A program made the position numbers and the translations under genes. This document shows positions 1 through 32,207 of a stretch of DNA of 32,207 nucleotides, piece by piece. This DNA comes from a virus. The notes below the pieces were generated by a model. That model ran no database searches and was not told where the DNA came from. It saw nothing but the letters and a program-made list of their open reading frames with translations. The stretch spans positions 1 to 32,207 of IMG/VR virus record IMGVR_UViG_3300009163_000113; one strand, written 5' to 3'. The number at the start of each line of letters is the position of its first letter. Positions within the stretch are counted from its first letter, which is position 1.

Positions 1-236
1 CGGTTCTTGAAGTTAACCGCAATGCTCAAATATGGCGTGTCGGCTTCGTTTTCGTCACGTGAAGTGAGATACTTAACGTTCCAACCATCCGCAGCCAAAA
101 TATCAGCAGTGTCTTGTGGAAGAATAACCGCAAAGTTGCGATCGCCCTCTCGGTTGTACTGACCTTCCTTGCCGGCAAAGTTTCGGAACACAATACGTGC
201 TCCCTCAATCATGAATGTCTTTTTGTTATCAGCCAT
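1..236 (-). CDS. Candidate ssDNA-binding-like phage protein, truncated by the left edge
   Basis: The frame opens with ATG at 236-234 and runs without a stop to base 1, so only the first 78 or so residues are visible. The start reads MADNKKTFMIEGARIVFRNF, followed by a GKEGQYNREGDRNFAV segment and ILPQDTADILAADGWNV. I recognise this pattern from a conserved phage family found near replication genes and often suspected to bind single-stranded DNA; the function is inferred and not shown by any catalytic motif. A GAAGGG ribosome-binding sequence sits about 5 nt before the ATG. The start overlaps the 3' end of the preceding gene by 8 nt, which fits translational coupling. A primer-template or ssDNA role would fit its place downstream of the polymerase. 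The family is likely; the function is uncertain. Confidence 0.7.
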   Translation of the reverse strand, partial: MADNKKTFMIEGARIVFRNFAGKEGQYNREGDRNFAVILPQDTADILAADGWNVKYLTSRDENEADTPYLSIAVNFKN

Positions 237-516
237 TGGTAACCCTTCTTTTTTTTGGAGGAATATATTCTTTTACGTCGAGTTCCACTCGGTGCGTAAT
301 TAACGCTTTAGCAATAACATCTGGTCTACCGCAAATATTGTATTGGTCAACATAAGTTGACGCTATTTGAATAGCTTCTTCATCTTCATGAACAAGAAAA
401 CCAATAGTCACTGCTGTAACTAACTTGTTTGAACTAAGCTTTGCTACATTAGCCCAAGCTTCTGTATCTGCTTCTGCGTGGTCTTTCCACACAACGTATA
501 CTACTGGATACTTCAT
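229..516 (-). CDS. Small conserved phage protein, function unknown
   Basis: This gene encodes 95 residues. The N-terminal half has alternating hydrophobic residues (PVVYVVWKDHAEADTEAW), then a segment GFLVHEDEEAIQIAS, and it ends in a basic tail KKRR. The pattern of a short beta strand with Trp, a 'GFLV-ED' strand and an 'I-IA' strand resembles a small family often seen in phage and prophage accessory regions. I know no function for it. Its stop lies inside the start region of the next gene, and its ATG overlaps the TGA of the upstream gene in an ATGA arrangement. It is therefore the middle member of a coupled small-gene operon. No membrane segment or metal-binding motif is visible. Confidence 0.75.
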   Translation of the reverse strand: MKYPVVYVVWKDHAEADTEAWANVAKLSSNKLVTAVTIGFLVHEDEEAIQIASTYVDQYNICGRPDVIAKALITHRVELDVKEYIPPKKRRVTNG

Positions 517-755
517 GGTACGTCAAGACCTTTGTCCTTTGCGTAAGCAGAATATCCTTTGACAGAAGATCCGGCGTCTGGTGAATGGTAAAAACACCAT
601 GGTTCATCGTCGTAATATGACGTAGCAATGCAGTCTTTGTGTTCGCATTGGTGTGGGTACATACCAAAATGGTCGTAACACCACACTTGGCGGGCTTGAC
701 GTCCCTGTTTAGCAACAGGAGCAATACAGCCAGGGTATGAGCAAATATCAATCAT
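513..755 (-). CDS. Small protein with two tandem Cys/His zinc-binding-like modules
   Basis: This 80-residue protein has a repeated Cys/His pattern. Module one is C-x4-C (CSYPGC) followed by WCYDH; module two is C-x4-C (CEHKDC) followed by WCFYH. Each module therefore offers three Cys and one His, which is what a small zinc finger needs. The C-terminus (SVKGYSAYAKDKGLDVP) looks unstructured or helical. The ATG at 755-753 is preceded by AGAAAGAG. It overlaps the downstream gene by 4 nt (ATGA). Zinc binding is inferred from spacing. Possible roles are nucleic-acid binding or a protein adaptor, and the sequence cannot separate these. Confidence 0.75.
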   Translation of the reverse strand: MIDICSYPGCIAPVAKQGRQARQVWCYDHFGMYPHQCEHKDCIATSYYDDEPWCFYHSPDAGSSVKGYSAYAKDKGLDVP

Positions 756-776
756 TATGTCTCTTTCTGGTAGTTG

Positions 777-1043
777 TTATAGCACTGCGGTTGCAGTAAC
801 TCCGTCAAACTCTAAATTAAAGATCATCCATTCAAGCGCGTCAGTAAGTGTCATATCAATATAACGAGGATCTAAATGGGTACCAATAAATGGCTCAATT
901 GCTCGCCATGGTACCAGTTCAAATAACGCTTCGCCAGGTTTGTCGCCAAATTGACGTACACAGATACGAAGCTTTTTGTAGATGTTCTTTATGCTTACTT
1001 CGGCACTACCTAGCGTTACTTGGTCAGGAGTCGGGTACGCCAT
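777..1043 (-). CDS. Hypothetical small acidic phage protein
   Basis: This gene encodes 88 residues, start ATG at 1043-1041. I do not recognise it. It has an N-terminal helix-like stretch (VSIKNIYKKLRICVRQFGDK), a central PWRAIEPFIG segment, and a C-terminal LTDALEWMIFNLEFDG segment. It lacks membrane segments and Cys clusters. Its first 28 nt overlap the 3' end of the 40-residue gene upstream, and its stop lies 21 nt before the start of the zinc-module gene, so it sits in the same small-gene operon. A purine-rich AAGAAGATG sequence about 9 nt upstream of the ATG could serve as its ribosome-binding site. Confidence 0.65.
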   Translation of the reverse strand: MAYPTPDQVTLGSAEVSIKNIYKKLRICVRQFGDKPGEALFELVPWRAIEPFIGTHLDPRYIDMTLTDALEWMIFNLEFDGVTATAVL

Positions 1044-1138
1044 TTGCGTAGCATCTTCTTTCGCTTGTCAAGTGCGTCACTCATACTTTCATATGCAGAC
1101 ACAACTCCCCATTCAAATAAAGAACGAAGAATATCCAT
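1016..1138 (-). CDS. 40-residue basic peptide gene
   Basis: This short reading frame starts at ATG 1138-1136 and ends in TAA at 1018-1016, giving 40 residues. It begins MDILRSLFEWGVVSAYESMS and ends in a very basic tail (DKRKKMLRKWRTRLLTK). A GAAGG sequence lies 7 nt upstream of the start, and the frame ends 28 nt inside the next gene, as in coupled phage genes. It is the first gene after the terminator candidate at 1199-1234. The peptide could be an amphipathic helix with a cationic end that binds nucleic acid or membrane. Neither role is proven. Support is the Shine-Dalgarno sequence, the fit between its neighbours, and the lack of any other gene in this gap. Confidence 0.6.
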   Translation of the reverse strand: MDILRSLFEWGVVSAYESMSDALDKRKKMLRKWRTRLLTK

Positions 1139-1198
1139 TATGTTGCCTTCTTTCTAAGGTGGAGGGACCGAGCAGTTTAGACACATACTCAGGTGTGC

Positions 1199-1234
1199 AA
1201 AAAATATAAAACCACATGTCTTAATGACGTGTGG
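1199..1234 (-). terminator. Rho-independent terminator candidate
   Basis: On the minus strand CCACACGTC and GACATGTGG form a 9-bp stem with one C-A mismatch and a 5-nt loop ATTAA (positions 1234-1212). The run TTTTATATTTTTT follows directly. This is a classic stem plus U tract. It lies about 50 nt after the predicted start of transcripts from the element at 1291-1316 and before the small-gene operon, so it would end both polymerase read-through and the short leader transcript, unless it is an attenuator. Confidence 0.65.
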
Positions 1235-1285
1235 CGTTATATTAGTTATACTATTTGCATAGTACTTAAACACTCTAAGTGCTTA
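1199..1285 (-). ncRNA. Possible short leader or small RNA between promoter and terminator
   Basis: No gene is visible between the promoter-like element at 1291-1316 and the terminator candidate at 1199-1234. A transcript starting near 1285 would be about 85 nt and would contain two hairpins. The first pairs AGCACTTA with TAAGTACT (one mismatch, loop GAGTGTT). The second is the terminator stem. It could be a stable small RNA or an attenuator that sets expression of the small genes at 1138-1. This is an inference from the layout alone. Confidence 0.3.
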
Positions 1286-1290
1286 TTCTT

Positions 1291-1316
1291 CATTATAGGC
1301 GTTGTTAATCCTACGA
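1291..1316 (-). promoter_or_regulatory. 26-nt promoter-like element, copy P1
   Basis: On the minus strand this reads TCGTA, 14 nt, a perfect TATAAT at 1297-1292, then G. It is one of four copies with identical spacing in the left 11 kb (others at 9321-9346, 10445-10470 and 10892-10917). It overlaps the TAG stop of the replication gene. P1 and P2 differ at only 2 of 26 positions. No TTGACA-like box is visible 17 nt upstream of the -10 box, so TCGTA may replace the -35 box or bind an activator. Confidence 0.7.
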
Positions 1317-4300
1317 CTCTACAAACAAATCAAAGGATCCGTAGTAGTCAATTGCATTAAGCGCGTTTTCACGAAGTTCTTCAAAATATCGCATGTCAAT
1401 TTCTAAAGGGTCAAAGTTACTCATCCGACTTTGCGCAACTTCACGCTCAATCCAACGATATCCTTTAGTCCCTGCGACTGCGTATTTCTTGTCGTCTTTA
1501 ATACGCCAAAGGTTTGCCCCATTATTAACAACAGGAACAAAGCTACCTGTGCGTCCAACGTGAGTCATTTCGCTAACATCTACCGTGGCCAATGGAGGCC
1601 CATAATCCAAATACATTGCTCCTTGCGTAACGCTTTTAGTCTCACACAAGTCATCGAACGTTGGTTCCTCATTCGAGAACAACGTCTTGAATACATATGG
1701 GTGTTGAAATTGTGCCCCGACAGCGTGCCAGGTACCCTTTTCCCGCGCAATATATACCGCATCGTTAACCAGACAAAATTTGTCGTATGTGTTTTCAATC
1801 TCAAATACATAGCCATACTGGTCTCCAAAATCAATGATAAAGTCGAGAATTTCTTTTGTTGCGTTTGGAACTTTAATTGAGTCTGTTTTAATGTGTGCTA
1901 CGGTAAAGCCTTTGTTCATGACTGCATTCTTTAAGTCAATCATAAATAAAGCACCACGTTTCGCAACAATGTTATCAACGTTCTTTACGTCACGAAACGC
2001 GTTACTAAATTTAGCGCTAGTCAAACCGTACACAATGTTAATAACAATCTTTAGCGCGTAAGAAAGGCCCTCTGTATTTGCTGAGTTTTCATCGAGGTAT
2101 TTTGAAAGTTTACCTCCGAGCAAATTTCGAGCCTTGTCCCAATCTTTATGTTTGATTGAAAGTCGGGCTTCAGTTAACTCATTGAACCGCTGTGTATATG
2201 GCCCAAACAGGTTAAGCATCCGAATTGAAGTCGGGTGCATACTGGCTACGTCCAATACCGTGACGTTCTCGTAGATTCCTGGATCAGAATATACATAGCC
2301 GCCTTCTCCAACTACTTCTCCCATATATGTTGACTCTTTACCGTCAAATTTATACCCAGGAAACCGTTCTGACAAGTCGGTGTACACAAAGCTCTTTTGT
2401 GGGTACTTCTCGTCGCCAAATACAATCTTAGTTGTATGGTTCTGAGTTGTGTGGTTTACAGTCAAGCCAGACAAGTCAGCTAGAATCTCACGAGCAATAA
2501 AATCTTGCTTACGAGACTCAAAGACTACTTCGGTTGCAACAACGTCGTTAACGCAATAGTCAACTACTTTAGGCCAAAGGTCTTCTGGCACTGGTTCATC
2601 CCAAGGTAAATCCATTTCCATGTGATGAATACCAAGCTCAATTTCAAACTTTTTAAGCCCTTGCTTCTTTGAGGAGAAGTCGTAAATATCAGCATACGAC
2701 AAGTTGTAAGCTTCTCCAAATAAGCCGCCGTCATTAGTCGTGATAATCTTTTTACTCAAGTTATAAAGTTCCTCGTTTGAGTAACCTAAATAACGAGCGT
2801 ACAAAATATGATTGTCGTACCGTCGATTGTTAAAACCAACTAGCCTCAACGCAAATAAAGGTTCAATCTCTAATGGGGTTGGGTTTACTATCCGAACAAC
2901 TTCCGGTAAACCTTGATACTTCCAACACACAATAAACAAGTTAGGATATACCTCAACGTCAAAGAACACTAAGGGTTTGTCATTGTTGGTTACGGCCGGC
3001 ATTTCGGTTTTACCTATAAACTGCATTTTTTGTACAACTTTAATACACGCAGCCGATTGGTTTGTGCTGCTTGCCGCAAAAGCTAACATCTTTGGTCGCA
3101 AATCTTTTAGATCGTAGCTCAAATCTGAATTATAAGCATCTTCTAATATCTTATAAATAAAATCAATAGAAGATTTGGTCCCAGGATGAATTTCTTTCTT
3201 TAAGTTCCGCCCAATTATGTCACGAAGAGACTTTTCACTTTTAATATTTTTATTATCAAGCATCTTAACTTCCTTCTTTGGTAGGCCGCTGCTAATTTGT
3301 GCAATATCTAAATCGTTACATAAAGTTAATTTACGGCGTAGTGAGCTGTCGCCAAGTAATGTTTTTATCTCAATCCCTGGGCTGTATACAGAAGATAACT
3401 CTTTTACATCGCCCATATACAAATAGTGCAAATGTAGTCCACTACCGCTTTTGCTAACTTCACTGTATGTTGGAGGCCAACTAGACGCAGCATAAAGATT
3501 TAACTCAAGGTCTTTGTTGCCATCTTCGTCAACTAAGTCAAAGTCAATGACAATATGATTTTGCTTAAGCTTAACAAAATGCAATTTAGACGTGTCTAGG
3601 TCAGATAAAACACTAGCAATGTTTTCCCACTTCTTACCAGGATATCCGCTTTCTTTACCGTACTGTGCGGGTTGCCCAGCGCAAAGAGCGTCTAGGTTTG
3701 ACTTTGTTTCAGTCAAGTTAATTGCATTAGACGAAGCCAATATAGCAATTGACGTTGAATTTAATTGTTTAAACCCAGAGTAATAACTCCGCAACGAAAC
3801 TTTGTCTATATCAATTCTGTCATGAAAATGCACAAAGTAATTTCTTAGTTCCTCTCGGAATTTATACTGAGGCATAACACGTTCAATGCCAGTATCTGTG
3901 CAGTATTCCTTGTAAAGCTCGTAGGCTTGCTTTAACGTAATACCATCTTGCTTGACAAACACGTCGCAATATGCTTCAATGTAATTGTAGAAAATATCAG
4001 TTTGAAGCATCATCTCAAGCGGCTTGTACGAGTTGTAATAATTTTTACCCATTTTATTATACCGTTTAAGGCATTTGTGGGCAATCGCGCCTAACTCAAA
4101 ATCAATTTGTTGCGTAAGCTTTAAATATGATTCTGAGTCAACTTTTACTCCAGTTGGATGCACATCAATCAACCGACGAATAATACCGCTTTTTGCATCA
4201 GATATCTTTACTGGTTGGTTAGTACCCATTAGCAAAAATGCATTAACGCGAGCAGTATAACTAGGCTTGTACTTTTCGTTCATTGTCATGTCTTCGTGCG

Positions 4301-5045
4301 AAATTATTGAATTTAATTTTGTGTTATCATCAATCTTAGATAAATCGCCATCGTGCTGAATTGCAACTAACGGATTTGATCTAAATACTTCAGTAGAAAA
4401 TGATCCATTTGCGCTGCCTAAAGCCTTTGCGTCAAACATAACAACATACCCAACAAATAAATCTTGTATGATGTTTAGTACTGTTGATTTACCACTACCA
4501 GCAGGTCCATAAAATACCAGGAACTTTTGAATCTTTTTTGAGTCGCCCGATACTATTGCACCAATAGCCCACTCAATTTTAGCAAGTTCGTCTGGCGAAT
4601 ACAACACAGACATTAATTGGTCCCAAGCTTTTGTTGGACCGTCTTCTAGTGAATATGGAAGTCTTTTGCTTGCATAATCAGTCTTCTTAATATCTGTATT
4701 AGCAAACGTAAGTCGCTCATCAAGTGGATGACTATTGTCACTAATGTTTTGCATGTAATTGCGAAACGTACTCCAAATTTTAGTATTGAAGGATTTAAGG
4801 TTCTTTACTTTATACTCGGTTCCTGTTTTTTCTTTTTTTTCACGCGCGTATCGGTGCAGATCTTCATCCACCAATCTCTGCACATCATACTCATCAGTAG
4901 ACCATAACTTTGTTTGTTCGTCCCATATAGCATAAAAGGAACGTCCGCGTACCATTAAATCTTTTGATCGTCCAATTGTCCAATCGGGATATACCTGAAG
5001 AGGGCCGTTTTTTTGTTCTGCAACGCTGATGTTATAAAAATCCAT
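1311..5045 (-). CDS. Multidomain replication protein: SF3 helicase, AEP primase, exonuclease and family B DNA polymerase
   Basis: This 1244-residue protein appears to join several replication activities in one chain. Residues 1-150 are of unknown fold. An SF3 helicase module follows: Walker A GPAGSGKS at 180-187, an acidic B strand near 226-236, a sensor-like FLLMGTNQP at 270-278, and an RR arginine-finger candidate at 290-291. An archaeo-eukaryotic primase-like module follows: DFD at 501-503, SGSGLHLHY at 533-541 and IEIK at 558-561. A 3'-5' exonuclease follows: DVEVYP at 696-701, GFNNRRYD at 737-744 and YCVND at 830-834. The polymerase has motif A DVASMHPTSI at 932-941, motif B K999-xxx-N-xx-YG1007, and motif C with KTDS at 1053-1056 where DTDS is usual. 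The start is preceded by AAAGGAGGG. These assignments come from motifs only. The polymerase and helicase modules are firm; the primase module is strong but less certain. The usual primase-then-helicase order is reversed here. Confidence 0.9.
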   Translation of the reverse strand: MDFYNISVAEQKNGPLQVYPDWTIGRSKDLMVRGRSFYAIWDEQTKLWSTDEYDVQRLVDEDLHRYAREKKEKTGTEYKVKNLKSFNTKIWSTFRNYMQNISDNSHPLDERLTFANTDIKKTDYASKRLPYSLEDGPTKAWDQLMSVLYSPDELAKIEWAIGAIVSGDSKKIQKFLVFYGPAGSGKSTVLNIIQDLFVGYVVMFDAKALGSANGSFSTEVFRSNPLVAIQHDGDLSKIDDNTKLNSIISHEDMTMNEKYKPSYTARVNAFLLMGTNQPVKISDAKSGIIRRLIDVHPTGVKVDSESYLKLTQQIDFELGAIAHKCLKRYNKMGKNYYNSYKPLEMMLQTDIFYNYIEAYCDVFVKQDGITLKQAYELYKEYCTDTGIERVMPQYKFREELRNYFVHFHDRIDIDKVSLRSYYSGFKQLNSTSIAILASSNAINLTETKSNLDALCAGQPAQYGKESGYPGKKWENIASVLSDLDTSKLHFVKLKQNHIVIDFDLVDEDGNKDLELNLYAASSWPPTYSEVSKSGSGLHLHYLYMGDVKELSSVYSPGIEIKTLLGDSSLRRKLTLCNDLDIAQISSGLPKKEVKMLDNKNIKSEKSLRDIIGRNLKKEIHPGTKSSIDFIYKILEDAYNSDLSYDLKDLRPKMLAFAASSTNQSAACIKVVQKMQFIGKTEMPAVTNNDKPLVFFDVEVYPNLFIVCWKYQGLPEVVRIVNPTPLEIEPLFALRLVGFNNRRYDNHILYARYLGYSNEELYNLSKKIITTNDGGLFGEAYNLSYADIYDFSSKKQGLKKFEIELGIHHMEMDLPWDEPVPEDLWPKVVDYCVNDVVATEVVFESRKQDFIAREILADLSGLTVNHTTQNHTTKIVFGDEKYPQKSFVYTDLSERFPGYKFDGKESTYMGEVVGEGGYVYSDPGIYENVTVLDVASMHPTSIRMLNLFGPYTQRFNELTEARLSIKHKDWDKARNLLGGKLSKYLDENSANTEGLSYALKIVINIVYGLTSAKFSNAFRDVKNVDNIVAKRGALFMIDLKNAVMNKGFTVAHIKTDSIKVPNATKEILDFIIDFGDQYGYVFEIENTYDKFCLVNDAVYIAREKGTWHAVGAQFQHPYVFKTLFSNEEPTFDDLCETKSVTQGAMYLDYGPPLATVDVSEMTHVGRTGSFVPVVNNGANLWRIKDDKKYAVAGTKGYRWIEREVAQSRMSNFDPLEIDMRYFEELRENALNAIDYYGSFDLFVES

Positions 5046-5056
5046 AAAGCCCTCCT

Positions 5057-5617
5057 TTAATATATACCGTGTTCAACAAGGTACGCACAAAACTGGTACC
5101 AAAGTTCTACTTTAGTTTGATCTTTTTTCGCACTATTGATTGGTAACATTCCACCAAGTCCTTTTTTAGTATAAGTGCGCCATACAAATATGTTTATTAA
5201 TTCGTGTAGATAATCAAGAAGTTTTTCTGATTGTTGAGATGGTAAATCTATAAACAAAGCATCATTAAACTGAGCAATTTCTAAATTGGTTAAAAATATC
5301 CAAAACCAATCACGTTCAGAAATACTAGTATCAAAAGCAGCTCGTCTTGTAAACGCAATTAACATTTCTAAAACAGAGCATCCTAAATATACCCAATCTT
5401 GATCTTCATCTATCCGAAGTTGGATAAAAAATTCTTTACGGATATCCAACCCATCTGCTGCTCTATTATCATCGCCTGAAACAAGCCACACAAATTCAGT
5501 TGAGTGTAGGGTTCTTAGCAACGTATAGAACGTTAAAGATGGAGTTGGATTATCCGTAAAGGCAACCTTAGTATAAAGCCAATTGAAATATACTTCTTCT
5601 ATTGGCCGTTCACTCAT
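5057..5617 (-). CDS. Conserved phage protein of unknown function, upstream of the replication gene
   Basis: This gene encodes 186 residues with no membrane segment. Notable stretches are YFNWLYTKV near residue 10, LLRTLHSTEFVWLVSGDDNRAADG near 33-57, LEMLIAFTRRAAFD near 84-97, FWIFLTNLEIAQFND, and GLGGMLPINSAKKDQTKVELWYQ near the C-terminus. I recognise this mosaic (N-terminal YF-WL, D-NRA-DG, LEML-A--R, FW--L-NL, GGLFPL--DQ--VE-WYQ) as a widespread phage and mobile-element family with no known function. It ends 11 nt before the replication gene start and begins in a TAATG overlap with the gene before it. This tight coupling suggests shared expression with replication, though its role is not shown. 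Confidence 0.8.
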   Translation of the reverse strand: MSERPIEEVYFNWLYTKVAFTDNPTPSLTFYTLLRTLHSTEFVWLVSGDDNRAADGLDIRKEFFIQLRIDEDQDWVYLGCSVLEMLIAFTRRAAFDTSISERDWFWIFLTNLEIAQFNDALFIDLPSQQSEKLLDYLHELINIFVWRTYTKKGLGGMLPINSAKKDQTKVELWYQFCAYLVEHGIY

Positions 5618-6237
5618 TAGTCGTCCCTAAACTTTCTTAGGGAGTGCTTGAGTTCGCCGCCATCATTGTACAACCCTTTAACTTCTACTTCGTATGAACC
5701 GTTATGCAGAAGTACTTCCCACTCCCGATTAAGTCGCTCATTACGAATATAAACAACGTTCTTATCTTTTGAGCCATGGCCAAACTTAAGTTCACCCATA
5801 CGCTCATAGTAGTTGTAGATTGGCGTATCTTCCATGTCGGCCATAATATCATCGCCAGCATAGTACGTTACTGTTTCTTGCTTAAATTCGTAGTCGCCTT
5901 GAATATACTCATCGGCGTGAATTATGTAAATGCCGGAGCCACGTTTTTCATACTCAAGTTCGTAGTTCCAGTCGTCATCAACAGTAAATATGTTGATTAA
6001 CTTTTGTTCTGGAATTTCGATTGGCGTGTCCCACATTAATTCTTCATCGACTTCGACAAATATGGCTTCTTCTTCTGCCATAACTTTCTCCGGAATTACT
6101 TCTTCTTTAGCCAAAGGAATATCAACTTCTGCTGGAACTAACACTTCGATACTTCCTGCTTTGGATCTATAGCCAAAAGCTCCTCCTATAATAAATGTAG
6201 TGAGAGGAACAATATACTTCAATTTAATTACGTTCAT
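5617..6237 (-). CDS. Membrane-anchored DUF6353-neighbourhood protein
   Basis: This 206-residue protein has one N-terminal membrane segment (about residues 8-24, IVPLTTFIIGGAFGY), an acidic linker at roughly 30-75 (many E and D), and a soluble C-terminal domain. The domain holds YIIHADEYIQGDYEF, VTYYAGDDIMADMEDTPI and FGHGSKDKNVVYIRNERLNR. I recognise this block from phage genomes, where it travels with DUF6353-like membrane proteins, as here (the DUF6353-like gene at 6246-7097 is 8 nt away). The function is unknown. The anchored topology suggests action at the cell membrane, possibly as a partner of its neighbour. AAGGAG overlaps the stop of the preceding gene and lies close to the ATG. Confidence 0.8.
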   Translation of the reverse strand: MNVIKLKYIVPLTTFIIGGAFGYRSKAGSIEVLVPAEVDIPLAKEEVIPEKVMAEEEAIFVEVDEELMWDTPIEIPEQKLINIFTVDDDWNYELEYEKRGSGIYIIHADEYIQGDYEFKQETVTYYAGDDIMADMEDTPIYNYYERMGELKFGHGSKDKNVVYIRNERLNREWEVLLHNGSYEVEVKGLYNDGGELKHSLRKFRDD

Positions 6238-6245
6238 GTTTCTCC

Positions 6246-7097
6246 TTAGATTTTATCGTAAATAACCCCATCGACATTAAAGTCTAGGAGAATACTTCTT
6301 TCTGTTCCATTAAGAAATCGACTGTTAGATGCTTCAAACATCCCAAAGTCAATGTAATTATCGCCTGCCTGGTCAACAACCCAGCCAACAACTTGACCTG
6401 CTGATGAACGCTCAAGACCAAGCGCATCGTAAGCCTCGTTAAGAAACACGTGCCCACGTGAATGGAGCAGATGATTTAAATAGTTTTGCTGGCATTGAAC
6501 ATAAATGCGGTTCATTTCTGAATCTTTTTGCCACTGCGTAGACACTTCGTCAAAGAACCGCGCATAAACGGACCACGTGTTTGGATCTGCTGTGTGCGCT
6601 AATTGTTTAACGCCGTCAACAACAATCTCTTTTGATGTAATAGAATGGTACAAATCATGCTCGCGCTCTTTGCCAACATCTCCACGAACACGGTTACGGT
6701 ACTCTCCATAAGCCTGTGAGAGGCCTGCGTAGGCCGCTGTAAGCGCTGTATTTCTACGAGTTAAGGCAACGTGCGATCCAGTAAGTGCGCTTATAGAAAC
6801 AACACCTATGACGACTGCTGGGGTGTAAAGTTTTGCAACAATTGCTGCATTCTGAGAATATGCACGAACAAGTTGCTTTGTGTCATTTGATGTAGTTGGA
6901 TCAGCTTTAATTCTATTGACGTCATCGTGCATGTCGTCTAATTTATCTGACAAAGTAAGCGTTGCACGGCACGCTAACACAACGCTAGTTACTACTCCGC
7001 CAATACCAGCACCAAACATAATATGAGGTAAGTGCTTATGGAGAATAATTGCTGTTTTTCCAATTTTTACTGTAACTCCAGCTGGAACTTTAATCAT
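6246..7097 (-). CDS. DUF6353-like membrane protein, paralogue 1
   Basis: This 283-residue protein has two predicted membrane segments (about 26-46 IMFGAGIGGVVTSVVLACRA, and about 90-110 LYTPAVVIGVVSISALTGSH). These flank a short helical loop. A helix with the pattern TALTAAYAGLSQAYGEYRNRV and a basic-acidic GKEREHD segment follow. The C-terminal half is soluble, with VGWVVDQAGDNYIDFGMF and a final LDFNVDGVIYDKI strand. Order and motifs match the protein at 9347-10087, so the two are paralogues. DUF6353 proteins are phage-conserved with unknown function. It is followed by the anchored protein at 5617-6237. Cell-envelope remodelling or exclusion of other phages is possible; there is no direct evidence. 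Confidence 0.8.
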   Translation of the reverse strand: MIKVPAGVTVKIGKTAIILHKHLPHIMFGAGIGGVVTSVVLACRATLTLSDKLDDMHDDVNRIKADPTTSNDTKQLVRAYSQNAAIVAKLYTPAVVIGVVSISALTGSHVALTRRNTALTAAYAGLSQAYGEYRNRVRGDVGKEREHDLYHSITSKEIVVDGVKQLAHTADPNTWSVYARFFDEVSTQWQKDSEMNRIYVQCQQNYLNHLLHSRGHVFLNEAYDALGLERSSAGQVVGWVVDQAGDNYIDFGMFEASNSRFLNGTERSILLDFNVDGVIYDKI

Positions 7098-7103
7098 GGT
7101 ATT

Positions 7104-7238
7104 TTACAACTTTCTTTCGGAACGAAGCCGAAGATATATTGCGAGGACTTGGTTGTCTGACATTTTGTCAACTTTCTGAGACCAAGTCGAAGATTGACCC
7201 AGTCGTTTTACAGCTTCTCTTTCTTTAACAGTGTTCAT
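7104..7238 (-). CDS. 44-residue small conserved-looking protein
   Basis: The frame starts at ATG 7238-7236 and ends in TAA at 7106-7104, giving 44 residues. A consensus AAGGAG lies 7 nt upstream of the ATG. The product begins MNTVKEREAVKRLGQSSTWS and continues QKVDKMSDNQVLAIYLRLRS, then ERKL. It is hydrophilic and strongly helical, without a membrane segment. The 'W--KV-KMSD-QV-AIY-R' pattern resembles small proteins I associate with DUF6353-containing phage blocks, but no function is known. Its stop is 6 nt before the start of the DUF6353-like gene at 7097. The Shine-Dalgarno match and the fit between neighbours make it a real gene in my view. Confidence 0.7.
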   Translation of the reverse strand: MNTVKEREAVKRLGQSSTWSQKVDKMSDNQVLAIYLRLRSERKL

Positions 7239-7268
7239 AAAAATACTCCTTGTAAAAGATAAAGTTGG

Positions 7269-7925
7269 TTAAAAGCTTTCTGCTGGTGGAAAATCAATAA
7301 CAAATCCTTCTCGAATTTGCCTGACTTTAACAAACGTAAGGTTTGCCCATCCCCAATTATTGTCTGTGTAACTACTTGGTAAGCCAGTAATTTCGCATAG
7401 GTCTGCAACTGAAGCAACGTCAAATTTGTCAATCAAGTCGTTAAGACGTTCCAAGACGTCTTCTGCTTCTTTGCGTGTTGACAATATGATTTCACCAATG
7501 GCTTGAGTCTTGCGGCCTCGACCACCAAATGGCGGTTGATCTGGCAACATAACTACATTATTTAAATTGCCGCGTTGGTATTGTTGTGGCTGGTAACCTC
7601 GGTTAATTGGCGAGTTGTATGAAACTCTTGGTTGCTGAGGTCCTTGCGGCCGTCGACGAGGAGCAGCTTCTCCGTAAATAACACGCTCAATACCTTTTGA
7701 AGTTGCGTCTACAACTAAGTTTTTAATTGCTGGCAACAACACATCCGTTGCAACATACTTAGCCGTTATTTGCAACTCTCCTCCCAAAAATACCCTCCGG
7801 ATTTTTTCTGTAAACGTAGGTTTGCGCTTAGAGACTGGGCCGGTTGTTATTTTAGTAAGGTTTTTTTCTTGGATTGGTGCATTAACTGGAGCTGTTTGTT
7901 TATTACTATTGCTTGGAAAATCCAC
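7269..7925 (-). CDS. Conserved phage protein with Pro/Arg/Gln-rich linker
   Basis: This 218-residue protein starts at GTG 7925-7923, with AAAGG 7 nt upstream. The first 40 residues are polar and likely disordered. A helical core follows (TEKIRRVFLGGELQITAKYV through LLPAIKNLVVDATSKGIERVIYG, about 38-88). Then comes a linker of about 50 residues rich in Pro, Arg, Gln and Gly, and a soluble C-terminal domain with STRKEAEDVLERLNDLIDKFD and DNNWGWANLTFVKVRQIREG. I recognise the core and the C-terminal domain from phage and prophage genomes of Gram-positive bacteria, but know no function. An ATG overlaps the GTG in another frame and gives only a short dead-end peptide. An intergenic hairpin (7946-7980) lies just upstream. 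Confidence 0.8.
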   Translation of the reverse strand: MDFPSNSNKQTAPVNAPIQEKNLTKITTGPVSKRKPTFTEKIRRVFLGGELQITAKYVATDVLLPAIKNLVVDATSKGIERVIYGEAAPRRRPQGPQQPRVSYNSPINRGYQPQQYQRGNLNNVVMLPDQPPFGGRGRKTQAIGEIILSTRKEAEDVLERLNDLIDKFDVASVADLCEITGLPSSYTDNNWGWANLTFVKVRQIREGFVIDFPPAESF

Positions 7926-7945
7926 ATTAGTCCTTTGGGGCTAGG

Positions 7946-7980
7946 GGGGAGTTGAGTATGTTTAAAGAACCCAACTCCCC
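7946..7980 (-). other. Strong intergenic RNA hairpin without a U tract
   Basis: On the minus strand GGGGAGTTG pairs perfectly with CAACTCCCC, and the stem can extend by three more pairs including one G-U. The remaining loop is TCTTTAAACAT. No T run follows, so it is not a standard terminator. It lies between the stop at 7993 and the GTG start at 7925, about 20 nt before the start. It could stabilise or process the mRNA, or modulate translation of the GTG-start gene. Confidence 0.5.
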
Positions 7981-7992
7981 GCATTAAATTTA

Positions 7993-8274
7993 TTATACTA
8001 ACTCTGGCTTTACATTTAGTGTAGCAGCTTCAAACTCACTTTTTGATTTTAGAATATCTGCTACTTGCTCGTCAATATATTTGTTTGTTTTCTCAATAAG
8101 CACGCTAGCAATAACAGTACTTGCTGCGTAACTTGCAACCTTGACGGCTGCTCGGCTCAACAAAGGACCAGCTACTACGTTTTTTACTACAATACCTTTT
8201 ACAATGGCGTCAACGCCAAATATAATTCCACCGTTTATAGCTAGTTTTGCTATAGGAAGGATTGGTATCAGCAT
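7993..8274 (-). CDS. Small membrane-associated protein
   Basis: This 93-residue protein is hydrophobic through its first 65 residues. One stretch (about 3-30, PILPIAKLAINGGIIFGVDAIVKG) could enter the membrane, and another (about 45-62, VASYAASTVIASVLIE) is Ala-rich and amphipathic. The C-terminus is helical and charged (KTNKYIDEQVADILKSKSEFE). I recognise no family. Its ATG lies 3 nt downstream of the preceding TAA, with no strong Shine-Dalgarno sequence, so translation is probably coupled to that gene. It belongs to the run of small membrane proteins between 6.2 and 11.6 kb. Confidence 0.65.
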   Translation of the reverse strand: MLIPILPIAKLAINGGIIFGVDAIVKGIVVKNVVAGPLLSRAAVKVASYAASTVIASVLIEKTNKYIDEQVADILKSKSEFEAATLNVKPELV

Positions 8275-8277
8275 AGA

Positions 8278-8706
8278 TTACAACTTTGGCGGAGCAAGTG
8301 TAGGCACTGTCTTTGCTTGTTCTGCTTCTGCTTCTGCTGCTGCAGCCATGTCACGAGGGATAATACCCTTGATGAAATCAGATGCGGCAGTATCGCTAGT
8401 GGCTAGTTCCATAAACAAAACATCGTACGCTGCAGAGTGAGTAAATTCAGCAATTACTTCCGGAGTCTTAATGAAGCGCTTTCCATCGTCAGACTTTATG
8501 CCGTAAGACTGCAGAATAAGATTCTTGAACTCAACGAGCAAAGCTTTTGTGTCGTTGGCAGCAATGATTCGCTGCATTGCTTCGCCAAGGCCGCCCTTGT
8601 GCTGCACCTCCATCTCGACCATTTCAGACTTAGTCAAGTTAAAGTAAAAATCTTCTGAAATCTTGTTTCCGTCGAAATCTTCATAACTAATTGTTCGCTT
8701 AAGCAT
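8278..8706 (-). CDS. Tail assembly chaperone-like conserved phage protein
   Basis: This 142-residue protein starts MLKRTISYEDFDGNKISEDF, then YFNLTKSEMVEMEVQHKGG, then a helical MQRIIAANDTKALLVEFKNL with QSYGIKSDDGKRFIK, and AAYDVLFMELATSDTAASDF. The last 30 residues are Ala/Glu-rich and likely disordered. The pattern 'DFDGN--EDFYFNLTK-E--EME', 'GL-E--QRI-A--D' and 'YG-KS-DGKRFIK' is a recurrent phage family that I associate with tail assembly chaperones. The function is inferred. It sits more than 10 kb away from the tape measure, which is unusual for such a gene, so a different role remains possible. It overlaps the preceding gene by 8 nt. Confidence 0.7.
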   Translation of the reverse strand: MLKRTISYEDFDGNKISEDFYFNLTKSEMVEMEVQHKGGLGEAMQRIIAANDTKALLVEFKNLILQSYGIKSDDGKRFIKTPEVIAEFTHSAAYDVLFMELATSDTAASDFIKGIIPRDMAAAAEAEAEQAKTVPTLAPPKL

Positions 8707-9091
8707 TTTTAATCCTTTTTGATGTTACGGGAATGTTACTAATAGTGTTTGTAGTGTATGCAGTGTTGTTTATTGGTGGCACAAGGCCGTGTTCTTCAAG
8801 CACAAGTGCTTTTAACAGAAATAGATAGTTCATGGCATCGCCAATCTTCTCATCCCATTTCTCCATTGGTGTTTCTGTTTCGCTTCGGATCATGTCAAAT
8901 ATAGACACGATGTGCTTAGCTAACATCCCGCCAAGGGCTGCTTTAGGAGTTTCCCCTTGAAATGACGCTGCAACTTTAAAGTTGTGCATACGGTCTGAAT
9001 CAATTGCGTATTCATGCCCTTTTTGTAGAAGCATTCTCTCGCAAAAAGCAACTTGATCTTCAAATATCTTTTCAAATTGTACGTTGTTCAT
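8699..9091 (-). CDS. Helical phage protein, possible nucleotide-metabolism (MazG/DUF1599-like) family
   Basis: This gene encodes 130 residues. The order of conserved blocks is FEDQVAFCERMLLQKGHEYA, DSDRMHNFKVAA, KAALGGMLAKHIVSIFDMI, and WDEKIGDAMNYLFLLKALVLEE. The KG-EY, D-NFK, GM--KH--S--DM and EKI-D--NYL-LL---V-EE pattern recalls the phage nucleotide-modification-associated and all-alpha NTP-pyrophosphatase-like families, in which E/D residues hold metal. I infer a link to nucleotide pools; catalysis is not shown. The final 25 residues are polar and low complexity. It lies after the terminator of the 38-residue peptide unit, preceded by AGAAAGAAG. It may be expressed by read-through. Confidence 0.65.
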   Translation of the reverse strand: MNNVQFEKIFEDQVAFCERMLLQKGHEYAIDSDRMHNFKVAASFQGETPKAALGGMLAKHIVSIFDMIRSETETPMEKWDEKIGDAMNYLFLLKALVLEEHGLVPPINNTAYTTNTISNIPVTSKRIKNA

Positions 9092-9108
9092 ACACTTCTT
9101 TCTGTGGG

Positions 9109-9140
9109 AAAAACTATAAGCCTAGCACGGGGCTAGACTT
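9109..9140 (-). terminator. Rho-independent terminator after the 38-residue peptide gene
   Basis: On the minus strand AAGTCTAGC and GCTAGGCTT form a 9-bp stem with one T-G pair around a CCCGT loop (9140-9118). The run ATAGTTTTT (to 9109) follows. It lies 31 nt after the TAA of the 38-residue gene at 9171-9287 and would close a one-gene transcript that starts from P2. Downstream genes would need read-through. Confidence 0.7.
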
Positions 9141-9170
9141 ACAGTCGATTTAATTCTGGGACGAGGGGTA

Positions 9171-9287
9171 TTACTCTGCGCTCTTGCGGGACTTCAAGAC
9201 CTTCTTGGCGGCGGTGGCGGCACCCGCAATGAATGCGGAGGCGGTGGCGACGATGGCGATGGACTTGAACGAGGGCTTGAGGGACAT
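9171..9287 (-). CDS. 38-residue cationic single-membrane-segment peptide, GC-rich codons
   Basis: The frame starts at ATG 9287-9285 and ends in TAA 9173-9171. A perfect AAGGAG lies at 9302-9297, 9 nt before the ATG. The product is MSLKPSFK, then a hydrophobic Ala-rich stretch at about 9-26 (SIAIVATASAFIAGAATA), then KKVLKSRKSAE. It resembles a one-pass membrane peptide with positive charges at both ends. I counted 34 of 38 codons ending in G or C, against 16 of 44 in the small gene at 7104-7238 and 16 of 36 in the gene at 10281-10391. It has its own promoter (P2) and terminator. The codon bias suggests either very high expression or recent transfer from a GC-rich genome. Holin-like, antiholin or exclusion roles are possible, and no family is recognised. 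Confidence 0.75.
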   Translation of the reverse strand: MSLKPSFKSIAIVATASAFIAGAATAAKKVLKSRKSAE

Positions 9288-9320
9288 GATGATTATCTCC
9301 TTGGTAGACCGGAATCGGTT

Positions 9321-9346
9321 CATTATAGGCGTTGTAATTCCTACGA
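9321..9346 (-). promoter_or_regulatory. 26-nt promoter-like element, copy P2
   Basis: On the minus strand: TCGTA, 14 nt, TATAAT at 9327-9322, G. It lies just 3' of the TGA of the DUF6353-like gene at 9347. A transcript would start near 9315 and reach the AAGGAG of the 38-residue gene after about 13 nt. It matches P1 at 24 of 26 positions. The short untranslated leader and strong ribosome-binding site support a real promoter. Confidence 0.75.
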
Positions 9347-10087
9347 TCACGCCACTCTAACGTAATTGTAGGAAAACGCAAGACACGGTCGATTATCATC
9401 AGACATCACTGTAGAGAAGTCAAGGTTTAATTGTTTGTCTACATGCCAGCCAAAAACACTTGAGTTTGTTGTATACGGCAAACCTACGTCATAATAAAAA
9501 TCATTAAGCGTTGCTGTACTTTCTCGGAATAACTTAGCATTGATATTGTTTTGTGTTTGTCTAAGTTTTTCCATATCGCAATGGAAATATCGGCCAGTAT
9601 ACAATTCGCAACAAAGAACATCGCCGTTTCCTGACAAAATAAGACCGTGCGGTTGCGGAGGACTATTTCGAACGTGGTCTTCGGCAATACTGTCGCGAAT
9701 CTTCTTTTCTTTTCCAGTACCAAGAGCTTCTAATGTCTTCGCTTTGTACTCACTAAACGCATGTTCGCTTAATGAATATGCTGTAGTAAGTGCTGTTGCT
9801 TTGCGCGACAACACTGTTGTTGCCCCAATAATAGAAACAATTGTTACTGTGCCTGAAATGGCCGGCGGAATATAAAGTTTCCATACTGCTTTAACCGCTT
9901 CTTTTCCATCTACTTTCTGTGCAGTTAAACGTTCTTCTTCTTGGATAATATAAGCAGCTTTAAACGTTGCTTTAGCCGTTAAATATGCAGTAACTATCGT
10001 TCCACTAATTCCAAACGCAGTAAGAATTGACGAACTGTTGCTACTAATTAACTTTTCAACTTTAGTAAATATAATGGGTAGTGGCAT
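9347..10087 (-). CDS. DUF6353-like membrane protein, paralogue 2
   Basis: This 246-residue protein repeats the plan of the protein at 6246-7097. It has a first membrane segment near residues 17-38 (SSSILTAFGISGTIVTAYLT), a charged loop, a second membrane segment near 70-92 (LYIPPAISGTVTIVSIIGAT), a TALTTAYSLSEHAFSEYKAK helix, GKEKKIRDS, and a soluble C-terminal part with SSVFGWHVDKQLNLDF and a last FSYNYVRVA strand. The middle is about 30 residues shorter than in paralogue 1. AAGG lies 8 nt upstream of the ATG. It follows the 59-residue membrane gene by 8 nt. Function is unknown; two-copy occurrence suggests that paired subunits or two variants are needed. Confidence 0.8.
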   Translation of the reverse strand: MPLPIIFTKVEKLISSNSSSILTAFGISGTIVTAYLTAKATFKAAYIIQEEERLTAQKVDGKEAVKAVWKLYIPPAISGTVTIVSIIGATTVLSRKATALTTAYSLSEHAFSEYKAKTLEALGTGKEKKIRDSIAEDHVRNSPPQPHGLILSGNGDVLCCELYTGRYFHCDMEKLRQTQNNINAKLFRESTATLNDFYYDVGLPYTTNSSVFGWHVDKQLNLDFSTVMSDDNRPCLAFSYNYVRVA

Positions 10088-10095
10088 GTATATCC

Positions 10096-10275
10096 TTAAT
10101 TGTATGGGTAATAATTGTCTTGGTTAATTTGCTGTTCGTTTGCTATAGGGCCACCCTTTTTAGCAATGTACATATCAAGTACAGCATCTACAATAGCGTA
10201 GCAAATGCCTAAAAATATAAACAGACTAAAAAGGAAGCCACCAACGTGCGATGCAGTATTTAAAAAATCTGACAT
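10096..10275 (-). CDS. 59-residue membrane protein
   Basis: ATG 10275-10273 opens a frame ending in TAA at 10098-10096. The product begins MSDFLNTASHVGGFLFSLFI and carries one membrane segment at about 11-30 (VGGFLFSLFIFLGICYAIVD). A charged AVLDMYIAKKGG region and a polar Asn/Gln/Tyr tail (NEQQINQDNYYPYN) follow. It starts 6 nt after the stop of the 36-residue gene, without a strong Shine-Dalgarno sequence, so coupling is likely. Its stop is 8 nt from the start of the DUF6353-like gene. Three successive membrane genes under P3 suggest a joint role in the envelope. I recognise no family. Confidence 0.7.
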   Translation of the reverse strand: MSDFLNTASHVGGFLFSLFIFLGICYAIVDAVLDMYIAKKGGPIANEQQINQDNYYPYN

Positions 10276-10280
10276 ATAAT

Positions 10281-10391
10281 CTACCTACGCATTTCACGGA
10301 TAAAAATCCAGATCAGCCAAAAGCCGCCCGTAATAAAAACACCAAACAGGTCTCCAGCAAACTTAAATAAATTGTAATTGCGTGCACTCAT
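10281..10391 (-). CDS. 36-residue membrane protein
   Basis: ATG 10391-10389 opens a frame that ends in TAG at 10283-10281. The product begins MSARNYNLFKFAGDLFGVFI, continues TGGFWLIWIFIREMRR, and has a membrane segment at about 13-31 with positive charges at its C-terminus. AGAAAGGG lies 6 nt upstream of the ATG. It is the first gene after promoter-like element P3 and leads a three-gene unit of membrane proteins. Single-segment phage proteins of this size include pinholins, spanin-like proteins and exclusion peptides, and the sequence does not pick among them. Confidence 0.65.
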   Translation of the reverse strand: MSARNYNLFKFAGDLFGVFITGGFWLIWIFIREMRR

Positions 10392-10444
10392 GTAAACCCT
10401 TTCTAAGGTTGTAAAAAATTATATGAGATGTTTTATCTACTTCT

Positions 10445-10470
10445 CACTATAGGACTTGTTTTTTCTACGA
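10445..10470 (-). promoter_or_regulatory. 26-nt promoter-like element, copy P3
   Basis: On the minus strand: TCGTA, 14 nt, TATAGT (one change from TATAAT) at 10451-10446, G. It lies 32 nt after the terminator candidate's T run (10502-10506) and about 48 nt upstream of the ATG of the 36-residue gene. It is the copy most different from P1, but spacing is the same. The leader is A/T-rich, with a short hairpin and a T run (ATAATTTTTTAC) before the ribosome-binding site. Confidence 0.65.
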
Positions 10471-10501
10471 GGTACCAAAAAGAAAAATTTATAAGCCTTG
10501 T

Positions 10502-10552
10502 AAAAACCTAGAACCCATGCAAGATAGATAAATATCTTTTATGGGCTCTAGG
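10502..10552 (-). terminator. Long rho-independent terminator hairpin
   Basis: On the minus strand the arms start CCTAGAGCCCAT and end ATGGGTTCTAGG, and inner AGATA/TATCT pairing adds to the stem (10552-10507). The run TTTTT follows to 10502. On the plus strand the same stem is followed by CTTTT, so it may act in both directions. It closes the gene at 10577-10870 and lies directly before P3. Confidence 0.7.
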
Positions 10553-10576
10553 CTTTTACTTCTATTGAGGCGTTTG

Positions 10577-10870
10577 TCAGGTAGGTTTGATTAAGTGGTT
10601 CTGCGCTTTCGATGTGAAAACGTTACCTAATTGTTCGTATCCTACAATGACTAAGATGCCGGCAAAGTTTGCAAGTATTAACGCAAGTGTGTCTGGGCTA
10701 ACTCGACGACGCTGTGGCGTGGTGTCGATGGCGTTAAGCTTTTCGTATTGTGTTACTAGTTGCAAATATGTTGGTGAATCTGGGTCGGTTGTTTGGATGC
10801 GAGTTAGTAGATCAAGTTTTGCACAATTGATGCGCGCTGTGATTTCCTTACTCATTTTCCGAGGTGACAT
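10577..10870 (-). CDS. Small phage membrane protein with C-terminal anchor
   Basis: This gene encodes 97 residues. A helical, charged N-terminal part (KEITARINCAKLDLLTRIQT, then TYLQLVTQYEKLNAID) is followed by a membrane segment at about 61-80 (TLALILANFAGILVIVGYEQ) and a tail with SKAQNHLIKPT. The C-terminal pattern 'RR-SPDTLA---AN--GI--I--YE---V--SKA--H--KP' resembles a conserved family I have seen in phages of Gram-positive bacteria, with no known function. GAAAGGA lies 6 nt upstream of the ATG. Promoter-like element P4 lies just upstream, giving a leader of only about 16 nt. It is closed by the terminator at 10502-10552, so it looks like a one-gene unit. Confidence 0.75.
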   Translation of the reverse strand: MSPRKMSKEITARINCAKLDLLTRIQTTDPDSPTYLQLVTQYEKLNAIDTTPQRRRVSPDTLALILANFAGILVIVGYEQLGNVFTSKAQNHLIKPT

Positions 10871-10891
10871 TGGGTCCTTTCATAGTTGGTT

Positions 10892-10917
10892 CATTATAAG
10901 CGTAGTTTTTTTTACGA
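10892..10917 (-). promoter_or_regulatory. 26-nt promoter-like element, copy P4
   Basis: On the minus strand: TCGTA, 14 nt, TATAAT at 10898-10893, G. It abuts the TAG of the holin gene at 10918-10920. The -10 box is perfect and the predicted start (near 10886) is 16 nt from the ATG of the next gene. The centre carries a run of A residues, in contrast to P1 and P2, so only the TCGTA and TATA parts and the spacing are conserved. Confidence 0.7.
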
Positions 10918-11259
10918 CTAAGATACTTTGAACGTTATCTCTTTCTGGTTTACAATGTCTGCTGGATTGCCGTTTACTTCAAGTGAATATGTTTTTAATC
11001 CATCTTCATTCTCAGTCACAACAATGTTTCCACCAAATCTAGAATCACTATTAAGGTATGACTTATTAGACAACCGCAAAATAATGCCAACAAATACAGT
11101 CAATGCTGAAACCGAACTGGTTACCTCATTAACGTGGTCCCACTTCCAAATAGTAGCAAGCGTAGCATAAAGTGTAATTGCTGCTGGCATAATTAGTTGA
11201 ACAAACAAATTAAATTTGTTGTAAACGTTATTACTTAACATACTTGGTTTTGACGCCAT
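10918..11259 (-). CDS. Putative holin, phage r1t family type
   Basis: This 113-residue protein has two likely membrane segments: about 18-38 (LFVQLIMPAAITLYATLATI) and about 49-65 (SALTVFVGIILRLSNKSY), with a short WKWDHVNEVTSS turn between. The pattern LSN-VYN--N--VQ--MPA--TLY--LA-IW is typical of the r1t holin family, which forms membrane pores to release the endolysin. The C-terminal 45 residues (VVTENEDGLKTYSLEVNGNP) are soluble, as in related actinophage-type holins. It overlaps no gene but starts 2 nt after the gene at 11262 stops. The lytic peptidase of this window lies far away at 29517-30278, so the lysis genes are split unless another endolysin is outside the window. Confidence 0.8.
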   Translation of the reverse strand: MASKPSMLSNNVYNKFNLFVQLIMPAAITLYATLATIWKWDHVNEVTSSVSALTVFVGIILRLSNKSYLNSDSRFGGNIVVTENEDGLKTYSLEVNGNPADIVNQKEITFKVS

Positions 11260-11261
11260 AA

Positions 11262-11579
11262 TTAAATCCTATCTGTAATTGGTAGTTTTTTTACTACTTG
11301 CATTAGACGTTCGCACGCGCCATTCCCACCTAATTCAACGTAGGGGTCGTACAAATAAAAGACAAGGTCGTCATAAAGCTCAGAACTAATTGAGCCGTTT
11401 TCAATATGCTGAGTGCCTATTGTAATTATTTTATCATGCGCCAAACCCATTAGCAATTTAGTTGTTGCGTCTGGTTTCTTTTTTCTATTTAACAAGTAGT
11501 TCCAGAAACCACCAGATGCAATAAAAGTTACTATAACTGTGGTTATAAATATAGGTAGATGAAATTCTGAAACATTCAT
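11262..11579 (-). CDS. Small conserved membrane protein, holin-neighbour
   Basis: This gene encodes 105 residues with one N-terminal membrane segment at about 9-28 (PIFITTVIVTFIASGGFWNY), then NRKKKPDATTKLLMGLAHDKI, then YDDLVFYLYDPYVELGGNGA and a C-terminal MQVVKKLP. The pattern 'D--TKLL-GLAHD-I' and 'E-YDDL--YLY-PY--LGGNG--ERLM--V-KLP' recurs in phages of Gram-positive hosts next to holin genes. A role as a second holin or an accessory membrane protein is possible. It is the last gene of the tail module side before the holin. The ATG overlaps nothing; 12 nt separate it from the Gp37-like gene. Confidence 0.7.
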   Translation of the reverse strand: MNVSEFHLPIFITTVIVTFIASGGFWNYLLNRKKKPDATTKLLMGLAHDKIITIGTQHIENGSISSELYDDLVFYLYDPYVELGGNGACERLMQVVKKLPITDRI

Positions 11580-11591
11580 TATAACACTACA

Positions 11592-13253
11592 CTACACCAA
11601 CGTTAACGTTGGATATGATGAAGAGCCAAGTTCGTCTAAGATCTCGGCGTATTCTGTTACTCTCATTTTTTGACTTACCCCATAATCACCTACGACATAT
11701 ACTATGTCTCCAATATTGTAGTCTACTCTAAATTTCTTTGGAAGTCTACCGGTTGTTATATCCATAAGACTAAGTTTCTTTAATCCAGCAAGTTCTATTT
11801 GACCCTTATTCTCGGTAACAACCTTTAAATAAAGATCTTGTATTGTTTTTGTTGCCAGATCAAAAAGCCTTGGGTCCAAGTCGTATTCGCCAAACTCAAC
11901 TGACCCAACCCGCAAATCCCAACCCTTTCGAGTTGGAACTGTGTTCTGAAACACAGGAAGGCCTGATGAATGTAAAAATGTTGCGCCAGTAGTTGTTGTA
12001 ATAGCCCCTGCGCCAGTAGCAGGAACATAACTACTGGATATAGTTAATTGTTCAGCGCTGGTTCCAATAAAGTCTGTTGGGTTAAATGCCAACTTAGCCC
12101 CGGGCACAAACCCCGTTCGGTCTGCAACGCTAAACGATGTTGCTAACGCGGCTGAGTTTGCAGTAAGTGTTGTACCGACGTTAGGTATCATAAATCCTTG
12201 GTACTTTGTGCGAACATACATCTCGTTTTTATAGTCTTTAATCGACCACAAATATCGAGCTGTATCTATTTGCCCGCTACTCCATGAGAGTTGTATAGTG
12301 CCGCTGCGGTCTTCTCCTTTGTGGATAATAAAATCAAGAGTAGAATGCGTCGAAGTTGGTCGCTCTATCTTAATGCCACAGTTTTGCTGCTGCAATCCTT
12401 CTATCATCGCGTCGTACAGGTTTCCCCAAGGCACTACCCATGCTTCAACCGGAGGTGTAGTTTGAGTTCCCATACCAGAACTAGCAACTCTAATTACTAC
12501 GTTTGGTAGCACATACTTGCTGAGTGTTCCAATGTTTGATGTTAAGAAATGATTGAGCATTGTGTTTACTTGGTTCCATATAGCGGCATGGCCACTAAGT
12601 GGCACAATATACGCTGCTGTTGCATACTGTTCCACAAACGTAACAGTAACTGGTTTTACTCCAACTCCGTTTGCGTGTGCTTTTACGGAAGGATCAGTAG
12701 TTACCACGTTGCCTGCACCACTTGATGTCGACACGGAGGCAATAAATAATTCTTCTGGATCAGCTCCACCAAATTCTATAAGACTATTTACTTTAAACCC
12801 GGTTGTGTCGGCAACAGCAAAACTTGTTGACCCCGCATTGCGAAGTGCAGTAAGGGTTGTGCCAGTTTCATTGGTTCGTACAATATCAAAAACCTGATTG
12901 CCTTCTAGTTCACCATTTAAATATTCAATACCCCATGAGCCAACATCAATTACATCCCAAGCAACTCGGTTCTCAAAAAACGCTTCGAGTGTTCTGCCTG
13001 AAACTGTAAGCCTTGGGATTTGCCCCTCAATAGAAGCGTCAATAGATTGCTCTTCAATATACATTACTTGAAGCGAAGACGTATGCGAAATAAACGTACC
13101 CAACGCAAGCAAAGACAAGTTTGCCATTGTTGCGTCCACTGTTAAATTAAATTCGCCGGCTTCTAAATATCGCTCAATCCATGTAGCGTTGTATATACCA
13201 TTAATTGGTTTGCCGTTTGCGTACGTAGGATTATCTAATGTAAAATACTCCAT
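11592..13253 (-). CDS. Gp37-like minor tail protein with two inserted repeat domains
   Basis: I choose the ATG at 13253-13251 (MEYFTLDNPTY) because GGGGAG lies 4 nt upstream and it forms a TAATG overlap with the Dit gene; a TTG 12 nt further upstream is possible but weak. The protein is 553 residues. Its ends match the ReqiPepy6 Gp37-like tail family (N-terminal ERYLEAGEFNLTVDATMANL, C-terminal GQIELAGLKKLSLMDITTGR, then VDYNIGDIVYVVGDYG). Such proteins sit at the tail tip and often act with the adsorption apparatus. Two related insertions carry TSFAVADTTGFKVNS and TSFSVADRTGFVPGA, each followed by an EELFIAS/EQLTISS strand, so a domain of about 65-75 residues is present twice. Both insertions end near a sequence with VV/TTxxxxxxH. 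Confidence 0.8.
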   Translation of the reverse strand: MEYFTLDNPTYANGKPINGIYNATWIERYLEAGEFNLTVDATMANLSLLALGTFISHTSSLQVMYIEEQSIDASIEGQIPRLTVSGRTLEAFFENRVAWDVIDVGSWGIEYLNGELEGNQVFDIVRTNETGTTLTALRNAGSTSFAVADTTGFKVNSLIEFGGADPEELFIASVSTSSGAGNVVTTDPSVKAHANGVGVKPVTVTFVEQYATAAYIVPLSGHAAIWNQVNTMLNHFLTSNIGTLSKYVLPNVVIRVASSGMGTQTTPPVEAWVVPWGNLYDAMIEGLQQQNCGIKIERPTSTHSTLDFIIHKGEDRSGTIQLSWSSGQIDTARYLWSIKDYKNEMYVRTKYQGFMIPNVGTTLTANSAALATSFSVADRTGFVPGAKLAFNPTDFIGTSAEQLTISSSYVPATGAGAITTTTGATFLHSSGLPVFQNTVPTRKGWDLRVGSVEFGEYDLDPRLFDLATKTIQDLYLKVVTENKGQIELAGLKKLSLMDITTGRLPKKFRVDYNIGDIVYVVGDYGVSQKMRVTEYAEILDELGSSSYPTLTLV

Positions 13254-14152
13254 TATACTCCCCAATATGTTGTATAGTAACTTGGCAACGGTTTAGTTGA
13301 GACAGGAAATGTGAACGATGGCGACGACGTTGTGAAAGAGTTAGTTCCTGGAAATATCAACGGCCAAGCAGGCTCTAATGTTAGCTTATCGTTCAAATAT
13401 TTAATTCCTCCACCATTTATCACATAAACATATGAGTTCCCAATTTCACTAGAAAACCAAAGTTGGTCTCCACTAACAAACGAATATGTTATAGTAAATC
13501 CCCATAAGTTAGAAAGTTGACTAATGCTAAAACTTGGGCCTCCAGCAGTAAATTGAAGGTTAAATTGAAATCCATGCGGAGCTGTGGATAGGTTGTCTGT
13601 AATTGTTATTGAACCTGCTGCCACAGCAGGAGAAGTTGTTGTTGCAGGACTTACCATTGGCGTTCCTGTTGTAACGACCCTAGTTAAAGATTTAAGTTGC
13701 GCATCTTGGCAAGTAAGCGTTACTTCTATGTCTTGCGCTTCGCCAAACACAGGAGCTTTAATAGACTTAACAAAACCAGATATAGCGCAAATAGTAGAGC
13801 CAGAATAATTGAATCTTATTTGAATAAGACCCGTTCGATCTGAAGAATGAATTGCTTTATAAAACAAATCTCGAAGGCTAGACCCTAACGTGTTTGCTGT
13901 AATTGTAAGATAGTGTGGATTTAACCCAATAGTTAGAGTTAATTCCCTTTCTTGCTGTTTCATGTTATAAAACTTGTTAACGGAAAGAGATGATAGACCT
14001 GTGTATTGCGGTTGAAGATTGTCGACTCCAAGCCCTTCTAAGTTTTTAAGAATAAAAGGGTCATCGAAGTTGAGCGAGGTAAGATTAAAATTAGCAATAC
14101 TTGCTGACGTACCAGCATTTGTAGTCCAAAGTTGAATAGCATCAAGTATCAT
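13253..14152 (-). CDS. Distal tail protein (Dit-like) candidate
   Basis: This 299-residue protein lies directly after the tape measure gene and before the Gp37-like gene, the expected place for a distal tail protein. The N-terminal half has beta-rich Dit-like blocks: MILDAIQLWTTNAGTSA, FILKNLEGLGVDNLQPQYTG, QQERELTLTIGLNPHYLTIT, and the ring-forming type IQIRFNYSGSTICAISGFVK. Residues 100-160 end with VEVTLTCQDAQLKSL, after which the C-terminal half resembles a second beta domain (SYVYVINGGGIKYLNDK). Dit proteins link the tail tube to the tip. AAGGGCG precedes the ATG. The identity rests on position and fold-like pattern, so a related baseplate protein is also possible. Confidence 0.75.
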   Translation of the reverse strand: MILDAIQLWTTNAGTSASIANFNLTSLNFDDPFILKNLEGLGVDNLQPQYTGLSSLSVNKFYNMKQQERELTLTIGLNPHYLTITANTLGSSLRDLFYKAIHSSDRTGLIQIRFNYSGSTICAISGFVKSIKAPVFGEAQDIEVTLTCQDAQLKSLTRVVTTGTPMVSPATTTSPAVAAGSITITDNLSTAPHGFQFNLQFTAGGPSFSISQLSNLWGFTITYSFVSGDQLWFSSEIGNSYVYVINGGGIKYLNDKLTLEPAWPLIFPGTNSFTTSSPSFTFPVSTKPLPSYYTTYWGV

Positions 14153-14186
14153 TTGTTACGCCCTTTTTTAGTTATTGTGTTCTGTA

Positions 14187-17100
14187 TTAAACGTGGTTAC
14201 TGTTCTTTTTTAAAGCCGCAACTGTTTGTTTGTAAATTTCGCTTGCAGTAAGTTCTTTTGTTGACACGTTTGTTTGAATAACTGTTGTGTTGTTTGTTGT
14301 GGTATTATTTGTATTAGAATTACTAGTACCTCCGTTAACACCATTTTGAGCAGAAGTTCCGGCGTTTATTGTAATGGGAAGGCCGCTATGTAACCCACGC
14401 AAAATTTGTGCGTCTGGTCCACCATCAAGAATTGCTTGAAAGTTAACTTTAATAGCATTCTGATCGTCCATACTAGATTGAATTTTATCAGCTTGATCTT
14501 TTGTAAACCTTGCTGCATCCTCTTTGGTATACCCTTCAAGTCTAAGAGTACGCTGTTCTGTGGTTTCAATAGCGTCAAATTTATAGATTGAATCTGGTAT
14601 TAAATCTAACGCCGTGGTGAAACCGGGTATTGTGCTGGCAATGATAGCAAAGAATTGACTAAACTCTTTTTTAATTCTAGGTAGATACTTCACAAGTGCT
14701 TCGTTTATTCCAGTTATTATATCTAGAATAAACCTACCAACAGCCTTACTAATAGATGTAGATGCACCAGACATAGCCTCTAAAACAGTCACAGCAAGGG
14801 CAACTCCTGCCCAAGATAATTCCTTAACATACGAGGCAAGTTGTGTAATTACAGCAAGTATAAATCCTAAAATTGCGGCACTAACTTTTTCGACTGCTGC
14901 GGTAAAGCCGTCAATAATAGCAACAACAATTGCAACGCCACCAGCAATTAACACATCAAGATAATCTTCAATGCCTTTAAGGAAAGCATCGAGCATCTCA
15001 ATAACAAAATCTATAATTTTTGGTATAAGCCTTCTTAGTGCTTTAATCAAAGCTTCTATGATTACCACTAACATTTTAATAATTTCCGGAGCTTTACGCT
15101 TTATAACGTCTATAACTATTTGCAGCATTCTAGATATAAAGTCGGTTATCAATGGCGCAATCTCAATTAATTTAGTCATTAACTGCACAAGTAGTTTTAC
15201 TACAATTTCAATAATTGTAGGAATCCATTTGCCTAATGCCTCTAATATTGACCCAAATCCTATAATAAAACCAGTGACAATACCATTAATAAAGTCTGGA
15301 ATAAGGTTGATTATAATGTGGAGTACGCGGTCAAGGACGTCAGCTGCGCCCATACCGGCTTTAGCCATGTAAAACAAACCAACACCAACGCCAGCAATCA
15401 GAATACCTAATCCTGCTGCGCCGGCGCCCATTAAAGATAATGCTATGCCCAAACCAAGAAGCACAGGAATTACCGGACCCAATAAATATCCTGCACCTAC
15501 TAGTACGAGAAAAGTTATAGCTAAACCGCCAATAGCACCTAACATAATGCCAAATGGTATAGATGCTAGAAGTTTAATTGCTGCTGCTAAAATAAATATT
15601 GCACCGGCAGTTAGAATTAAAGCTTCCGAAGAATCTTTTACCCCACCTGCGGTGACTTCATTAAGCACCGCCATAGCCACCATTAAAAGTCCTAATATAG
15701 TCACAACACCAATCATGCCCCAAATGCCTTGCTCCATTTGTTTTGGGTCCATACGCCCTAATACTTCTATTACTACAGCTAGAATTCCCATTGCTACCGA
15801 CATCGCAATAAGGCCTGTTCCAACGGTAACTATTTCTTTTTCATCAACTACTTTAGCTATGACAGCAAAACCAAGAAATATTGCGGCAATTGCTCCTAAT
15901 CCTTGAACCATTTGATACACATCCATTGCTCCCAGCAATTTAATTGCAAGAGCAAGAATACCAATACCAGCAGAAAGGGCAAATATACCACCAATTTTAG
16001 AGGCGGCGTTTTCTGGAATAAAATAAATCATAGCAAACAAACCGGCCATAATAAGACCAATGCCAATCATACCCTGTTTGAACTCGTCTGGGTTTAACTT
16101 AGCAAGTAGCACAACAGATTTAGACAAAGTTTTAACTGCTTTAGCCATAAACATCATTACTAAACCTTGTTTTATGATATTGGCTATTTCTTCATCACCA
16201 ACAGTAAGGTCTTTCTTTTTAGTTTTTCCACCAAGTATCTTTATAGCGCCAACCATAGCAAGCATTAATACAACAACCGCCGCAGTGCCTTTAGCAAGCG
16301 TGTCTAAATTTAACCTACCTAATAATGCTACCGCACTCGCGTAAAACAATAATGCCACACCAATTAATACCAATGACGCAGCAAGCCCTAATATGGTTTT
16401 TGAATCTATAGTTTTGTCTTTTGATGCGGCAACTAAAAGATCTAATGTGTTTATCATCATTGTCAATCCGACAAAAACAACGGCTAGACTTTTAGCTAGT
16501 TTTCCACTATCTATCAATGACAACAAAGCCAACGACAATGCTAATATACCAATTGCTTTTGCAATATCAAGTAATGCTTTTGCTTGAATACTTATGCTGA
16601 ATGATTTAATTGCACCCTTAAGCTGTTCAAGAGTGTTCTTTATTTTGTCCATGAACCTTGAGCCGCCAAGAATTCCAGCAACTCCGCCTTGCATAAATTT
16701 TCTAATAATGGCTAATAAACCACCAAATAAACCAACATTTAACAAGTCTATAACATTGTTAAACTTTGCTTCTCTAAACTGGCCAGTTACAGCATTCCAA
16801 ATATCGCCAATAACTCTACCGACAACGTAACCTATTTTAGCAAACACTTTAGCGAATGTAGCAGCTATTCCGGCAAGAAACCCAAATACCTCAGAAAGCC
16901 GGCTGCCAGCTTTAGACAAAAGCTCAAAACTTGTTTTTGCTTTAGACGCAGCTGCATCCCCAGCGCCTTTAACTCCGCCAAATAAATTACTAAAAAATCC
17001 TTTTACGGTACCAAGTACGTTTAAAAGTTTATTAAACATTCCGGCAAAGTCAACATGCATTGCAAATGTTGCAACAGCATCAGCTAAGTGAGCTAACCCA

Positions 17101-18908
17101 TTAGCTAGTGACAAAACCATAGATACAAGCTTGTCGCCACCAGATCTAAGAAATTTTCCTAGCATCTTAAGTATTCCGCTTGGGCTATCAGGACCAGTAG
17201 AACCTTTTCCACCTGCAAAAGCAAATGCTCTTTTTAACTTTAGCCAAGCAAAGCTAAACTTATCTATAAAACCTAAGTCAATTTTAGACAGACCATTTTT
17301 TATTTGATTGGTAACTACTTTTATAGTAAACCCAATTAAAGTCATTGTTGTTTTAAAGAAGTCTAGGTTTTTGATTGTGGTTCCTATTCCTGACAATCCT
17401 TTAAATAAAGCATAAAAAACGTTGCCCAGCATCGACAGAACTGTCAAAGTTGGTCCAGATATTACATTAAATAACGCTTTACTTAATTTAAAGAAAACAC
17501 CAGCTAAAAAGCCAACTATTTTAAAACCAATACCAAAAATAGCAAACACGCCTCTAAAAACGTTCTTAACTTTGTCTGCTGTCTCTGCGCTCATAACTAA
17601 AGTAGCGGCAAAAGCTTTAATTTTTTGCGATATAACAAGAACATCAACAAGAGACTTTTTTGGAAAAATGTCTCGAAAGGCTTGCTTAAACGCTTTAATT
17701 AATCCAAGTACTGCTACAAAAGACATGTTGATTGAGTCAATTATGTTATCGCGCCCACCAAACTTCTTAAACAAAAGTAGAAAATCGTTTCGCTTTTTAG
17801 CAGAGTTACCAATAATAGCACCAAGTGCGTTGTTCCATGCAGTAAACGTGCTTTTTGCTTCTTCGAAGTTACCAAATATGTTTTTGAACGTTTCTGACCA
17901 ACCAGAACCAATTGCTTGTTTCACGGTGTCAAATAACCCAGACAAAGTCTTAACTTGCGTTGCTGCAGCCATACCGGTTTTGCCAAGTTCTATAACAGCT
18001 AGCGCTTGTTCCTTTGTATACCCAATGGCCAAAAGTTGATCCATTGACAATTCGCCAGCTAACCCTTTAAGGGACGTAGTAAGAACGTCGGCGGTAACCC
18101 AGCCTGACTCTAACGAGTCTCTAAAAGACCCGTTTTTCTTTTCCCAGTCTTTAAGTGTTGTCCCAAGTGGAACTTTTGCAATTGTGCCCATCGCGCTTGC
18201 GGTTTGCATTAAATGAGTTTTAAATACTTCACCGCCCATACCAGCGGCGTCAACAGACATCCAGTCTCGCAGCTTAAGCGTTCCACTAGAAACGGCTTGC
18301 GCCAACTGACCCATTGCTCGTGCAGCTTCTACGTTGTTTGTTCCAGAAATTGCGGCAAGGTTAGCAACGCCTTTAATTGCAGGCACTGCCGTTCCCATGT
18401 CAACACCAGCTGCCGTAAACTTAGAAATAGCTTGCGTCATGTCAGCAAAGTTATAAATAGTTAAGTCAGAGTATTTGTTCAATTCATCTAACGCAACGTT
18501 AACTTCATCAAGCGTAGTACCCTTGCTTTTTGTGTTAGAAAGAATCGTTTGAATCGAGTTCAAGTTCATTTCGTATTCTTTTAAGCCAGAATTAACTTGG
18601 TCAAAGCTAAGGCCTTTAGCAATGCTAGTCCCAGCGCCCATCGCCCTGGTAACTAAGTTGTCTATAACCGAGAAACCTACCGCGCCAAGCGCAGTAAATC
18701 TAGCAGTAACAGTGTCTACTCCAGCACCCATTCCCGACAAATCCATGGATTTAGCGGCGCCACTTAAGTCGCTTATGGCTTTTTTTGCGCTGTCAAAGTT
18801 AAGACTTTTGTTTAATTTATCTATACTACCAACAGTGTCTGTTACTTTTTTTTCAAAATCTTTATTGTCGAATTTTATAGATACTACACGATCGTCTACG
18901 CTAGCCAT
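14187..18908 (-). CDS. Tail tape measure protein
   Basis: This 1573-residue protein runs inside the tail tube and sets tail length. Its start MASVDDRVVSIKFDNKDFEK, the TLDEVNVALDELNKYSDLTI block, AGVDMGTAVPAIKGVANLAA and TLKLRDWMSVDAAGMGGEVF are typical of the tape-measure N-terminal region (PhageMin_Tail-like). The middle (about 730-1130) has six similar stretches of about 45-80 residues that are nearly all Ala, Leu, Ile, Val and Gly, with the pattern A-AI-ILA-A---L--LD--Q--QG---I. The C-terminus has an Asn/Thr-rich tail (SNSNTNNTTTNNTTV). The ATG at 18908-18906 has AAAGGGTGAGG before it, and overlaps the preceding stop by 8 nt. At about 0.15 nm per residue this predicts a tail of roughly 235 nm. 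Confidence 0.95.
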   Translation of the reverse strand: MASVDDRVVSIKFDNKDFEKKVTDTVGSIDKLNKSLNFDSAKKAISDLSGAAKSMDLSGMGAGVDTVTARFTALGAVGFSVIDNLVTRAMGAGTSIAKGLSFDQVNSGLKEYEMNLNSIQTILSNTKSKGTTLDEVNVALDELNKYSDLTIYNFADMTQAISKFTAAGVDMGTAVPAIKGVANLAAISGTNNVEAARAMGQLAQAVSSGTLKLRDWMSVDAAGMGGEVFKTHLMQTASAMGTIAKVPLGTTLKDWEKKNGSFRDSLESGWVTADVLTTSLKGLAGELSMDQLLAIGYTKEQALAVIELGKTGMAAATQVKTLSGLFDTVKQAIGSGWSETFKNIFGNFEEAKSTFTAWNNALGAIIGNSAKKRNDFLLLFKKFGGRDNIIDSINMSFVAVLGLIKAFKQAFRDIFPKKSLVDVLVISQKIKAFAATLVMSAETADKVKNVFRGVFAIFGIGFKIVGFLAGVFFKLSKALFNVISGPTLTVLSMLGNVFYALFKGLSGIGTTIKNLDFFKTTMTLIGFTIKVVTNQIKNGLSKIDLGFIDKFSFAWLKLKRAFAFAGGKGSTGPDSPSGILKMLGKFLRSGGDKLVSMVLSLANGLAHLADAVATFAMHVDFAGMFNKLLNVLGTVKGFFSNLFGGVKGAGDAAASKAKTSFELLSKAGSRLSEVFGFLAGIAATFAKVFAKIGYVVGRVIGDIWNAVTGQFREAKFNNVIDLLNVGLFGGLLAIIRKFMQGGVAGILGGSRFMDKIKNTLEQLKGAIKSFSISIQAKALLDIAKAIGILALSLALLSLIDSGKLAKSLAVVFVGLTMMINTLDLLVAASKDKTIDSKTILGLAASLVLIGVALLFYASAVALLGRLNLDTLAKGTAAVVVLMLAMVGAIKILGGKTKKKDLTVGDEEIANIIKQGLVMMFMAKAVKTLSKSVVLLAKLNPDEFKQGMIGIGLIMAGLFAMIYFIPENAASKIGGIFALSAGIGILALAIKLLGAMDVYQMVQGLGAIAAIFLGFAVIAKVVDEKEIVTVGTGLIAMSVAMGILAVVIEVLGRMDPKQMEQGIWGMIGVVTILGLLMVAMAVLNEVTAGGVKDSSEALILTAGAIFILAAAIKLLASIPFGIMLGAIGGLAITFLVLVGAGYLLGPVIPVLLGLGIALSLMGAGAAGLGILIAGVGVGLFYMAKAGMGAADVLDRVLHIIINLIPDFINGIVTGFIIGFGSILEALGKWIPTIIEIVVKLLVQLMTKLIEIAPLITDFISRMLQIVIDVIKRKAPEIIKMLVVIIEALIKALRRLIPKIIDFVIEMLDAFLKGIEDYLDVLIAGGVAIVVAIIDGFTAAVEKVSAAILGFILAVITQLASYVKELSWAGVALAVTVLEAMSGASTSISKAVGRFILDIITGINEALVKYLPRIKKEFSQFFAIIASTIPGFTTALDLIPDSIYKFDAIETTEQRTLRLEGYTKEDAARFTKDQADKIQSSMDDQNAIKVNFQAILDGGPDAQILRGLHSGLPITINAGTSAQNGVNGGTSNSNTNNTTTNNTTVIQTNVSTKELTASEIYKQTVAALKKNSNHV

Positions 18909-19281
18909 GCCTCACCCTTTCCATAATATCTTTTGCCATTGTATCAAATAGCGGTTGTAGTGCTGGATTTATATAATCAGTGCCTAATACAAACGAGCCA
19001 CTTCTTGTTGCATGGCCGTATTGGATTAATATAGCAATCGGCGGACCATCACCTTCTCTTGCTGTGTTAAACCAGTTAATTTCATGGGCGCCCTTTTTAT
19101 TTACAATTTCATACGACCAAGAACTAGCAGTTTCCCCAGTATCTACTGGTGTTGCTTGTTGCAGCGCTAACACACCTTTTCTCCCGTAAGAATCAAGGAT
19201 AGTAAATGCCGCATCATCACTTAATGAGTTTAAATATCGAAGGTCTTTTTTAAAACTACCCCCCGCGGAAATTTCTATCAT
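18901..19281 (-). CDS. HK97-gp10-like head-tail or tail completion protein
   Basis: This 126-residue protein has the family pattern ATPVDTGETASSWSYEI near 39-55, NWFNTAREGDGPPIAILIQ near 70-88, YGHATRSGSFVLGTDYINPA near 89-108, and a helical C-terminus. The VDTG-TASSW, A-LI-YGHATR-G and DYINPAL blocks are typical of HK97-gp10-like proteins that complete the connector or tail. The usual place is between head closure and major tail genes, whereas here it lies between the second major tail protein and the tape measure. It starts 25 nt after the preceding gene's end and overlaps the tape measure start by 8 nt. The function is inferred from the family. Confidence 0.8.
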   Translation of the reverse strand: MIEISAGGSFKKDLRYLNSLSDDAAFTILDSYGRKGVLALQQATPVDTGETASSWSYEIVNKKGAHEINWFNTAREGDGPPIAILIQYGHATRSGSFVLGTDYINPALQPLFDTMAKDIMERVRHG

Positions 19282-19306
19282 TGTTTCTCCAGAGTGTTAG
19301 AATATG

Positions 19307-19960
19307 TTAGCTATTAAATGCAATTAAAGTAGGGATTGTAGGGACATTAGCTGGAAAACCACTTACGCCATATAAATTGTTTTCAACTAGAGTTACGTTT
19401 CCAGCTGATACTTTTCTTGTATCAATAACAACGTGCGATGTTGGTTTTAATGTTGATCCTGCAAAAGACGGTGTGCAAGAAAAATCCCAAGTAAATTCAT
19501 AGGCAGATGATGAATCATTTATTGTAGAAAAATCGCGACTTGTTCTTTGCGCGACCATGTTGTACAAAATATGAATTTTATAACCAGCAGATTCGTTTAA
19601 ATCATGACTGTTTTGTGTTCTGTAACTCATAGCAAACCGGCTAAAGTTTTGACCGTTTACTGTAATAAAGTTTGTTTGATCGTCTCCGCCTTCAGCATAA
19701 GTCATTAAATCTGGATAACTAAATGCTGAAATTGTCCCACTAACATAACTTACATTAAACACATCTGTAATTTTATAGCCATCATAATAGATTGGTTCAA
19801 AATCTGTGTTGTTTTGAGATAGTGAAACTGAAGTTAACCCACTCCAAGAAACACCACCGCTATATAAACCACTACTCTGTTGAAGGTATAGCATACCTCG
19901 GTCTAAACCACGTTCAAATGTATGAGTGCCTAAAGCATCCCATGTAGTTGTAAATGCCAT
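19307..19960 (-). CDS. Second major-tail-protein-like protein (short paralogue)
   Basis: This 217-residue protein is related to the major tail protein at 20540-21457. Shared blocks are TTWDALGTHTFERGLDRGML against LTWDGAGKRLYETGVDQGVL, SGGVSWSGLTSVSL against VDGVAWNGLTGVTE, ISAFSYPD against LEAFTYPD, GYKIHILYNMVA against AYKLHLVYGLKA, and FTTVNDS-like blocks. It ends after about 215 residues and lacks the 80-residue C-terminal domain of the larger copy. TAGGAGG lies 5 nt upstream of the ATG. The copy lies after the chaperone candidate. It may be a second tube subunit, a tail-terminal ring or a special subunit near the tip. Confidence 0.85.
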   Translation of the reverse strand: MAFTTTWDALGTHTFERGLDRGMLYLQQSSGLYSGGVSWSGLTSVSLSQNNTDFEPIYYDGYKITDVFNVSYVSGTISAFSYPDLMTYAEGGDDQTNFITVNGQNFSRFAMSYRTQNSHDLNESAGYKIHILYNMVAQRTSRDFSTINDSSSAYEFTWDFSCTPSFAGSTLKPTSHVVIDTRKVSAGNVTLVENNLYGVSGFPANVPTIPTLIAFNS

Positions 19961-19970
19961 TATTTACCTC

Positions 19971-20513
19971 CTAACCTGATGTGTTGAATTGTCGTTTGCG
20001 TTCTTCGTTTAATTGTGCATTAGATTGCGCTTGTTCTCTTGGAGACTTTTTGTTTCCTGTGTCGTTCTTAATGCTACAGATTCGAACCAATGCAAACAAT
20101 CTATTTAGATGCCAAGTCTCGCAGATGAAAGGAATCTTGTACGCAACCATCCAATAGTAAACTAATTCAGAACTAATAAGTTCTGGGTTTTTTCTATACT
20201 GTTTGGTTTCTTTAAACACAGTTCCCGATTGCGGAGAAGCAATATACTCGTTTATTTCACTTACATTCTTTTGGCTGAGTCTATCTAGAATACCTTCTGG
20301 GTAATTTTCTGTAAGAATCATGCACTCAATGTAATAAACCATTTCTTCTGGAGTTTTTGGGTCGTCGGTAAGAAACGGTTTTATAAATTTTGACTCCCAT
20401 TTTGACACGGAGACTAAAGAATGCTCAAGCTCTAAAACAAAGTTATCATGATAACTAAACTCATTTGTAACTTCGTTGTAGTGTTCGTCTCCTAGAATAG
20501 TTATAGTTAGCAT
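19971..20513 (-). CDS. Tail assembly chaperone candidate
   Basis: This 180-residue protein contains FVLELEHSLVSVSKWESKFI near 25-44, FLTDDPKTPEEMVYYIECMI near 47-66, ISSELVYYWMVAYKIPFICE near 112-131, WHLNRLFALVRICSIK and a final LNEERKRQFNTSG. This arrangement is a frequent phage gene between the major tail protein and the tape measure, and I infer that it chaperones tape measure and tube assembly. I found no X-XXY-YYZ slippery site near its 3' end and no overlapping second open frame, so it seems to make one product. AAAGGAG lies 8 nt upstream of the ATG. It is flanked by the two tail-tube paralogues. Confidence 0.7.
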   Translation of the reverse strand: MLTITILGDEHYNEVTNEFSYHDNFVLELEHSLVSVSKWESKFIKPFLTDDPKTPEEMVYYIECMILTENYPEGILDRLSQKNVSEINEYIASPQSGTVFKETKQYRKNPELISSELVYYWMVAYKIPFICETWHLNRLFALVRICSIKNDTGNKKSPREQAQSNAQLNEERKRQFNTSG

Positions 20514-20539
20514 TCTTTAGTCTCCTTTAGTCAAATTAA

Positions 20540-21457
20540 TTAGCTTGCGCGAGTAACTGCCCAACGCGTAACCAGAGTTGTATTTGGGAACAAATACACA
20601 TTTGAGGTTGTTGGATCAATAGTTTCTGCCTGAACAATAACCGTGCCAATGGAAATTGCGGTTGATCCAGTTATAACAATAGCGTTAGTATCCAAACGAC
20701 GGTACTGAACGCCAGTAACAGTAGGCACAGTCCAAGCGCCGCCAACAGAGGCAACCGATGGAGCTGTAGGAGTAGCGGTTGTAACAATGTTGGTAGCCGT
20801 CATAATAGTAACGACAGCGTCTGGTGTTGGCAGCTTTGGAGTGACGCTAGTTGCACCATAAAGTATAGTGTTAAGCGCCGTCAAGTTTGCGCTAAACGCT
20901 TTTGAAGAGTCAATAGTAAGCAATGACGTAGCTGCGCGGCCAGTTGTAGCTACAGGAGTGCTCTGCAACGACCAACTAAATGTAATCGGCGATGGCGAAT
21001 CATTGACGGTTGTAAATGCCTTTTCTGATGGGCTAGCCTTCAAGCCGTACACCAAGTGAAGCTTGTATGCGTAGTCGTCGCCAATCAAATCGTTACCAAG
21101 CTTAGTGCGGTAACTAAGACCAAATGGCTTGCGAATTTGCTGTCCAATGCTAACTCCTGGGTAAGAAGAGCTAGTAAAGTTACCATCAAACTGGTTCCAT
21201 TCATCTGGGTAGGTGAATGCTTCCAATGTTGCTTCGTACTGCTCAATCGAATACAAGTTAAGGTACTTGGTGTTATCTGCATATTGTGCGTTTGCTTCGG
21301 CTCCAGTTGGAGACTCCGTTACGCCAGTCAAACCATTCCAAGCAACTCCGTCAACGTAAGCGCCGGTTGTATCTGGAATATAAAGGACGCCTTGATCGAC
21401 GCCAGTTTCGTAGAGACGCTTTCCAGCGCCGTCCCATGTGAGTAGACCTACGGCCAT
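20540..21457 (-). CDS. Major tail protein with C-terminal accessory domain
   Basis: This 305-residue protein forms the tail tube. The N-terminal part has LTWDGAGKRLYETGVDQGVL, VDGVAWNGLTGVTES and EQYEATLEAFTYPDEW, which is the usual pattern of siphovirus tube proteins from this phage group. After about residue 215 comes a linker (PTPDAVVTIMTATNI) and an Ig-like or BIG2-like domain with TPTAPSVASVGG, WTVPTVTGVQYRR and VTRWAVTR. The same domain pattern occurs at the C-terminus of the capsid fusion protein (22109-24130). AAGGAG lies 7 nt before the ATG. The N-terminal half is also related to the protein at 19307-19960. Confidence 0.9.
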   Translation of the reverse strand: MAVGLLTWDGAGKRLYETGVDQGVLYIPDTTGAYVDGVAWNGLTGVTESPTGAEANAQYADNTKYLNLYSIEQYEATLEAFTYPDEWNQFDGNFTSSSYPGVSIGQQIRKPFGLSYRTKLGNDLIGDDYAYKLHLVYGLKASPSEKAFTTVNDSPSPITFSWSLQSTPVATTGRAATSLLTIDSSKAFSANLTALNTILYGATSVTPKLPTPDAVVTIMTATNIVTTATPTAPSVASVGGAWTVPTVTGVQYRRLDTNAIVITGSTAISIGTVIVQAETIDPTTSNVYLFPNTTLVTRWAVTRAS

Positions 21458-21468
21458 GATTTTTCTCC

Positions 21469-21774
21469 TTAAAAGAAAATGTTAAACACGTCGTGATTTA
21501 AATTGTCACTCGTGTAAAATCTGTTGAATTTGCACATCGCCAGTTTAGCAACATTGTTTGGAATATCGCTATCTGGGTTTTTATCTATGACTGTAACCTG
21601 ATATCTAATCCGTCTGTCATACACTTTATTTTGGGCATGTACTATTTCATCATTATCTCTACTATAAATAATAGCAGGATAACTTAGTTGCATTGATGCC
21701 GGTGGTTGAAAATAAACGTTATTGCTACCTAGAATATTTTTTAAAGCACTATGGAGTAGTAGGCGTTGGGCCAT
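21469..21774 (-). CDS. Tail terminator-like protein
   Basis: I place the start at ATG 21774 (MAQRLLLHSALKNILGSNNV) because AGGGAG lies 8 nt upstream; an upstream GTG at 21783 overlaps that Shine-Dalgarno sequence. The product is 101 residues. Blocks VYFQPPASMQLSYPAIIYSR near 19-38, YDRRIRYQVTVIDKNPDSD near 51-69, and FYTSDNLNHDVFNIFF at the C-terminus match the tail terminator/neck family that caps the tube and joins it to the connector. It overlaps the head-closure-like gene by 26 nt. Identity rests on sequence pattern and position between head closure and major tail genes. Confidence 0.75.
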   Translation of the reverse strand: MAQRLLLHSALKNILGSNNVYFQPPASMQLSYPAIIYSRDNDEIVHAQNKVYDRRIRYQVTVIDKNPDSDIPNNVAKLAMCKFNRFYTSDNLNHDVFNIFF

Positions 21775-22090
21775 TATAGACACTCCCTAAACGTAGAATT
21801 AAGCGGGGACTTTTAACTTCGACATCTGTTACAGTCCATAAAACCCCCGACCATTCGACATAAATAATCTTAAAAAAGTGTTCGATGGCATACTGATCAA
21901 CAACAATACTAATTGAGGTGCTCACCGATATGTCTTTAGCCAGTTTATCCGCAACCGTATCTAATCGTCTGGCGTTTTGGGTTACGTCGCCAAAATATGA
22001 ATACTCTGTGACGACGTCAATCCAAATACCAGAGTTAATTGGGCTTTCTTGCGGGTCAGCATAGCCAACCTTTCCAAAAAACCTAGCCAT
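21749..22090 (-). CDS. Head closure-like protein (DUF7253-like)
   Basis: This 113-residue protein has MARFFGKVGYADPQESPINS, then GIWIDVVTEYSYFGDVTQNA, SISIVVDQYAIEHFFKI, and a final SPRLILRLGSVYNGPTP. The blocks FGK-GY, GVW---TE--YFGDV--N-R, SIVVD-YA and PRL-LRLG-VYNG are typical of the small head-closure or adaptor family named DUF7253 in some databases. It lies between the capsid gene and the tail terminator, as expected for a connector component. There is a short gap of 18 nt to the capsid gene, with no clear motif except an AGG sequence. Probably part of the neck. Confidence 0.75.
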   Translation of the reverse strand: MARFFGKVGYADPQESPINSGIWIDVVTEYSYFGDVTQNARRLDTVADKLAKDISVSTSISIVVDQYAIEHFFKIIYVEWSGVLWTVTDVEVKSPRLILRLGSVYNGPTPTTP

Positions 22091-22108
22091 CTTAACTCCT
22101 AATTAAAA

Positions 22109-24130
22109 TTATGCTGGGCGGTTGAACTGCCAGAGGTCATCCGCGCTAGTTGCGAGGGCGTACGTGCTGCCAGTTACGGTAGCCTGCACCCATTTTGTGT
22201 CTCCAGCAATAAGTGCAGTCTGGAGACCAGCAGTAAGTGCAGAACCTTCTGTGTAAATTGGCGTACCATCAGTGGCGTAAGTCAAAGTAGCAAACTTGTA
22301 CTGAACACCAGTGAGCGATGGAATAGTGATCTTCCAAATATCTGCGTTACCAACAATACGGTTCATTGTTGGCGCTGTTGGCGTAAGAACAGTAATGGAT
22401 GCATCAAGACGCTTGACTACCAGGGCCGACTTAAGCTTAACCAACGCACCAGAAAGACGCGTTTCAATCAAGTACTTCTGCTGGTTGTAGTCAATGTCAA
22501 AGTTATCAAACATTGAAACAGCGCCGCCCTTATCTGCGCCCATGACGTAGTCTGCTGGGTTAACAATAATTGCCAAAATCTTTGGGCTGTCTTCCAATGC
22601 GTCGCAACCAATAATATCGGCGACACGCAACGTTGAGGCAAGAGCCTGAATGTTTGGATACAGGGCTGGGCCGCTAGCCTCACGCATCGTGAGGAACTTG
22701 GAAATCGTGCTTTCGCTGCAGAACATTGTTGGAAGTCCTGTACCACGGTAGTGACGACGATTCAAGATAATTGAATCAATAATATCGGTTGCAGTTGCCG
22801 CGTTAGCCACGTTAATGCTCGTAGTAAACAAATCGTTGTCCGTAGCAATTGGACGAATGCTGCTTTCGCTAATCTTATCGCTGTCGCCAACATCTCGGCC
22901 ATCACCAATAAGAACTGCGCGAGCAATTTCCTCGTCAAGCATCATACGCATTTCAGCCTTGAGCCATGCAACCACATCGAAGTCGGTAATATCAACCATG
23001 TCGTCACGGTCAAGCTTCTGCTTCTTGTAGACCGTAGTTGGCGTAGTTACGCGCTTTCCGACAGCAAAGAATTCTTCCTTCTTAAAAGCGCCCTTAATGT
23101 AACCCTTGGCGCGAGCCTGCTCGTACGTAAGTTCTGCAGCAAGACTCTTAATGCGACCAAATGGGGTCTTACGAGCGCCATCCATCAAGTTGGTAACCCA
23201 ACCGTTTCGGCGTGAGTACAGTTCTGGCTGCGACAGAACCGACTTTGCGTCTGGGAACAAAACGTCAACGTTGGTAATATTGTGAACAAGTGCAAACTCG
23301 TTAACTGCATCGGCAAACGAGCCGCCCTTCTTAGCGGCGTCAATAACACCCTGGACATCTGCGTGTGAAATAACCTTAGCGTTGCCGGCTCCGGCCTGCT
23401 CGAAAATGTTGTGGCTCATGGTAAGACCTTCCTTAAGTTCTGCGAGTTTTTCAATAATGGTATCGTTATCCAGACCGCTCTGCGCCATAGTTGCGCCAGC
23501 CTGCTCTTCAAGTGCTGCTTCAATCATAAAGCCAACAACTTCTTTTTGCACGTCGTCCAAAGAATCGTAGACATCTTGAATCGTGACGTCTGCGCCTACT
23601 TCCATTGGAGCAGCATGTGAAATATTAGTATCAATAGTCATAGTACTATTGCCTTTCGTTTGAGTAATACTTGTGTGTTCTAGTTCAAGACCGGTGTAAA
23701 TAACGGCCTCATCGTCAAGCATCATGTCGCCATCTGAGTGACGAATGCTTACGTTATCAATAATTGCTCCTGGATTTGCGCCAGAGAGTACTAAGCTTAC
23801 TTCACGAATTGCACCATGAAGTACTCTACCGCCACGCTCAATTAATTGGTTTGCCCAAATTGACAACATGTTGATGTCGCCATGCTTAAGTAAACCACGA
23901 GTGTGTTCTGCTTTTACAGAATCATTAAAGAAACCATATGCGTAAACGCCATCGGTTCGATTTTCAAGAATAGCATGACCCAACACGTTTTCTGGATCAG
24001 TATGACCATGCTGCCACACCAATGGAACTTTCATTGTATCTTGGTGCTTAAATGCATCCGGCATAATAGTCCGGCCATCACTGCACTTTAATCCAGCTTT
24101 AGTGGCGTAACCGCTAAAATCTGCTTCCAT
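22109..24130 (-). CDS. Fused prohead protease and HK97-fold major capsid protein with C-terminal accessory domain
   Basis: This 673-residue protein starts with an S78-type prohead protease: PLVWQHGHTD with His41, and IREVSLVLSGANPGA with Ser112. Residues 150-260 are a helical, Glu/Gln-rich delta or scaffold segment (VQKEVVGFMIEAALEEQAGA). The capsid shell follows from about 300, with ELYSRRNGWVTNLMDGARKT, TTPTTVYKKQKLDRDDMVDI and RRHYRGTGLPTMFCSE. The last 90 residues form an added domain with TPTAPTMNRIVGN and ITIPSLTGVQYKF, which is also present in the major tail protein. AAAGGAG lies 8 nt before the ATG. An in-frame ATG (Met164) with GAAAGG upstream could yield a protease-free product. Protease-capsid fusions are known in some phages. 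The domain layout is from motifs only. Confidence 0.9.
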   Translation of the reverse strand: MEADFSGYATKAGLKCSDGRTIMPDAFKHQDTMKVPLVWQHGHTDPENVLGHAILENRTDGVYAYGFFNDSVKAEHTRGLLKHGDINMLSIWANQLIERGGRVLHGAIREVSLVLSGANPGAIIDNVSIRHSDGDMMLDDEAVIYTGLELEHTSITQTKGNSTMTIDTNISHAAPMEVGADVTIQDVYDSLDDVQKEVVGFMIEAALEEQAGATMAQSGLDNDTIIEKLAELKEGLTMSHNIFEQAGAGNAKVISHADVQGVIDAAKKGGSFADAVNEFALVHNITNVDVLFPDAKSVLSQPELYSRRNGWVTNLMDGARKTPFGRIKSLAAELTYEQARAKGYIKGAFKKEEFFAVGKRVTTPTTVYKKQKLDRDDMVDITDFDVVAWLKAEMRMMLDEEIARAVLIGDGRDVGDSDKISESSIRPIATDNDLFTTSINVANAATATDIIDSIILNRRHYRGTGLPTMFCSESTISKFLTMREASGPALYPNIQALASTLRVADIIGCDALEDSPKILAIIVNPADYVMGADKGGAVSMFDNFDIDYNQQKYLIETRLSGALVKLKSALVVKRLDASITVLTPTAPTMNRIVGNADIWKITIPSLTGVQYKFATLTYATDGTPIYTEGSALTAGLQTALIAGDTKWVQATVTGSTYALATSADDLWQFNRPA
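23639..23657 (-). promoter_or_regulatory. Possible internal ribosome-binding site and start in the capsid fusion gene
   Basis: On the minus strand GAAAGG (23657-23652) lies 10 nt before an in-frame ATG at 23641-23639, codon 164. The new product would start MTIDTNISHAAPMEVGAD, directly after the protease part, and keep the delta, capsid and accessory domains (510 residues). Such internal starts allow different amounts of protease fusion and capsid protein. The spacing is slightly long, so use is uncertain. Confidence 0.4.
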
Positions 24131-24154
24131 TTTGACGCTCCTTTCTGTTTTATG

Positions 24155-25387
24155 TTATTGTGTAACTGGTGGTGTTGCTGGAACGTTTGGCGTTGCAGCT
24201 GGTTGTTGTGGCATGTTGCTGTTAATGAGTTGATCTGCTTTTGGATTAGCATGTGGGCTAAAACCAAGGAAACCTCGGATCTCATTACTAGTTAACACTT
24301 CATTTCGAGCAAACTTATCGGCAACGTCTGCAAGAACAGACACTGGAACAAGCTTAAATGGATCACGAAAGTACATAATCCGCTCTTGTTGTTTAACTCG
24401 CTTTGTCCCAATAAACGCTCTTTGTTCTGCTTCAACGATAGCATCTAAGATTGGTTCTACTGTTCTGTTAAAGTATGCGAGCATTGTCTTTTCGTCAGCA
24501 GTTCCATTCATAACTTCAGGAGTTAAACCTAATTGGTTAAACAATTGATTAGTTAAGTATTCAACTTGCGCAAGAAGATTGTTCTCTGCAGGACGGTTTA
24601 ATTGAGTTATCTTTTCAGTTCCATCGGTATAAGCAATGCCGTATTGACTGCCTTTAAGCTGAAACTCAATGTCGGCCCTTCGCTTATCTGCTTGTTCTCT
24701 ACGTGCTTCAGATTTAATGACGTACGGTAATTGAATAATTAAATCTAATTTACCAGAACTTGATTGTTCATCAACTGCGTCTAACAAATATAGTTTACGA
24801 ATTAATCGCTGAAGCGTTGAGTTAGTTTCGTTCATAACTGCATACAAAGGATTCTCAACAATGGCAACAAACTTTTTTTCAAGAACTATCTCTTGCCTCG
24901 TACCAAGGTTTTCATTGTAAACGCTAACCCTAACGTGCTTTGGGTACCAAGTAACAATTTCGCCAACCCTAAGTGATAAAATATCAAAAGGTTCATTTGA
25001 TGATGGATCCGAAGTTGTGTCGATAGGAACAATGGCTGCCGTGCCTTTGTCAAACAAGGTCATAATTAGATCTTGCCTAAATGCTCTTGGTCCTTGATCA
25101 ATGTTAGGTTCTAAAGTTAAACAATCGTTTAAAGCGCTATTAACATCGTTTGTGTACCTGTCTTCAGGATCTAAACGAACGTGGCGAATAACAATACCTG
25201 CCACATCAATGCTAATTCGTGTGTAAATTGACGCTACTAAAGAACGGTCATTGTAGAACATCAACCTTGGTTTATCAATGCGAGTATATTGACTTGGGCC
25301 TAAATTACTAGAAATATTAGCAGGTAGTGGCCTGTTATAATTACTAAATGCGTTTAGAGCATTTCTAATACGTGATGTAATTGCCAT
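24155..25387 (-). CDS. Portal protein
   Basis: This 410-residue protein lies between the terminase/tag-protein genes and the capsid fusion, the expected portal position. It contains LGPSQYTRIDKPRLMFYNDR, SIYTRISIDVAGIVIRHVRL near 50-72, LNDCLTLEPNIDQGPRAFRQ, AAIVPIDTTSDPSSNEPFDI, FELGLTPEVMNGTADE-like text near 295-305, and ADVADKFARNEVLTSNEIRG near 362-381. These blocks fit the phage portal family (SPP1/HK97-like). The C-terminus is Pro/Gln-rich and probably points into the capsid. Portals form the dodecameric DNA gate that binds the large terminase. GGGAGG lies 6 nt before the ATG. The gene is 24 nt upstream of the capsid gene. Confidence 0.9.
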   Translation of the reverse strand: MAITSRIRNALNAFSNYNRPLPANISSNLGPSQYTRIDKPRLMFYNDRSLVASIYTRISIDVAGIVIRHVRLDPEDRYTNDVNSALNDCLTLEPNIDQGPRAFRQDLIMTLFDKGTAAIVPIDTTSDPSSNEPFDILSLRVGEIVTWYPKHVRVSVYNENLGTRQEIVLEKKFVAIVENPLYAVMNETNSTLQRLIRKLYLLDAVDEQSSSGKLDLIIQLPYVIKSEARREQADKRRADIEFQLKGSQYGIAYTDGTEKITQLNRPAENNLLAQVEYLTNQLFNQLGLTPEVMNGTADEKTMLAYFNRTVEPILDAIVEAEQRAFIGTKRVKQQERIMYFRDPFKLVPVSVLADVADKFARNEVLTSNEIRGFLGFSPHANPKADQLINSNMPQQPAATPNVPATPPVTQ

Positions 25388-25422
25388 AATATACCTCCCT
25401 TCAATTTATAGTAAATTTGCGC

Positions 25423-25878
25423 CTATGGCTTTTTTGCCTGTTTTGTTATTCCTCTTGCCTTTGCCGATCGTATTTCTTTTATTGTTCGTTTTCCATACTT
25501 TCGCGCTAAACGGTTTCCAACAACTCCACCAGCAATAGCACCTCCAACAAGAGCAGCAGCACCCGCTGTAGCTGCTGTAGCAGAAGTTGCTACAAGTCCA
25601 GCTTTAACTAAGGTAAATTTACCAGTTGTAAGAAGTACGCCTTGTGCTGCGGTGCTTCCAAGATGAGCTGCACCGAATGTCCGAAGACGGCGTTGATTTG
25701 CGTATCTACCTAATCCTTTTTTGGTATATTTTTTTTCTGTAAGCCCACGTTTAACCGCTTTATCAGTTCTTGCTTGAGATCTAGGAGTTGACTTAGCTGC
25801 GGTAACGCCCCACTTCATACCCTTAACGCCTGAGTGTTCTAAAATATCACTAACTAAAATGTTGCCCATATTTTCCAT
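25423..25878 (-). CDS. Basic head-region protein with one HSGVKGMKWGV tag and a Gly/Ala-rich hydrophobic core
   Basis: This 151-residue protein starts MENMGNILVSDILEHSGVKG and continues MKWGVTAAKSTPRSQ. The tag HSGVKGMKWGV is at residues 15-25. A very basic region follows (TDKAVKRGLTEKKYTKKGLG), then a hydrophobic Ala/Gly-rich segment of about 50 residues (FTLVKAGLVATSATAATAGA through GGAIAGGVVGNRLARKYGKR), then a basic C-terminus KARGITKQAKK. The tag recurs in structural proteins of many Gram-positive phages. The hydrophobic segment suggests that it could meet the membrane, for example after DNA injection as an internal head protein. It lies between terminase and portal. AAAGGG lies 7 nt before the ATG. 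Confidence 0.75.
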   Translation of the reverse strand: MENMGNILVSDILEHSGVKGMKWGVTAAKSTPRSQARTDKAVKRGLTEKKYTKKGLGRYANQRRLRTFGAAHLGSTAAQGVLLTTGKFTLVKAGLVATSATAATAGAAALVGGAIAGGVVGNRLARKYGKRTIKEIRSAKARGITKQAKKP

Positions 25879-25904
25879 ATAAAAACCCTTTCAGGCAGAT
25901 ATAA

Positions 25905-26297
25905 TTAAACGCTTGTTACGGCGCCTGACTGATGCAAGATAGTTCCATCAAAATACATAAAAGCAACGCCATTGCTGCCAATAGTAAGCTTAGCAGCAGT
26001 TGTTACCGCGCCACCACACTGAATAACTCGAGCCGTGCCGCCATTAAAAGAAAGCGTTGCTACTGCACTATTGCCCTGAGTAAAAATAAGCGCAATTGTA
26101 CTACCAGCAGGAGGTTCTGGGGTAGTAGTTGTTTTAGCAACAGTACCGGCTGCTGTACTAGTTGTTACTGGAATAATACCAGGCTGAATGTTTTGCCCAG
26201 ACGGCGTAAAGAAAGCTGTATCAACTGGGAAAAGGTTTTGGTTCATAATAGGCTGTGACTGAACAACCAACTGCTGAGTAACTTTGTTTCCACTCAT
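25905..26297 (-). CDS. Small beta-rich protein, possible head surface or decoration protein
   Basis: This 130-residue protein has a polar, Gln/Thr/Pro-rich N-terminal half (MSGNKVTQQLVVQSQPIMNQ, then IPVTTSTAAGTVAKTTTTPE) and a C-terminal half of short beta strands: STIALIFTQGNSAVATLSFN, ARVIQCGGAVTTAAKLTIGS and NGVAFMYFDGTILHQS. The second half resembles the small beta barrel-like domains seen in phage surface proteins, with VAFMYFDGT-type closing strands. No family is certain. GAAAGGA lies 7 nt before the ATG. It lies between large terminase and the tag protein, a place where decoration genes are sometimes found. Confidence 0.65.
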   Translation of the reverse strand: MSGNKVTQQLVVQSQPIMNQNLFPVDTAFFTPSGQNIQPGIIPVTTSTAAGTVAKTTTTPEPPAGSTIALIFTQGNSAVATLSFNGGTARVIQCGGAVTTAAKLTIGSNGVAFMYFDGTILHQSGAVTSV

Positions 26298-26321
26298 AAT
26301 GAGTCCTTTCGGGGTTAGACA

Positions 26322-28067
26322 CTATTCAAATGTCTCTTTGTGTGATTTATACGCGACGTATGCATCTAGCATTGCTGAAACATTGTCGATTTTTTCTTCT
26401 TTTCTTTTTTTAAGAAGTTTTCTGTTACCATTAGTATCTTCTAAAGTAACCGCATTACCCATAGCAAATGTCATTAGATCTTGATCAAATATAAGCATTC
26501 GTTGTTCGCTCATAATCTTCAATTCACCTAAAGGTACGGATTCTGTCTTGGCTCCCTGTATAACTTTTTCTATACCATAAGGGCCATTCTCAGTTTCCCA
26601 CCTTGCAACAAATTCTTTTGCATTATAAGGGTCAAAGCCAAAACATCTAACATCATACTCTGATCTTTGAATAAACATTTCAAGATCATCGTACACTTGC
26701 ATCATGTCTAACACTGTACCGTCAAGTACATGCAAACTATCTTCTGAAATAAAGTTTTCGTATTTCATGCGCATTGCGCCAGGGAGTCGCATCAATGTTA
26801 GTGATGAAATATAACTTCTTGTCTTTACTCCAAAAGACCCATTGGATAATGGGAACAAAAATGTAAATGCACAGAAGTCATCGCCTTGTGAAAGGTCAGC
26901 TCCTAGTGCACATGGCATTCCCCAAAATTCTCTTGGTCTATGTGGCAACGTTTCTTCATACGTAAAGAAATATGTATAACCTTCCATTGGTATACCAAAC
27001 CGTTTGGCTAGAATATCATTACGAGATGCTGGTGCTTTTTCTGCACGCTCAACATCTAGGTGATACACATCATAAGTTACGGTTTTACCAAGATTTGGGT
27101 TTGCTTTTAACCAAGTTGCTGGGTCAGCTACTTCTTCTACGGCGTCTAATTTATAATGCCAAATAGAAACGTGAGGTGCTTGGTACTCTCCCCGTAATAT
27201 GGTTGCTAATTCCATCTTAATTGTGTCGCCAGAACCGTTGCGAATAGTTCCTTCAGAGCTAATAGCAACAATTAAATAATCGTCAAGCTTTGATGCTCCC
27301 TGTTCAATAGCTCCGACAACATCTTCTCGAATATCACCAGAAAGCCATTCGTCAATTGTTGAAACTTTTGGGCGAAGGCCCTGTAACTTGTTGATTGACA
27401 TTGGACGAACTTCAAGTAATGAACCAGTCAGAATATTCTCAACGCCCTTTTTAGTTGACGCTAATTTAACTCTATCGGCCCTAGATCCAGTTGTGTTTTG
27501 AATAGAACCCTCGGTCAAGAACTTAAATAAAGGACCTCTCGCCCTAATGATACTAGTCCTAAGCGGGGACATTACTTCATCGGCTTGTTTCATAGTTGGC
27601 GCTGTAGTTATTTGGTGTGTTGTGGATGTATCTACGTTTAGAAAATAACTTTGGATACACATAGCATACATAGACTTGGCTGCGCCTCGAGCAACAATCA
27701 AATATTGCTTTGTAGTAAGCCTTTTCTTAACCATCTTTTTTACATATGATCCAGGACGACCGTTTGTTCCCGGTTGATACACACTTCTTTCCACAAAATA
27801 ATACCAACCAAACAATTGTTCAGCCCAAAGTTTAAATGTATCTAGTAAATGTAAATCGCTACCATCAGTAAGCGTTAACTCTGTTTCGCAATACTTAATA
27901 AAACCATTAACTGCTAAGTCATCATAGTAAATGTTTGGATTGTCAATTAGATCGTCAATCCTATTCATCTCTTGAGAAACTTCTTTGTTTACAGGTATTT
28001 CGCCGCGGAGAACTTGGTCTTTAAATTGCGCATAATAAATAGGCGTGGCTGTGTTAGATAAAGTCAA
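26322..28067 (-). CDS. terL: Terminase large subunit
   Basis: This 581-residue protein powers DNA packaging and cuts the concatemer. The ATPase part has an R-rich Walker A-like ARGAAKS at 126-132 (a variant with GAAKS in place of the usual G-x4-GK-S/T) and a Walker B with VSTIDEW at 235-241. The nuclease part has GADLSQGDDF with Asp392, GFDPYN with Asp479, and KIDNVSAMLDA with Asp561. The start is TTG at 28067-28065 with AGGAGGAGA directly upstream, a strong ribosome-binding site that makes the rare start credible; no in-frame ATG lies nearby. It is followed by the surface protein and tag protein genes, and then by portal. Position and motifs agree. Confidence 0.95.
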   Translation of the reverse strand: MTLSNTATPIYYAQFKDQVLRGEIPVNKEVSQEMNRIDDLIDNPNIYYDDLAVNGFIKYCETELTLTDGSDLHLLDTFKLWAEQLFGWYYFVERSVYQPGTNGRPGSYVKKMVKKRLTTKQYLIVARGAAKSMYAMCIQSYFLNVDTSTTHQITTAPTMKQADEVMSPLRTSIIRARGPLFKFLTEGSIQNTTGSRADRVKLASTKKGVENILTGSLLEVRPMSINKLQGLRPKVSTIDEWLSGDIREDVVGAIEQGASKLDDYLIVAISSEGTIRNGSGDTIKMELATILRGEYQAPHVSIWHYKLDAVEEVADPATWLKANPNLGKTVTYDVYHLDVERAEKAPASRNDILAKRFGIPMEGYTYFFTYEETLPHRPREFWGMPCALGADLSQGDDFCAFTFLFPLSNGSFGVKTRSYISSLTLMRLPGAMRMKYENFISEDSLHVLDGTVLDMMQVYDDLEMFIQRSEYDVRCFGFDPYNAKEFVARWETENGPYGIEKVIQGAKTESVPLGELKIMSEQRMLIFDQDLMTFAMGNAVTLEDTNGNRKLLKKRKEEKIDNVSAMLDAYVAYKSHKETFE

Positions 28068-28097
28068 TGTCTCCTCCTGTCTAGTTAAAGTTTTACG

Positions 28098-29150
28098 CTA
28101 CCTAGCTAACATAGTTCCTGGTAACGGTGCTGGAAACGATGGGGTTGGCGTTAACTTTTTATAGCCTTTAACCCCACCTAAACCTTTATTAACCGCTTGG
28201 TTTAAAGTATTAGTAACTAGTTGTGTTCCCACTGTATTTACTGACTTTGTTCCAATATTACCCAAAAGTTTTCTAATAGTTCTTTTGCCTTGCGCTTTTG
28301 CAGGTTCAGTTAATGTACTATACTTGCGCTCAAGTTCAATTCGCTTAATCGCAGTTTCTAATTCCTGGGTTGTCATTTTGTGAATTTTGGCGTTTGCTGC
28401 GGAACGATGTTCATTACGCCCTGCTTTAGCTAAAGCACGTGAATTTGCCCTATTTACTTTTCTAGCGGTTGACTTTTCGGCGCTGCTAGCTCGCACCTTA
28501 GTAATAACACCCCACTTCATGCCTTTTACGCCTGAGTGCTCAAAGAAAGCAGCTACATCAAATGCGTCTTCTGAATGCGTTAAATCTATTGGGGCAAGGT
28601 CCATAGCAGTAAAGAATCCATTATTGTCTACTGTTAAATCAAATACATAAGTGTCGTCAGGAAAAGGTTGATCCATTTGCGCGTGCGAAACATTACCAGG
28701 AATGTTTTTAACTCTAATACGGTATGCTCCATTGGAGTCAAAAGCTAACTCTGCTTTCATCTTACCAGATGGACTAGTCCCGTGAACTTCTTTTACTGCA
28801 CGAGTAACAGCTTCATCTTGTAATTTAAGAACATCTTTAAAGTACTGCTCTTTAAGTTTTGGGTTTGCCGACAAATTTTTACCTTTGTACTGTGGGCGCT
28901 TATTTAATTCAGGTAAATGTTTATTATTCATCTCATTTGCTGTGTTATTGTGAACGGCTATTGCGCCTTTTGTTGTGTAAATACCCTTGAGCCACTTTTT
29001 ATCAGCTTTTTTAAGTTTTTTTACTGCCTGTCGTTGTTGCCGTGAAGTACCTGCGCTACTAGTATTAGTAACGCCCCACTTCATACCTTTTACGCCTGAA
29101 TGCTCAAAGAAAGCAGCTACGTCAAACGGTTTATCATCATTCTCGTTCAT
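28098..29150 (-). CDS. Head-region protein with two HSGVKGMKWGV tags
   Basis: This 350-residue protein has the identical 18-residue segment DVAAFFEHSGVKGMKWGV at 10-27 and again at 198-215. Each copy starts a basic, helical part. The first is followed by RQQRQAVKKLKKADKKWLKG and a domain at about 60-195 with NEMNNKHLPELNKRPQYKGK and DDTYVFDLTVDNNGFFTAMD. The second is followed by RASSAEKSTARKVNRANSRA, KIHKMTTQELETAIKRIELE and a C-terminal TGTQLVTNTLNQAVNKGL-like stretch (about residues 305-325). It looks like a fusion of two tag-bearing proteins. The matching DNA segments are 50/53 identical. It lies between the connector-like gene and large terminase. The KMTT-ELE--IKRIELE pattern occurs next to this tag in other phages. 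Function unknown; scaffold or internal protein is a guess. Confidence 0.75.
   Translation of the reverse strand: MNENDDKPFDVAAFFEHSGVKGMKWGVTNTSSAGTSRQQRQAVKKLKKADKKWLKGIYTTKGAIAVHNNTANEMNNKHLPELNKRPQYKGKNLSANPKLKEQYFKDVLKLQDEAVTRAVKEVHGTSPSGKMKAELAFDSNGAYRIRVKNIPGNVSHAQMDQPFPDDTYVFDLTVDNNGFFTAMDLAPIDLTHSEDAFDVAAFFEHSGVKGMKWGVITKVRASSAEKSTARKVNRANSRALAKAGRNEHRSAANAKIHKMTTQELETAIKRIELERKYSTLTEPAKAQGKRTIRKLLGNIGTKSVNTVGTQLVTNTLNQAVNKGLGGVKGYKKLTPTPSFPAPLPGTMLAR
28510..28562 (-). repeat. Direct DNA repeat, copy a (tag segment)
   Basis: This 53-nt segment encodes most of the second DVAAFFEHSGVKGMKWGV copy. It matches the segment at 29074-29126 at 50 of 53 positions, and its three mismatches change no residue in the shared 18 residues. 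The identity at DNA level points to a recent duplication or gene conversion. Confidence 0.85.
29074..29126 (-). repeat. Direct DNA repeat, copy b (tag segment)
   Basis: This is the partner of 28510-28562 and encodes the N-terminal tag of the same protein. A third, more diverged version of the tag occurs at 25808-25840 in the next tag-bearing gene, with conserved CCCCACTTCAT at its plus-strand start. Confidence 0.85.
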
Positions 29151-29494
29151 ACTATTAACTCCTCTCTAAATTCGTTTAGTCGCCACTCAAACTCTTCAAT
29201 CTGCTTGGTTACAGCGTCGATTAAAAACGGAGTGGCCGGCGTGTCAAACAAGTATTTGACCTTAAGAAACACGTACGTCTTCACCATGTTAAGCATTGGA
29301 TTGTTAGTACTAATAAAGTCCTCCCATTTTGACAGATCGTCGTCAATCATGTAGCCGGCGGTTGGGCCAACACCAAGTTGAGTCAAAGTAGAGAGAGTAG
29401 CGTTGATGTGTGTTATAATGTCTAGGTCAAATGCGGTATAATCCGATGAAATGCCAAGAATCTTCTTAGTGCTAACTAGAATGCTAGTTTCCAT
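29147..29494 (-). CDS. Head-tail connector-like protein (gp6-like)
   Basis: This 115-residue helical protein reads METSILVSTKKILGISSDYT, AFDLDIITHINATLSTLTQL, GVGPTAGYMIDDDLSKWEDF, MVKTYVFLKVKYLFDTPATP and IDAVTKQIEEFEWRLNEFRE. The order 'ILISTKK-LGI---DTAFD-DII-HINA--STL-QLGVGP' and 'VK-Y-FL-V--LFD-P' and 'KQIEE-EWRL' is well known among phages of Gram-positive bacteria, and I associate it with gp6-like connector proteins. Usually these sit after the capsid gene, while here it lies upstream of terminase. It overlaps the tag protein start in an ATGA arrangement, and AAGGTTGG precedes its own ATG. Confidence 0.75.
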   Translation of the reverse strand: METSILVSTKKILGISSDYTAFDLDIITHINATLSTLTQLGVGPTAGYMIDDDLSKWEDFISTNNPMLNMVKTYVFLKVKYLFDTPATPFLIDAVTKQIEEFEWRLNEFREELIV

Positions 29495-29516
29495 TAGTCC
29501 AACCTTACGTTAAAGA

Positions 29517-30278
29517 CTAGGAAGTCTTTAAAGAGACTTCGATAATTGACTGTTGAGTTACAGGTCCAAGGTTGCCATCAATTGGTAGTCCAAAGAACTT
29601 TTGCCAGTTCTTAACTGCCGCGGTTACTGTTGGGCCGTAGAAGCCATCAATAGTCAAACCTTGCGCTGCAATTTCATTCATCTGGCGCTGAAAGAACTTT
29701 ACGTCTGAGCCAGTTGAACCTTCTGTTAAATTACGACTGTTTACTTGCACGATTACTCCTTGCGGGGCCACAACATTAACTGGAGTAGCTGGTTTTGTAG
29801 TAGCGTTTTTAATTGGGTAGTTTGGAAACAGATCTTTTCTACCATTAGCAACCCAAGTTGCATAACCATCTATCTCAATTGGTTGCATGTGCCATGGTTC
29901 TGTAGGAACGTTAAAATGTACTCCATAAGCTAACGCCGCTGCGGTCCTTTTTGCGGGGACTTCTGCCCAGACTGGCGCGCGATGTACATGCCCTGGATTA
30001 GCAACGACCATGTCTAATGCTACATAATAAAGTCCAGACGGAAACCATTGTCCTTCGTGAAAAGACTTTCCTGGAGGAGCAAAACCTGGCTTGTTAGCTG
30101 GTTGGGCGCCTGGTGCACGGTAGCCGCTGCCAATACCAAATTTTCCGCCTTGGCTTAAGATGAAGTTAAAGGCGCGACGAGCTGCTTCTGGATGCATGTG
30201 TGGTGCAAACGTATTTCGTAAAACATCAAACGTCACCATTCGAGTTCCATAACTAATTGGATATAGTGTCTCTGCCAT
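29517..30278 (-). CDS. M15-type peptidoglycan peptidase with C-terminal peptidoglycan-binding domain
   Basis: I choose ATG 30278-30276 because GAAAGGAAG lies upstream at about 5-14 nt; the TTG at 30296 is less likely. The product is 253 residues. The zinc ligand candidates of the D-Ala-D-Ala carboxypeptidase or L-Ala-D-Glu peptidase type are SFHEGQ with His74, ALDMV with Asp89 and EPWHMQP with His130; the H-to-D distance is longer than the usual H-x6-D. The C-terminal part (about 183-245, LTEGSTGSDVKFFQRQMN and GFYGPTVTAAVKNWQKFFGL) is a PG_binding_1 domain. It may be the endolysin or a virion-associated enzyme. It has no signal peptide and lies among packaging genes, far from the holin. Confidence 0.85.
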   Translation of the reverse strand: MAETLYPISYGTRMVTFDVLRNTFAPHMHPEAARRAFNFILSQGGKFGIGSGYRAPGAQPANKPGFAPPGKSFHEGQWFPSGLYYVALDMVVANPGHVHRAPVWAEVPAKRTAAALAYGVHFNVPTEPWHMQPIEIDGYATWVANGRKDLFPNYPIKNATTKPATPVNVVAPQGVIVQVNSRNLTEGSTGSDVKFFQRQMNEIAAQGLTIDGFYGPTVTAAVKNWQKFFGLPIDGNLGPVTQQSIIEVSLKTS

Positions 30279-30289
30279 GTTACTTCCTT

Positions 30290-30703
30290 TCACCAAAGTT
30301 TAGTGTCACTATTAAATCTTTGCGTCGGTTGCGACGACTTTATTAACGATGCGTCTCCATAGTGGATCGCATTGTGTGTTGTTTTTGTTGTTGTGATCAG
30401 GTACTCTGGGTTTAAAATCCATTCGTCTTCGTCAGTGATGTTTTCAGCTGACATTGGATTGATGTGATGAACAAGAAGTTCAGTATTAATCTCAAACCCA
30501 GAGACACCTAAGTCACAACCATTATCTCTAAGTATTACTTGTCGTCTTATGTATCGCCATTCTGAAGATGCATAAAATGATTGGTTGATGTATCGGTCAA
30601 ATCCAAAAGAGGCTTGCCCAACGCTGCCACCAATCTTTAAATATTCAAATCTATCCTCAAACAAATCTATCTGGCTAAGTTCCGTGTAAGTTTTAAATGT
30701 CAT
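30290..30703 (-). CDS. HNH endonuclease
   Basis: I choose ATG 30703 (MTFKTYTELSQIDLFEDRFE), which overlaps the preceding gene by 11 nt, over an upstream start in the other gene's coding region. The 137-residue product has LLVHHINPMS with His79-His80, an Asn98-rich LNPEYLITTTK segment, and THNAIHYGD with His110 and His114. This is the classic HNH order; only one Cys (63) is visible in the usual zinc positions. HNH nucleases next to terminase genes are common in Gram-positive phages and assist in DNA cleavage during packaging. It lies between the small-terminase candidate and the peptidase. Confidence 0.85.
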   Translation of the reverse strand: MTFKTYTELSQIDLFEDRFEYLKIGGSVGQASFGFDRYINQSFYASSEWRYIRRQVILRDNGCDLGVSGFEINTELLVHHINPMSAENITDEDEWILNPEYLITTTKTTHNAIHYGDASLIKSSQPTQRFNSDTKLW

Positions 30704-31040
30704 CGTCGTCAAGTTCCATCGGCTCTTGGCCGGCGTATTCCCGCATAGCATTCAATGCTTGCTTGTATAACTCTTCAACTCTCTTTGCAGATGCCATAGC
30801 TTCAATCTTTGCCTGAAGTAAATCGTTTTCTTGCCGAAGCCTTGACTGCTCAAGTTGTTCTCTGCTTGACCCAAGTTTTAGATAATGACTAATAACCTGG
30901 GCCGAAGCAGTACCATCGGAAATTTGGCGTTCAGCTAAGTTAACTGCCGCAGATATCAATTGATTCTCTCGGGCTTCCGGAGTAGTGGCAGGTCTTAGTT
31001 TTCTGTTCTTTTCTTCATTGTTAATTCTTCGAGCTGCCAT
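30693..31040 (-). CDS. Small terminase subunit candidate
   Basis: This 115-residue protein is helical and charged. The blocks TPEARENQLISAAVNLAERQ, ISDGTASAQVISHYLKLGSS, REQLEQSRLRQENDLLQAKI and RVEELYKQALNAMREYAGQE are typical of a phage family that precedes HNH and large-terminase genes in Gram-positive phages. The middle GTASAQVI-H-LKLGSSRE could form a DNA-binding helix-turn-helix and the rest a coiled coil that would form a ring. It ends in an acidic DDDDI. The ribosome-binding site is weak (ATGATGG). Assignment as small terminase is by position and family, and not by a proven domain. Confidence 0.65.
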   Translation of the reverse strand: MAARRINNEEKNRKLRPATTPEARENQLISAAVNLAERQISDGTASAQVISHYLKLGSSREQLEQSRLRQENDLLQAKIEAMASAKRVEELYKQALNAMREYAGQEPMELDDDDI

Positions 31041-31081
31041 GTTAAACCATCATTCTGTGTAAATCAATATAATACTACAAG

Positions 31082-32207
31082 TTAGGTCACTAAAATATAC
31101 GAACCTTGGTTCGGGTCATACACCTTAAGTGTAGTAAGAGGTACCCAAACTGCTCCATCAAATATGCTGATACCTGTGTTGATCCACGTGGTTCCATTCC
31201 AGCGCTTTAAATATCCGTTGGAGTTGATGCCGTAGTTAAGACGACCAGTTAGAATGTCTGTGCCGTCAGTAACAGCTAAAACGCCAGTGGCGCCAAATGG
31301 AATATACAGAGCTACAATTGTTGCTGTATCTGTAGCATCATTGACAGACAGAACCGCAATTTGACCGCGCGTACCAACAATAATACTTGTGTCGGTTGCG
31401 TCAGTTCTTGCTACTGTTGCAAAGAATGGGTGTGAACCAGAAATAACGCTTGTGTCTGTAGCATCTGTTACAGACAGAGTAGCCAAATATGCTTGCTGTC
31501 CTGTTATTACGCTTGTGTCGTTTGTATCTGTTACAGACAGAACAGCCAAATATGCTTGTTGGCCTGTTATCACGCTTGTGTCGTTTGTATCTGTTACAGA
31601 CAGAACAGCAGGATATGTTAATGTACCTGTTATCACACTTGTGTCGGTAGCATCTGTTTTTGATACTGCAGCCAAATATGTTATCGTGCCAGTTATAGTA
31701 CTTGTATCTGTAGCATCTGTTACCGCTAAAGAACTAGCATGTCCTATAAGTCCTGCGGAAACGCATGTGTCTGTTGCGTCAGTTACAGCCACAACGCCAA
31801 CGTAGTTTGACGGAGTAAAGAATATAGTTATGACACCGGCGTCTACAGCATCAGTTACATTGACTGTGGTTTGAAACGGAAATATACCAGTTGCATTACC
31901 TGTGTCTGAAGTATCTGTTACAGATACAACAGCTAGATATGGTAACGTAACTGTTATAACACTTGTGTCTGTAGCATCTGTTACAGACAGAACAGCAATA
32001 TAAGGTAGTGTAACTGTTATAATACTTGTGTCTGTTGCGTCGGTTGTTGCAACTACTGCTGATACTGCCGAAGAAGTAAATGAGCCTGTTATAATACTTG
32101 TGTCTGTAGCATCTGTTACGGACAGAACAGCAGGATATGTTAATATACCTGTGATAGTACTTGTGTCTGTAGCATCTGTTATTGCAACTACTGCTGATAC
32201 TGTAGAA
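31082..32207 (-). CDS. Repeat-rich fibre-like protein, 5' end beyond the right edge
   Basis: The frame is open from the TAA at 31082-31084 to base 32207, at least 374 residues, with no start needed inside the window; a GTG at 31792-31790 is internal. Units of 21 to 24 residues repeat about 15 times, with the pattern (V/I)TDATDTS(V/I)ITGTLTYPAVLS. The TDATDT core varies as TDTNDT or TDAVDA. The last 85 residues are a separate domain with NSNGYLKRWNGTTWINTG and a closing VWVPLTTLKVYDPNQ. Such Thr/Asp/Ser/Val-rich repeats form beta-rich fibres. A tail-fibre, head-fibre or adhesion role is likely. The gene lies upstream of the packaging genes. Repeats of this kind can change copy number and may serve variation in surface binding. 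Confidence 0.8.
   Translation of the reverse strand, partial: STVSAVVAITDATDTSTITGILTYPAVLSVTDATDTSIITGSFTSSAVSAVVATTDATDTSIITVTLPYIAVLSVTDATDTSVITVTLPYLAVVSVTDTSDTGNATGIFPFQTTVNVTDAVDAGVITIFFTPSNYVGVVAVTDATDTCVSAGLIGHASSLAVTDATDTSTITGTITYLAAVSKTDATDTSVITGTLTYPAVLSVTDTNDTSVITGQQAYLAVLSVTDTNDTSVITGQQAYLATLSVTDATDTSVISGSHPFFATVARTDATDTSIIVGTRGQIAVLSVNDATDTATIVALYIPFGATGVLAVTDGTDILTGRLNYGINSNGYLKRWNGTTWINTGISIFDGAVWVPLTTLKVYDPNQGSYILVT
31320..32207 (-). repeat. Tandem 63-72-bp repeats within the fibre-like gene
   Basis: The DNA repeats follow the protein units: most are 63 bp, some 72 bp because of 24-residue units. Two neighbouring units around 31480-31610 are nearly identical. The plus strand shows TCTGTAGCATCTGT or TTTGTATCTGTTACAGACAG at each turn. 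The array runs into the right edge. Near identity of adjacent units suggests recent duplication or unequal crossing over. Confidence 0.85.

Follow-up and report, generated by a model that had tools for sequence, protein, structure and literature searches.

A gene at positions 1311..5045 of an uncultivated virus record raises the question of how much of a replication machinery a single polypeptide can carry. The preliminary description read the gene as a fusion of SF3 helicase, AEP primase, exonuclease and PolB polymerase, placing most of a replisome on one chain, and implied that the arrangement was new. The DNA analysed (the window) is a linear IMG/VR virus record of 32,207 bases and is probably a fragment.

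A single open reading frame

The preliminary description stated no strand for the gene. The open reading frame lies on the minus strand, as do all features of the window described below: it starts with ATG, is uninterrupted and encodes 1244 aa; the plus-strand frame across the same positions contains many stops. In a profile search phrog_4210 ('DNA polymerase') covers residues 1-1243 with a score of 1918 bits. A motif script located every motif at the residue previously claimed for it, and the four modules stand in the order first proposed: helicase, primase, exonuclease, PolB. Conservation was scored on an alignment of 49 homologues, including GP55 of Lactococcus phage 1706, the closest characterised homologue; the catalytic motif residues are invariant. 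As judged from sequence, the motif set together with the end-to-end profile match is far beyond what chance would deliver.

The mixed domain content is the sole hint that the polypeptide could be an assembly chimera, or a sequencing artefact fusing separate genes, and we consider this vanishingly improbable. An IMG/VR search, from which 47 homologous loci were fetched, returned another metagenome contig (L002) with a copy 94% identical over residues 1-1242. The same single-ORF layout recurs in more than 30 further contigs, and most non-truncated IMG/VR loci have one open frame. A tblastn search with the replicase hit 369 phage records, and in 252 the match spans 80% or more of the protein. With so many independent full-length homologues, a chimeric assembly is out.

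Helicase, primase and polymerase modules

The first 430 residues (3756..5045) comprise an N-terminal domain and an SF3/D5-type helicase module. The latter contains a Walker A motif, GPAGSGKS (residues 180-187; 4485..4508), with an invariant lysine; a Walker B region, PLVAIQHDGDL (225-235; 4341..4373), in which D232 is invariant; sensor 1, GTNQ (274-277; 4215..4226), with invariant N276; and an arginine finger pair, R290/R291 (4173..4178), both invariant and lying within IIRRL at residues 288-292. An AlphaFold model of residues 1-440 (pLDDT 84.8) recovered the SF3/D5 fold on which the original reading depended: the best PDB match in Foldseek was the SaPI5 primase-helicase 7ola (E 2.6e-11, TM 0.6), and the other top matches were the mpox (MPXV) E5 / D5 helicases, the African swine fever virus PrimPol and the C-terminal region of NrS-1. 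Pfam DUF5906 scores above its cut-off in this module, Pox_D5 matches weakly at residues 353-404 and TIGR01613 (the C-terminus of P4-family primases) matches below its own cut-off. Walker A, Walker B, sensor 1, arginine finger and a D5-like fold, which together define an SF3 helicase, are all found in the sequence and the model.

An AEP (PriS-like) primase core follows at residues ~440-600 (3246..3728). It bears motif I, DFD (501-503; 3537..3545), of the DxD form, motif II, GLHLHY (536-541; 3423..3440), of the HxH type, and motif III, IEIK (558-561; 3363..3374); residues D501, D503, H538, H540, Y541, E559 and K561 are invariant. Because a PDB sequence search with this part gave no usable match, it was judged by fold comparison. 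The model of residues 425-692 (pLDDT 86.9) matched NrS-1 PrimPol (6jon/6a9w) and pRN1 ORF904 (1ro0) with E-values from 9e-6 to 3e-4, the best of them at probability 1.00; nothing else in the Foldseek search with this segment was significant. The AEP PrimPol fold expected here was thus recovered, with low TM-scores (0.27-0.39, normalised by query length); a likely reason is that only the AEP core corresponds, the helical part being unlike the targets.

That helical part is a domain in its own right, absent from the preliminary description, whose list of four modules is otherwise borne out. It occupies residues ~601-680 (3006..3245), between the AEP core and the exonuclease–PolB part, and matches the aHD of GP55; an HBD or PriL is lacking. 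Four helices are modelled at residues ~604-673 (model positions 180-191, 199-215, 223-234 and 240-249). In GP55 the aHD is essential for priming (PMC12205980).

The 3'-5' exonuclease domain spans residues ~690-850 (2496..2978), where phrog_1252 matches at 674-883. It has ExoI, DVE (696-698; 2952..2960), and, placed by motif script and alignment, ExoII, NNRRYD (739-744; 2814..2831), and ExoIII, YCVND (830-834; 2544..2558). The ExoII stretch, NNRRYDNH, runs from 739 to 746 and is directly preceded by GF at 737-738; the script reads ExoIII as YCVNDV (830-835). The remainder, residues ~851-1244 (1314..2495), is the PolB polymerase domain. It matches E. coli DNA polymerase II (3k57) in sequence, Pol II structures aligning with residues 908-1057; Pfam DNA_pol_B matches weakly, and the NCBIfam Pol II models fall below their own cut-offs. 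Motif A, DVASMHP (932-938; 2232..2252), and motif B, KIVINIVYG (999-1007; 2025..2051, by script and alignment), begin where they had been placed, as does motif C (1053-1056; 1878..1889). The last, however, is not canonical: it reads KTDS in all 49 sequences, with an invariant lysine where the usual DTD has its first aspartate. With ExoI-III and motifs A, B and C all present, the motifs identify this part as a proofreading PolB. Since the AEP core sits in the same chain, there is no need to invoke protein priming of the TP type or piPolB insertions.

Likeness to GP55 and the proposed mechanism

Zhang et al. (2025) purified GP55 and showed it to have helicase, primase, polymerase and 3'-5' exonuclease activities (PMC12205980). 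GP55 unwinds DNA in a UTP/dTTP-dependent manner, primes with RNA at 5'-CCAAC and can copy ssM13 de novo; it is a dimer, and its priming and extension work in trans (PMC12205980). The window protein is homologous to it from end to end: 38.8% identity over 98% by tblastn, and 40.7% across 1216 aligned positions. The two agree in all four modules and in how these are ordered, as well as in the aHD and the KTDS form of motif C; they differ in length (1317 aa in GP55) and in the helicase half, which has diverged. By part, identity is 34.8% in the helicase, 52.8% in the PriS-like core, 41.2% in the aHD, 50.0% in the exonuclease and 43.9% in the polymerase. The AEP core is therefore the most GP55-like part and the helicase half the least (33-35%, and 23% over residues 331-430). 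All seven residues linked to GP55 activities are present: K189, D509, Y655, F667, D712, E714 and D949 correspond to K186, D503, Y644, F656, D696, E698 and D932, respectively. Six of the seven are invariant in the 49 relatives; the exception, Y644, is Y or F.

The set of domains, their order and the presence of the residues on which GP55 activities depend are matters of observation. By analogy with GP55 we infer that the window protein has the same activities, although its nucleotide and priming-site preferences may differ. The N-terminal SF3/D5-type helicase would most likely unwind the fork and drive strand displacement; the AEP core and the aHD would most likely make short RNA primers; and the C-terminal PolB would most likely extend them, its own exonuclease proofreading the product. 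Within a dimer the domains may cooperate, primers made by one chain serving its partner. That the gene encodes a replicase of the kind named HelPrimPolB (see below), homologous to GP55 and probably working by this mechanism, we hold to be almost certain. The points that speak against it are the divergence of the helicase half, the low TM-scores of the AEP part, the lack of 5'-CCAAC enrichment described below and the missing first aspartate of motif C, although GP55 shares KTDS and is active. Because the helicase half is the least GP55-like part, neither UTP/dTTP dependence nor the dimeric state can be assumed for the window protein.

Were the AEP module a structural or DNA-binding relic, the protein would be a helicase and polymerase only, taking its primers from transcripts or from the host DnaG, which is available in the cell. 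The modest Foldseek similarity of the AEP part, and the fact that primase activity is here a prediction, leave some room for this reading, yet none of the 49 aligned homologues departs from D501, D503, H538, H540, E559 and K561, the core is the part closest to GP55, and replacing the equivalent of D503 in GP55 (D509A) yields a primase-deficient enzyme (PMC12205980). We regard a relic as very improbable and retain the AEP core as the predicted primase.

The GP55 priming site, 5'-CCAAC, occurs 93 times in the window, compared with 56 in dinucleotide shuffles, yet 95.3 are expected from the 3- and 4-mer content, against which it ranks 291 of 512; relatives are alike. With no enrichment once 3- and 4-mers are considered, the excess was rejected as an effect of composition.

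The preliminary description also noted that no separate helicase or primase is seen in the window. Pfam searches of the window indeed gave no match to Helicase_C, DnaB_C or the DnaG zinc ribbon. We extended the search to 18 records, namely the window and 17 relatives, seven of the latter being cultured phage genomes. DnaB_C and the DnaG zinc ribbon were found in none of the 18, with working controls, and so the statement stands for DnaG; it does not for helicases, an SF2-type gene of ~400-540 codons (recognised by Helicase_C, usually with a score under the curated cut-off) being present in 15 of the 18. Examples of this gene match phrog_62 ('DNA helicase'), as does gp67 of phage 1706, which the Pfam Helicase_C search missed. 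With 15 of 18 records carrying one, its absence from the window most likely reflects the limits of a 32-kb fragment. In the relatives the SF2-type gene lies close to genes for nuclease and annealing functions and to genes labelled 'RNA-dependent RNA polymerase'. The last of these labels is attached to a large genome-end gene in two relatives (L050, 39649-42276, phrog_4291; L052, 27083-30172), which we presume may be a single-chain phage RNA polymerase, YonO-like.

The frequency of the SF2-type gene bears on the role of the SF3 module, which could be mainly an origin-melting initiator or loader, with the fork unwound by the separate helicase. The finding that GP55 without its helicase domain is still capable of de novo synthesis on ssDNA (PMC12205980) is in keeping with such a division of labour; however, helicase activity and strand displacement by GP55 both need the SF3 domain, and the 1706 counterpart of the SF2-type gene has been called RNA-helicase-like (PMC12205980). 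Moreover, the nuclease and annealing neighbours of the SF2-type gene suggest a role in recombination or repair. On balance we think an initiator role unlikely, and favour the SF3 module as the helicase of the fork.

A known replicase type and its candidate partner

The implied novelty of the arrangement does not survive comparison with the literature. Kazlauskas et al. (2020), citing their own 2016 survey, named a group HelPrimPolB within an EpsilonN-like PolB clade, in which SF3 helicase and PrimPol domains are fused N-terminally to a PolB with a divergent motif C (PMC7544198). The window protein has the same fusion layout and a divergent motif C, and we found no difference from the group; its membership was judged by architecture, motifs and homology to GP55. 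The claim that the usual order of primase and helicase is reversed holds: the N300 domain of NrS-1 PrimPol resembles the AEP core, and the C-terminal region of NrS-1, like SaPI5 7ola, resembles the helicase module, but both these proteins have the primase before the helicase and no PolB attached, and the accessory domain of NrS-1 is an HBD in place of the aHD. Placing most of a replisome on one polypeptide is likewise supported. The gene is real and correctly read, and is an ordinary, unannotated member of the HelPrimPolB / GP55 kind, an enzyme type named in 2020 and with activity proven in vitro in 2025; the find is not new.

Most homologues in the phage collection come from phages of Gordonia, Arthrobacter, Streptomyces and Rhodococcus, and are usually labelled 'DNA primase/polymerase', an annotation carried by hundreds of phages, or 'DNA polymerase'. 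These proteins match the window protein over its full length and differ by sequence divergence only; those of Gordonia phages such as Petito and Tanis are 60-62% identical to it. The record of Rhodococcus phage ReqiPepy6 notes a two-domain primase/PolB make-up and a similarity to a Lactococcus phage. GP55 homologues have been described as predominantly from human-associated phages (PMC12205980), whereas most full-length homologues in our collection are from phages of soil actinobacteria; both sets are biased by sampling.

Two variants were observed. In Bifidobacterium phage BitterVaud1 (L054, 2001-6631) the reading frame of the homologue is broken at about residue 920, just before motif A, into two ORFs that flank a third, of 213 aa, which no Pfam or PHROG profile matched; an intron, a mobile insertion or a split gene could account for the interruption. 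Streptomyces phage Bing has, in addition to a full-length replicase, a small gene annotated as an AAA-ATPase (L055, 1986-2441) that shares 25.7% identity with a portion of the SF3 region and has the look of a paralogous fragment.

Immediately upstream of the replicase in the window lies a gene for a protein of 186 aa (phrog_4678; 5057..5617). In 50 loci its median distance from the replicase is 26 bases, and in the phage collection the two genes occur in equal numbers of records for six genera: 95 in Arthrobacter, 55 in Gordonia, 54 in Streptomyces, seven in Curtobacterium, and four each in Rhodococcus and Microbacterium. Searches of Lactococcus phages 1706 and P162 did not detect it. The protein has 22 invariant positions and gave nothing usable in Pfam or PDB searches. 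This linkage suggests that the phrog_4678 protein and the replicase share a function. Tentatively, it is possible that the actinophage replicase has here a dedicated partner, the phrog_4678 protein acting as a processivity, loading or ssDNA-handling factor.

Other genes of the window are recorded for completeness. Two phrog_2152 paralogues (6246-7097 and 9347-10087) possibly reflect a duplication; the first is a DUF6353 gene, a relative of which lies upstream of the replicase in 49 loci. Two genes among the structural genes (25423-25878 and 28098-29150) encode between them three copies of the short peptide EHSGVKGMKWGV (DUF7211), two of these in one protein. The gene at 31082-31792 encodes a protein of ~22-residue tandem repeats (VTDATDTSVITG...) that no Pfam profile matched and that may be a fibre or surface protein.

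Allowing for sampling bias in both collections, these data show that cultured phages of soil actinobacteria very commonly carry four-in-one replicases of the GP55 type as well, as do many IMG/VR contigs. For their biology the phrog_4678 gene provides a concrete candidate partner. If the proposed partnership is true, then actinophage replication would depend on the replicase and one accessory protein and involve neither DnaB nor DnaG, and tractable phages of Gordonia, Arthrobacter or Streptomyces could serve as an in vivo test of this proposed self-contained two-subunit replisome.
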